Under the pieces are notes generated by a model. That model had not been told where the DNA came from. It searched no databases and was given only the letters and a program-made list of their open reading frames with translations. A stretch of 49,875 nt of DNA, from NCBI GenBank assembly GCA_944390895.1, contig CALXRQ010000010.1, positions 1 through 49,875 of the forward strand, read 5' to 3'. Below are positions 1-49,875 of this stretch, one piece after another (the stretch's first letter is position 1; each line of letters opens with the position of its first letter). The stretch is from an uncultured Alphaproteobacteria bacterium (GTDB lineage: Bacteria > Pseudomonadota > Alphaproteobacteria > RF32 > CAG-239). Made by a program: the position numbers and the translations under genes.

Positions 1-77
1 GTCTTCCCGTGGTCTACGTGACCGATCGTGCCTATGTTGCAGTGCGGTTTGCTCCGCTCAAATTTCTCTTTTGCCAT
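1..77 (-). CDS. tuf: Elongation factor Tu, N-terminal fragment (cut by window edge)
   Basis: Only the first 25 codons lie in the window. The reverse strand reads MAKEKFERSKPHCNIGTIG and continues HVDHGKT, which is the EF-Tu start and its P-loop (GHVDHGKT). EF-Tu is the GTPase that delivers aminoacyl-tRNA to the ribosome. The start ATG has a GGAG ribosome binding site about nine bases upstream. It follows fusA on the same strand after a 179-base gap holding a long palindrome. Confidence 0.96.
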   Translation of the reverse strand, partial: MAKEKFERSKPHCNIGTIGHVDHGK

Positions 78-156
78 TTAGATTCACTCCAAATAAAATT
101 AAATATTAAATAAAAAAAATTTCTAAATTTTAGAATTGCGTTTTAGAGGAACAGGT

Positions 157-233
157 GGAGTGATTTTGAAAGCGAGAAAAATTTTAGCGTAGAAATACTA
201 CGTGAATTTTTCGAGACTGAGCAAAATCGCTCC
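157..233. repeat. 77-bp imperfect palindrome between fusA and tuf
   Basis: The outer arms at 157-168 and 222-233 pair over 12 bases with a single G-T wobble. Inner arms AAAAATT (177-183) with AATTTTT (205-211) and CGTAG (188-192) with CTACG (198-202) continue the structure. There is no T tract typical of an intrinsic terminator. It may be an mRNA processing or stability hairpin between fusA and tuf, or a dispersed palindromic element. I see no second copy in this window. Confidence 0.6.
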
Positions 234-256
234 AGATGTCCTATAAAACCAATATC

Positions 257-2332
257 TTATGCGTTCTTGGCTTTAACTTTATCAGCAATATCTTTAGGTA
301 CTTCCGCATAATGGTCAAACACCATCGTAAACTGCGCACGCCCCTGAGACAGAGAACGCAGCGTGTTTACATAGCCAAACATATTGGCCAGCGGAACCTG
401 AGCATCGACGACGCGGGCATTGGCACGCTGATCCATGCCGTTAACCATACCGCGGCGGGAGTTCAGATCGCCGATGATATCACCCATATATTCTTCCGGT
501 GTAACGACTTCAACTTTCATTACCGGTTCCAGAAGTTTCGGGTTTGCCTGACGCATACCTTCGCGGAATGCGGCACGGGCGGCGATTTCGAAGCACATTA
601 CGTTAGAGTCTACTTCATGGTATGCACCGTCATACAGGGTACATTTGACGCCGCTGACCGGATATCCGGCAATAACACCGGCATCCATAGCCGAACGCAG
701 ACCTTTTTCAACACCCGGAACATATTCTTTAGGTACGTTACCGCCGACGACGGTATTTTCAAATTCAAAACCGTTGTAACCTTCAATCGGTTCAAATTTG
801 ATTTTAACCTTCGCAAACTGACCGGCACCACCGGACTGTTTCTTGTGGGTGTATTCAATATCGCAGGGTTTGGTAAAGGTTTCGCGATAAGCGACCTGAG
901 GCTCGCCGACATTGCATTCAACCTTGAATTCGCGTTTCAAACGATCGACAATGATTTCAAGGTGCAATTCGCCCATACCTTTAATAATGGTCTGACCGGA
1001 ATCCGGATCGGAAGAAACGCGGAAAGACGGATCTTCCATAGCCAGACGGGACAAAGCCAGCCCCATTTTCTCGACATCGGCCTTGGTCTTCGGCTCAACG
1101 GCCAGCTCAATAACCGGATCTGGAAATTCCATGTTTTCCAGAACAATCGGTTTAGCCTGATCGCAAAGCGTATCACCGGTAGTCGTGTCTTTCAAACCGG
1201 CCAGCGCGATAATATCGCCGGCATGAGCTTCTTTCAGATCCTCACGCTTGTTGGCATGCATCAAAAGCATACGGCCGACACGTTCTTTTTTATCTTTAAC
1301 CGAGTTATAGATATAAGAACCGGCGGTCATGGTACCGGAATAGATACGGGTAAACGTCAGCGAACCGACAAACGGGTCGTTCATGATTTTGAAAGCCAGA
1401 GCAGCCAGAGGCTGATCATCGGCAGGATGTCTTTCTTCGACAGTATCCGTGCCCGGTTTAACGCCTTCGATTGAAGGAATGTCCAACGGAGACGGCAGAT
1501 AGTCGATAACCGCATCCAACAGAGGCTGAACGCCTTTGTTTTTGAAAGCGGTTCCGCAGAATACCGGAACAAAATCCTGAGCCAGCGTACCCTTGCGGAT
1601 ACATTTCTTCAGAGTTTCGACAGAGATTTCCTTGCCTTCAAGATAATCTTCCATTGCCTGTTCGTCCTGCTCGACGGCAGTTTCAACCAGCATATGGTGA
1701 TATTCCTCGGCCTTTTCTTTCAGATCTGCCGGAATTTCTCTTTCTTCGATCGGAGAATCAGCCGTATCGCCGGTGTAGATAATTGCTTTCATTGTCAGAA
1801 AACCAACCACGCCGCGGAACTCGGCTTCAGCGCCGATCGGCAGCTGCATGGCCAGCGGGCGGGCGCCCAGACGGTCGACAATCATGTCGAGACAACGGTA
1901 GAAATTGGCGCCGATACGGTCCATTTTGTTGCAGAAGCAAATACGCGGAACGCCGTATTTGTCAGCCTGACGCCATACGGTTTCAGACTGCGGTTCAACG
2001 CCGGCAACAGAGTCAAAAACGGTAATTGCACCGTCCAGAACGCGCAGCGAACGCTCGACTTCAACCGTGAAGTCAACGTGGCCCGGCGTGTCAATAATAT
2101 TGATTCTGTGACCTTTCCAAAAGCAGGTGGTAGCGGCGGAAGTAATGGTAATACCGCGCTCCTGCTCTTGTTCCATCCAGTCCATGGTGGCGGCGCCTTC
2201 ATGCGTCTCGCCGATCTTGTGGTTAACACCCGTATAATATAGGATACGCTCAGTCGTAGTTGTTTTACCGGCGTCAATGTGAGCCATGATGCCGATGTTT
2301 CTGTACATTTCAAGCTTATGTGTACGAGCCAT
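257..2332 (-). CDS. fusA: Elongation factor G
   Basis: This 691-residue translational GTPase catalyses ribosome translocation and works with RRF in ribosome recycling. The G1 loop (AHIDAGKTT, residues 17-25), the G3 motif DTPGHVDF (about 81-88) and the G4 motif NKMDR (about 135) are all visible. Domains II to V follow at full length, and the C-terminal region contains the family motif [11 protein letters not shown]. The start follows AGGA with eight bases of spacing. It is the third gene of the rpsL-rpsG-fusA-tuf set, 21 bases after rpsG. Nothing is truncated. Confidence 0.98.
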
Positions 2333-2353
2333 TTTCGTTTTCCTATATTAAAG

Positions 2354-2827
<474 letters not shown>

Positions 2828-2835
2828 CTATTCTC

Positions 2836-3207
2836 CTATTTAGGTCTCTTTGCGCCGTACAGAGAACGACGTTGACGACGTTTGGCAATACCCTGAGTAT
2901 CCAAAGTACCGCGGATGATATGATAACGAACACCAGGCAAGTCTTTTACGCGGCCTCCCTTAATCAGCACCACTGAGTGTTCTTGCAAGTTATGACCTTC
3001 ACCAGGGATATAGCTGATTACTTCAAAGCCGTTGGTTAAGCGAACGCGAGCCACTTTACGCAAAGCGGAGTTCGGTTTTTTCGGGGTAGTTGTATAAACC
3101 CTTGTACAAACACCGCGTTTTTGTGGGCAAGCTTTCAAAGCCGGAACTTTGTTTCTCTTGACTTTTGGTGTTCGTGATTTACGAATTAACTGATTAATTG
3201 TAGGCAT
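2836..3207 (-). CDS. rpsL: 30S ribosomal protein S12
   Basis: The protein begins [15 protein letters not shown], the near-universal S12 start. I chose the ATG at 3207 over an in-frame GTG three bases upstream because AAGGAA lies at better spacing and the family starts at MPT. The product is 123 residues. The two loops near the decoding centre, [12 protein letters not shown] and KDLPGVRYH, are intact, so both lysines where streptomycin-resistance changes commonly arise are the sensitive-type residues. It is first in the str operon here. In many relatives it follows rpoC, but in this window rpoC lies 23 kb away. Confidence 0.98.
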
Positions 3208-3264
3208 CACTAATTTCCTTAAGTATTAAATTAAATAAAACAACCCAATTTCAAACAAGTAAAA

Positions 3265-3331
3265 GGGCACAACCATGCCCTCCCTCTAAATTGAGTCTCG
3301 GCATACTAGACTCAGCTTTTAGAATAGTCAA
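3265..3331 (-). promoter_or_regulatory. Promoter and leader hairpin of the str operon
   Basis: On the minus strand TTGACT (3331-3326) and TAGTAT (3308-3303) are separated by exactly 17 bases, a good sigma-70 promoter. A GACTC methylation-type site lies in its spacer (3309-3313). The leader carries a GGGCA/TGCCC hairpin (3265-3280) followed by four T residues on the minus strand. It could act as a weak attenuator, although the T tract is short. Confidence 0.7.
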
Positions 3332-3486
3332 CCCTTTTTTATTTATTTTTTCACTTTTTGAGTCTAAAAAACGGAGTGTCACGCAGAAAACGATTCGGCA
3401 AACGCGCGGAACGACTCTCTCATATTATATATACGCAGTTTCCGTTCATACCGGCGGCAGTATGTCTTTTGAGTCTATTTTGAGTC
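3293..3486. other. Cluster of seven GANTC sites upstream of rpsL
   Basis: The 408-base gap between rpsL and kdsD has no convincing gene. It holds GANTC at 3293, 3309, 3360, 3392, 3413, 3471 and 3482. Random expectation is about one per 256 bases. GANTC is the target of the alphaproteobacterial cell-cycle methyltransferase CcrM, so methylation-sensitive expression is plausible but inferred. Confidence 0.6.
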
Positions 3487-3615
3487 TAATTCCTTATATG
3501 TTTTGCCGGTCAAAAATCGTGCCGTTTTTTGATATAAGTCGTAAAAAAAACTTGCCATCGGGCAAATAAAATAATACTCTCCGCGTTAGGTATCAACAAC
3601 AAAGGACATTTTGAA

Positions 3616-4584
3616 ATGACTGCTGGAAATCCGGACATTATTTCGGCCAAACGTACTGTAGACAAAGAAATTGAAGCCCTGCGCATGATGGAAGATCAGT
3701 TGGACGACAACCTGACCAAAGCGCTTGACGTGATGCAGAAAACCAAAGGACGCGTCATCATCACCGGCATGGGAAAATCCGGACATATCGCCCGCAAGAT
3801 TGCCGCCACCATGGCCTCGACCGGAACGCCGTCTTTCTTTGTCCACCCGGCCGAAGCCAGCCACGGCGACCTCGGCATGCTGACCGAAGATGACTGCGTC
3901 GTTGCCATTTCCAACGGCGGTGAATCCAAAGAGCTGTCAGATATTCTGATTTACTGCAAAAGATATGGCATCCCTTTGATTGCCATCACCAAAAATCCCG
4001 AAAGTTCTTTGGGCAAAGCCGGCGACATTCTGCTGCGGCTGCCCGACGACGGCGAAGCCTGCCCGCTGGGTCTGGCACCGACATCTTCAACCACTGCCAC
4101 GCTGGTTCTGGGCGACATCTTGTCCGTAGCTCTGTTGGAGCGCAAAGGCTTTACCAAAACTGACTTCAAGCAGCGGCATCCCGGCGGCAAACTCGGCTCC
4201 TTCCTCAAAAAGGTTTCCGACCTTATGCACAAAGGCGACGAAATGCCTCTGGTATCCGAAAACACTTCCATGCAGGAAGCCATGCTGGTCATGACCTCCA
4301 AAATGCTGGGTTGCGTCGGCATTGTCGCGCCCGACGGGAAATTAAAGGGAATTATCACCGACGGCGACCTCCGACGCTGCTTAGGCCCCGACATCCTCTC
4401 CAGAAAAGTCTCCGAAGTCATGACCTTGAATCCCAAAACCACTACGCCGGACATACTGGCCGCCGAAGCTCTGAAAATCATGAACAACACCGGCAAAGGC
4501 ATCACCCAGCTGTTTGTCATTCAGGACGACAAGCCGATCGGTATCATTCATATGCATGACTGCCTGCGTGCCGGAGTAGCTTAA
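3616..4584 (+). CDS. kdsD: Arabinose-5-phosphate isomerase (KpsF/GutQ family)
   Basis: The enzyme interconverts D-ribulose 5-phosphate and D-arabinose 5-phosphate, the first committed step towards Kdo of lipopolysaccharide. The 322-residue protein has an N-terminal SIS domain (about 30-170) with GMGKSGHIARKIAATMAS and HPAEASHGDLGML. Two CBS domains follow in the last 115 residues. This is the full KdsD architecture and length. It is two bases upstream of lptC and heads an LPS-export cluster, which supports a Kdo role over a gut or kps catabolic role. Confidence 0.93.
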   Translation: MTAGNPDIISAKRTVDKEIEALRMMEDQLDDNLTKALDVMQKTKGRVIITGMGKSGHIARKIAATMASTGTPSFFVHPAEASHGDLGMLTEDDCVVAISNGGESKELSDILIYCKRYGIPLIAITKNPESSLGKAGDILLRLPDDGEACPLGLAPTSSTTATLVLGDILSVALLERKGFTKTDFKQRHPGGKLGSFLKKVSDLMHKGDEMPLVSENTSMQEAMLVMTSKMLGCVGIVAPDGKLKGIITDGDLRRCLGPDILSRKVSEVMTLNPKTTTPDILAAEALKIMNNTGKGITQLFVIQDDKPIGIIHMHDCLRAGVA

Positions 4585-4586
4585 CC

Positions 4587-5267
4587 TTGATTGACATAGA
4601 TAAAATAGATTCCCTGTTTAACGAAGATGCGCGAAAAAAGGATGAAACCGAAAAGGACGCCCTTCTTCGGCACAGCGTGTGGGTTCGCAGAGCCAAGCTG
4701 CTGCTGCCGAGCATCGCCGCGGTTTTAATCGGTCTCCTGATTCTGCTGCCTTCGTTCAGCAATGACGAAAAAGAATTTTATCTTGACATCACACGCCCCC
4801 GTAAAGGCGAACTGGAAAAGCTTCACGTTGAAAAAACCGTCTTCAACATCACCGACAAAGACAATAAAGTCCACAACTTTACGGCCGACAACATTGACGA
4901 AACCGCTCCCGGCTCCAAACTGATCAAACTCACCAACCCCGACGGCGTCATGCCCACGGCCGAAAATGACTGGGTTAACATCAAAGCCCCGACCGGATAT
5001 TACAATCAGTCGACCAACCAGTTGCAGCTGACCGACAACGTCGAGGTTTTTTACAGCGAGGGAATGAATATAAAAACGCCCGACGCCACGTTTGATTTTG
5101 CCGCGTCAAAAGCCTTCGGCAACAGGCCGGTGACCGCTCAGGGATATATCGGTGATCTGGATTCTCAGGGTTTTGAGTTTTACAACAAAACCGGCATTAT
5201 CGTTTTTACCGGCAAAACCCATATCAAGTTCAAAGAAGAAAGCCTCAAAGGAAAACAGGATGAATAA
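4587..5267 (+). CDS. lptC: LPS export protein LptC
   Basis: The 226-residue protein has one N-terminal membrane anchor (about residues 32-52, LLLPSIAAVLIGLLILLPSF) followed by a periplasmic beta-rich domain. This is the LptC topology. LptC links the LptB2FG transporter in the inner membrane to the periplasmic LptA bridge. The start is TTG at 4587, two bases after the kdsD stop, with GGAG overlapping the end of kdsD. The 3' end overlaps lptA by eight bases. Sequence conservation in this family is low, so position between kdsD and lptA carries much of the weight. Confidence 0.85.
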   Translation: MIDIDKIDSLFNEDARKKDETEKDALLRHSVWVRRAKLLLPSIAAVLIGLLILLPSFSNDEKEFYLDITRPRKGELEKLHVEKTVFNITDKDNKVHNFTADNIDETAPGSKLIKLTNPDGVMPTAENDWVNIKAPTGYYNQSTNQLQLTDNVEVFYSEGMNIKTPDATFDFAASKAFGNRPVTAQGYIGDLDSQGFEFYNKTGIIVFTGKTHIKFKEESLKGKQDE

Positions 5268-6051
5268 GTTTGCACTGATACTCGCCGCCGTCTGCCTTTC
5301 GGCGTCAGCCGCTTCGGCCCAGTTCATAAACCTGACGGCCGACAAACAGGTCGAATGGGATTCTAAAGCCCAGAAAATGACTGCTGTCGGCAATGCCGTC
5401 GCCACCAAGGACAATATGAAAATAAATGCCGACAAAATGGTGGCTTATTACGCCAAAAACACTTCGCCGCAGGCCAAAAACAAAACCACCGTCAGCGAAG
5501 TCCATGCCGAAGGCCGCATAACCGTAAGTTCCGACCGCGCTACGGCCTACGGAGATATCATGGATTATAACATTGCCGAAGACGCCGTTGTTCTGCGCGG
5601 CGCTCCTGCCAAAATCAAAACTGACCGCGAGACCATCACCGCCGACGACAATATCACCTATTATCCGGGACGGCAAAAGGCCGTTGCCACCGGCAACGTG
5701 TTTGCCCAAGACCAAAAGCAAAACAAAATATATTCGGATAAAATGGTTGCTTTCTTTAAAAAGAACGACAAATCGGGCTCGCTGGAAATGGAAAAAGTTG
5801 AAATCTACGGCAACGTAAAAATCAAAACTCCCGATGCCGACGTCATCGCCGACAAGGGAATGTATCTGCCCCAAACCGGCATTGTCAAACTTTTTGACAA
5901 CGTCCTGATCACGCAGGACGGCAACAAACTCCGCGGCGACTTTGCCGAAACCAACCTCAACACCGGCATCAGCAGGCTCTTGGCCGGCAAGACCTCCAAC
6001 GGACGAGTCTCCGGCGTTTTTAAAGAAAAGAAAAAAGGCGATGCAAAATAA
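5260..6051 (+). CDS. lptA: LPS transport periplasmic protein LptA
   Basis: I place the start at the ATG at 5260, which gives a 263-residue protein with a clear Sec signal peptide (MNKFALILAAVCLSASAASA, then QF). An upstream in-frame start would add 36 residues overlapping lptC and bury the signal. The mature part is an OstA-type beta-jellyroll with repeats such as ADKMVAYY, ADDNITYYPGR and SDKMVAFF. LptA filaments carry LPS across the periplasm. The 263 residues are longer than the roughly 185 of E. coli LptA, as in many alphaproteobacteria. Confidence 0.9.
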   Translation: MNKFALILAAVCLSASAASAQFINLTADKQVEWDSKAQKMTAVGNAVATKDNMKINADKMVAYYAKNTSPQAKNKTTVSEVHAEGRITVSSDRATAYGDIMDYNIAEDAVVLRGAPAKIKTDRETITADDNITYYPGRQKAVATGNVFAQDQKQNKIYSDKMVAFFKKNDKSGSLEMEKVEIYGNVKIKTPDADVIADKGMYLPQTGIVKLFDNVLITQDGNKLRGDFAETNLNTGISRLLAGKTSNGRVSGVFKEKKKGDAK

Positions 6052-6075
6052 CACAAACCAGGAAATGAAACACTC

Positions 6076-6816
6076 ATGAACAATAACAATTTAGTCTCCA
6101 AACTGGAAGTTTTCAACATCGGAAAAAAATATAAAAACCGCCCGGTTTTGCGCAACGTGTCCCTGAACGTCAAACGCGGCGAAGCGGTTGGCCTGTTGGG
6201 TCCGAACGGTGCCGGCAAAACCACCTGCTTTTATTGTGTCACCGGATTGATTACGCCGGATTACGGCGACGTGCACATTGACGGCAAAGACATAACCAAT
6301 CTGCCGATGTACCGCCGCGCCCGCATGGGCATCGGCTATCTTCCGCAGGAAGCTTCCATTTTCCGTTCCCTGAGCGTTGAAGACAATATCAAGGCCATTC
6401 TGGAAATTGTTATTGAAGACGAAAGCAAACGCGAAAATATGCTGGAAGAACTCTTATCCGAATTTTCCATCGCCCATCTGCGCAAATCTCCGGCCATAGC
6501 CTTGTCCGGCGGCGAACGACGCCGTTTGGAAATTGCCCGCGCTCTGGCCAGCCAGCCGAACTTCATTTTGCTGGATGAACCTTTGGCCGGTATTGACCCG
6601 ATCGCTGTCGGCGAAATCCGCAATCTGGTTTCGCAACTCAAACACCGCGGCCTCGGCGTATTAATTACCGATCACAACGTCCGTGAGACTTTAGATATCA
6701 CCGACCGTGCTTATATTCTGCATGGAGGTACCGTATTAATGGAGGGTACGCCTGAAGAAATCGTCGCCAACAAAGAAGTCAGAAAGGTTTATCTGGGCGA
6801 TAACTTCTCCATGTAA
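6076..6816 (+). CDS. lptB: LPS export ABC transporter ATPase LptB
   Basis: This 246-residue ABC ATPase has Walker A GPNGAGKTT (residues 42-50), a Q-loop in GYLPQEASIF, the signature LSGGERRR, Walker B FILLDEPLAGIDP and the H-switch ITDHNVRETL. These sequences are typical of LptB rather than other ABC subunits. It energises extraction of LPS from the inner membrane with LptFG, which are not in this window. It lies 24 bases after lptA and 23 bases before rpoN, the conserved proteobacterial order. Confidence 0.97.
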   Translation: MNNNNLVSKLEVFNIGKKYKNRPVLRNVSLNVKRGEAVGLLGPNGAGKTTCFYCVTGLITPDYGDVHIDGKDITNLPMYRRARMGIGYLPQEASIFRSLSVEDNIKAILEIVIEDESKRENMLEELLSEFSIAHLRKSPAIALSGGERRRLEIARALASQPNFILLDEPLAGIDPIAVGEIRNLVSQLKHRGLGVLITDHNVRETLDITDRAYILHGGTVLMEGTPEEIVANKEVRKVYLGDNFSM

Positions 6817-6839
6817 TTTTTTAACCTGGAGCAAGCAAT

Positions 6840-8330
6840 ATGGCCATAACGCCAAAGCTCGAAATACGACAGTCTCAATCTCTTTTAATGACTCCGCAGC
6901 TGCGGCAAGCCATTAATTTGCTGCAGATGTCAAATCTTGAGCTTTCGGAACTGGTTGAACAGGAACTGCAAAACAATCCCCTGCTTGAACGCGAAGACGA
7001 TGCGCTGGCCGAAGATATTTCACCCATGCCGCAGACAATAGACGACTATCCGGAAGACCGCGCGACAACATCCGATGAAGATTACGCCCCGGATATGGAT
7101 TACGATAACCGGTTTGACGATTCCGGCAGTGACCGCGAAGGTTATGATTTCGCCGAAAACGACTATTCCTGGGACGATTATAATCAGCGCAAAACCCGTG
7201 GCGCTGAAGGCGATTTTGACTACTTCGAAAAAAGGCTGAGCGATGAAAAATCGCTCTATCGCACGCTTTTCGAACAAATCGGACTCAGTTTTTCCTCCGC
7301 TCGGGAACGTGCTGTCGCATTGCAGCTGACCGAACAATTGGACGATGCCGGATATTTTCGCGGCAGCGCGGAAGAAACGGCCCGAAGGCTGAATCTCCCG
7401 GTCGAGCACATCCGAGAGGTTCTCAAAGTGCTGAAAACTTTCGAGCCCTCCGGCATCTTTGCCGAAAACCTGAAAGAATGCCTGAAAATCCAACTGTGCG
7501 ACATTGACCGGCTGGATCCGTCGATGGAAAAACTGCTCGACAATCTGGAACTTCTGGCTGAACGCAACTACAAGGAACTGAAAAAACGCTGCGCCGTCAA
7601 TGATGAAGACCTCGCCTCCATGATTGCGGATCTGAAAGCCCTCAACCCCAAACCCGCTGCCGGCTTCAACCATGACGTCAACAGCTACGTCATTCCCGAC
7701 GTTTTTGTCCGTACCAACAAGGCCGGAGACTATCTGGTTGAACTGAACGCCATGACGCTCCCCCGCCTGCTTATAAACCGCCGCTATTACGGCAGCATAA
7801 AATCCGGCGGCGTCGACAAAAACACCGGACGCTATCTCAAAGAGCAAATCGGCAGCGCCAATTTTCTGGTGCGGGCGCTTCATCAGCGAGCGGTAACCAT
7901 ATTGAAAGTAAGCGAGGAAATCATCCGCACCCAGCGCGAATTTTTTGAAAAAGGAATTGAATATCTCCGACCCATGATTCTGCGCGACGTGGCGGAAAAC
8001 ATTGAAATGCACGAAAGCACGGTCAGCCGCGTCACCGCCAACAAATACATTCATACGCCCCGCGGCATCTTCGAACTCAAATACTTTTTCTCGACGGCCG
8101 CCGGCACCTTAAGCGGCGACGAGGGAACCTCGACCCTCAGCATTAAACATAAAATAAAAAAACTGATTGACGAAGAAAAAACCGAAGACATCCTTTCCGA
8201 CGACAGGCTGGTAGAGCTTCTGACGCTTCAGGGCATAAAAATCGCACGGCGTACCGTTGCCAAATATCGTGAGGCTATGGGCATCCCGACCTCAGGTCAG
8301 CGCAAGCGCGAAAAAAGAAACCGCTTGTGA
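6840..8330 (+). CDS. rpoN: RNA polymerase sigma-54 factor
   Basis: The 496-residue protein starts with the glutamine- and leucine-rich activator-interacting region (residues 1-50, QSLLMTPQLRQAINLLQMSN). An acidic region II follows (about 60-125, with many D and E), then the core-binding domain. The DNA-binding domain contains VAENIEMHESTVSRVTANKYI and the RpoN box ARRTVAKYRE near the C terminus. It directs transcription from -24/-12 promoters with enhancer-binding ATPases; none of those is encoded in this window. Its place between lptB and hpf is the standard context. Confidence 0.97.
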   Translation: MAITPKLEIRQSQSLLMTPQLRQAINLLQMSNLELSELVEQELQNNPLLEREDDALAEDISPMPQTIDDYPEDRATTSDEDYAPDMDYDNRFDDSGSDREGYDFAENDYSWDDYNQRKTRGAEGDFDYFEKRLSDEKSLYRTLFEQIGLSFSSARERAVALQLTEQLDDAGYFRGSAEETARRLNLPVEHIREVLKVLKTFEPSGIFAENLKECLKIQLCDIDRLDPSMEKLLDNLELLAERNYKELKKRCAVNDEDLASMIADLKALNPKPAAGFNHDVNSYVIPDVFVRTNKAGDYLVELNAMTLPRLLINRRYYGSIKSGGVDKNTGRYLKEQIGSANFLVRALHQRAVTILKVSEEIIRTQREFFEKGIEYLRPMILRDVAENIEMHESTVSRVTANKYIHTPRGIFELKYFFSTAAGTLSGDEGTSTLSIKHKIKKLIDEEKTEDILSDDRLVELLTLQGIKIARRTVAKYREAMGIPTSGQRKREKRNRL

Positions 8331-8363
8331 AAAATGCCGTCCGTCCTCCCCGGAAGTTTTAGG

Positions 8364-8390
8364 TTGACATTTAGATAAATATGTTATTAT
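8364..8390 (+). promoter_or_regulatory. Probable hpf promoter
   Basis: TTGACA at 8364-8369 is a perfect -35 box. TATTAT at 8385-8390 lies 15 bases downstream, or TTATCT at 17 bases. It sits in the 141-base AT-rich gap after rpoN, so hpf-ptsN can be expressed independently of the LPS genes. Confidence 0.55.
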
Positions 8391-8471
8391 CTCTTTTTCT
8401 GATTGTAATCGGCATCAAAGTATAGTAAATTGATGTTGTAGAAATTTTAATATATTTTGCAAGGAAGAATT

Positions 8472-9029
8472 ATGAAAATCACATTAACTGGCAAACAAGT
8501 TGATATTGGCGACAGACTTCGCAAACATGTTGAAGAAGCCATCGAAAACTCTGTTAACAAATATTTCCCGGCTCCGATTAGCTGCACTGTAGCATTCTCC
8601 AAGGAAGGCGAAGATTTCAACGCCGAAGTTACGGTTCATCCTGCTAAAAATATCGTATTAAAAGGTTCCGGCACCGCCGGCGATCCTTATTCTGCATTTG
8701 ACAATGCCAATGCACACATTGCAACGCGCCTGCGTCGTCACAAAACCAAACTGAGCGACCACAAAGGCAAAACCGGTCTGGCCGAAATGGGAAGTGAAGC
8801 CGTATTCTCCCTGAATGAAGAAGCCGAAGAAATCGATATTGACGACGCTCCGTTGACCATTGCCGAACTCGAAGCTCAGATTCCGGTTTGCACCGTCAGT
8901 GACGCCGTTATGCGTATGGACCTGATTAATGAATGTGCATTGATGTTCAGAAACAGCGCCAACAACCACATCAGCATGGTCTACCGCCGCAAGGACGGAA
9001 ACATCGGCTGGGTTGAAACCAAAGCGTAA
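8472..9029 (+). CDS. hpf: Ribosome hibernation promoting factor, long form
   Basis: I start at the ATG at 8472, preceded by AAGGAAG, rather than at an upstream codon. The 185-residue product has the N-terminal HPF/RaiA fold (residues 1-100, beginning MKITLTGKQVDIGDRLRKHV). The C-terminal dimerisation domain (about 128-185) contains AVMRMDLINECALMF and ends GNIGWVE. Long HPF joins 70S ribosomes into inactive 100S dimers in stationary phase. It lies between rpoN and ptsN as in most proteobacteria, and has its own probable promoter. Confidence 0.95.
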   Translation: MKITLTGKQVDIGDRLRKHVEEAIENSVNKYFPAPISCTVAFSKEGEDFNAEVTVHPAKNIVLKGSGTAGDPYSAFDNANAHIATRLRRHKTKLSDHKGKTGLAEMGSEAVFSLNEEAEEIDIDDAPLTIAELEAQIPVCTVSDAVMRMDLINECALMFRNSANNHISMVYRRKDGNIGWVETKA

Positions 9030-9060
9030 ACCAGTTTTAACAGCAAAAGGCACAAAATTT

Positions 9061-9510
9061 ATGAAACTTTCAGAAATAATGTCTGGAAACAGCATTTTTA
9101 TGGGGCTGAAATCAAACAGCAAGCGACAGCTTCTGCAGGATTTGGCAGATAAGGCCGCTGAAATTACCGGCATAAATGAACGCACGATTTTTGACACCGT
9201 TCTGGAACGGGAAAATTTGGGTTCGACCGGTTTTGGCGAGGGTACGGCCCTGCCGCACGGAAGGTTTGAAGGGCTGGACCGTGTTTACGGTTTTTTTGCC
9301 AAGCTGAACTCCCCGGTAGACTTTGATGCCATTGACGGCAAACCGGTGGATCTGGTGTTTATGCTGCTGTCTCCCGAAGGCAACGGCGCCGATCACCTTA
9401 CCGCCCTGGCGCAGGCTTCCAGAATCCTTAAAGATGAATCTCTGCGTAGCAAACTCAGACAAATTTCATCTGCTCAGGAAATTTATGCCATTCTGAATAA
9501 TCACGAATAA
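9061..9510 (+). CDS. ptsN: Nitrogen PTS IIA component (EIIA-Ntr)
   Basis: The start is the ATG at 9061, giving 149 residues (MKLSEIMSGNSIFMGLKSNS). The phospho-acceptor histidine is H66 in GTALPHGRF. The fold is the fructose/mannitol-type EIIA domain. PtsN receives phosphate from NPr and regulates potassium transport, nitrogen and envelope functions in other proteobacteria; it does not transport sugar itself. It closes the rpoN-hpf-ptsN cluster and is followed by a strong terminator. No NPr or EI-Ntr gene is visible here. Confidence 0.93.
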   Translation: MKLSEIMSGNSIFMGLKSNSKRQLLQDLADKAAEITGINERTIFDTVLERENLGSTGFGEGTALPHGRFEGLDRVYGFFAKLNSPVDFDAIDGKPVDLVFMLLSPEGNGADHLTALAQASRILKDESLRSKLRQISSAQEIYAILNNHE

Positions 9511-9522
9511 ATTGGCTGACAT

Positions 9523-9557
9523 AAAAAAACTCCCGTAAAAAAACGGGAGTTTTTTTT
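9523..9557. terminator. Bidirectional intrinsic terminator
   Basis: The hairpin ACTCCCGT/ACGGGAGT carries an A tract on one side and a T tract on the other. It can terminate ptsN on the plus strand and the converging DUF1150 gene on the minus strand. Confidence 0.9.
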
Positions 9558-9571
9558 ATTTTGTTTTTTTC

Positions 9572-9790
9572 TTAATGGACGGACTGCGGGTTAAGGTCAT
9601 TTTGTTTGGCCACGATAAAAGCGAACTCCCGGTCATCCGTCATCGCTATCTTTTCACCGTCCGCGGCATAAATTGACCACATACATTTCCCGTCTTCCAT
9701 ACCCGGTTTTATAAACGCCACGTTTTCATCGTTCCAGGACATCAGATCCGAAATCGTTTCTTTATCAAAATCGTCAATATTCTTTTTCAT
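9572..9790 (-). CDS. DUF1150 family protein
   Basis: The 72-residue protein (MKKNIDDFDKETISDLMSW) ends with an AADGEKIAMTDDRE stretch and NDLNPQSVH. This matches the small alphaproteobacterial DUF1150 family, whose members end in a similar AADG...DLxxxSVH pattern. The function is unknown; in other genomes it often accompanies small heat-shock proteins. I chose the ATG at 9790 over a TTG four codons upstream. It converges on ptsN and diverges from the sensor kinase. The family assignment is from memory of the family pattern. Confidence 0.75.
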   Translation of the reverse strand: MKKNIDDFDKETISDLMSWNDENVAFIKPGMEDGKCMWSIYAADGEKIAMTDDREFAFIVAKQNDLNPQSVH

Positions 9791-9904
9791 TTCTTTACCC
9801 AACGCTAAATTTTCATGCCGGCATAACTTATCGACACTTTATTAATTATTAACTAAGATTAGGTTAATATAATCCAAATTCTCCAATTTTCCAGGATGAC
9901 GGCA

Positions 9905-11575
9905 ATGTTTGTCAGCTTAAATAAAAAATTTATTTACACGATTGTCACCTTTTTCCTTTTCACGGCAATCCTCTTCGTTTACACCTTTTACATAATTTAC
10001 GGCGTACGCTTTCAGGAAGAACAAAAATCCAACCTGACCCGCAATCAGCAGTATCTGGAACTTCTTTACGAAAACAACGGACTGCGCAGCGAATTGGAAA
10101 ATATAATCAAGAACCACCCCGACATAGAAATATCCACTGCATTGAGAAAAAAAATAATCAACAGTGACCAAGAAGTCAAATTGCAGGATACGATTAACCG
10201 CGAGCAGAAACGCACCGAAGAAATGATTAAAAACTATGATGACCGATATTCGACCATCAAGGAAGGCGCGCGTCTGGTCGTCATCAGCTCCATTCTGATT
10301 TTTCTGGCCATTGTTCTGCTTTGGTTTCTCATCCGCCGCTGGGTGCTCTATCCGTTGAACCGAATCAGCGAGGTCAGCGGCAAAGTCTCTCAGGGTAACC
10401 TTTCCAGCCGCGTGGAACTGAGTGAACAGCGAATTTTTTTGGACGAAATTGACCTTCTGGCAGATACTTTCAATACCATGTTGAAAAATCTGGAACAAAG
10501 TATCAGGGAGATAAAAGAAAAAGAAAGTTTTCTGCAGTCTCTGATTGACGGCATACCCGACGGTCTGCGCGTCATAGACGAAGACTACAACATCATCATA
10601 GCCAACAAAGCTTACCATAAACAAATCGGCAGACATAAAGGCAATAAATGTTACATGGCCTCGCAAAACCGAACCGAACCATGCTCCAGCGCAATGTTTG
10701 CCTGCCCTCTGCATGAAATCTGCCGCAACCATAAAAACAACGTCCGCGTAATTCAGCAGTTTACCTCGCATCCTAACCGGCATCTCGCCATCAACGCCGC
10801 CCCACTTCGCATTGAGGAAGAAAATAAAACCTATATCATTGAAGTCATCAGAGATCTGAGCGACGATATTAAATTCTCACATCAGCAGAAACTGTCTTCT
10901 TTGGGCTTCATGGCCACCTCGGTCGCGCATGAGATGAAAAATCACCTTGGTTCCATCCGTATGATAACCGAAAATCTTCTGGATAAGTTTTACCGGCACA
11001 GACCGGACGAGGACGAAGAGAAAAAACTTCTGAGCCTCATTCACAATCAGCTCATTGAATGCATAAACGTTCCGGAACGCCTGCTCAAACTTTCCAGATT
11101 TTCCGGCGACAAAATGCAGGACATCAATTGCGCCGACAGCATTCGCGATGTTGTCGCTCTGCTGGATTACGAGGCCAAACACAACGGCATCACCATTGAT
11201 TTCCAGACTTCTTCGCCCGGTATAACCATAAAAGGCTTTGAACCTGACTTCAAAATGGTTTTGGTCAATCTGATCCTGAATGCCATCAAGGCAATCAGCA
11301 ACAACGGCATCATCAAAATCGAACAAACGCATACGGTTAAATACGTAACCATCAAAGTCACCGACAACGGACACGGTATCAGCCGCGACAATCTGCAGCG
11401 TATTTTCGAACCGTTCTATTCGGAAGGCAAAGATATCCGTTCCGGAGGCACCGGACTGGGGCTGTCCATAGTCAAGTCCATAGTCGAAAAATTCAAAGGC
11501 AGCATCGACGTAAGCAGCGAAGTAAACGTCGGAACTTCTTTCACGCTTAAGTTTCCGCGTTCAGACAAAAAATAA
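9905..11575 (+). CDS. Membrane sensor histidine kinase with cysteine-rich PAS domain
   Basis: The 556-residue kinase has a membrane segment at about 9-31, a periplasmic region of some 90 residues, a second segment at about 122-143 and then HAMP. A PAS domain follows that contains KCYMASQ, EPCSSAMFACPL and EICRN. The dimerisation/phosphoacceptor helix is TSVAHEMKNHLGSIRM. The ATPase domain carries LVNLILNAIKAI (N box), DNGHGIS (G1) and GGTGLGLSI (G2). The start at 9905 has AGGA eight bases upstream. No response regulator adjoins it; the nearest, at 12.6-13.2 kb, is on the other strand. The signal and partner are unknown. The cysteines suggest redox or metal sensing, which is inference. Confidence 0.9.
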   Translation: MFVSLNKKFIYTIVTFFLFTAILFVYTFYIIYGVRFQEEQKSNLTRNQQYLELLYENNGLRSELENIIKNHPDIEISTALRKKIINSDQEVKLQDTINREQKRTEEMIKNYDDRYSTIKEGARLVVISSILIFLAIVLLWFLIRRWVLYPLNRISEVSGKVSQGNLSSRVELSEQRIFLDEIDLLADTFNTMLKNLEQSIREIKEKESFLQSLIDGIPDGLRVIDEDYNIIIANKAYHKQIGRHKGNKCYMASQNRTEPCSSAMFACPLHEICRNHKNNVRVIQQFTSHPNRHLAINAAPLRIEEENKTYIIEVIRDLSDDIKFSHQQKLSSLGFMATSVAHEMKNHLGSIRMITENLLDKFYRHRPDEDEEKKLLSLIHNQLIECINVPERLLKLSRFSGDKMQDINCADSIRDVVALLDYEAKHNGITIDFQTSSPGITIKGFEPDFKMVLVNLILNAIKAISNNGIIKIEQTHTVKYVTIKVTDNGHGISRDNLQRIFEPFYSEGKDIRSGGTGLGLSIVKSIVEKFKGSIDVSSEVNVGTSFTLKFPRSDKK

Positions 11576-11576
11576 A

Positions 11577-11605
11577 TTGCAAAAATAAAATTATGGCGTT
11601 ATATA
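11577..11605 (+). promoter_or_regulatory. Probable infA promoter
   Basis: TTGCAA (11577-11582) and TATATA (11600-11605) are 17 bases apart, about 38 bases before the infA start. The -35 box begins just after the sensor kinase stop codon. Confidence 0.65.
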
Positions 11606-11642
11606 GGATAACAACAATAAAAAATAAACAGAGGACTATTTT

Positions 11643-11867
11643 ATGAGTAAAGAAGAACTGCTGGAATTAACCGGCGAAGTCATCGAAAAACTGCCTAACG
11701 CCATGTTTCGCGTCAAGCTGGAAAACGGCGTGGAAATTCTGGCCCATACCGCCGGCAAAATGCGCAAGTTTCGCATCCGCGTAATGGTCGGAGACAAAGT
11801 GGATATAGAAATGACCCCTTACGACCTGACCAAAGGCCGCATTACCTTTCGCCATAAAGACCAATAA
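11643..11867 (+). CDS. infA: Translation initiation factor IF-1
   Basis: The 74-residue OB-fold protein ([20 protein letters not shown], then [32 protein letters not shown]) is IF-1, which occupies the ribosomal A site during initiation. Length and sequence are typical. It has its own promoter upstream and a strong terminator immediately downstream, so it is probably monocistronic. Confidence 0.97.
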
Positions 11868-11898
11868 AAAAAGCGCTGTTTACCAGCGCTTTTCTTTT
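11868..11898. terminator. Intrinsic terminator after infA
   Basis: AAAAGCGCTG (11869-11878) pairs with CAGCGCTTTT (11884-11893). T-rich sequence follows on the plus strand and an A tract precedes it, so it can also serve the converging DedA-type gene. Confidence 0.88.
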
Positions 11899-11903
11899 AG
11901 CCG

Positions 11904-12521
11904 TTATACATATTTTATCAGCATAAAGCTGCCGATCAGCAGCACAAAAAACAATATGGCCAACATTCCCAGGTTTTTCTCGATAAAATCTTTCATCGGC
12001 TCGCCGTATTTTTTCAACAGCCAGGCCACCAGGAAAAATCTTCCGCCGCGGGCCAAAACCGAAGCAATAGTAAAAACCCACAGGTTCAGTTCAACCACAC
12101 CGCTGGCTATGGTGATAACCTTATACGGGAAAGGCGTTATGCCTGCACCGAAAACAATCCAGGCGCCCCATTCGTGATAATAGTCCTTAAAGACGTCAAA
12201 CTGATGGGCATAACCGTAAAAATCCAGCAACGGTTTGGCAATCAAATCAAAAAAGAATACGCCGATGGCATAACCGAAATAGCCGCCCAGCACGCTGGCA
12301 ACAGTGGTAACGCCGGCAATTTTCCACGCCTTGTTCGGCGTCGCCAGAACCATCGGAATCAACATGACATCGGGCGGAATGGGAAAAAAGGAACTCTCGA
12401 TAAAAGATACGGCAAATAAAAAATACAACGCAGTCTTGCGCGATGCCAATTCAATCATATAATTATAACAGCCATGAACGCAGCCGCGAGCCAGACCTAT
12501 CGTTTTCTTGACAATAACCAT
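11904..12521 (-). CDS. DedA/YqaA (SNARE-associated, VTT) family membrane protein
   Basis: The 205-residue inner-membrane protein has about five hydrophobic segments. The family glycine/proline motif region reads FIESSFFPIPPDVMLIPM, followed by GGYFGYAIG. The conserved re-entrant region FGAGITPFPYKVITIASG also matches. DedA-fold proteins act in lipid and undecaprenyl-phosphate translocation. The YqaA subgroup has no assigned substrate. AAGGA precedes the start. It is the last gene of the minus-strand run from the TerB-like gene downwards. Confidence 0.85.
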   Translation of the reverse strand: MVIVKKTIGLARGCVHGCYNYMIELASRKTALYFLFAVSFIESSFFPIPPDVMLIPMVLATPNKAWKIAGVTTVASVLGGYFGYAIGVFFFDLIAKPLLDFYGYAHQFDVFKDYYHEWGAWIVFGAGITPFPYKVITIASGVVELNLWVFTIASVLARGGRFFLVAWLLKKYGEPMKDFIEKNLGMLAILFFVLLIGSFMLIKYV

Positions 12522-12604
12522 AATCCATCCTTTCTTTGTTTACCACAAAGCATATGGCATTATCATCTAAAAAGACAACATAAAATGCTATTTAATTAAC
12601 AGAG

Positions 12605-13228
12605 CTACAACAAAAATTTTTGAATATCGTCACTCCGCTCGGCTCGAAAAACATATTCATGTCCGAGCATCAATTTGGCATTCTCAAAGTCTATGCCCGA
12701 GTGGCAGATACAAACAATATGCGGATGATTTTTAAACAAATAGCGCTTGGCAGCAGCCAAACCGTGCACCGGAAAATATTTGAGGCTGTTTTCAACGATG
12801 GAGCGTTCCAGCGGCGACTTCAACGCGTCAAAATCTTCAAGCAACAGAATATCGTCATTTCTTCCGCCCAGACAATAAGCATCCACAATTTCAAACAACC
12901 GGTCCAGTTCAAGAGGCTTTTGCAGAAAATGAGCCGCTCCTTTGGCTATTGCCAGATCAACATCTCGGGAAACCGTCATCATAACGACCGGAATTTCGTT
13001 CAACAGGGCGTCGCCGTGAATCACACCGAGAATTTCCCACCCGTTGATAACCGGCATATTAACATCCAGCAACAGAATATCCGGCCGAATTTCTCGGGCA
13101 TATCGCAAAAACTGATACGCATTGGTCGTTGCAAAAACCTCATAGCCTTTGGCTTCAAACAACTCCTGATACAAATCCAGAATAACGCCGTCGTCATCAA
13201 GCATAAAAACCCTGCCGGAAACATCCAT
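12605..13228 (-). CDS. Response regulator with a degenerate second receiver-like half
   Basis: Residues 1-120 form a receiver domain: acidic pocket MLDDD, phosphorylation site DILLLDVNMP, threonine in VVMMTVS and lysine in FLQKPLE. The C-terminal 85 residues contain no recognisable DNA-binding domain. They repeat the receiver pattern loosely: LLLEDF at the start, HPHIVCICHSGIDF where the phospho-Asp strand should be, and YVFRAER at the end. I place the start at 13228, with GGGGG upstream. It follows folD by about 55 bases. A link with the kinase at 9.9-11.6 kb is possible but unproven. Confidence 0.8.
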   Translation of the reverse strand: MDVSGRVFMLDDDGVILDLYQELFEAKGYEVFATTNAYQFLRYAREIRPDILLLDVNMPVINGWEILGVIHGDALLNEIPVVMMTVSRDVDLAIAKGAAHFLQKPLELDRLFEIVDAYCLGGRNDDILLLEDFDALKSPLERSIVENSLKYFPVHGLAAAKRYLFKNHPHIVCICHSGIDFENAKLMLGHEYVFRAERSDDIQKFLL

Positions 13229-13283
13229 TGCAGCCCCCATATCATACGGATAACATCAATGTAATATATATAGTCGGCAAATT

Positions 13284-14138
13284 TCAGTTTTTAAGACGGT
13301 TCTGTTTCAAAAAAGCCTCAAAAGTATTTGTAAGCAGCATAGCGACCGTCAATGGCCCGACCCCGCCCGGAACCGGGGACAAATAAGAAGCCTGCGCATA
13401 TACGTCCTCAAAATCAACATCACCGCACAGCTTTCCCTCCGTACGGTTAATGCCGACATCAATGACCACGGCGCCTTTTTTCACCCAGTCTTTTTTCACC
13501 ATTCGCGGACAGCCGCAGGCCGCAACCAGAATATCGGCCCGGCCGGTAATCTCTTTTATGTTCTCGGTTTTAGAATGAACCACCGTCACCGTGCAATTAT
13601 GATTCAGCAGCAAAGCTGCCAACGGCTTGCCGACAATGTTGGAACGGCCGATGATAACGGCGTGTTTACCGCTCAAATTTCCCAAAACCGACTGCAGCAT
13701 ATATAACACGCCTTTGGGAGTCGCGGCAACAACGGCATCTGCCGAATTAGCCATCAGCAGTCCCGCATTACAGGGACTGAAACCGTCTACGTCTTTCAAT
13801 GGACTAATCGCCGACAACACGTTCTGCGGATTAATCTGCGGCGGCAGCGGCAATTGCACCAAAATGCCGTGAACATCTTCCGCCCTGTTGAGGCTGTCAA
13901 TCAAAGCCAGCAGCTCCGTTTCCGGGGTTGTCTCCGGCAAATGATAAAAATCGCATTTCATGCCGACGGCTTCAGCCGCTTTTTTCTTGTTGCGGTCATA
14001 AATAAGGCTTGCCTCGTCATCGCCGACCAGAATAACCGCCAGACCGGGACACACGCCCCGCGCTTTAATTTCTTCGGCCAGCTTCTGTCTGACCTTTTGA
14101 GCCAGAAATTTTCCATCGATAATTTTTTCCCTATTCAT
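13284..14138 (-). CDS. folD: Methylenetetrahydrofolate dehydrogenase/cyclohydrolase
   Basis: The bifunctional enzyme interconverts 5,10-methylene-THF, methenyl-THF and 10-formyl-THF with NADP. The 284-residue protein shows the catalytic region SLIYDRNKKKAAE (usually YVxxK; here YDRNK), the QLPLPPQIN and PLKDVDGFSPCNAG motifs, and the nucleotide-binding VIIGRSNIVGKPLA. It ends with PVPGGVGPLTVAMLL. I chose the ATG at 14138 over a TTG one codon upstream; GAGGG lies five bases before it. It overlaps the upstream DUF167 gene by eight bases. Confidence 0.96.
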   Translation of the reverse strand: MNREKIIDGKFLAQKVRQKLAEEIKARGVCPGLAVILVGDDEASLIYDRNKKKAAEAVGMKCDFYHLPETTPETELLALIDSLNRAEDVHGILVQLPLPPQINPQNVLSAISPLKDVDGFSPCNAGLLMANSADAVVAATPKGVLYMLQSVLGNLSGKHAVIIGRSNIVGKPLAALLLNHNCTVTVVHSKTENIKEITGRADILVAACGCPRMVKKDWVKKGAVVIDVGINRTEGKLCGDVDFEDVYAQASYLSPVPGGVGPLTVAMLLTNTFEAFLKQNRLKN

Positions 14139-14454
14139 CAATACCCTCGCTTTTCAGCCAGGCTCTAACCACCGGCAATATGTCTTCGGCCTTTCCTCGG
14201 ACCAGCACTTTCTTGTAACGGTCCGTCTCTCCGCCGACAACTTCAATTTCAGACTTGGCAATTTTGATTTTGGAAGCCAGAAACTTCACCAGCTCGGCAT
14301 TGGCCTTGCCTTTTTCGGGCACACTGACCACGCTGATCTTCAAATGACCGTTTCCGTCCGCGTCAACAAAAACCCCCTTCAATAAACAAGAAGAAGAGTT
14401 AGGTTGACACCTAACTCTTAAAACCACTCCTTGTTTGGTGACTTCCGCAATCAC
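14131..14454 (-). CDS. DUF167 (YggU) family protein
   Basis: The 107-residue protein has the DUF167 pattern LRVRCQPNSS, PEKGKANAELVKFLASK and GGETDRYKKVLV. The family is structurally known but functionally uncharacterised and is widely found beside yggT. It lies 12 bases after the YggT gene and overlaps folD, so it is translationally coupled. Its codons for residues 12-20 form a perfect 11-bp inverted repeat with a 4-base loop (14394-14419). Confidence 0.88.
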   Translation of the reverse strand: MIAEVTKQGVVLRVRCQPNSSSCLLKGVFVDADGNGHLKISVVSVPEKGKANAELVKFLASKIKIAKSEIEVVGGETDRYKKVLVRGKAEDILPVVRAWLKSEGIDE

Positions 14455-14466
14455 GCAAGTTTCCCG

Positions 14467-14775
14467 CTATGACAATAGGAACTGCGACAATACAAAAGTC
14501 AGACGGCTGAAAAACAGCAGAATCAGCAACAGAACAAACGGCGAAAAGTCAAAACCGCTGATAACGACGGCCGGAACTTTTTCCTTGATCTTGTCATAAA
14601 CCGGATGGGTAGCCTTTTCCAAAAGCTCCATCGTTTTCTTAGCATACTTGTTGGTAGGTTCCAAAATCTTGAAATGAATCAGCCAGTGCAAAACGATTTC
14701 CACCACCACGATTTTAAAATACAAGCTGACGACTAATCCAATAATATAGAAAAAAGGCTCAAATAAAGCACCCAT
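14467..14775 (-). CDS. YggT family membrane protein
   Basis: The 102-residue protein has two hydrophobic segments, near residues 8-36 and 76-100. The family motif region THPVYDKIKEKVPAV and the following FDFSPFVLLLILLF match YggT. The family has been linked to osmotic and pH stress and to cell-envelope functions, without a defined biochemical role. AGGAG lies nine bases before the start. It is upstream of and probably cotranscribed with DUF167, folD and the response regulator. Confidence 0.88.
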   Translation of the reverse strand: MGALFEPFFYIIGLVVSLYFKIVVVEIVLHWLIHFKILEPTNKYAKKTMELLEKATHPVYDKIKEKVPAVVISGFDFSPFVLLLILLFFSRLTFVLSQFLLS

Positions 14776-14799
14776 AATTTATAACTCCTGATAATTTTG

Positions 14800-16065
14800 T
14801 TAACTTAATCCTTTCGCTTCCCGCATTTTCTGTTGCAACAGCATAAAGTGCTGAGAATTGAATCTCTGAATTACTTTTGATTTTGGCCTACTAACGGCAG
14901 ATTGTCTACCACTAAGTTCATTTATCCTCTTAATAACATCAGCCTTGGTTCTGGTTTTGTCAACCAGATGCTCCTCGCTGGCGCTGTAATCGGGAACAAA
15001 AGACTTAACGCCGAGACGATACAGGAAACGGTCCGGAACTTCCTGCCCGCGGCGGCGGCATTCCAAAACCAAAGAACACATCTCGCGCCGGATTTTGTCC
15101 TCTTCCTGACTTTCCGCGTTGGCGTTAACCTGCTTTGACGGCGTCGTTGCCACTTTCACCAGATTCATAATCTCCTGATGGGCGGCCATACGCTTCTGAA
15201 TCTCCGTCAACCGCTCGGCGTTTTCAAATGAATCGTTTTTGTTTTTCAGGGCTAAATCGCGCTGATAAATCAAATCGCGCATCCGCTGTTCCAGATAACG
15301 GGCATAGCGGTTCCGTTCTCTTTTTTCGGCTTCGGTGAGATGTTCGCGCAGAGACAGGGCGATAACGGCCTGTGCGCAGCATACGCCGAGTTTATACTCG
15401 TCGTCGCTGAAAATGCTCCGGTCGCCATAAGCGCGGCGGCGCAAAAATTCGCAATAAGTATGCCCACGCTCTTTGTCTTTCTCGTCGTTGGCCCTCTCGG
15501 CCAATGCTTCTTCCTTGCTCTTCGTCGAAACCTTAATTGCGCTGCGGATTTCCATCAGCTTCGCCAGTTTAACCTGCAAAAATGCCAGCTGCTCTTTGGC
15601 ATACGGATTATCGGGGCGGCTGGCATAAAGCGAAATGCAGACTCTCATGTCCGTTTCCCGCTGATCCAGATCGCCGAGAAAGTTTTCCCGGAGTTCAATA
15701 TCGCTGTCGGTAATGTCGCCGTCGGTCATTTTCGTAATAACGTCCTGAGCCTCGTAAATCCAGCGATAATACTCTTCCTGCGGAGACGTTTCCGATTCCA
15801 TTGTCTGAATGGAGCGGGCAACGCTGACGGCCAGATCGTCAAAACTGACTTCTGTTCCGCCGATTTTGATTTTCTCGTTCTTGTTTTGAGTGTCCATCAA
15901 CCGCTGGGCTACGATTTCTTTTTCTTCGCCGCTTATTCCGCTGAAAGCTTTGTCCAGCCCTTTTTTGATGACTTCTTTTTTCTTGTCCTGCTCTGAATAG
16001 ACTTTTGTCGGCGCCGGTGCGCTCACGCCTCTCAGAGCATTTAACTGTGCAGCAGGAGCATTCAT
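14800..16065 (-). CDS. Uncharacterised helical protein, 421 aa
   Basis: I do not recognise this family. The protein is soluble, highly charged and predicted mostly helical, with no signal peptide or membrane segment. The N terminus (MNAPAAQLNALRGVSAPAPT) is flexible, and long stretches rich in K, E and R suggest coiled coil (about 150-190, 240-300). Several cysteines (HTYCEF, GVCCAQ) are scattered. A strong AAGGAG precedes the start, 24 bases after the TerB-like gene, so the two probably form one unit. Base composition matches the housekeeping neighbours, so recent transfer is not indicated. Confidence 0.75.
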   Translation of the reverse strand: MNAPAAQLNALRGVSAPAPTKVYSEQDKKKEVIKKGLDKAFSGISGEEKEIVAQRLMDTQNKNEKIKIGGTEVSFDDLAVSVARSIQTMESETSPQEEYYRWIYEAQDVITKMTDGDITDSDIELRENFLGDLDQRETDMRVCISLYASRPDNPYAKEQLAFLQVKLAKLMEIRSAIKVSTKSKEEALAERANDEKDKERGHTYCEFLRRRAYGDRSIFSDDEYKLGVCCAQAVIALSLREHLTEAEKRERNRYARYLEQRMRDLIYQRDLALKNKNDSFENAERLTEIQKRMAAHQEIMNLVKVATTPSKQVNANAESQEEDKIRREMCSLVLECRRRGQEVPDRFLYRLGVKSFVPDYSASEEHLVDKTRTKADVIKRINELSGRQSAVSRPKSKVIQRFNSQHFMLLQQKMREAKGLS

Positions 16066-16089
16066 AATGCTTCTCCTTAAAAAATTTGA

Positions 16090-16536
16090 TTAAACTTCTT
16101 CAAAAATCAACTTTGCCTGTTCCAGCCAGATAACCCGGTCAATGACCCACTGGCTGATTTGCTCGATTTTTTCGAGTTCCACGCCCATCGCCAAACCGAC
16201 TTTCCCGATCAAAAGCGTCTCACTGTCGGAAAGCTCGCTGTCGGCATGAGCCAGAACGCACATTTCCTTAATCAGCTCAAGAGCCGCGCGGCGGTTGTCG
16301 ATAATTTTTACGGCATCGACAATTTCCTCGTCGTTGTCGATCTGAAGAACTTCTTCCACTCTCTGAGCCGGCACGCCGTATATAAGCGCAACCTGTTCAA
16401 TAAACTTCTTTTCTTCCGGATCCAAAAACCCGTCGGCATTGGCCAGACGTGCCAGAGCCTTCATAAAGGCAACTCTCTGTTCTTCATTCAGTTTTGTTAA
16501 ACAGGTCATATCGTGCTCCATTCCTAATGCGGTCAT
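16090..16536 (-). CDS. TerB-like (tellurite-resistance/DjlA N-domain type) protein
   Basis: The 148-residue all-helical protein contains two acidic pairs typical of the TerB fold: ALARLANADGFLDPEEKKFIEQV near residue 27 and MCVLAHADSELSDSETLLIGKV near residue 92. This fold occurs in TerB, in DjlA co-chaperones and in many unassigned metal- or envelope-linked proteins. The start at 16536 has GGGAG seven bases upstream. It heads the minus-strand run and precedes the 421-residue unknown protein. A specific tellurite role is not implied. Confidence 0.7.
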   Translation of the reverse strand: MTALGMEHDMTCLTKLNEEQRVAFMKALARLANADGFLDPEEKKFIEQVALIYGVPAQRVEEVLQIDNDEEIVDAVKIIDNRRAALELIKEMCVLAHADSELSDSETLLIGKVGLAMGVELEKIEQISQWVIDRVIWLEQAKLIFEEV

Positions 16537-16725
16537 TACAAAACTCCCAATAATTTGTTGCTGACCGAATAATAGCCAAAAACTGGTTAATTTTCAATAA
16601 AAAAGCGAAAACAATCTTTTTCGCCCTTCAAAATTCGGTACAGCCGCCAAAAAAGATTTGAAATTAGTTTGCGGATGGCTTAAAATTACAGATTAACGAA
16701 CCAATAGAATTATCAGGATTTCAGA

Positions 16726-18063
16726 GTGAGTAAAAAACAATATTATATCAAAACTTTCGGCTGCCAGATGAACGTTTATGACTCGCAGCGGATTGTCGGT
16801 ATTTTGGAAACGCTGGGCTACACGCCCGCTTCCGGCCCCAAAACGGCGGATCTGATTATTTTCAACACCTGCCATATCAGAGAAAAAGCCGCGGAAAAGG
16901 TTTTTTCCGACTTGGGCCGTATCTTTGCCCTCAAACAGGAGCGTCTGGCCGCCGGGCTTGACACCGTTATCGGCGTCGTCGGCTGCGTGGTTCAGGCCGA
17001 AGACGAACAAATTGCCAAACGCGCGCCGTTCGTTGACTTCGCCACCGGCCCGCTGACTTATCACCGTCTCCCCGAAATCCTTGCCAAAATCGGCCGCAAG
17101 CGCGGACAAACCGTCATCGACACCGAATTTCCGGCCGAATCAAAATTTGATTTTCTGCCGCAAAACCGTTCGTCCGGCGGCTGCGCCTATCTTGCCATTC
17201 AGGAGGGCTGCAACAATTTCTGCACTTACTGCGTCGTACCCTACACCCGGGGAATTGAGTGCTCCCGTCCGGTGGAAGACGTATTGGCTGAAGCCCGGCG
17301 TCTGGTTGAAACCGGCGCGCTGGAAATAAACCTCCTCGGACAAAATGTCAACTCATACCACGGCGAAGACCACGCCGGCAAAGAGAGAAATCTCGCCCAT
17401 CTGCTGCGCCGGCTGGCCGAAATTGAAGGACTGAAGAGGATCCGCTATACCACCTCCTATCCGGCCGACGTCGATGATGAACTCATCGCCTGCCACCGGG
17501 ATCTCCCACAGTTAATGCCTTACCTGCACTTACCGGTACAGAGCGGTTCCGACAAAATCCTCAAAGCCATGAACCGCCGCCATACCTCCGGAGATTATCT
17601 GCGCACGGTTGAAAAACTGTATGCCGCCAACCCCGATCTGCGGATGTCGTCCGATTTCATCGTCGGCTTCCCGGGCGAAGAAGACGCCGACTTCCGGGCT
17701 ACGCTGGATATTGTAAACCGCGTCAAATTCATTCAGGCTTTCTCTTTCAAATACAGCCGCCGGGCAGGCACGCCCGCAGCCCTGATGCCGGGACAGGTTG
17801 AAGAAAAGATCAAAAAAGAGCGCCTTGACATCCTGCAAAATCTGCTGTTTTCGTATCAGTTAAAGTTTAATAAAGATTCTGTGGGTAAACTGATGCCGGT
17901 GCTTTTTGACATGAAAGGACGCCATGCCGGACAGTTGATCGGCCGCACGCCCTATATGCAGAATCTGCATGCCGAAATCGGAAAAGAATATATGAACAAA
18001 ATCGTTAACATCAGAGTAACCGAAGCAACAACAAACTCGCTAAGCGGAAAAACGGAAGGATAA
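16726..18063 (+). CDS. miaB: tRNA-2-methylthio-N6-isopentenyladenosine synthase
   Basis: This radical-SAM methylthiotransferase modifies A37 of tRNAs reading UNN codons. The 445-residue protein has the N-terminal UPF0004 domain with C13, C49 and C87 for one Fe-S cluster. The radical-SAM motif is C162-x3-C166-x2-C169 (GCNNFCTYC), and a TRAM domain follows at the C terminus (about 375-440). The start is GTG with AGGA eight bases upstream. It leads the miaB-ybeZ-ybeY-corC-lnt cluster, also conserved in E. coli. Confidence 0.97.
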   Translation: MSKKQYYIKTFGCQMNVYDSQRIVGILETLGYTPASGPKTADLIIFNTCHIREKAAEKVFSDLGRIFALKQERLAAGLDTVIGVVGCVVQAEDEQIAKRAPFVDFATGPLTYHRLPEILAKIGRKRGQTVIDTEFPAESKFDFLPQNRSSGGCAYLAIQEGCNNFCTYCVVPYTRGIECSRPVEDVLAEARRLVETGALEINLLGQNVNSYHGEDHAGKERNLAHLLRRLAEIEGLKRIRYTTSYPADVDDELIACHRDLPQLMPYLHLPVQSGSDKILKAMNRRHTSGDYLRTVEKLYAANPDLRMSSDFIVGFPGEEDADFRATLDIVNRVKFIQAFSFKYSRRAGTPAALMPGQVEEKIKKERLDILQNLLFSYQLKFNKDSVGKLMPVLFDMKGRHAGQLIGRTPYMQNLHAEIGKEYMNKIVNIRVTEATTNSLSGKTEG

Positions 18064-18068
18064 AGACC

Positions 18069-19040
18069 ATGGCAGAAATCAGCTTTGAACTGTATAACAA
18101 CCTGTTGATTCAACAACTGGTCGGCCCGCAGGATTCTAATCTGCGGCTGATAGAAAAAATTCTCGGCGTCGAGATTTCCTCTTTCGGCAACCAGATCAGC
18201 ATCAAGGGCAGCCAGGATGCGATTGATCAGGCCAAAACGGCCATTGACGTCCTTTACAACAAGGTCAGTAAAGGAATTGAAATCGGCGAACAGGAAGTCA
18301 AGGCCGCCGTCCGCATGAGCGACGGCAGCGCCGCGGTTGCACTTTCCGAAGATCAGAACCTCAACGACATTGTTCTCAAGACCAAAAAACGCCATATCTA
18401 TCCCCGCTCGGCCACGCAGGCGCAGTATATTCAGGAAATGCTGAAAAACGAACTTGTCTTCGGCCTCGGCCCCGCCGGTACCGGCAAGACCTACCTGGCC
18501 GTTGCCTTAGCCGTTTCAATGATGCTGGAAGGCAAAATAGACAAGATCATTTTATCCCGCCCGGCCGTTGAAGCCGGAGAAAACCTCGGCTTTCTGCCCG
18601 GAGACCTCAAAGAAAAGGTCGACCCCTATCTGCGGCCGCTGTATGACGCGCTGTATGAAATGCTGCCGGCCGAACAGGTCGACAAGAAAATCGCCGTCGG
18701 CGAAATTGAAATCGCGCCGCTGGCTTTTATGCGCGGCCGCACCCTGACCAATGCTTTCGTCATTCTTGACGAAGCTCAGAACACCACGCCGATGCAGATG
18801 AAAATGTTTCTGACCCGTCTCGGCGAAAATTCCCGCATGGTCGTCAACGGCGACTTAAGTCAGGTCGACCTGCCCCGCGGCGTCATTTCCGGCCTGCGCG
18901 ACGCTCTCGATACGCTGAAAGACACGCAAGGCATCAGTTCCGTACGTTTTGCCGCCTCCGACGTTGTCCGCCACGGCCTGGTTGCCAAAATCGTCAAAGC
19001 CTATGAAGAAAGAAGCCAGAAGCAATACGGCGATGAATAA
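18069..19040 (+). CDS. ybeZ: PhoH-like ATPase (YbeZ)
   Basis: The 323-residue protein has a short N-terminal KH-like region and a PhoH P-loop ATPase domain. Walker A is GLGPAGTGKTYLAVALAV (about 136-153) and Walker B is AFVILDEAQNTTPMQMKMFLTR. The sequence PAVEAGENLGFLPGDLKEKVDPY is the family hallmark. YbeZ partners with the YbeY endoribonuclease in rRNA maturation and ribosome quality control. It follows miaB by five bases and overlaps ybeY by eight. Confidence 0.94.
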   Translation: MAEISFELYNNLLIQQLVGPQDSNLRLIEKILGVEISSFGNQISIKGSQDAIDQAKTAIDVLYNKVSKGIEIGEQEVKAAVRMSDGSAAVALSEDQNLNDIVLKTKKRHIYPRSATQAQYIQEMLKNELVFGLGPAGTGKTYLAVALAVSMMLEGKIDKIILSRPAVEAGENLGFLPGDLKEKVDPYLRPLYDALYEMLPAEQVDKKIAVGEIEIAPLAFMRGRTLTNAFVILDEAQNTTPMQMKMFLTRLGENSRMVVNGDLSQVDLPRGVISGLRDALDTLKDTQGISSVRFAASDVVRHGLVAKIVKAYEERSQKQYGDE

Positions 19041-19551
19041 GCTTAACTTAAATATTTCCGTGGAAGAACCGGGCTGGGAACAGGCTTTGGCAAACATCAA
19101 ACACGTTTCGGAAACGGTCTTTGAAAAAACTGTCGATTATGTCCGTCAACACGAAGAAATCGACTTTCTGGAAACAAAAAAACCGCTTGGCATCAACCTG
19201 GCTCTGAGCAACGACAGGGAAGTGCACCGTCTCAACGCCGAGTTTCGCCACATGGACAAACCAACCAACGTATTGTCTTTTGCCAACATTGACGATCCCG
19301 GTTTCGAAGACTCTCTGCCGCTCTGCGCTGAAATTGAACTCGGCGATATCATTATCGCTCTGGAAACCATGCAACGCGAGGCCGGAGAAAAGGAAATCTC
19401 CCTGCATGACCACTATTGCCACCTCTTAACCCACGGCATTCTCCACCTGCTGGGCTTTGACCACATGGAAGACGACGAAGCCGAATATATGGAAAGCTTC
19501 GAAATCGAGATTCTGGCCGGGCTTAACGTCAAAAACCCTTACGAGGAGTAG
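19033..19551 (+). CDS. ybeY: Endoribonuclease YbeY (16S rRNA maturation)
   Basis: I start at the ATG at 19033, giving 172 residues; the longer reading frame is internal to ybeZ. The zinc site H134-x3-H138-x5-H144 lies in THGILHLLGFDHMEDDEAEYM, the UPF0054 signature. YbeY is needed for 16S rRNA 3'-end processing and 70S quality control. The overlap with ybeZ implies coupled translation, consistent with a working pair. Confidence 0.95.
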   Translation: MNKLNLNISVEEPGWEQALANIKHVSETVFEKTVDYVRQHEEIDFLETKKPLGINLALSNDREVHRLNAEFRHMDKPTNVLSFANIDDPGFEDSLPLCAEIELGDIIIALETMQREAGEKEISLHDHYCHLLTHGILHLLGFDHMEDDEAEYMESFEIEILAGLNVKNPYEE

Positions 19552-19562
19552 CTTAAAACACC

Positions 19563-20477
19563 ATGAGTGAAGAAAACAATCACCCGAAAACCAATTTTTT
19601 CAAAAACATTTTCGGCCGCAAATCCTGCGAAACCGTTCGTGAAACGATTGAAGATCTGATTGAGGAAGCCAACACCAACGGCGAAGAACAGTTCAGCGAG
19701 CATGAACAGTTGCTTCTAAACAACATTTTATGTCTCAAAGACAAAAAATGCGGACACGCCATGGTTCCGCGCGCCAACATCATCGCCTTTCACAAGTCGG
19801 GAACCGTCGGAGAACTGGCCGAATTGATGGTCACCCGCGGTCATTCGCGTATTCCGATATACGGTGAATCCCTTGACGATATCATCGGCGTGGTACACGT
19901 CATAGATTTGGTAAAATGTCTGCTTCAGGGACAAAAAGACATCAAGGTCGAAAAAATCGTCAGCCGCGAGGTCAAATTCGTTTCGCCCTCCATGCGGGTG
20001 CTGGATCTTTTAAGCGACATGCAGCTCAACAAAATTCACATGGCCATGGTCATCGACGAATACGGCGGCATTGACGGTCTCATTACCATTGAAGACCTGC
20101 TGGAAGAAATCGTCGGCGACATCGAAGACGAATACGACTTTGAAGAACATCCTTCCATTCTTAATCAGGAAAAGGGAATGATTATCGCCGACGCCCGCGC
20201 CGAACTGGATGAAATTAAAGAAGCCGGCGGCATTGACCTCTATGCGGGAATAGAAGAAAGCGAAGAAGCCGACATCGATACCCTGGGCGGACTGGTTTTT
20301 CACATTGCCCAGCGCATTCCCAGCCGCGGCGAAGTCATTGACGGATACAACGGCGTCAAATTCCGTATTCTTGACGTCGATCCGCGCCGCATCAAAAAAG
20401 TAATGATTCTCATTCCCGATATTCTGAAAGCGCAGACCGCGGCCGAACAGCAGGAGCGTAATGAAAAAGCTGATTGA
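19563..20477 (+). CDS. corC: CorC/HlyC family CBS-domain protein
   Basis: The 304-residue soluble protein has two CBS domains (about residues 65-190, containing MVPRANIIAFH and DEYGGIDGLITIEDLLEEIVGDI) and a C-terminal CorC_HlyC domain (about 215-290). This is the YbeX/CorC architecture without the DUF21 membrane domain. CorC is implicated in magnesium/cobalt efflux and, in the ybeX cluster, in ribosome-linked functions. The 3' end overlaps lnt by 17 bases. Confidence 0.9.
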   Translation: MSEENNHPKTNFFKNIFGRKSCETVRETIEDLIEEANTNGEEQFSEHEQLLLNNILCLKDKKCGHAMVPRANIIAFHKSGTVGELAELMVTRGHSRIPIYGESLDDIIGVVHVIDLVKCLLQGQKDIKVEKIVSREVKFVSPSMRVLDLLSDMQLNKIHMAMVIDEYGGIDGLITIEDLLEEIVGDIEDEYDFEEHPSILNQEKGMIIADARAELDEIKEAGGIDLYAGIEESEEADIDTLGGLVFHIAQRIPSRGEVIDGYNGVKFRILDVDPRRIKKVMILIPDILKAQTAAEQQERNEKAD

Positions 20478-21987
20478 CAAAGTTGCCGGATATCCCAGAC
20501 TGCTTGCGCTGTTTTTAGGACTGCTGGCCGTACGTGCGTTGCCGCCGTTTTACTGTTTTCCAGTTTTGTTTGTTTCTTTCGGCGGCCTGTTGCTGCTGAT
20601 AAATGCCGCCCCCTCGAAAAGAAAGGCTTTCGGCATCGGCTACTGGTTTGGCTTCGCCTACTTTGCCTGCAATATGTCATGGATCGGCAATGCCCTGCTG
20701 GTTGACGCACTTCGTTTCGGTTGGCTGTATCCGGTAACCCTGTTGACTGCCGGCGCCTTTTTCGGCCTGTTTACGGCCATTCCCGCCGCTTTGAGTTTCT
20801 GTTTCAAAAACATTTATGCCCGCTGGCTGTCTTTCTCGGCTTTCTGGGTAATTTTCGAATGGATCAGAAGCTTTATCTTCACCGGTTTTCCCTGGAATCT
20901 TTTAGGATCTGTCCTGGCTTTTTCCGACGAAACCGTTCAGCTGGCATCCGTCGTCGGCACCTACGGGTTGTCTTTGCTGACCTTAATGCTCACCTCGGCG
21001 CCGGCGCTCTGTTTTTTTGCACCGTCAGTGCGCAAAACTGCCGGCGTTTTATCATCAATTGCAGCAACGGCGGTTCTGGTTTGGATATTCGGCAGTTGGC
21101 GGCTGCCGACAATTAACGAAGAAAAGCCAGAAACCATGATTCGCATCGTCCAGCCCGCCATTCCCCAGACCATGAAATGGAAAAAAGCAGAATTGGAAAA
21201 CAATTTCAGAGAATACATCAGATTGTCCCGGCAGCCGGGACTGGAACAAATCGATTTTGTCATTTGGGGAGAAACCGCCTCGCCGTTTCCGCTGGATTTT
21301 GAACCGCAAAAGCTTCACGACGTTACGGCTGCCGTTCCGACCGGCGGTTATCTGATTACCGGCCTTGTCCGCTATGAACTGGACGGCAAAAATTTTGCAC
21401 CCGTTAATTCCATGTTTGTCATTGATGACAGCGGAAAAATTATCGATTTTTACGACAAGTCGCATCTGGTTCCTTTCGGCGAATATATTCCTTTCCGCCG
21501 CTGGCTGCCGGACTGGATACGACCCGTAACCAATGTTGTGGCCAATTTTTTGCCCGGATCCGGCCCCAAGGTCATAAAAGCGGAAAAACAGCCTTCCTTC
21601 GGTGCTCTCATCTGCTATGAAATAATATTTCCCTCGCAGATTGTCGATGCCGCCAACCGCCCCCAATGGCTGGTTAATCTGACCAACGACGGCTGGTACG
21701 GCGTCTCTCAGGGACCCTATCAGCACCTGGTCACCGCCAGACTGCGAGCCGTTGAAGAAGGGCTGGCAATCGTTCGCGCCGCCAACACCGGCATCAGCGC
21801 CGTCATATCGCCTTACGGACAAATTACCGCCTCATTGGATCTCGGCCAAAAGGGAATCATTGATGCCGGACTTCCCCGCCCGATGTCTCTGGACACCGCC
21901 TACGGGCGTTTGGGCAACCTCTTGCCCTTAACATTATGCATGTTTAATATAATATTTGCTTTTCTTCTACACAGGAAGGATATATAA
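20461..21987 (+). CDS. lnt: Apolipoprotein N-acyltransferase
   Basis: This inner-membrane enzyme adds the third acyl chain to lipoproteins. The 508-residue protein has about six to seven N-terminal membrane segments, then a nitrilase-fold domain with the catalytic triad E271 (WGETASPFP), K333 (YDKSHLVPFGEY) and C385 (GALICYEIIFP). A final membrane helix ends the protein. Two lipoproteins at 35.3-36.2 kb would be substrates. It ends the miaB-lnt operon. Confidence 0.96.
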   Translation: MKKLIDKVAGYPRLLALFLGLLAVRALPPFYCFPVLFVSFGGLLLLINAAPSKRKAFGIGYWFGFAYFACNMSWIGNALLVDALRFGWLYPVTLLTAGAFFGLFTAIPAALSFCFKNIYARWLSFSAFWVIFEWIRSFIFTGFPWNLLGSVLAFSDETVQLASVVGTYGLSLLTLMLTSAPALCFFAPSVRKTAGVLSSIAATAVLVWIFGSWRLPTINEEKPETMIRIVQPAIPQTMKWKKAELENNFREYIRLSRQPGLEQIDFVIWGETASPFPLDFEPQKLHDVTAAVPTGGYLITGLVRYELDGKNFAPVNSMFVIDDSGKIIDFYDKSHLVPFGEYIPFRRWLPDWIRPVTNVVANFLPGSGPKVIKAEKQPSFGALICYEIIFPSQIVDAANRPQWLVNLTNDGWYGVSQGPYQHLVTARLRAVEEGLAIVRAANTGISAVISPYGQITASLDLGQKGIIDAGLPRPMSLDTAYGRLGNLLPLTLCMFNIIFAFLLHRKDI

Positions 21988-22066
21988 ATCATTGATATTT
22001 ACTGAACAAAATATTATATTAGCACTATAATCAATTAACAATATAACATATTATATAAAATATGTG

Positions 22067-22095
22067 TTGACGTTATTATGCTAAAATCATATTTT
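22067..22095 (+). promoter_or_regulatory. Promoter of the XRE regulator gene
   Basis: TTGACG (22067-22072) and TATTTT (22090-22095) are 17 bases apart in a very AT-rich 140-base gap. It lies 33 bases before the start of the regulator, within reach of autoregulation. Confidence 0.6.
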
Positions 22096-22127
22096 ATGGT
22101 ATGGTGTAATATAAAGGAAAATTGAAG

Positions 22128-22622
22128 ATGACTGCAGAAATTGTAAAAAGATCAAGTCGCGGCCGCACACCTCAGGGCGAACCAAACCCCATTGACGTGC
22201 ACGTCGGCAATCGTATTCGGTTAAGACGTACTCTTCTTGGTCTCAGCCAGGAAAAATTAGCGTCTCTTTTAGGACTTACTTTCCAGCAGGTTCAAAAATA
22301 CGAACGCGGTATGAACCGCGTGGGCGCCAGCCGTTTATGGGATATCGGCAAAGTTCTGGAAGTTCCGGTCGGCTTTTTCTATGAGGACATGGACAAGGAA
22401 GTTGCCAACCAGAGTCCGCGTATGTTCAGTATTCCTGACAGTACGCCGGCCGAATTGTCCGACAACACTGAAGAAGTGGACTTGGATCCGATGCACCGTC
22501 AGGAAACGATTGAACTGGTTAAGGCCTATTATAAAATTGCCAATCGTAAAGCAGCCAAACATATGTTTGATTTGATTGTGGCAATGTCCAAAACCACTTA
22601 CAATAATGACGAAGAAGAATAA
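22128..22622 (+). CDS. XRE-family transcriptional regulator
   Basis: The 164-residue protein carries a Cro/CI-type helix-turn-helix at about residues 26-80 (GNRIRLRRTLLGLSQEKLAS, then LLGLTFQQVQKYERGMNRV). An acidic linker and a helical C-terminal tail (ETIELVKAYYKIANRKAAKHM) follow. The ATG at 22128 has GGA at proper spacing; the upstream TTG is too close to it. This regulator class sits between lnt and metK in many alphaproteobacteria, so it is ancestral rather than phage-derived. Targets are unknown. A terminator separates it from metK. Confidence 0.88.
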   Translation: MTAEIVKRSSRGRTPQGEPNPIDVHVGNRIRLRRTLLGLSQEKLASLLGLTFQQVQKYERGMNRVGASRLWDIGKVLEVPVGFFYEDMDKEVANQSPRMFSIPDSTPAELSDNTEEVDLDPMHRQETIELVKAYYKIANRKAAKHMFDLIVAMSKTTYNNDEEE

Positions 22623-22640
22623 ATAAAGTTTCATATCATC

Positions 22641-22674
22641 AAAAAAAAGCTGGTAAAACGCCGGCTTTTTTTTT
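22641..22674 (+). terminator. Intrinsic terminator after the XRE regulator
   Basis: An eight-A tract plus GCTGG pairs with CCGGC plus T tract (one G-T pair, loop at 22654-22660). It lies 37 bases before metK, so metK must be transcribed by read-through or from a start within this short gap. Confidence 0.85.
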
Positions 22675-22710
22675 ATGTTAAAAATTAATTTTAACAAAAC
22701 GAGGTTGACA

Positions 22711-23862
22711 ATGAAACAGCTTTTTACCAGTGAATCCGTTTCCGAGGGACATCCGGATAAGGTTTGCGACCAAATATCCGATACCATATTGGATGTTTTT
22801 CTGCGCCGCGATCCCTACGCACGCACCGCCATAGAAACCCTGGCCACCACCAATCGTGTCATTATTGCCGGAGAAACCAAAAGCAGCATTGCCGTTTCCG
22901 CGGAAGAAATTGAAAATGCCGTACGTACCTGCATCAAAAAAATCGGTTACGAACAAGACGGTTTTAACTGGAAGAACGTAGAAATTACCAACCTCATCCA
23001 CGGACAGTCGGCCGACATCGCTTTGGGTGTCGACATCAACGGAGCCGGCGACCAGGGCATCATGTTCGGCTACGCAAAAAAAGAAAAAGGGTTCGACACC
23101 GAATATATGCCGCTGGCCATTTACCTTTCCAACCGCATTTTGCATAATCTGTCTCAGGCCCGCCATTGCGGTGAAATCAGCGGCCTTGAACCCGACGCCA
23201 AAAGTCAGGTAACGCTGGAATACGATGGTCCCATCCCCGTCGGCGTCAGAAAAATCGTCGTATCCACACAGCACAGCGCCGACCTTTCCCAAGGCGAAGT
23301 TCGAGAAATCGTAAAAAAATACATTCAAAAAAGCCTGCCCGAAGGCTGGATGCCCTCTGACGAAAACATACTTATCAATCCGACCGGACGCTTCGTCATC
23401 GGAGGTCCCGACGGAGACACGGGATTAACCGGCCGCAAAATCATTGTTGACAATTATGGCGGCTATGCACCGCACGGCGGCGGCGCTTTCTCCGGCAAAG
23501 ATCCGACCAAAGTAGACCGTTCGGCAGCCTATATGCTGCGCTATCTGGCCAAAAATATTGTTGCCTCCGGAATCGCCGACGAATGCCTTTTGCAGCTGTC
23601 TTATGCCATCGGCATCGCCGAGCCTTTGTCCCTGTTCATAGACTGTAAAGGTTCCAATCGTGTTGACGAGACCTGCATTCTGCAAACTATCCGCAAAAAT
23701 GTCGACCTCACACCGCGCGGCATCATCAGCTGCCTGAACCTGCGCCGACCGATATATGAACCCACCGCCGCCTATGGCCACTTTGGACGCGCCCCCCGGG
23801 AAGACGGAAGCTTTTCCTGGGAAAAACTGGATTTAACCGAGGAATTTAAAAAATGCTTATAA
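22711..23862 (+). CDS. metK: S-adenosylmethionine synthase
   Basis: The enzyme makes SAM from methionine and ATP. I use the ATG at 22711, with GAGG seven bases upstream, giving 383 residues. Motifs visible are the ATP/methionine-binding SEGHPDKVCDQ (residues 11-21), GAGDQGIMFGYA and the P-loop-like GGGAFSGKDPTKVDRSAAY. The length is normal. It overlaps trmB by ten bases. No SAM riboswitch fits in the short gap upstream. Confidence 0.98.
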   Translation: MKQLFTSESVSEGHPDKVCDQISDTILDVFLRRDPYARTAIETLATTNRVIIAGETKSSIAVSAEEIENAVRTCIKKIGYEQDGFNWKNVEITNLIHGQSADIALGVDINGAGDQGIMFGYAKKEKGFDTEYMPLAIYLSNRILHNLSQARHCGEISGLEPDAKSQVTLEYDGPIPVGVRKIVVSTQHSADLSQGEVREIVKKYIQKSLPEGWMPSDENILINPTGRFVIGGPDGDTGLTGRKIIVDNYGGYAPHGGGAFSGKDPTKVDRSAAYMLRYLAKNIVASGIADECLLQLSYAIGIAEPLSLFIDCKGSNRVDETCILQTIRKNVDLTPRGIISCLNLRRPIYEPTAAYGHFGRAPREDGSFSWEKLDLTEEFKKCL

Positions 23863-24665
23863 CCGAAAAAACCACCTATCAGGAAAACGGCGTCAACATT
23901 ACGGTTGAACCCAAACCGCACGCCTCTCAGTTTACGCCGCGCGACAGTCTCGGCCGGCCGAAATTTTACGGGCGCCGCAAAGGCCGCGTCGTGCGCAAAG
24001 CCAAAACCACGTTGCTTGACGCTTTTCTGCCTCAAATCAAAATTAACGAACACACGGTCTTTGACAAGCAGACCATGTTCGGCAAACCGGTAGAGGGCGT
24101 ATGTCTGGAAATCGGCTTCGGCGACGGACAGCATCTGGCCGGACAGGCGTTAAACCACCCCGAACTCGGCTTCATCGGCGCAGAAGTGTTCCAAAACGGC
24201 GTTGCCAATCTTTTGACGCTGATTACCGGCATCAGGGAAGGAAACCGGCTCCCGGAAAAAATCTGCCTGCTTCCGGAGCGCACTGACAACATCCGCGTTT
24301 TTGACGATGATATCCGCCTACTGTTTGAACGCATTCCCGATGGCTTTCTGGATAAGATATTTGTATTGTTCCCGGATCCCTGGCCCAAGAAACGCCATGC
24401 CCACCGCCGTTTCATCAACCCCGACAATCTCAGGGAAATATCCAGGATTTTAAAAAAAGGCGGTATTTTAAGAGTCGCCACCGACCATAAAATCTATAAA
24501 GGCTGGACTCTCCGCCAGCTCGCCGCCGTTCCAGATTTCAAATGGTGTGCCAAATGCGGCGCCGACTGGAAACATGAACCATCAGACTGGGTTCAAACCA
24601 AATATCAGCAAAAAGCCTTACGAGAAGGACGCCGACCGGTATTTCTGGATTTTGAAAAAATTTAA
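23853..24665 (+). CDS. trmB: tRNA (guanine-N7-)-methyltransferase
   Basis: The 270-residue SAM-dependent enzyme methylates G46 of tRNAs. The SAM-binding motif is CLEIGFGDGQHL (about residue 85). The family signature LFPDPWPKKRHAHRRFINP and the late ATDHKIY motif are both present. The N terminus has about 60 extra residues with basic patches (GRRKGRVVRKAKTT), typical of alphaproteobacterial TrmB. It overlaps metK, the gene for its cofactor synthase. Confidence 0.95.
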   Translation: MLITEKTTYQENGVNITVEPKPHASQFTPRDSLGRPKFYGRRKGRVVRKAKTTLLDAFLPQIKINEHTVFDKQTMFGKPVEGVCLEIGFGDGQHLAGQALNHPELGFIGAEVFQNGVANLLTLITGIREGNRLPEKICLLPERTDNIRVFDDDIRLLFERIPDGFLDKIFVLFPDPWPKKRHAHRRFINPDNLREISRILKKGGILRVATDHKIYKGWTLRQLAAVPDFKWCAKCGADWKHEPSDWVQTKYQQKALREGRRPVFLDFEKI

Positions 24666-24688
24666 TATATTTTCCCAATAACCGCACT

Positions 24689-25198
24689 TTACTGGGAAAT
24701 GATTGTCGGCTGTAAATTGGGTTCCGTTACGGTTGAAACGTCTTTTATCGGATAAGCCTGCACATCAATAATATCGTTCCCCGATTGATACAATTCATTT
24801 TCAATCTTATCGCTCGGCTGCGGCAGCGGAACCTCTCCCGGCTTCCATACGCCCTGATTGCTTTCCTGCACAATCGGCGCGGGCTGCCGGAGTTCCGGTC
24901 TTGCTCCTGCGCCGGAGCTTGAGTTTGGCTGCGGCGTAACAAACGCGCTCGGAAGCGTTTCGGTATCGGAATCAGCAATCGGATCTCCAAGCGGATTTCC
25001 GGCCTCGGGACTTTGTTCCACCAAATCTTCATTTTCGCCGCCGGAAACGTTTCTTGCCGCCCCCCAGACAATGGTCGGCTGAGCATCGTTCGGGGCTTCT
25101 TCCTCAATATTATAATTGTTTTTAATTTCCCCGGCATCGGCATTTACCGCACAAACCAACCATAATGCCAAAACCAGACTGCCTGCCGCTTCATTCAT
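24689..25198 (-). CDS. Uncharacterised secreted proline/asparagine-rich protein
   Basis: I do not recognise a family. The 169-residue product starts with a likely Sec signal peptide (about residues 1-24, MNEAAGSLVLALWLVCAVNA). The mature part is low-complexity and probably disordered, rich in P, E, S, N and Q. The ATG at 25198 has CGGAG at good spacing; an upstream TTG would obscure the signal. It converges on trmB and diverges from the next gene. A small hairpin overlaps its stop codon. Confidence 0.6.
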   Translation of the reverse strand: MNEAAGSLVLALWLVCAVNADAGEIKNNYNIEEEAPNDAQPTIVWGAARNVSGGENEDLVEQSPEAGNPLGDPIADSDTETLPSAFVTPQPNSSSGAGARPELRQPAPIVQESNQGVWKPGEVPLPQPSDKIENELYQSGNDIIDVQAYPIKDVSTVTEPNLQPTIISQ

Positions 25199-25296
25199 TT
25201 TTTTCTCCGTTTTCAAAGTTTCCCGGTCATTGAAATAATCATCTTAAAAATAAATTCAAGCGTCTCAAACACGCGCATAAAAAATAGACAAATATA

Positions 25297-25324
25297 TTGA
25301 CAAATAAACAATAAGAAATATAAT
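25297..25324 (+). promoter_or_regulatory. Consensus sigma-70 promoter
   Basis: TTGACA (25297-25302) and TATAAT (25319-25324), both perfect, are 16 bases apart and 37 bases before the next gene. It is the best sigma-70 promoter in the window, implying strong constitutive transcription of the 342-residue protein. Confidence 0.85.
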
Positions 25325-25360
25325 CCCCTCATAATCAATTAAATATTGGAGAAACAAAAG

Positions 25361-26389
25361 ATGTCTGACTATCTCAAGGCTCAAGACCTGCTTGACGATA
25401 TTCGCAGCGTCAAAAATATGCGCCACGAAAAATATAATTTCAACGGATACTTTCTCGGCGCGCTGTATCACCGCGGACATGAAATCATTCGCGAATATAT
25501 TGATGGCCGCAAAAAAATAAATACCGAAGACGCCCGCATTTTGGAAGAATACATCTATGAAATGACCCGCGACCGTTACGGACATCTGGATCGTTACGGT
25601 TCCGAGGCAATGTTGCGCCTGCAAAAAGAGCACGGCCTGTCTCGCAAATACCGCATCAACCGTCCCCGCTGGAAAGACAAGCTGCGCGCGTCATTATCTC
25701 CGCTGCTGCACGTCTCGGTCAAAAAAACTGAACTCGGCACAGGCTTCAAAAAAATCTTCAACAAAAGCAAAAAATGGCTGCTGGCCGGAACCATCGTCGC
25801 CGCCGGAATCTTCGGCGCCAAAACCTTGCTCAAAGAAAGTCGACACCCGATTCGGGCCGAAGTGTCATACACCGTCATACCCGACACCGCAACCTCGGCT
25901 TCCGTCATAGCGGATACGGCTGTAGCCGTACGGACGCCAACGAAAGAAAATATGCCTTCGCAAATCGCCGATAACAAAATCGATAGCATTTGGAAAAACT
26001 ATTACGACAGCGCGTTAAAAATCCATCTGGGAAGCGCCGGACGCGACAGTCTCTACCAACGCGTATCTTCAATGATCAAAGAAAAAAGGCTTGCTCCCGA
26101 CCCTGCTTTCAGCGTCAGCCGCTATGCCCATTCGATAACTATGTGGAATCTGCTGAAACCCAATAGCGCGGAAAACAAGTTCATCAAAGAAGCACTCAAC
26201 GGCAAAACACTCTCCGCCGAAGAAAACCGCCGTTTTAACAATCTGATCCGACAGGCCGGAGAAAAAGGAAAAGGACTGACGGGCACAGGCAAATTCAGTA
26301 ATTACAATCACCGCAGCCGGGCTGTTCAAAAAGAACACATCCTTGCCGTACAAACCGTCAATCAGCTTCTGAAAAAACATACACGTTAA
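25361..26389 (+). CDS. Uncharacterised membrane-anchored protein, 342 aa
   Basis: The family is not recognised. Residues 1-135 are a charged, mostly helical cytoplasmic domain containing MRHEKYNFNGYFLGALYHRG. One membrane helix follows at about 141-158 (WLLAGTIVAAGIFGAKTLL), then an extracytoplasmic helical region of about 180 residues. The ATG at 25361 has GGAG nine bases upstream and a perfect promoter. It ends just before a hairpin terminator. Expression should be high, yet no function can be read from the sequence. Confidence 0.72.
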   Translation: MSDYLKAQDLLDDIRSVKNMRHEKYNFNGYFLGALYHRGHEIIREYIDGRKKINTEDARILEEYIYEMTRDRYGHLDRYGSEAMLRLQKEHGLSRKYRINRPRWKDKLRASLSPLLHVSVKKTELGTGFKKIFNKSKKWLLAGTIVAAGIFGAKTLLKESRHPIRAEVSYTVIPDTATSASVIADTAVAVRTPTKENMPSQIADNKIDSIWKNYYDSALKIHLGSAGRDSLYQRVSSMIKEKRLAPDPAFSVSRYAHSITMWNLLKPNSAENKFIKEALNGKTLSAEENRRFNNLIRQAGEKGKGLTGTGKFSNYNHRSRAVQKEHILAVQTVNQLLKKHTR

Positions 26390-26391
26390 AC

Positions 26392-26428
26392 AAAAAGCTT
26401 TGATGCCACAAAACATCAAAGCTTTTTT
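26392..26428 (+). terminator. Intrinsic terminator
   Basis: AAAAAGCTTTGATG pairs with CATCAAAGCTTTTT around an eight-base loop and ends in a T run. It serves the 342-residue protein gene. Confidence 0.88.
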
Positions 26429-26450
26429 CATACAGCAGAAAAATAAAATA

Positions 26451-26484
26451 AAAAAAACTCCCGGAAAACCGGGAGATTTTTTTT
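26451..26484 (-). terminator. Terminator of the rpoBC operon
   Basis: CTCCCGG (26458-26464) and CCGGGAG (26469-26475) form a tight tetraloop hairpin. On the minus strand it is followed by a T tract, 17-40 bases after the rpoC stop. Confidence 0.9.
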
Positions 26485-26500
26485 GTAATACATCCAGCCG

Positions 26501-30667
<4,167 letters not shown>

Positions 30668-30687
30668 TTATATCTTACTCCTTTACC

Positions 30688-33600
30688 TTAAACTTCTTCG
30701 TTCAACAATTCGACGTTCAAGCACAGAGATTTGATTTCCTTAACCAAAACGTTAAAGGACTCAGGAATTCCGGCTTCAAAACCGTCATCACCGCGAACGA
30801 TTGCTTCGTAGACTTTGGTACGGCCGTTAACATCGTCGGATTTAACCGTCAACATTTCCTGCAGCGTATAGGCAGCGCCGTAAGCCTGCAGAGCCCATAC
30901 CTCCATCTCGCCGAAGCGCTGACCGCCGAATTGAGCCTTACCGCCCAGAGGCTGCTGGGTAACCAGACTGTACGGACCGACGGAACGAGCGTGCATTTTC
31001 TCGTCGACAATGTGGTGAAGTTTAAGCATATAGATGATACCAACCGTAACCTTACGGTCAAATTTTTCACCGGTACGACCGTCATACAGGTCAATCTGAC
31101 CCGAAGTCGGCAAACCGGCCAGAGACAGCATTGAGTTGATGTCGTCACCCGAAGCGCCGTCAAATACCGGCGTTGCCATCGGTACACCGCGTTTCAGATT
31201 GGAAATCATCTCTTCCAACTCAGGCTCGCTCAAGGATTTAATGTCTTCCTTATACTGTTTCTCACCATAAACGGCTTTCAGTTCGTCATTAAGTTCCTTG
31301 ATGGATTTTTCGCCTCTCTTGTACTGTTCCATCATCTCGTTAAGTTTTTCGCCGAGAGCTTTCGCAGCCCAGCCGAGGTGGGTTTCCAAAATTTGTCCCA
31401 CGTTCATACGGGACGGAACACCGAGCGGGTTGAGCACGATGTCAACCGGAGTGCCGTCTTCCATATAGGGCATATCCTGCAGCGGCAGCACGCGGGAAAT
31501 CGTACCTTTGTTACCGTGGCGTCCGGCAATTTTATCACCGGTTTGGATCTTACGTTTGGTGGCAATGAAGACTTTAACCATCTTCAAAACGCCCGGCAGC
31601 AGATCATCGCCGCGCTGAACTTTCTCAACCTTGTTGTCGAAATGCTTTTGAATCTTTTCGATACGGGCGTCAAAAGCGGCAACCAATTCTTCAATCTTGG
31701 ACATGACGTCTTCGTCTTTAACGACAATCTTACGCCACTGCGAAGAAGGAACGGAATCCAAAACATCGGCCGTCAAAGTCGTGTTCTTGGAAATGCCTTT
31801 CGGCGCGTCAACCACAACATGGCCAAGCAGCATGGATTTCAGACGGTGCTCAAAGCTGGTGCGGATGATGTTGATTTCGTCATCGCGGTCTTTGGCCAGA
31901 GCCGAAATTTCTTCCTGCTCAATCGACAAAGCGCGTTCGTCTTTCTCAACGCCGCGGCGGGAGAAGACGTGAACATCAACCACAATACCCTCAATACCCG
32001 GCTGAACGCGCAGAGAAGTATCGCGGACGTCGCTGGCTTTTTCACCGAAGATGGCGCGCAGCAGTTTCTCTTCCGGCGTAACCGGAGATTCGCCCTTCGG
32101 CGTAACCTTACCGACCAGAATGTCGCCGGCCTTAACCTCGGCGCCGATATAAACGATACCGGCTTCGTCAAGGTTGCGCAAAGCCTCTTCGCCGACATTC
32201 GGAATATCGCGGGTGATTTCTTCCTGTCCGAGCTTGGTGTCGCGAGCCATAACTTCAAACTCTTCAATATGCAGAGAAGTGAAGACATCATCGCGGGAAA
32301 TGCGCTCGGAAAGCAGAATAGCATCCTCATAGTTCAAACCGTTCCAAGGCATGAAAGCAACCAGAACGTTCTTGCCCAGAGCCAGTTCGCCCATATCGGT
32401 GCAGGGACCGTCGGCCATAATGTCGCCGGCCTTAACCTTGTCGCCGACCTTAACCAGCGGAACCTGATTGATGCAGGTATTCTGGTTGGAGCGGCGGAAT
32501 TTCTGCAGCTTGTAAATATCAACGCCGGCATCGGTTACATTCTCGCCTTCGGAGGTAACCACGATGCGGGTTGCGTCAACCTGAGAAACAACACCGTCAC
32601 GTTTGGCAACCACGGTAGCGCCTGAATCTTTAGCCACGGTGCCTTCAACACCGGTACCGACCAGCGGAGCCTCGGAACGAAGCAAAGGAACGGCTTGGCG
32701 CTGCATGTTTGAACCCATCAATGCACGGTTCGCGTCATCGTTTTCCAAGAACGGAATCAATGCGGTAGCAACGGAAACCAGCTGTTTCGGCGATACGTCG
32801 ATAAAGTCAATTTCCTCGGGCTTTGCAAACTCAAATTCACCGGCTTTGCGGCAGGCGATCAGATCATTTTCAAAATGTCCGTCTTCTTTAACCTTGGCAT
32901 TAGCCTCGGCAATTTTGAACTTGCCTTCCTCATTGGCTGACAGATAAACGACTTCCTTGGTAACCACACCGTTGACAACCTTGCGGTACGGACATTCAAT
33001 GAAGCCGTATTTGTTAATGCGGGCATAGGTTGACAAGGAGTTGATCAGACCGATGTTCGGACCTTCAGGCGTTTCAATCGGGCAGATACGTCCGTAATGG
33101 GTCGGATGTACGTCTCGGACTTCAAATCCGGCGCGCTCACGGCTCAGACCGCCGGGGCCCAATGCGGACAAGCGGCGTTTGTGCGTAATTTCCGACAGCG
33201 GGTTGTTCTGATCCATAAACTGAGACAGCTGAGAAGAACCGAAGAACTCGCGAATGACCGAAGCAATCGGTTTGGCATTGACCAGATCCTGCGGTTTGAC
33301 ATTGTTCAAAACCTCTGAGGACATTCTTTCGCGAATGGCTCTTTCCATACGCAGCAGGCCCATGCGATACTGATTTTCCATCAGCTCGCCGACCGAACGT
33401 ACGCGGCGGTTGCCCAAGTGGTCAATATCATCAACTTCGCCTTTACCGTCACGGAGCTCGACCAAACGTTTGACAATGCGCAGAATATCGTCTTTGCGCA
33501 GAACGCGATAGGTATCCGGAGCTTCGTCAAAGGAAATGTCGAGAGCAACATTCATCTTGACGCGGCCGACCGAAGACAGGTCATAACGCTCGTTGTCAAA

Positions 33601-34860
33601 GAACAAGCCGTTAAACAACTGGTCTGCCGTTTCATATGTAGGAGGTTCGCCCGGGCGCATAACGCGGTAGATATCAAGCAAAGCCTCTTCACGGCAGGAG
33701 TTTTTGTCGGAAACCAATGTGTTTCTGATATAAGGTCCGACGTTAACGCCGTCAATAAACAGGGTCTTTACTTCGCTGATCTTGGCTTTGGTGATTTTTT
33801 CCAAAATTTCTTCGGTAATTTCGTCAGCCGCTTCGGCGATGATTTCGCCGGTCTTGGCTTCAACGACGTTTGCCGCCAAAAACTTGCCGAGCAGCTGATC
33901 GCCGGCAACCTTATAAAATTCAAGGCCGGCTTCCGCCAGTTTCTGAGCCGAACGCGGAGTCAGCTTTTTGCCCTGCTCCAGAACCACTTCGCCGGATTTG
34001 GCATTAACCAGATCAAAGTCAAATTTAACGCCCTTCATGCGGGAAGGTTCAAATTTGACCTTCCAGGCTTTCTTGTCGGCGGTATACGTGTCAACATCAT
34101 AAAAGTAAGAAAGAATTTCTTCCTTATCCATACCTTTGATTTCGGCCGGATCAATTTTCTTGCCTTCTTTGGCCAGCTTGGCGATTTTTTCTTCGGTTTC
34201 TTTAGAATACAAAGAATACAAAACCGAAGTAACCGGCAGCTTGCGACGGCGGTCAATACGGGCATAAATCAGGTCTTTGGCGTCAAACTCAAAGTCCAGC
34301 CAGGAACCGCGGTAAGGGATAATGCGGGCGGCAAACAGATATTTACCGGAAGCGACGGTTTTACCCTTGTCATGGTCAAAGAACACACCCGGGGATCTGT
34401 GCATCTGCGAAACGACGACACGCTCGGTACCGTTGCAGATGAAAGTACCTTTGTCCGTCATCAGCGGAATGTCGCCCATATAAACGTCCTGTTCTTTAAT
34501 GTCGTGGATGGACTTGGCGCCGGTGGCCTCGTCGGTATCCCAAACGACCAAACGCAGGGTAGCTTTAACCGGAGCGGCATAGGTCATGTCACGTTTGATA
34601 CATTCGTCAACGTCATACTTCGGCTCTTCGAGTTCATATTTTACAAACTCCAGTTCGCCGTTGCCGGAAAAGTCTTTAATGGGGAAAATTGATTTGAAAA
34701 CTTCTTCCAAACCGAACTCGCAGGGCTCGGAGCCCGGGGCTTGGATAAAGCTGTCATAAGAACCTTTTTGAATTTCGATTAAGCTCGGCATATCTGCAAC
34801 AGCATCGATTCTGCCGAAACTTCTTCTTACACGTTTTTTGCTCGTATAAGATTTCAACAT
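30688..34860 (-). CDS. rpoB: RNA polymerase beta subunit
   Basis: The 1390-residue subunit is full length. The rifampicin pocket reads [20 protein letters not shown] followed by [10 protein letters not shown], with the aspartate, histidine and serine that are commonly changed in resistant strains in their sensitive form. The C-terminal [19 protein letters not shown] region is intact. It has its own upstream region with a candidate promoter, because the two lipoprotein genes and a terminator separate it from rplL. Confidence 0.99.
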
Positions 34861-34882
34861 TGTGCTTTTATCCTTAGGTTAT

Positions 34883-35161
34883 GATTCTGCGACAATACCA
34901 GCGGAACAAACCGCATCCCGACCGCAGAAGGTTATGTAAAAAAATCGATTTTTAGGGATGTGAAACGCGCCAAACCCTCGAATGAAAATTCACTTGAACG
35001 CGATTCGCAAAATAATAAATTTTAAATTCGTCTACTTTTATACCCTTGAGTCTAAAATTGCAACAATTATTCGCTTATCCGAGTCAAGAATTTTATCTTT
35101 TTTGCACAACAAAATTTTTCAAAAGAGTCTAAAAGACTCACTTTCCGCTTTTAGGCGATTC
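34883..35161. other. Cluster of seven GANTC sites upstream of rpoB
   Basis: The 447-base gap between rpoB and the first lipoprotein gene has no supported gene. It contains GANTC at 34883, 35002, 35048, 35081, 35125, 35135 and 35157. The site at 35048 lies inside the spacer of the candidate rpoB promoter. Confidence 0.6.
35037..35066 (-). promoter_or_regulatory. Candidate rpoBC promoter
   Basis: On the minus strand TTGTTG (35066-35061) and TATAAA (35042-35037) are 18 bases apart, leaving a leader of about 170 bases before rpoB. A GACTC site lies in the spacer. Other -35 choices (TTGCAA at 15 bases) overlap it. Confidence 0.5.
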
Positions 35162-35307
35162 GTTTTCAGGTTCGAAACTCCGCCCTTGCCAAAAGCAACC
35201 ATTTTTGTCGAAGAACTCACAAAATTTCTAATAAAAAAATAGAGATGGCATGATCACAATCTCTATTTTTATCCTTCTCAATTTTTCATTTTAGAGTAAA
35301 ATATATA

Positions 35308-35613
35308 TTATTGATAAGCACAACAATCATTACCCCTATATGACCATCTTTCAACTTTACCATCTTTAATCATATATTGCGTTGTACACCAATCTGTAAA
35401 ACAGCCATATTGAGTACAATACGTATTGCTTTCCCTATATTCTAAAGAACGTTTTTCAGGGGTATCATATACAGATGTTGGATTTCCAATATGCTCAATT
35501 AATTCATTTTCATCCATATCTAATCTTGAATTTAACAGATGCTTGTAATTAGCTTCCGTACAACAACTTGATAAAAACAACACCATTAAACTTAACGAAA
35601 ATATAATTTTCAT
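35308..35613 (-). CDS. Putative small lipoprotein, 101 aa
   Basis: The N terminus MKIIFSLSLMVLFLSSCC is a lipoprotein signal with lipobox LSSC. The mature part is cysteine-rich (YCTQYGCFTDWC, DCCAYQ). It contains MDENELIEHIGNPTSVYDTP, reminiscent of BamE/SmpA-like and related outer-membrane lipoprotein repeats in which a helix leads to a GxP turn; this is only a resemblance. It is 18 bases after the larger lipoprotein gene on the same strand, AT-rich, and lies between rplL and rpoB where no gene is usually found. Confidence 0.72.
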   Translation of the reverse strand: MKIIFSLSLMVLFLSSCCTEANYKHLLNSRLDMDENELIEHIGNPTSVYDTPEKRSLEYRESNTYCTQYGCFTDWCTTQYMIKDGKVERWSYRGNDCCAYQ

Positions 35614-35631
35614 TTGATTATTTCCTTTTTC

Positions 35632-36210
35632 TTATCCATTAGTTAAATTATTTGCTAACTCAACCTCAGTTAATGAAGAAGCAATTATTCTATTTAATTC
35701 TACTTTCTCCATCCCCGTTAAATTCATTAAAGCTTTCATATATTCAGGATTGCCAATTTTAATTTCAGCATAACTATATAATACATAATGCCGTATCCGA
35801 GAATCTTTGTTAAATTTTGCTTTTTCTGCAACATTCATTCCCTTTTTTTCCATGTTTATATAAATACCGTCTTGAGAATATTTCCACATAGCATTTGTAG
35901 CAAAATCAGTTGTTGAAGATGTCGGATATATAAATAAAACATTCGCCCAAAACACAGGATTTAATTTTGATTTATTTTGCATTATCGTATCTTCGTAACC
36001 TTTAGCTTTTGCAACGATATTCATCGGCCCACTATGCCTATCTATTTCAACAACACAAGGGGTTTTATTACAAACTAACGCACCATCAGCATATATTTGA
36101 ATTCTTTCTTTTACATTGGAATCAAAAGTTATTGACTGAGATGAACTGCTGAACATTGTACAACAAGCAGATAAAAGTAAGACACTAAAAAATGGAATAT
36201 ATTTCATCAT
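35632..36210 (-). CDS. Putative lipoprotein with PEGA-like N-domain, 192 aa
   Basis: MMKYIPFFSVLLLSACC is a lipoprotein signal (lipobox LSAC). Residues 25-80 contain IQIYADGALVCNKTPCVVEI followed by MNIVAKAKGYED, which resembles a PEGA-type surface domain. The remainder (about 85-192) is of unknown fold, with a short hydrophobic stretch NPVFWANVLFIYP. The GC content is clearly below that of the flanking ribosomal genes. It is directly downstream of a structured leader RNA with its own terminator, so expression is probably controlled by attenuation. Confidence 0.7.
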   Translation of the reverse strand: MMKYIPFFSVLLLSACCTMFSSSSQSITFDSNVKERIQIYADGALVCNKTPCVVEIDRHSGPMNIVAKAKGYEDTIMQNKSKLNPVFWANVLFIYPTSSTTDFATNAMWKYSQDGIYINMEKKGMNVAEKAKFNKDSRIRHYVLYSYAEIKIGNPEYMKALMNLTGMEKVELNRIIASSLTEVELANNLTNG

Positions 36211-36234
36211 ATTAAAACACCCCTATATAGTTGC

Positions 36235-36425
36235 AAAAAAACACCACCTTGATGAGAGGTGGTAGGAAGTTGAAACCTATTAATGGTAATAGTGTAGCGT
36301 ATTTGATATAAGTATATACCTTATTAACTACCTTCCTACCAAATAGGCAAAAAGGTAGTTTTACATCCGCCTTACGGACAACCATTAGAGGGTTTCAAAC
36401 CTCACATCAGTAATCAACTGATGCA
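36235..36425 (-). ncRNA. Structured leader RNA with terminator/antiterminator alternatives
   Basis: Transcribed leftwards, this leader ends in a hairpin (36257-36263 with 36243-36249) followed by seven T residues. Other perfect helices are 36405-36411/36417-36423; 36391-36398/36270-36277 continued by 36381-36387/36281-36287; and 36352-36360/36326-36334 capped by 36344-36347/36335-36338. The segment 36332-36340 can instead pair over nine bases with 36261-36269. That pairing destroys the terminator, the inner hairpin and the 15-bp helix. This two-state design is what a riboswitch or attenuator looks like. I cannot match it to a known class. Confidence 0.6.
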
Positions 36426-36430
36426 AAATT

Positions 36431-36459
36431 AGGTTATTTCACAAATTTGTAAAAGTCAA
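36431..36459 (-). promoter_or_regulatory. Promoter for the structured leader and lipoprotein genes
   Basis: On the minus strand TTGACT (36459-36454) and TAACCT (36436-36431) are 17 bases apart. Transcription would start at the first leader hairpin. Confidence 0.5.
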
Positions 36460-36518
36460 ATGTTATTCCCCCAATATGTCACTATGAATCTAATCTGAAT
36501 ACGCTCACGTTCCCATAT

Positions 36519-36552
36519 AAAAAAACCTCCCGCGGCAACGGGAGGTTTTTTA
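36519..36552. terminator. Terminator after rplL (bidirectional)
   Basis: AACCTCCCG (36524-36532) pairs with CGGGAGGTT (36539-36547), with T tracts on both strands. It separates the rplKAJL unit from the leader RNA, the lipoproteins and rpoBC. Confidence 0.9.
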
Positions 36553-36570
36553 TTTCATTCTGAAAAGAAA

Positions 36571-36942
36571 TTACTTCAGTTCAACTTTAGCACCAGCGGC
36601 TTCCAGTTTCTTCTTAATTTCTTCAGCTTCAGCCTTCGGAGCGCCTTCTTTAACAGTCTTCGGAGCACCGTCAACCAGATCTTTGGCTTCTTTCAGGCCC
36701 AACTGGGTGATAGCGCGGATTTCTTTAATGACGTTAATTTTGTTAGCGCCGGCTTCGGCCAAGATGACATCGAATTCATCTTTTTCTTCAGCAGCGGCAC
36801 CGGCAGCAGCACCACCGGCAGCAACAGCAACGGCAGCAGCGGCAGAAACGCCCCATTTTTCTTCTAACATTTTTGACAGATCAGCAGCTTCCATAACGGT
36901 CAAAGCTGACAATTCATCTACTAACTTGGCTAAATCGGCCAT
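36571..36942 (-). CDS. rplL: 50S ribosomal protein L7/L12
   Basis: The 123-residue stalk protein has the helical N-terminal dimerisation domain (residues 1-32, [20 protein letters not shown]). An alanine/glycine hinge (about 36-52) and the C-terminal factor-binding domain ([34 protein letters not shown]) follow. It recruits translational GTPases such as EF-G and EF-Tu. It lies 172 bases after rplJ, with a palindromic repeat in the gap, and is followed by a strong terminator. Confidence 0.98.
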
Positions 36943-37027
36943 ATTTTTTCTCCAATAAATTAAATTAAATCAAATTAAAAATCTTATTACTCATTCGCTT
37001 ACCATTTTTTATTTTTAGGACAGTTAG

Positions 37028-37089
37028 TACGCCGTTAGTTTTGAGCGAAGTGTACAACAAAAGGTACATGAACGAAAAACTAACAAGTA
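37028..37089. repeat. Palindromic repeat, copy 1 (rplJ-rplL gap)
   Basis: This 62-base element has outer arms GTTAGTTTT/AAAAACTAAC and inner arms TGTAC/GTACA. It starts with TACGC and ends with ACAAGTA. It matches the copy at 37910-37972 along its whole length, so the two flank the rplJ leader and gene. Confidence 0.75.
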
Positions 37090-37114
37090 ATAACGACATA
37101 AAAATAAAAAATAA

Positions 37115-37597
37115 CTAAGCAGCTTCTTTTTCGCTGTAAGCCTTGGTAACTCTTGCCAGCTGAGCGGCAGGAGCCTGCAGCAAACCGATGATTTTGGCTC
37201 TGAGTTCGTCCATGGACGGAATAGAAGCCAGCTTTTTGATCTCTTCGACGGAGAGAACGCCGGTTCCCATAGCGCCGCCAACAACAATCAGCTTTTCATT
37301 GGTTTTAGCAAATTCGACACAAGCTTTGCAAGCTGAGATCGGATCAGAGGCGAATGCAATTGCAGTCGGACCTTTGAACAGATCAACCAGATTTTCAAAC
37401 TTAGTGCCTTTAAGAGCCAGACGAGTAATGCGATTCTTTGTAACTTTAAAGCCAGCGCCTGCTTTTCTGACATTATTACGCAATTCTGAAACTTCCGCAA
37501 CCGTCAAACCTTTGTAATGAGAGACGACAACGATTTCAGCATTCGTAAACAGTTCATTCAGTTCGCTGAGCAATTGTGCTTTTTCTTCGCGATTCAC
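37115..37597 (-). CDS. rplJ: 50S ribosomal protein L10
   Basis: The 160-residue protein (start MNREEKAQLLSELNELFTNA, core VVSHYKGLTVAEVSELRNN) anchors the L7/L12 stalk to 23S rRNA. Start is GTG at 37597 with GGAGA six bases upstream. The long 404-base leader before it contains the expected autoregulatory L10 binding structure. Palindromic repeats lie on both sides of the gene plus its leader. Confidence 0.97.
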   Translation of the reverse strand: MNREEKAQLLSELNELFTNAEIVVVSHYKGLTVAEVSELRNNVRKAGAGFKVTKNRITRLALKGTKFENLVDLFKGPTAIAFASDPISACKACVEFAKTNEKLIVVGGAMGTGVLSVEEIKKLASIPSMDELRAKIIGLLQAPAAQLARVTKAYSEKEAA

Positions 37598-37604
37598 TTA
37601 TTGT

Positions 37605-37905
37605 CTCCAAATAAACATCATTTTCATGATGCATTTCAACACTTTCCGCAATCAAAGAAAAAACAGATTACTCTGTCCCTCTGATCACGGGACCTAATCT
37701 GTCCAGGAGAAAAAAGATATAAATATTCTCTACTCCCGTCTATGCAGGATATTTAGGACTTCCCGAACATCTGAAGTTCGTTTGGTCACCTGCAGTCTTG
37801 GACAGTTTTCAAGAGGGTTGATACAATCTCTGCTCTTGAGAGCGGGTGGTGATAAGTTCACCACCCAAAACTTAAAATATGGAGCAATGGTTTTGATAAG
37901 AGGTC
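37605..37905 (-). promoter_or_regulatory. Probable L10 leader (autoregulatory RNA) upstream of rplJ
   Basis: The rplA-rplJ gap is 404 bases without a gene and full of helices. CAGATTA (37664-37670) pairs with TAATCTG (37695-37701), with GTCCC/GGGAC inside (37675-37679, 37689-37693) and an asymmetric internal loop. This matches the kink-turn-like L10(L12)4 site known in other bacteria. Further helices are 37809-37815/37833-37839 and 37844-37851/37859-37866. Assignment rests on position and shape. Confidence 0.65.
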
Positions 37906-37909
37906 TTGC

Positions 37910-37972
37910 TACGCAGTAAGTTTTGAGCGACATGTACACTAAAAAAGTACATAAGCGATAAACTTACAAGTA
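37910..37972. repeat. Palindromic repeat, copy 2 (rplA-rplJ gap)
   Basis: Outer arms GTAAGTTT/AAACTTAC and inner arms ATGTAC/GTACAT are perfect. Between them each arm contains AGCGA in the same direction, so the internal loop is not self-complementary. The same layout is seen in copy 1 (37028-37089). Confidence 0.75.
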
Positions 37973-38001
37973 TGAAGGCCTCTTTGCAAAGCCCCAAAAA
38001 A

Positions 38002-38685
38002 CTACAAAGCCGATACATCAACTTTTATGCCGACACCCATCGTGCTGCTCAAAGACACTTTCTTCATATAAGTACCTTTGGCGCCGGCCGGTTTGGCCTT
38101 GATGATGGCGTCGATAAAGGTTTTGGCATTGTCATAGATCTGCTCTTCGCTGAAAGAAGCCTTGGCAATACCGGCATGAACAATACCGTTTTTCTCAACG
38201 CGGTACTGAACTTCACCGGCCTTGGCTTTCTGAACGGCATTGGCAACATCCATGGTAACCGTACCCAATTTCGGGTTCGGCATCAAGCCTTTCGGACCCA
38301 GAACGCGGGCAACTTTACCGGCCATACCCATCATATCCGGGGTTGCTATGCAGCGGTCAAAATCAACCTTGCCCGACAAAATGGAATCAATCAGGCTTTC
38401 GGCACCGACAATATCGGCACCGGCAGCTTTGGCTTCGTCGGCTTTTTCGCCCTGAGCCAAAACCGCAACGCGGATTTTCTTACCGTTGCCGTGCGGCAGA
38501 GAGCATACGCCTCTGACCATCTGGTCGGCATGCTTCGGATCAACGCCCAGATTAATGGCGACATCAATGGTTTCGTCAAATTTGGCGGTAGCGTTTTCTT
38601 TAACGATTTTAACAGCTTCTTTCAGGGCATAAGCCTGATCTTTGTTAACTGTCTTATATGCATTTACGATTCTTTTTCCCTGCAT
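38002..38685 (-). CDS. rplA: 50S ribosomal protein L1
   Basis: The 227-residue protein starts [20 protein letters not shown] and contains the L1 signature region around [20 protein letters not shown] and [11 protein letters not shown]1 forms the mobile stalk near the E site and represses the rplKA mRNA. It lies four bases after rplK. It is followed by the long rplJ leader. Confidence 0.98.
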
Positions 38686-38689
38686 CGTC

Positions 38690-39127
38690 CTACTCCACTA
38701 CCTTAATGCCCATAGAATATGCCTGGCCTTTGACCATGTTCATAGCGGCCTCGACGGTCGCGCAGTTAAGATCCGGCAATTTGGCTTCGGCAATTTCCTT
38801 AACCTGAGCCATCGTAATCTGGCCGGCAACCACCTTGGTCGGTTCTTTGGAACCGCTCTTAACGTTGGCAGCCTTCTTAATATAATAGCTGACCGGCGGA
38901 AGTTTGGTTACGAAGGTAAAAGATTTGTCTTCAAAAGCCGTAATAACGACCGGAACGGGAATACCCGGTTCCATTTTCTGGGTAGCAGCATTAAACTGTT
39001 TGCAGAAATCCATAATGTTCAAGCCTTTTTGGCCGAGAGCCGGACCAACCGGAGGAGAAGGGTTAGCTTTGCCTGCCGGAATTTGAAGCTTGATCAAACC
39101 TAAAATTTTCTTTTTAGACTTAGCCAT
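38690..39127 (-). CDS. rplK: 50S ribosomal protein L11
   Basis: The start is the ATG at 39127 ([20 protein letters not shown]), with GAGG seven bases upstream; the longer frame adds a non-conserved extension over the leader. The 145-residue protein has the [20 protein letters not shown] region and forms part of the GTPase-associated centre and stringent response sensing. It is separated from nusG, its usual upstream neighbour, by 2.3 kb holding two plus-strand genes. Confidence 0.97.
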
Positions 39128-39149
39128 TTTATACCTCAATTTTCGGGTT

Positions 39150-39179
39150 CGTGGTCCAGACCATGGCTGGTCTCCCACG
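39150..39179 (-). promoter_or_regulatory. Probable L1-binding leader hairpin of rplKA
   Basis: On the minus strand CGTGG...CCACG encloses AGACCA/TGGTCT with a four-base loop and GGGAG/GGA flanks. This resembles the L1 site of 23S rRNA mimicked in rplKA leaders, 23 bases upstream of rplK. L1 would repress its own operon here. Confidence 0.6.
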
Positions 39180-39201
39180 AAATTATGTTAACAAAATTTA
39201 C

Positions 39202-39318
39202 GATTCGCTCTCCCAAAGATATAAAAATCCTTTTCGAGAGTCGCCTTTGTATACCACAACAAATTCATTTTGCAACTACTTTTTACAAAAAATTTACGAC
39301 AACGCCCTGATTCGATTC
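39202..39318. other. GANTC sites upstream of rplK
   Basis: The 362-base gap between rplK and the divergent 154-residue protein gene contains GANTC at 39202, 39238, 39309 and 39314, two divergent promoters and the L1 leader hairpin. No gene is supported. Confidence 0.5.
39248..39275 (-). promoter_or_regulatory. Probable rplKA promoter
   Basis: On the minus strand TTGCAA (39275-39270) and TATACA (39253-39248) are 16 bases apart, about 120 bases before rplK and upstream of the leader hairpin. A GAGTC site lies next to the -10 box. Confidence 0.6.
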
Positions 39319-39354
39319 AGAAAAAAACAGCGCATCATTTTTTGTCTAAAATTG

Positions 39355-39383
39355 TTGATTTACACAAACAGATATGCTATAAA
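39355..39383 (+). promoter_or_regulatory. Promoter of the 154-residue protein gene
   Basis: TTGATT (39355-39360) and TATAAA (39378-39383) are 17 bases apart. It diverges from the rplKA promoter. Confidence 0.55.
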
Positions 39384-39489
39384 GAAAGTAATAAACAATT
39401 ATTATGGATTAAGCTTGTGCCCGGTTAACCCGGTTTCTGTAATAATTATCTCGACAAACCGGAATATTAACCCTTAAAAAAATAATGTT

Positions 39490-39954
39490 ATGAGAGCCGA
39501 GGAACTTCTCTATATCATAGGTTTTGATGCAGAGAAAAGCTATAACGCTGTCGTAAAAAGAGTAAAAGACAATCAGGTTGTCTTTGAAGTAAAAAACCGA
39601 AGAGGAGCAGTTTTCCCCGCCGTTTATCACGTGCTCGGCGGCAACATCAATCCTCATCAGATCTTCAGACGCAACGAAATTGTCGAAGTCGAGCTGAAAG
39701 GCGTCAACCGCAAAAACATTCTTTCCGTGGTTCCGCTTTATCTGCCCACAGACTTGTTCATCATGGAAAACCCCGTCGGTTCTGTCGTTGACGGAACAAT
39801 TGACCAAATCCGGGGAGAAAACATGAGAATATACCTCCGGCCCAACGTATTTGCCTTTGCCAAGCGCTGCAAACACGCCCGCACCGGCCTCTCGGTCAAA
39901 GTAAAATTATCAGGTTACAAAGCCATAAAGGTCATCTGCGGCTTTGTCGTCTGA
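39490..39954 (+). CDS. Uncharacterised 154-aa protein, possible tandem OB/S1-like domains
   Basis: No family is recognised with confidence. Two similar beta-rich halves are seen. Residues 15-75 contain AVVKRVKDNQVVFEVKNRRG and an EIVEVELKGVNRKN end; residues 98-154 contain GTIDQIRGENMRIYLRPNVF and a GLSVKVKLSGYKAIKV end. Both have the VxGxV...G..VxVKV rhythm of S1/OB RNA-binding folds, so nucleic-acid binding is a guess. The ATG at 39490 lacks a clear ribosome binding site. It diverges from rplK and ends in a terminator. Confidence 0.68.
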   Translation: MRAEELLYIIGFDAEKSYNAVVKRVKDNQVVFEVKNRRGAVFPAVYHVLGGNINPHQIFRRNEIVEVELKGVNRKNILSVVPLYLPTDLFIMENPVGSVVDGTIDQIRGENMRIYLRPNVFAFAKRCKHARTGLSVKVKLSGYKAIKVICGFVV

Positions 39955-39970
39955 ACAGTAAATAACCCAT

Positions 39971-40002
39971 AGCCCCGACCGCAAGGACGGGGCTTAATTT
40001 TT
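39971..40002 (+). terminator. Intrinsic terminator
   Basis: AGCCCCG (39971-39977) pairs with CGGGGCT (39988-39994), with CC/GG inside around GCAA, and is followed by TTAATTTTTA. Confidence 0.82.
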
Positions 40003-40064
40003 ATAGACACCGCAATTATATTTTGTTATGATTGGTTCCATCCAAATTTTCGGGGAGAAGGTCC

Positions 40065-41408
40065 ATGGCTGACAAAATATACCGCTGCATAGGCATTATG
40101 ACCGGCAACTCGCTCGACGCCGTAGACGCCGTTTTGACCGAATTTCGCGGCAATGCCATGCAGGACGTCTGCGGCCACAGCAAAACCATCCCCACCGCTC
40201 TCAGCAACAGTTTCCGGCAGCTTAAATTTATGCTTTCGCAAAACGGCTGCGACATCCGGAGCATTGCCGAAGATTCCGAGTTCAATTTCAAGAAGCTCCA
40301 TGATCAATATGTTTCTCTCGTCGCCCAAACGGTGGAAGAAATGCTCAAAGACAATCATATCGCCAAAGACAGCATTGACCTCATCGGTTTTCACGGACAA
40401 ACCTGCGCTCACTGCCCGCCCTCCATTGCGCAAAGCCGCGACCCGGGACAGATTTACACCCTGCAGATCGGCAGCGGCCAGATGCTGGCCGACCTGACCG
40501 GCATTCCGGTTGCTTTTGACTTTCGCTCCGACGATTTAATGAACCTCGGCGAAGCCGCGCCGCTGGCGCCCGTGCACAATCAGCACATCACCAGAGACCT
40601 CCAGCACAAAGACGTTTTTCCGGTCGCTTTCTGCAACGGCGGCAACACCGGAAACGTTGCCGTTATATCCAAAGACAAAATCACCGGCACCGAAACCGTT
40701 ATGGGCTGGGACGTCGGCCCTTTCAACCACTTTATTGATATGCTGATGCGCGAAGAGAAAGGAATCCCCTGCGATTTGGACGGCGAAACCGGGAAACGGG
40801 GAAAAATAAACTACCGGCTTTTGCGCAGTCTCTTTGAAAAGGCCGTCCAGACCCACAATCGCGAAAACTTTATCATGATGCCCCCGCCCAAATCTTCAGA
40901 TCCCGGATGGTACAGGGCCATTCCCGAACTCTTTGACGCAGATATCAGTCTGGAAGACCGGGTTCGCACCGCCGAATTTTTCAGCGCCTATATTTTTGCC
41001 TATAATCTCAGCCTAATTCCCGAACATCTCGACTTTCCCAAATATTTTCTGGTCTTCGGCGGCGGTTGGCTTAATCCGATCGTTTTAAGTGACTTCAAAA
41101 ACCTTCTGGCCGGAAAAGCCGAAGTATTGCCCGAACATCAGGAGGTTTTTAACAAAATATTCAATCCTGCCCCGATTGTCGAATGGTCCGACCGTTACGG
41201 CTACAACGGCAAATATATGGAAGCCAGAATTTTTGCCGATATGGCCAAATGCAAACTTACCGGAGAACCTTTCTCTTTTCCCGAAACCACCGGCTGCCTG
41301 AAACCCACAATCGGCGGAATTATTGCCAAACCCGGCGGCAAAAACAAACAGCTTTGGTCACGTGCGGCTCCCGGCTGGTCCGAAAAAAGCGGTACCGGAC
41401 ATAATTAA
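40065..41408 (+). CDS. anmK: Anhydro-N-acetylmuramic acid kinase, long variant
   Basis: AnmK opens and phosphorylates 1,6-anhydro-MurNAc to MurNAc 6-phosphate in cell-wall recycling. The ATG at 40065 has a strong GGGGAGAAGG. Motifs include IGIMTGNSLDAVDAVLTEF (phosphate loop), IGFHGQT, GSGQMLADLTGIPVAFDFRS, NTGNVAVI, GWDVGPFNHFIDM and FGGGWLNP. The 447 residues are some 70 longer than the usual 370-380; the extra length appears to be spread in the C-terminal half. It converges on nusG and interrupts the nusG-rplK linkage. Confidence 0.88.
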   Translation: MADKIYRCIGIMTGNSLDAVDAVLTEFRGNAMQDVCGHSKTIPTALSNSFRQLKFMLSQNGCDIRSIAEDSEFNFKKLHDQYVSLVAQTVEEMLKDNHIAKDSIDLIGFHGQTCAHCPPSIAQSRDPGQIYTLQIGSGQMLADLTGIPVAFDFRSDDLMNLGEAAPLAPVHNQHITRDLQHKDVFPVAFCNGGNTGNVAVISKDKITGTETVMGWDVGPFNHFIDMLMREEKGIPCDLDGETGKRGKINYRLLRSLFEKAVQTHNRENFIMMPPPKSSDPGWYRAIPELFDADISLEDRVRTAEFFSAYIFAYNLSLIPEHLDFPKYFLVFGGGWLNPIVLSDFKNLLAGKAEVLPEHQEVFNKIFNPAPIVEWSDRYGYNGKYMEARIFADMAKCKLTGEPFSFPETTGCLKPTIGGIIAKPGGKNKQLWSRAAPGWSEKSGTGHN

Positions 41409-41461
41409 ACCCCAGACACCGCTTCCGGCGCTGGGGTCTGACAGAACTCAGATACGATATT

Positions 41462-41992
41462 CTAAACTTTTTCAACCTGGCTGAATTCAAGCTCAACCGG
41501 CGTTGAACGACCGAAAATGGAAACCGAAACCTTAAGACGGCCTTTTTCGGCGTCAACCTCTTCTACCAAGCCGACAAAAGACGCAAACGGACCATCGTTG
41601 ACACGAACCTGCTCGCCGACCTCATAATCGACCACAGTCTGCGGACGCTCAATGCCTTCCTGCATCTGCGTAATAATTCTCTGCGCTTCAGCTTCCGTAA
41701 TCGGAAACGGCTTGTTGCGGCTGCCCAAAAAGTTGGTGACTTTGGGATTGTTTTTAATCAGATGCCAAGCATCGTCGGTCATAATCATCTTAACCAGAAT
41801 ATATCCGGGAAAGAACTTGCGTTCGGTATTGACTCTCGTACCTTTCTTAACTTCAACGACTTCCTCGGTCGGAACCAGAATATCAAAGATTTTGTCGTCC
41901 ATTTTTTTCAGAACGGCCTGTTCTTTAATTGACTCCGCAACTTTTTTCTCCGAACCGGAGTGTACATTTACGACATACCAACGAGCATCCAT
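41462..41992 (-). CDS. nusG: Transcription termination/antitermination factor NusG
   Basis: I start at the ATG at 41992 ([20 protein letters not shown]), with GGGGA inside the end of secE as its ribosome binding site. The 176-residue protein has the NGN domain (about 1-115, including [20 protein letters not shown]) and a C-terminal KOW domain ([20 protein letters not shown]). NusG binds the RNA polymerase clamp and couples to Rho or to S10. It is four bases after secE. Confidence 0.97.
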
Positions 41993-41996
41993 GGAA

Positions 41997-42194
41997 CTAT
42001 TCCCCAATACCTAAAATTGACTTAACGATCCAACCCAGAATCTGATCAACGAAAAAGAAAAATGCCGAAGCAATTGCAACAATGATAATGACCATTATTG
42101 AGGTTCTGATAACTTCGTTTTTTGTCGGCCAGGTAACCTTTTTGACTTCCTGCTTTACCTGACGGAAAAATTGCAACGGGCTTACTTTTGCCAT
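41997..42194 (-). CDS. secE: Preprotein translocase subunit SecE
   Basis: The 65-residue protein ([20 protein letters not shown], then [20 protein letters not shown]) has the amphipathic SecE helix with TWPTKNEV, then one membrane helix (about 30-58). SecE clamps the SecY channel. It is normally just downstream of tRNA-Trp; here 3.6 kb of accessory DNA separates them. I see only weak promoter candidates in the 295-base gap upstream. Confidence 0.96.
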
Positions 42195-42427
42195 GGGTTA
42201 AACCATCCTATTTTTACAAATTAAAACTCTGCTGATCGTTTGACAATGACGCCCTCCTGCCCTGAAAAAAAGCAGATACAGGCCGACAATCGCGTCAAAA
42301 CCGACCGATTTAACGGAAACATAAACTATAATTTGCCACAATGCAACATAATTTTTAGACTTTGCCGAATTTTAAACAACACCAGAGAGAACCGCCTTCG
42401 ACAAATTGTTCTTCCCGCCAAACCCCG

Positions 42428-42456
42428 TTGTATTTTTTCTTTTTTTACATTATAAT
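42428..42456 (+). promoter_or_regulatory. Strong promoter at the start of the accessory region
   Basis: TTGTAT (42428-42433) and TATAAT (42451-42456) are 17 bases apart. It reads into a 26-codon ORF and then the 178-residue protein gene. The rest of the secE-side gap (42195-42427) shows no gene. Confidence 0.65.
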
Positions 42457-42489
42457 GATAAACGGAAGAAACTTCTTAAGTGAGGCTAA

Positions 42490-42570
42490 ATGGTTGATCT
42501 GGACAAACTCCGTGGTACGGCCGCAGACATTGTCAAACAAACTCTGGCCGCAAAACAGGCTGCCAAATAG
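42490..42570 (+). CDS. Possible 26-aa microprotein or leader peptide
   Basis: ATG at 42490 is preceded by GAGG at five bases and opens a complete 26-codon frame, beginning MVDLDKLRGTAADIVKQTL and ending AAKQAAK. It would be one amphipathic, basic helix. The GC-rich codons look native, unlike the AT-rich gene 38 bases downstream. It may be a real small protein, a leader peptide, or the start of a gene truncated by insertion. Confidence 0.45.
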   Translation: MVDLDKLRGTAADIVKQTLAAKQAAK

Positions 42571-42608
42571 GTATAATCATTATATACAAAATTTCAGGAA
42601 ATATTAAA

Positions 42609-43145
42609 ATGGCAAAACTGTACCACTACATCACCAAAGGAAACACAGCTCTAACAGAAGGGATATTATCTTTTGCAAAAAATCCTAATGCCGATTTAAG
42701 CTACTACTACAGACGCACCGGCGGCGAAACAACCCATTCTGGAATTGTCAAATGGATGGAAAATTGTTTTGAGGGACGCAGCCGTGCCATTCGCGGTTTT
42801 TCCGAGCCCATTCAATGGACTGAAAAAAGCATCAATATGTTCAAACCTTTTATTGAGAACGCGGACTTGTTTTCCATTGATTTAGATACGTTACAAAACG
42901 ACGGTTTAATTGAAGCCGTCTATGTAAGTCCGGCAATAAAACCAAATTTAGATAAAGATTTTCCGCAAGATGTTGATGAACGTTTGGTAAAATTAACTTC
43001 AATTAGTGATATTGACACTTCTCCGGTAGACTGGTCTGTTTGCGATGAAAAATTAGGCTTACGTTTTTCTGTCATTCCATACTATCTGATTGTCATTAAA
43101 GGCGGTATAATTCCACCCCAATACATTACCCTAGAAGCAAAATAA
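42609..43145 (+). CDS. Uncharacterised 178-aa protein
   Basis: The family is not recognised. The N terminus MAKLYHYITKGNTALTEGIL, followed by SYYYRRTGGETTHSGIVKW and GRSRAIRGFSEPI, recalls proteins that begin with an LYHYT-type motif, including ADP-ribosyltransferase-like folds. I do not claim that function. AGGA precedes the start. It lies between secE and the first module boundary at 43.18 kb, so it is outside the repeat-bounded modules. It ends before a terminator hairpin that is part of the core repeat. Confidence 0.6.
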   Translation: MAKLYHYITKGNTALTEGILSFAKNPNADLSYYYRRTGGETTHSGIVKWMENCFEGRSRAIRGFSEPIQWTEKSINMFKPFIENADLFSIDLDTLQNDGLIEAVYVSPAIKPNLDKDFPQDVDERLVKLTSISDIDTSPVDWSVCDEKLGLRFSVIPYYLIVIKGGIIPPQYITLEAK

Positions 43146-43175
43146 TCCCCAAAATGCTCAATATATAATAAAAAA

Positions 43176-43222
43176 AAAGACGCTTTTCAGCGTCTTTATC
43201 TTGAGTGGCAGGGGCAGTAAGA
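43176..43222. repeat. Distal attachment-like repeat with tRNA-Trp 3' fragment
   Basis: These 47 bases match 45803-45849 at 45 positions. They comprise a GACGCT/AGCGTC hairpin terminator, TTTATCTTGA, and TGGCAGGGGCAGTAAGA (43206-43222), which equals the tRNA-Trp 3' end including its CCA. It is interpreted as the displaced original end of the tRNA gene. Confidence 0.75.
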
Positions 43223-43306
43223 CAATGCACGGACTACTATCTTATAAACAAAAAAGATAAAAAAATATTTTGCACAACTATTGCTTTTATTAAAACTGTT
43301 TACCTA

Positions 43307-43329
43307 TATAATAATTGATAGCGCTATCA
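43307..43329 (+). promoter_or_regulatory. Module 1 promoter -10 box with perfect operator palindrome
   Basis: TATAAT (43307-43312) is followed at once by the perfect 14-bp palindrome TGATAGCGCTATCA (43316-43329). A repressor bound there would block initiation. The AGCGCT centre is common in LacI-type operators. The -35 box is weak (TTGCTT, 20 bases away). Confidence 0.5.
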
Positions 43330-43360
43330 TTATGTTTAACTATTAAAAAAGGATATTCAA

Positions 43361-43654
43361 ATGGCTAAAAAATTATCAACATCAACAAAAGCGGCATCTC
43401 GTTATAATAATGATTGTTCCGCTAAAGGAATTGTGTCAAATTTTTTAAAAATCAGAAAAGATGCTGCAGTTCCTAAAACATTAACAACTGGAAATAAGAT
43501 GTTAGATTATGTCTTACAATCAAGAGCAGCCAGTAAAGCACCTTATGTTGGTTATGGGATAAAAGCCATTAATACTTCACCCCAAGTTGGGACTCATGTT
43601 GCGCACGGTATTAACGCTTATAACGAAAGTTGTCGTTCCCGTAAGAAAAAATAA
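43361..43654 (+). CDS. Module 1 cargo: small basic protein, 97 aa
   Basis: I do not recognise this protein. It is basic (K/R-rich at both ends: MAKKLSTSTKAASRYNNDCS at the start, ESCRSRKKK at the end) and glycine-poor, with no signal peptide or membrane helix. It could bind nucleic acid or act as a small toxin or antitoxin; neither is shown. AAAAGGA lies before the start, and an operator palindrome sits upstream. The next gene follows after 56 bases. Confidence 0.6.
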   Translation: MAKKLSTSTKAASRYNNDCSAKGIVSNFLKIRKDAAVPKTLTTGNKMLDYVLQSRAASKAPYVGYGIKAINTSPQVGTHVAHGINAYNESCRSRKKK

Positions 43655-43710
43655 AGAAATAAATATTATTATAAATTAACTTACCAATTTGGAAACAAGG
43701 AGTAAAAACA

Positions 43711-44103
43711 ATGAAATTATGGTCAAAAGAAGCTTTAGTTTTAGGCGGAATATACGGTGTTTTAGAAACTCCTTTTTCCTTTTTAGGGCTTGAAAACACT
43801 ACTGATATCTTATTTGTATTATTTATCCTCGGTATGTTTATGCTGTGTTTTAACAAAATGCCAAAGTTTTTATCAAATTTTATATCAAACTACCCCAAAA
43901 CATCATATTACTTATGTGCTATCGGTTGGATACCATACTTTATGTTTATTGTGTTCGTTATGCTAATTGGAAGTGGATATATTATAGATTACTCTGATAC
44001 TACAGTAGAATACAGTATGAATGTTATGTCTTATCCATACACAACAATTTATTTGGCAACTGCCTCCCTAATTATCGCCTTTATCAGAAAAACAAATAAA
44101 TAA
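43711..44103 (+). CDS. Module 1 cargo: small integral membrane protein, 130 aa
   Basis: The protein is very hydrophobic, with about four membrane segments (near residues 8-25, 27-45, 63-87 and 105-125). No family is recognised. AAGGAG precedes the start. Small membrane proteins paired with a soluble partner occur in many phage-defence and toxin cassettes, but this is only context. It ends 24 bases before the module's 130-bp right-end repeat. Confidence 0.62.
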   Translation: MKLWSKEALVLGGIYGVLETPFSFLGLENTTDILFVLFILGMFMLCFNKMPKFLSNFISNYPKTSYYLCAIGWIPYFMFIVFVMLIGSGYIIDYSDTTVEYSMNVMSYPYTTIYLATASLIIAFIRKTNK

Positions 44104-44126
44104 GTGTTGTTTTAACTTGTAAATCT

Positions 44127-44256
44127 GTTAACTAACATATCCCGAAATCCGATAGGATTCAAACCGCGTTAAATGCCTGTAAAATAAAGGATTTCACCTG
44201 GGATAGTCCGTGTAACCAGCGGGAAATGGCCTCATTTGGCACACCTCACACGGACT
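44127..44256. repeat. 130-bp module right-end repeat, copy 1
   Basis: This aligns without gaps to 45646-45775, with about 15 mismatches by eye (88 percent identity). It contains TAGTCCGTG (44204-44212) and CACGGACT (44249-44256) as an inverted pair, matching the CACGGACTAC at each module's left end. Confidence 0.8.
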
Positions 44257-44280
44257 TACTTAAGTGCTTGATATATAAAG

Positions 44281-44320
44281 GGAAAACCGCCCTTTCGGAC
44301 GGTTTATCTTGAGTGGCAGG
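44281..44320. repeat. Internal hairpin plus 18-bp core site between modules
   Basis: The AAACCG/CGGTTT hairpin is followed by TTTATCTTGAGTGGCAGG (44303-44320), identical to 43195-43212. The tRNA-like bases beyond it have diverged, as expected for a junction between tandem elements. Confidence 0.7.
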
Positions 44321-44345
44321 ACACATAGTGCAATCCACGGACTAC

Positions 44346-45473
44346 CTATTTTAGATCAGCAAATGCTTTTTTATAACATTCAAGCAAAAACTCATCTATA
44401 TCCTTATATTCCCCCTCTCTGCACTGTATTTCCTTATTTATAGATGGAAAAGAAAAAGTTTTGGTTCCATCAGAATTTTCTACTACTGCAAAAAGTTTTC
44501 CGCTTCTCTCCTTTTTATAAAAAACAACAAAAGTTGTTTTATAATCTCTCCACTCAACTTTATTCAATCCTTGATACAATTCATCTGTATCAATAAGAAA
44601 AGCTAAACGCTGCTTAGCATAATTATAAATACATATTTCTTCTTCAGTTGTAACAATATCTGACTGTTGAATTGAGTGGACAGGGGATGGTTCTGCCACA
44701 TCTTCCTTTTTTTCCTCAATCTTGACCAAGCGTTTATCCGTTAGCCCCACACGGTCTAAAATTCTCTTATCAATAAATCCCTTAAACGCAGACTTGACAA
44801 TTTCAGTATTTTCATCAAGGACTCTACGAGTTATTTTTTGACTAATACCTTCAGAATTTTTAAGAAGATAACCGATAAAATCATCTGAAGGATTTTCAAG
44901 ATTTTTCTCTAAAAAATTTATAATTGAAGAAAATATAAGTTTTTTCTTGGCTTCTGCACCAACATTATCTGGATCAAATTCATTTTTAGCAAATGTCAAA
45001 ATAGCTTTGACCTGCTCATTATCTATCCTACCTTTAGCAAACTCATCAAAGTTGAAGCGTAAAAACGGCTCTTCATCCATCATATTTGGAGAATCACAAT
45101 CTGCAAAAAACTCGTAAATAATACCGTCTGTCAAAACGCCTAATTTTACACTTTTACAAGCGTTAAAATAACTTCTAAGTTGGCCTCTATCCGCTTTATC
45201 AACTGTTTGCTTGCATTCAATAGCCATAACAGCTTCTCCATTACGAAGAATTGCATAATCAACCCGATTTTTATATTTATCAGAAAAATCTGCTGAATGC
45301 TCTGGATTAACTTCATTGACATCAAACACATCATACCCAAGCAATGAAATAAACGGCAATATCATTCCTTGTTTACAAGCTTCTTCACTTGCACAACTTG
45401 GCTTACGACGTAGACACATTTCAGCGTGTCTTACTAATTTATCTCTAAAAATTTTAATCTCATCTTCCGTCAT
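44346..45473 (-). CDS. Module 2 cargo: HsdR N-terminal-like PD-(D/E)xK protein
   Basis: The 375-residue protein has a nuclease-like core in its first 170 residues. LPFISLLGYDVFDVNEVNPE is followed by NRVDYAIL (D72) and AVMAIECKQ (E86-C87-K88), a PD-(D/E)xK arrangement as in type I restriction enzyme R-subunit N-domains. There is no helicase motor and no modification or specificity subunit nearby. The C-terminal half carries a charged linker and an unknown domain (about 285-375). I start at the ATG at 45473, with GGGA upstream. A promoter lies at 45509-45537. It may act in defence or in nucleic-acid degradation. Confidence 0.72.
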   Translation of the reverse strand: MTEDEIKIFRDKLVRHAEMCLRRKPSCASEEACKQGMILPFISLLGYDVFDVNEVNPEHSADFSDKYKNRVDYAILRNGEAVMAIECKQTVDKADRGQLRSYFNACKSVKLGVLTDGIIYEFFADCDSPNMMDEEPFLRFNFDEFAKGRIDNEQVKAILTFAKNEFDPDNVGAEAKKKLIFSSIINFLEKNLENPSDDFIGYLLKNSEGISQKITRRVLDENTEIVKSAFKGFIDKRILDRVGLTDKRLVKIEEKKEDVAEPSPVHSIQQSDIVTTEEEICIYNYAKQRLAFLIDTDELYQGLNKVEWRDYKTTFVVFYKKERSGKLFAVVENSDGTKTFSFPSINKEIQCREGEYKDIDEFLLECYKKAFADLK

Positions 45474-45508
45474 TTTAAATATTCCCGATACCATTAAAAG
45501 TTTTATTC

Positions 45509-45537
45509 ACAATATCTATTAAATTTTATAAAGTCAA
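45509..45537 (-). promoter_or_regulatory. Promoter of the module 2 nuclease-like gene
   Basis: On the minus strand TTGACT (45537-45532) and TATTGT (45514-45509) are 17 bases apart, 36 bases before the chosen start. Confidence 0.55.
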
Positions 45538-45645
45538 TACAATTACTCCAATCTGATAACAAATGTGAAGCAACTCTTTATGCAAAGATAAATCGTCGTC
45601 AGCGTCAAAAACTTTTCTTTTAGGCTGGCTTCAAATCTGATTTTT

Positions 45646-45775
45646 GTTAACTAATATATCCCGAAAGGCAATAGGATTCACATCGCATTAAGTGATTGTA
45701 AAATAAAGGATTTCATCTGGGATAGTCCGTGTAACCAGCGGGAAACAGCTTCATTTGGCACGCCTCACACGGACT
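45646..45775. repeat. 130-bp module right-end repeat, copy 2
   Basis: This is the second copy of the 44127-44256 repeat, with TAGTCCGTG at 45723-45731 and CACGGACT at 45768-45775. It lies 27 bases before the core repeat that joins tRNA-Trp. Confidence 0.8.
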
Positions 45776-45802
45776 CGGTTAAGCTATTGATTTATAAAGA
45801 AA

Positions 45803-45849
45803 AAAGACGCTTTTCGGCGTCTTTATCTTGACTGGCAGGGGCAGTAAGA
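45803..45849. repeat. Proximal attachment-like repeat overlapping tRNA-Trp 3' end
   Basis: This is the partner of 43176-43222. The hairpin AAAGACGC/GCGTCTTT (45803-45825) is the tRNA terminator. Bases 45833-45849 are the tRNA 3' end itself. Confidence 0.75.
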
Positions 45850-45908
45850 TTCGAACTCACGACATTCGGTTTTGGAGACCGATGCTCTACCAACTGAGCT
45901 ATACCCCT
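45833..45908 (-). tRNA. tRNA-Trp (anticodon CCA)
   Basis: The 76-base gene folds normally. Acceptor AGGGGTA pairs with TGCCCCT, the discriminator is G and the CCA end is encoded. The D stem is GCTC/GAGC, and the anticodon stem TCGGT/ACCGA has loop CTCCAAA with anticodon CCA. The T arm is GTGAG-TTCGAAT-CTTAC. In alphaproteobacteria tRNA-Trp usually precedes secE; here accessory modules are inserted at its 3' end. Confidence 0.97.
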
Positions 45909-45923
45909 AACGAATCTTCCCGA

Positions 45924-45952
45924 TTTATATAGTATAAAAAAACATAAATCAA
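45924..45952 (-). promoter_or_regulatory. tRNA-Trp promoter
   Basis: On the minus strand TTGATT (45952-45947) and TATAAA (45929-45924) are 17 bases apart, 16 bases before the tRNA. The 190 bases upstream of it (45953-46140) show no gene. Confidence 0.7.
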
Positions 45953-46140
45953 GTATTTTTTTCAACTCCTTGCAAACATTGCGTTTGCGGCGTTTAAGCT
46001 TGCTCGTAAATTCCTCATCTAAGGAAAGAAAAACTTATTTTCATAAGCACTATCAAAACCTGATTTTTTATGCCTAAACAAATTTTCCCTTTTTTATCCC
46101 TAAACCTCTTTGGAGATACCTATTTACAATGTTTTACGGG

Positions 46141-46638
46141 GGCTTAGAGGGAAACCTCATTAGCCGCGTTAGCCTCATTAGCTTTCAGACTTTTCCGCCC
46201 CACACCAATATTTTTGCGCTCTTTTTGTTAAATGTCCACACTTATTAGGCTAACCCTTTGAAGTTGGGGATAGTTTTGCTTGCGTTAAATAAGTTCTTGA
46301 TAGGTTCGAACAATAGATTGCTTTTCAACTTTTATTGCGTTATATTTTTCTTGAACGTGGGAAACTGCGTTCTGAGTGCCTTTGGGTGCAAGAGAGCTGT
46401 CGTAAGCTCAATATTGGTGTCGGTGCTAGGATATAACATCGTCAAATTATCGGCTATTCGTAAAAGCTGATAATAAATATATCCCCGATTCATAGAGATA
46501 TGGTCGGGGAGCTTTTAGCGAATGTCCAAGAGCCATATCTTTATCTTTGAAATAGTATGGTTCTAAAGGCTAAAAGAATCATTGACACCAATATGATTTA
46601 CGAACTCTCCGACCACCTTTCAAAGGTGGTTTATCTTT
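46141..46638 (+). ncRNA. Candidate large structured RNA, about 0.5 kb
   Basis: No convincing gene lies in 45909-46655, but many strong helices do. They are GGCT/AGCC enclosing a GAGG-GAAA-CCTC hairpin (46141-46165); 46353-46357/46368-46372; and 46394-46398/46405-46409. A long-range 11-bp helix (46411-46421/46584-46594) encloses 46447-46455/46465-46473, 46482-46488/46504-46510, and 46512-46519/46569-46576, the last enclosing 46529-46537/46556-46564. A terminator hairpin (46612-46618/46624-46630, then TTATCTTT) ends it, 17 bases before the nuclease gene. All pairs were found by eye; the family is unknown. Confidence 0.6.
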
Positions 46639-46655
46639 AACTGGGGAGTGATAAA

Positions 46656-47588
46656 ATGGAACAGCCGAATATATTTGATTATGCAACAAGCGAGTTGTCG
46701 CAAGATGCTTTTATTTGTTATCTGTTAGCTTTTGGTCTAGATAAGTATAAAAAATCTTATCCGAGGGAATTTAAAATTGCACATTTGTTTTTAGAAAAGT
46801 GCGGGATTCCTGCTAACGAAGAAATTTTAGAAATCAGGAAACAATATTTAAATATTGATGTTTTGGCAATTACCTCTTCCCATTTGCTAATCGTTGAAGA
46901 TAAGACAGGCATAAAAGAACATAGCAATCAAATTGTTAAATATGTTAAGGCTTTGAAAAATAGTGCTTTATCTTCGGGACGGAAAATCAAAGTTTGTTAT
47001 TTAAAAACCTTGGACTATGTTCGCCCTTATGAAACCGTTGATAAAGAAGTCTTGCCGCAATGTGATTGCTGTTCTCTCAGACGTAAAGATATGTTGGATT
47101 TATTAAAAACGAATCCTGAAAACAACTTGATTTTTGAAAGTTTTTACAGCCGACTGGATAGTATAGAAAAGCGGATAAAAAATTGTGATAACGCTGAAAT
47201 AAGAACTTGGTGCAAGGAAAAATGGTTTGATTATCTGAGTTCTGCCTTAATCGGACACGAGTTTAATATTGACTGGGTTAATAATGCCCGAGGTGGTTTC
47301 TATGCTTGTTATTTTGACTGGGTAAATTGCGGAAATGGTGAGAATTACAAACAAATAGAAATATCTTTTGAGGACGGCGTAACTTCTGAGGTCAAACTTT
47401 GCTTTAAGTTTGCCAGTGACAATAAGGAAATAACCCTTAATAGTAAATCTTTGATAAAAGATTTACAGAAAGCAGTTGTAATAAAAGGATATAAAGCCGC
47501 TTATCGTATGGGAAGAACAACAACCTACGCTTATAAAAAGGCAAAAGATATAAAAGATGTCCAAGATTTTATAAACAATGCGTCATAA
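46656..47588 (+). CDS. PD-(D/E)xK nuclease superfamily protein (PDDEXK_4-like)
   Basis: The 310-residue protein opens with NIFDYATSELSQDAFICYLL, the typical start of the PDDEXK_4 family. The active-site pattern is LNIDVLAI (D68) and LLIVEDKTGIKEH (E81-D82-K83), followed by NQIVKYVKAL. The C-terminal part (about 190-310) is a separate beta-rich domain of unknown role. GGGGAG lies eight bases before the start. It directly follows the structured RNA and its terminator, and leads an operon ending with a DnaB-type ATPase. It may be a defence or phage-derived nuclease. Confidence 0.8.
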   Translation: MEQPNIFDYATSELSQDAFICYLLAFGLDKYKKSYPREFKIAHLFLEKCGIPANEEILEIRKQYLNIDVLAITSSHLLIVEDKTGIKEHSNQIVKYVKALKNSALSSGRKIKVCYLKTLDYVRPYETVDKEVLPQCDCCSLRRKDMLDLLKTNPENNLIFESFYSRLDSIEKRIKNCDNAEIRTWCKEKWFDYLSSALIGHEFNIDWVNNARGGFYACYFDWVNCGNGENYKQIEISFEDGVTSEVKLCFKFASDNKEITLNSKSLIKDLQKAVVIKGYKAAYRMGRTTTYAYKKAKDIKDVQDFINNAS

Positions 47589-47635
47589 TTTGACGTAGTG
47601 AAAATATAGTTTTTTTTTTGCGAAAGGATATGAAA

Positions 47636-47902
47636 ATGATTGATTTTATAGAGGATAGTTGTACCGGAAGAATAAATAATTTTCCTCATATTATGCAAGG
47701 TGTTTTAAATGTTTCTCTTACTAATGGAAATGGAATAGCTCTTGGCGGATGTTGTTCAGGTGCTGTACCAGGTTGTGAAATATTAAAGTGTGATAATAGT
47801 TACATTTATGTTCGCGACAGAAACATGCCGTCTATTGTTAATGTTTATGATGAAAATGGATATAAAGTAAAAGAAATTTCAATCAATGACTTGGATTTAT
47901 AA
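47636..47902 (+). CDS. Small protein, paralogue A (88 aa)
   Basis: The family is unknown. I use the ATG at 47636, with AAGGA seven bases upstream. The C-terminal half (CEILKCDNSYIYVRD, VNVYDENGYKVKEISINDLD) aligns with the 84-residue protein two genes downstream (REILKFDKINIYVKS, VDVFDEMGVKVKEIDVKDLG). Their N termini also match (MIDFIED, MIEYLKD). The middle has GGCCSGAVPGC. It appears to be a small beta-rich protein. It lies in a run of five tightly packed genes. Confidence 0.65.
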   Translation: MIDFIEDSCTGRINNFPHIMQGVLNVSLTNGNGIALGGCCSGAVPGCEILKCDNSYIYVRDRNMPSIVNVYDENGYKVKEISINDLDL

Positions 47903-47905
47903 AAT

Positions 47906-48142
47906 ATGAATGATGATATTTTTAAGGCGAAACTGCAAGTATTGGCAGATATGCAACATTCTTTTTATGTTGATTTTATGCCTCTTGTTCAGCAAATCAA
48001 AAAAGATATTGCAACCTTAAAAATTGATAAAAAAGACATTCTTACAGTTAATCATATAAATGAAAATCTATCAAAAGCCAATAGTCTTTTAAAATTTCTG
48101 AATAAACAATCTAATATCACAAAGGATAAAATCAATGATTGA
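47906..48142 (+). CDS. Small helical protein, 78 aa
   Basis: I do not recognise this protein. It is predicted to be entirely helical, probably a coiled coil (QQIKKDIATLKIDKKDI, NENLSKANSLLKFLNKQ). It sits between the two paralogous small proteins, overlapping the second by eight bases, which suggests coupled translation and perhaps a complex. No strong ribosome binding site precedes it. Confidence 0.62.
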   Translation: MNDDIFKAKLQVLADMQHSFYVDFMPLVQQIKKDIATLKIDKKDILTVNHINENLSKANSLLKFLNKQSNITKDKIND

Positions 48143-48389
48143 ATATCTGAAAGATATGTCCGTTATCGGTTCTAAAATAACAACGTGTCCTTATACGCTT
48201 AAAGGTCCGATTGCTATTGTGTGGAATGGCGGGAAAAATGTGCGTTGCCCTGCGTGGGGTACTGGTCGAGAAATTCTTAAATTTGATAAAATAAATATTT
48301 ATGTCAAATCTGATAATGCCGGCAAGGTTGATGTATTTGATGAAATGGGCGTTAAAGTCAAAGAAATTGATGTTAAGGATTTGGGGTAA
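48135..48389 (+). CDS. Small protein, paralogue B (84 aa)
   Basis: This is the second member of the pair with 47636-47902, most similar in the last 40 residues (EILKFDKINIYVKSD, KVKEIDVKDL). The middle differs (WNGGKNVRCPAWGTG in place of GGCCSGAVPGC), but both contain a Cys/Gly turn. The start overlaps the previous gene and the stop overlaps the next ATG (TAATG), so translation is coupled along the operon. Confidence 0.65.
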   Translation: MIEYLKDMSVIGSKITTCPYTLKGPIAIVWNGGKNVRCPAWGTGREILKFDKINIYVKSDNAGKVDVFDEMGVKVKEIDVKDLG

Positions 48390-48739
48390 TGAATACAGCA
48401 AAAGATAGAATTTATCGGATAACGAATAAGGAACAACTTATTCAGTTAATCAATGATAATCCGTTATTGCGGATTTTAACCAATGGTCCTGATGTGTTTG
48501 CTTGGGAATATGAGCTTGCCTGCCACGATGAGGTTCGGCAGTTGTTTCCTGAAATAACGGACGATTGGACGGGGTATTTAATAGACAACGGACGGTTACT
48601 CCATTCTGTTAAAATAGATTTTCCGGTAATGGATAAATTTCTTTGTCGGTGGTTTCCCGATAGTTGTGAGCGCATTGATGAATATAATCGGCGTGAGGGG
48701 TTACGACTATTCCCTGTAAAGGAAAAATTAAATGGATAA
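48389..48739 (+). CDS. Uncharacterised 116-aa protein
   Basis: No family is recognised. The sequence is acidic and aromatic, with DVFAWEYELACHDEVRQLFP, DDWTGYLIDNGRLLHSVKID and a C-terminal FLCRWFPDSCERIDEYNRRE. It has no signal peptide or membrane segment. Its ATG overlaps the previous stop, and it overlaps the ATPase gene by eight bases. The tight coupling suggests it acts with the ATPase. Confidence 0.62.
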   Translation: MNTAKDRIYRITNKEQLIQLINDNPLLRILTNGPDVFAWEYELACHDEVRQLFPEITDDWTGYLIDNGRLLHSVKIDFPVMDKFLCRWFPDSCERIDEYNRREGLRLFPVKEKLNG

Positions 48740-49700
48740 AAATTGTTATCATGTTTCTTCTGTTGTTCAATCCTATTTAGAGGAATTGGATTATAGGTAT
48801 CAGAACCGAGGCAAACCTCTAGGACTTTCTACTGGCATAAAAGTGTTAGATGAACGAATGGAGTGGATGCGAAATGGAGAAGTTATTTTGCTTGGTGCTA
48901 GACCTGCAATGGGGAAAACTTCTTTTGCAGTGAACTGCTCATACCAATTAGCGAAAACTTTTTTAGAAATCCCACAAAATAGAGATTGTGTTTTATATTT
49001 TAGTTTAGAATCTTCAAGAGATATACTTTTGCCACGATTTATTTCTCATGAAACAAAACAACCTAGCTGGGAAGCGAGATATCAGCGGTATAGTGACGTC
49101 TGTTTTGAAAAAACTTATGAGGATTTTGAAGCAATTATAAATGCGACTAAACGTATATCTGAATTGCCTTTGTATATTTGTGATTATCTTGATGATATGT
49201 GTGAAATGGAAAATATTATTCAACAGGTTAATCAGCAGAAACATGTTGCTTTTATTGTAGTTGATTATGTACAACTATTTCCGTTTATGGGAAGCGATGT
49301 GGGAATGAAAGAAATAAAAAAGCTTGCTCAAACTTTTAATGTTCCTATTCTGGTTTTATCGCAATTAAATCGTAATTTGGAGCATAGAAAAGATAAACGT
49401 CCCTATTCCTATGACATTTGTGGTGAAGATAGGAAGATTTTACAGTATGTTGATAAATTGTTATTTTTGTACAGAGAATATTATTATCTTCAAAATGAAG
49501 AACCTAAAATAAAAAACAAAGAAACAAAAGAACATTTCCAAAAACGAATAGAAGAATGGGAAAAGAATTGTCGAAAAACAGAAAATGAATGTGAAATAAT
49601 GCTTGCAAAGGGTAGATATGGACGTATTAAGTGTTTTTTTGATAGAGATACAGGAATCTTTTATGATTTAGAACATCCGGAAGATGACATTCCTTTTTAG
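48732..49700 (+). CDS. DnaB-type RecA-fold helicase/ATPase domain protein
   Basis: The 322-residue protein is a stand-alone C-terminal domain of DnaB-like replicative helicases. It shows H1 (Walker A) GARPAMGKTSFAVN, H1a YFSLESS, H2 (Walker B) FIVVDYVQLFP, H3 ILVLSQLNRNLE and an H4-like AKGRYGRIKCFF. The N-terminal primase-interacting domain is missing; only about 40 residues precede the core. A charged insertion (about 250-280) is unlike chromosomal DnaB. Such forms occur in phages and mobile elements. It is last in the operon, before a terminator. Confidence 0.85.
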   Translation: MDKNCYHVSSVVQSYLEELDYRYQNRGKPLGLSTGIKVLDERMEWMRNGEVILLGARPAMGKTSFAVNCSYQLAKTFLEIPQNRDCVLYFSLESSRDILLPRFISHETKQPSWEARYQRYSDVCFEKTYEDFEAIINATKRISELPLYICDYLDDMCEMENIIQQVNQQKHVAFIVVDYVQLFPFMGSDVGMKEIKKLAQTFNVPILVLSQLNRNLEHRKDKRPYSYDICGEDRKILQYVDKLLFLYREYYYLQNEEPKIKNKETKEHFQKRIEEWEKNCRKTENECEIMLAKGRYGRIKCFFDRDTGIFYDLEHPEDDIPF

Positions 49701-49735
49701 AAAAAGGGCGGAATTAAAACTCCGCCCTTTGTCGT
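49701..49735. terminator. Bidirectional terminator
   Basis: AAAGGGCGGA (49703-49712) pairs with TCCGCCCTTT (49721-49730). T-rich sequence is better on the minus strand, so it mainly serves the converging partial gene, and also the ATPase operon. Confidence 0.8.
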
Positions 49736-49743
49736 TGCCTTTC

Positions 49744-49875
49744 TTAAAAATTTTCTGCGAGTTCGTAAACTTCGGAGTTGACGTAGTAGGTTTTGCGTGA
49801 TCTTCCTGCTGTATTTCCTGCACGGGAAGATTTACAGCTTAGCCAATTTAAGTCAATGAGTCTGTTTGCAGCTGT
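49744..49875 (-). CDS. Partial uncharacterised protein, C-terminal 43 residues
   Basis: An open frame enters from the right edge on the minus strand and stops at 49744-49746. The visible end includes NRLIDLNWLSCKSSRAG and RKTYYVNSEVYELAENF. It is basic with an aromatic tail and could be the end of a DNA-binding or replication protein, but this cannot be decided. A terminator follows the stop closely, which supports a real gene. Confidence 0.55.
   Translation of the reverse strand, partial: TAANRLIDLNWLSCKSSRAGNTAGRSRKTYYVNSEVYELAENF

Follow-up and report, generated by a model that had tools for sequence, protein, structure and literature searches.

The Ccr recombinases of the SCC islands of staphylococci are large serine recombinases (LSRs), and the tycheposons of marine bacteria are tRNA-associated islands with cargo and a tyrosine recombinase. 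In the portions of the sources drawn on here, SCC islands insert at the 3' end of a single gene (orfX/rlmH), build tandem composites, include members without ccr and carry varied cargo (PMC6243372), and CIMEs keep attL and attR, lack integration and transfer genes and are stacked beside incoming relatives (PMC5704250). For serine recombinases at tRNA genes, the portions consulted describe the phage phiRSM, which has a resolvase-like serine recombinase and uses tRNA-Ser, and the Paracoccus phage Pami6, for which tRNA-Met is predicted (PMC4471427, PMC6536676), and the part used of the 2014 Islander paper states that no serine integrase was known to have a tRNA gene as its target (PMC4383910). 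Tycheposons are named in the part of PMC11389934 used here.

The locus considered here is best read, from sequence, as an SCC/CIME-like system in which LSR elements and recombinase-free mini-cassettes would share the 3' ends of tRNA genes. With SCC and pseudo-SCC it has in common the serine recombinase family, insertion at a gene 3' end, varied cargo and tandem recombinase-less members at the same site, whereas the targets here are the 3' ends of several kinds of tRNA gene instead of orfX/rlmH, the cassettes measure 0.5-4 kb, the ends contain a hairpin and inverted arms, the LSR has about 530 aa and the hosts are alphaproteobacteria. The recombinases do not appear to be ccrAB or ccrC, and two of them match the NCBIfam CcrB model at 61.7 and 65.5 bits where the curated cut-off is 900. 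As in CIMEs the ends are kept and the recombinase is absent (25 of 28 modules), a comparison that concerns the recombinase only, but the CIMEs treated in the portions of PMC5704250 used here are ICE/IME remnants and the present modules have a compact, recurring cassette format. In integron cassette arrays and CALINs the integrase acts on attC, in contrast to an LSR and a tRNA-end core; tycheposons are likewise tRNA islands with cargo, but their recombinase is of the tyrosine type; and phiRSM and Pami6, which also have a serine recombinase at a tRNA gene, are single phages, with no cassette arrays described in the portions consulted (PMC4471427, PMC6536676).

Within the window, which is the whole stretch of 49,875 nucleotides analysed from an uncultured gut alphaproteobacterium, two complete modules lie in tandem with secE on one side and tRNA-Trp on the other, and a decayed third one lies to their left (Table 1); this third module and secE as the adjoining chromosomal gene were missed in the earlier note. 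We take the ORF to be secE from its sequence and its nusG neighbour, with no family search behind the name. Every complete module opens with a LEFT end of the form TGG-N15-AAT-N-CACGGACT and closes with an END of about 170 bp that holds inverted arms, a hairpin and the core. The core TTTATCTTGAGTGGCAGG is present at 43195 and 44303 with a one-mismatch copy at 45822 (45821 in the earlier note), and these three are exactly the matches found in the whole genome when up to two mismatches are allowed, the pattern read backwards giving none there. Also borne out were the positions of CACGGACTAC at 43228 and 44336, each 33 bases past the core start, and the duplication at 43206-43222 of the 17-bp tRNA 3' end TGGCAGGGGCAGTAAGA (45833-45849), while the end repeat, put earlier at 130 bp and about 88 percent identity, is real but longer: 44126-44320 aligns without gaps to 45645-45839 over 195 nt at 83% identity, and the iterated END profile has 173 positions. 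The hairpin, missed at that stage, belongs to the repeated end; it is terminator-like in module 1 (45803-45824, pointing in the direction of the tRNA), and in module 2 an imperfect hairpin near 44287-44302 was seen by eye and not reported by the terminator scan.

Table 1. Features of the tRNA-Trp array, in positions of the window
Feature	Position	Strand	Evidence
tRNA-Trp, integration target	45833..45908	-	ARAGORN, Rfam
Core, the tRNA-Trp 3' end, TGGCAG as read on +	within 45833..45908
Module 1, complete cassette of 1.5 kb bounded by LEFT and END, no recombinase	44314..45832	.
Module 2, complete cassette of 1.1 kb bounded by LEFT and END, no recombinase	43206..44313	.
Module 3, decayed, 178-aa cargo plus hairpin/core part of END only, extent counted from the cargo ORF	42609..43205	.
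Presumed secE, chromosomal gene next to array	41997..42194	-	ORF
LEFT of module 2: core TGGCAG, spacer, arm CACGGACT at 43228-43235	43206..43235	+
LEFT of module 1: core TGGCAG, spacer, arm CACGGACT at 44336-44343	44314..44343	+
END of module 2, inverted arms 44205-44212 and 44249-44256	44150..44313	+
END of module 1, inverted arms 45724-45731 and 45768-45775	45669..45832	+
Terminator-like hairpin, END of decayed module 3	43176..43197	-	terminator scan
Module 1 cargo, 382-aa protein, HsdR N-terminal domain	44346..45494	-	PF04313, E=8.3e-11
Module 2 cargo, 97-aa protein, no family	43361..43654	+
Module 2 cargo, 130-aa hydrophobic protein, no family	43711..44103	+
Module 3 cargo, 178-aa protein, no family	42609..43145	+

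The cargo had been called defence-like, for which the HsdR domain of the 382-aa protein speaks weakly; on the other side, none of the four proteins encoded between secE and tRNA-Trp has a match in PADLOC or NCBIfam, the 97-, 130- and 178-aa proteins have no match in Pfam either, and the cargo of modules in other loci is mixed. The 382-aa protein is present in 2 of 102 family genomes, its own counted, and its sole relative (G058, 36% identity) has no END or LEFT in the 3.1 kb around it. Relatives of the 130-aa protein occur in L118, L127, L247 and L251, and the 178-aa protein in eight clustered tRNA-Trp intervals, the window among them.

Across the 128 loci compared, the same ends bound 28 complete modules with a median of 1.07 kb, and the 25 that are free of a recombinase bear out the small element family with conserved ends, exchangeable contents and stacking at tRNA-Trp that the earlier note had proposed; tandem modules are seen in the window, L074, L078, L083, L084, L127 and L153. 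Among the BLAST matches listed, those of module 1 to other loci begin no further left than about 45584 and thus cover END with at most 85 preceding bases. The empty tRNA-Trp sites and the other cargos between the same ends that had been suggested as a check on the proposal were both found in relatives, which do not all carry the same genes here: in 7 of the 46 loci having secE and tRNA-Trp on the stretch, secE directly adjoins tRNA-Trp at a distance of 45-52 bp. Nor is the repeat a general one unlinked to tRNA-Trp or core, yet ends of the END type are found at tRNA-Glu, -Gln, -Pro and -Met too, with the spacing of LEFT and END fixed across tRNAs with different cores. END is present in 31 of 82 tRNA-Trp loci, with two or more in nine (E<1e-5, at least 90 positions), and 12 of 39 occupied secE-tRNA intervals have none even at E<0.01, where counts take in partial matches, so other element types use the site, including elements whose tyrosine recombinases have about 200 and 600 aa. 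The exact LEFT pattern, searched in 84,980 species, gave 17 sites, and the 14 stretches that carry them have in every case a title of Alphaproteobacteria, Azospirillum sp. CAG:239 or proteobacterium; viral contigs gave none. In the searches made here the system turned up in a single alphaproteobacterial group and nowhere else.

The same two ends also bound two complete elements of larger size, one of 16.1 kb at tRNA-Trp (L075) and one of 13.5 kb at tRNA-Glu (L227), each of which encodes an LSR of about 530 aa, and all five LSRs of this clade that were scanned combine, as in known LSR elements, Resolvase and Recombinase domains with a Zn ribbon (below the cut-off in three). Of the 17 clade members (defined by at least 38% identity), 16 have a LEFT scoring at least 18 no more than 3.5 kb from the LSR 3' end, an arrangement with the integrase between the ends and close to one att site; among 39 other serine-recombinase ORFs one does (Fisher p=7e-12). 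This comparison group takes in small serine recombinases and ORFs shorter than 250 aa, several of which share elements with clade LSRs and have the LEFT end beyond 4 kb. In L225 the distance is 52 bp, and the one clade LSR without LEFT (L267, 38%) has its terminus at tRNA-Pro. The LEFT matrix was built from 14 training sites, six of them entered by hand and three of those six from L225, L227 and L228; 11 of the 16 loci with LEFT and LSR (L226, L242, L259-L266, L268) were retrieved by LSR similarity or family alone and contributed nothing to it, and a shuffled control gave seven LEFT matches scoring at least 14 in 5.09 Mb. When the L142 LSR served as query, 13 of 23 matches were short ORFs over tRNA-Trp, which arise because the query ORF reads on into the tRNA, and they were dropped. 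Target core is tracked by LSR subclades.

It is therefore likely that the modules are non-autonomous cassettes of an LSR integrative-element family that inserts at the 3' ends of tRNA genes. From the sequences we infer a circular form, a crossover position, action in trans, a stacking order and functions for arms and hairpin: the circle would carry a single att site, made of END (the inverted arms and terminator hairpin), the last 6-7 bases of the tRNA (TGGCAG for Trp) and the LEFT arm; insertion would regenerate the tRNA 3' end, provide the tRNA with the cassette's own terminator and re-form the site beside the tRNA, so that the next cassette would stack there. The small cassettes would have lost their LSR or never had one, and movement in trans, put forward earlier and made plausible by the ends and the relatives, would be due to an LSR of matching tRNA specificity, as in the relatives G028, G078 and G080. 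Against this reading count the clade LSR of L267, which lacks LEFT, the G058 relative with neither end nearby and the occupied secE-tRNA intervals that have no END.

A rather unlikely possibility is that there is only decay of the CIME type, in which each module is the scar of a separate LSR element whose recombinase was deleted and the small modules are now immobile. Decay is visible: the partial END of module 3 at 43153-43212 retains hairpin and core only in the END profile, most of it having gone in a deletion, and its counterpart in L153 keeps a full END in BLAST alignments; LSR remnants occur in L086 (5.7 kb, G067:C12), where a stretch has 85% identity to the N-terminus of the LSR, and as C-terminal stretches of 80-85% in G015:C12 (within L142) and G061:C2 (beside END in L269). 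The genome of the window has no PF07508, no PF00239 even at E<=1 and no match with an LSR as query, so that its modules, without an LSR of their own, look orphaned, in source sequences that are mostly metagenome bins, from which mobile genes can drop out. CIME accretion is also described in the consulted part of an IME review (PMC5704250). However, many of the 25 recombinase-free modules are compact, with one to three genes and both LEFT and END intact, and module 2 recurs whole in another assembly near tRNA-Trp (L247, 75-88% identity), which common descent of a fixed module could explain too.

That END is chiefly an RNA or a transfer or replication element, such as an oriT-like hairpin, instead of part of an att site we consider improbable. 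Its inverted arms sit 60-100 bp from the core and are flanked by two similar AT-rich TTAA-n-TTG stretches, and pairing of the arms is maintained by changes on both sides in four of eight pairs (23 ENDs, chosen by hand), but the arm CACGRACT also occurs at the LEFT end, in single copy and at a constant distance, as a protein site on double-stranded DNA would, and Rfam found in the window the tRNA and otherwise two matches far below their gathering scores.

Known LSR att sites are compact, about 40-50 bp without distant arms, so arms at this distance fit a tyrosine-type att site better, and the layout of core and inverted arms does resemble one. On this basis a tyrosine integrase acting in trans might move the modules, with core and arms as its att site and the LSR as mere cargo of larger elements, a reading close to that of the earlier note which we now regard as very unlikely. 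Tyrosine recombinases of about 200 aa do occur in tRNA-Trp intervals (L142, L113, L116, L121), but within elements whose terminal LSR gene overlaps the tRNA, and others of about 590-650 aa adjoin tRNA-Trp in L104, L123 and L147 (PF00589 in L123). None of the 28 complete modules has an integrase on board that matches the three tyrosine recombinase kinds from these loci (ORFs down to 40 aa; profiles and queries included the kind of about 590-650 aa), and more distant kinds could escape such a search, while the larger elements with the same ends carry an LSR. The window genome has two PF00589 genes only, both elsewhere than the modules and apparently Xer-like, on size and the presence of at least two such genes in all 16 genomes searched, and G014, G084 and G009, which carry END modules (L083, L084, L127), have just two each. 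The LSR clade follows the target core, and attP and attB of module 1 have just TGGCAGG in common; a tyrosine integrase is probably not the enzyme that acts on these ends. In the two larger END elements L072 and L075 there are genes for proteins that match a SAM-like DNA-binding domain of the tyrosine recombinase type, weakly and below the cut-off, and that have no catalytic domain; these may be arm-binding accessory proteins. Homologous recombination among repeated tRNA and terminator sequences that shuffles ordinary genes with no site-specific enzyme is barely credible, since, although a 170-bp repeat such as the END could recombine, the LEFT/END spacing is fixed at different tRNAs and cores and tied to one LSR clade, and empty sites exist.

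Returning to cassettes of an LSR element family, we tentatively suggest an integron-like system run by serine recombinases, in which LSRs acting in trans, perhaps together with a SAM-domain partner that binds the arms, might insert and stack cassettes of one to three genes whose portable att end contains the tRNA terminator, and in which LSR subclades might have diverged to different tRNA genes while keeping the arm layout. In this lineage serine recombinases appear to have become specialists for the 3' ends of tRNA genes of several kinds and to sustain a great many very small cassettes that have no recombinase of their own. The system yields LSRs with predicted att sites for at least four tRNA-type cores, provides a natural test of change in LSR target specificity, and offers a means to read the accessory genes of uncultured gut alphaproteobacteria.

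Between secE and tRNA-Trp the window, a complete contig of a 1.68-Mb genome, holds a 3.6-kb interval in which three small cassettes (modules 1 to 3) stand in tandem. Both complete modules open with the core TGGCAG and, at fixed spacing, the arm CACGGACT (together the LEFT end), and finish with an END that is laid out as an inverted pair AGTCCGTG...CACGGACT, an AT-rich stretch, a hairpin, TTTATCTTGA and the next core. A terminator scan of the region gave three terminator-like sites, versus 1.3 in shuffles, with hairpins in the tRNA direction at two places (see table), and did not report the hairpin of module 2. On the far side of tRNA-Trp lies a stretch that is possibly another mobile element, encoding a PD-(D/E)XK protein, two small proteins that are alike by eye and, close to where the contig ends, a DnaB-like helicase.

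Coordinates of the features (L-numbers are fetched loci; LSR, large serine recombinase)
Feature	Locus	Position	Remark
tRNA-Trp	window	45833-45908	minus strand
secE	window	41997-42194	next chromosomal gene downstream of tRNA-Trp
Module 3	window		leftmost; 178-aa ORF, then truncated end repeat
Module 2	window	43206-44313	ORFs of 97 and 130 aa
Module 1	window	44314-45832	single 382-aa ORF
Terminator-like hairpins	window	43176-43197; 45803-45824	tRNA direction
Possible further mobile element	window	46656-49700
Small proteins	window	47618-47902; 48135-48389
LEFT ends	L152	7027; 7575	array spans 7027-8667
END	L152	8502-8645
LSR running into tRNA 3' end	L113, L116, L121, L142		tRNA-Trp
	L236-L238; L229, L240, L241		Thr; Leu
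	L235, L243; L239; L267		Asp; Glu; Pro
LSR stop inside following LEFT	L242	7245-7257
Palindrome end type	L092	17602-18530	also many other tRNA-Trp loci
Third tyrosine recombinase kind	L104	16631-18394
	L123	14383-16329	PF00589
	L147	16487-18364
SAM-like-domain proteins	L072	5487-6725
	L075	14244-14513; 17437-17985

The segment from END to arm was matched in 17 of 54 relatives, the window's own genome counted, and all 17 belong to the window's family, the GTDB CAG-239 group. Of this family's 102 genomes, 101 matched a tRNA-Trp query, and 81 places picked from the listing of that query were fetched, giving 82 tRNA-Trp loci with the window. Profiling 102 oriented loci for END gave 79 matches (E<0.01), spread over 53 of them; at a strict limit END is present in 31 of the 82 tRNA-Trp loci, with at least two copies in nine. 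Such ends also adjoin tRNA-Glu, -Gln, -Pro and -Met, and the window's own genome has another such tandem array on contig 14, at tRNA-Glu (L152). Among 84,980 species the exact Trp LEFT end occurs at 17 sites on 14 stretches, titled Alphaproteobacteria (11), proteobacterium (2) and Azospirillum sp. CAG:239 (1), several of which are not independent of the family genomes analysed here; viral contigs gave no match.

Both empty and filled sites exist. Both secE and tRNA-Trp, ordered as expected, lie within the fetched DNA in 46 loci (L072, with secE on the other side, was omitted). The two genes are 45-52 bp apart in seven of these, all of genus g14, and 0.3-15.2 kb apart in 39, END being found in 27 of these filled gaps (E<0.01) and not in the other 12. 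The genes within the gaps vary among genomes, and some cargo families recur in changed order. Eight clustered intervals, the window counted, contain the 178-aa module 3 protein, and in L153, L078 and L083 it is again near secE with other modules after it. For module 2, L247 provides a whole-module relative (75% over 1,052 nt, 88% over the last 92) with tRNA-Trp close by, and in L251 its cargo is present with END 1.3 kb further away. Among the matches listed, other loci align with module 1 DNA only to the right of about 45584 or 45653. The fetched loci contain no match to its protein, which has one relative among the 102 genomes (G058, 36%); neither END nor LEFT was seen in the 3.1 kb surrounding that relative.

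Complete LEFT-to-END units number 28 in 128 loci, and 25 of them, 0.49-4.0 kb long, have no serine recombinase; two of the other three carry an LSR, and one an LSR remnant and a small serine recombinase. None of the 28 encodes a tyrosine recombinase (ORFs down to 40 aa, three kinds as queries), whereas other elements at tRNA-Trp do. The cargo sampled is mixed. Of ten hand-chosen proteins, some passed the Pfam cut-off (an exonuclease, a RimK-like ATP-grasp protein, and peptidases of families S41 and S51), three fell below it, two of them nuclease-like, and three had no Pfam match. The defence role proposed in the earlier note is possible but not the rule.

Which enzyme, then, might move such cassettes? 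The window's genome has two PF00589 (tyrosine recombinase) proteins, no PF07508, no PF00239 even at E<=1 and no match with an LSR query that matched 70 of the 102 family genomes (E<=0.001). An LSR of about 530 aa is carried by the larger two-ended elements L075 (16.1 kb, tRNA-Trp) and L227 (13.5 kb, tRNA-Glu), and in L153, where the contig end cuts the element, an LSR follows the LEFT end. In genome G029, 52 bp separate the end of the LSR from a LEFT end whose core is of the tRNA-Pro type, and an END lies at tRNA-Pro on a separate contig. A short stretch resembling the N-terminus of the LSR survives in the 5.7-kb L086, as do C-terminal stretches in two further loci. The LSR domains are Resolvase, Recombinase and Zn-ribbon, with the Zn-ribbon scoring under the cut-off in three of five.

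This link was tested with a LEFT matrix trained on 14 sites; shuffled sequence totalling 5.09 Mb yielded seven matches scoring at least 14. The serine-recombinase ORFs compared come from 37 loci. Of those at least 38% identical to the L153 LSR, 16 of 17 have a LEFT end (score at least 18, right orientation) no more than 4 kb from their 3' end, the largest distance being 3.5 kb, versus one of 39 others (Fisher p=7e-12), this one being a small recombinase that shares its locus with such an LSR. Eleven of the 16 positive loci were fetched through LSR similarity or family alone, and none of these contributed to the matrix; the exception among the 17 is L267 (38%), whose gene runs into tRNA-Pro. 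On a 35-LSR tree, two label changes account for the 14 LEFT-associated members, versus 11.2 when labels are shuffled (none of 500 shuffles went as low), and the target core is common within clades: Glu-type TGGTGA (support 100/99), Gln-type TGGCTGG (100/100) and, less firmly, Trp-core TGGCAGG (88/91), beside which stand Pro-type TGGTCGG and one unassigned core. Parts outside these clades carry a long-branch warning.

Other elements use the same tRNA genes. In a second LSR element type the LSR gene converges on the tRNA 3' end, which forms its last codons (..TGG CAG GGG CAG TAA in L113, L116 and L121); another serine recombinase, about 280 aa long, adjoins it in L113, L116, L142 and L231-L233. 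L242 holds an element of this second type and an END-type element in tandem at one Glu-type core, and both LSR element types carry large genes (775-832 aa) that by eye look autotransporter-like (L075, L113, L116, L142). Another end type at tRNA-Trp is a long palindrome, TGCCAATAAAAAA..hairpin..TTTTTATTGGCA, preceded in some loci by a unit of roughly 190 bp that is GC-rich and contains tRNA-like pieces. Copies of the tRNA-Trp 5' part about 8-10 kb from the full gene (L161, L162, L163, L164 and L148, in G011, G081, G101 and G125) lie near a 376-398-aa tyrosine integrase, a separate integrase system at the same tRNA, and a third tyrosine recombinase kind (587-648 aa) directly adjoins tRNA-Trp.

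For the cassettes themselves, the att site of a putative circular form would be END-TGGCAG-LEFT, and a crossover with the tRNA 3' end would restore CCA and adjacent bases while handing the cassette's hairpin to the tRNA; since the att site would be recreated beside the tRNA, further cassettes would stack up on the side facing the tRNA. The window modules would be moved in trans by a Trp-clade LSR, for example from G028, G078 or G080. The END arms are the least understood part of this scheme: pairing is maintained through two-sided change in four of eight pairs (23 hand-chosen ENDs), and the arm is also present singly at LEFT, which suggests a protein-binding site. Large END elements encode related proteins that weakly match the SAM-like DNA-binding domain of tyrosine recombinases and have no catalytic domain; one guess is that these are arm-binding partners of the LSR.

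The Islander authors stated in 2014 that no serine integrases were known to target tRNA genes (PMC4383910), but phiRSM (PMC4471427) and a Paracoccus phage (PMC6536676) are exceptions. LSR-linked mini-cassettes at tRNA genes were not found described among the literature matches listed, with subscription literature mostly outside. In working principle the cassette system resembles SCC composite islands and the accretion of cis-mobilizable elements (CIMEs), albeit without the defining recombinase and site of SCC, and in format it resembles integron arrays.
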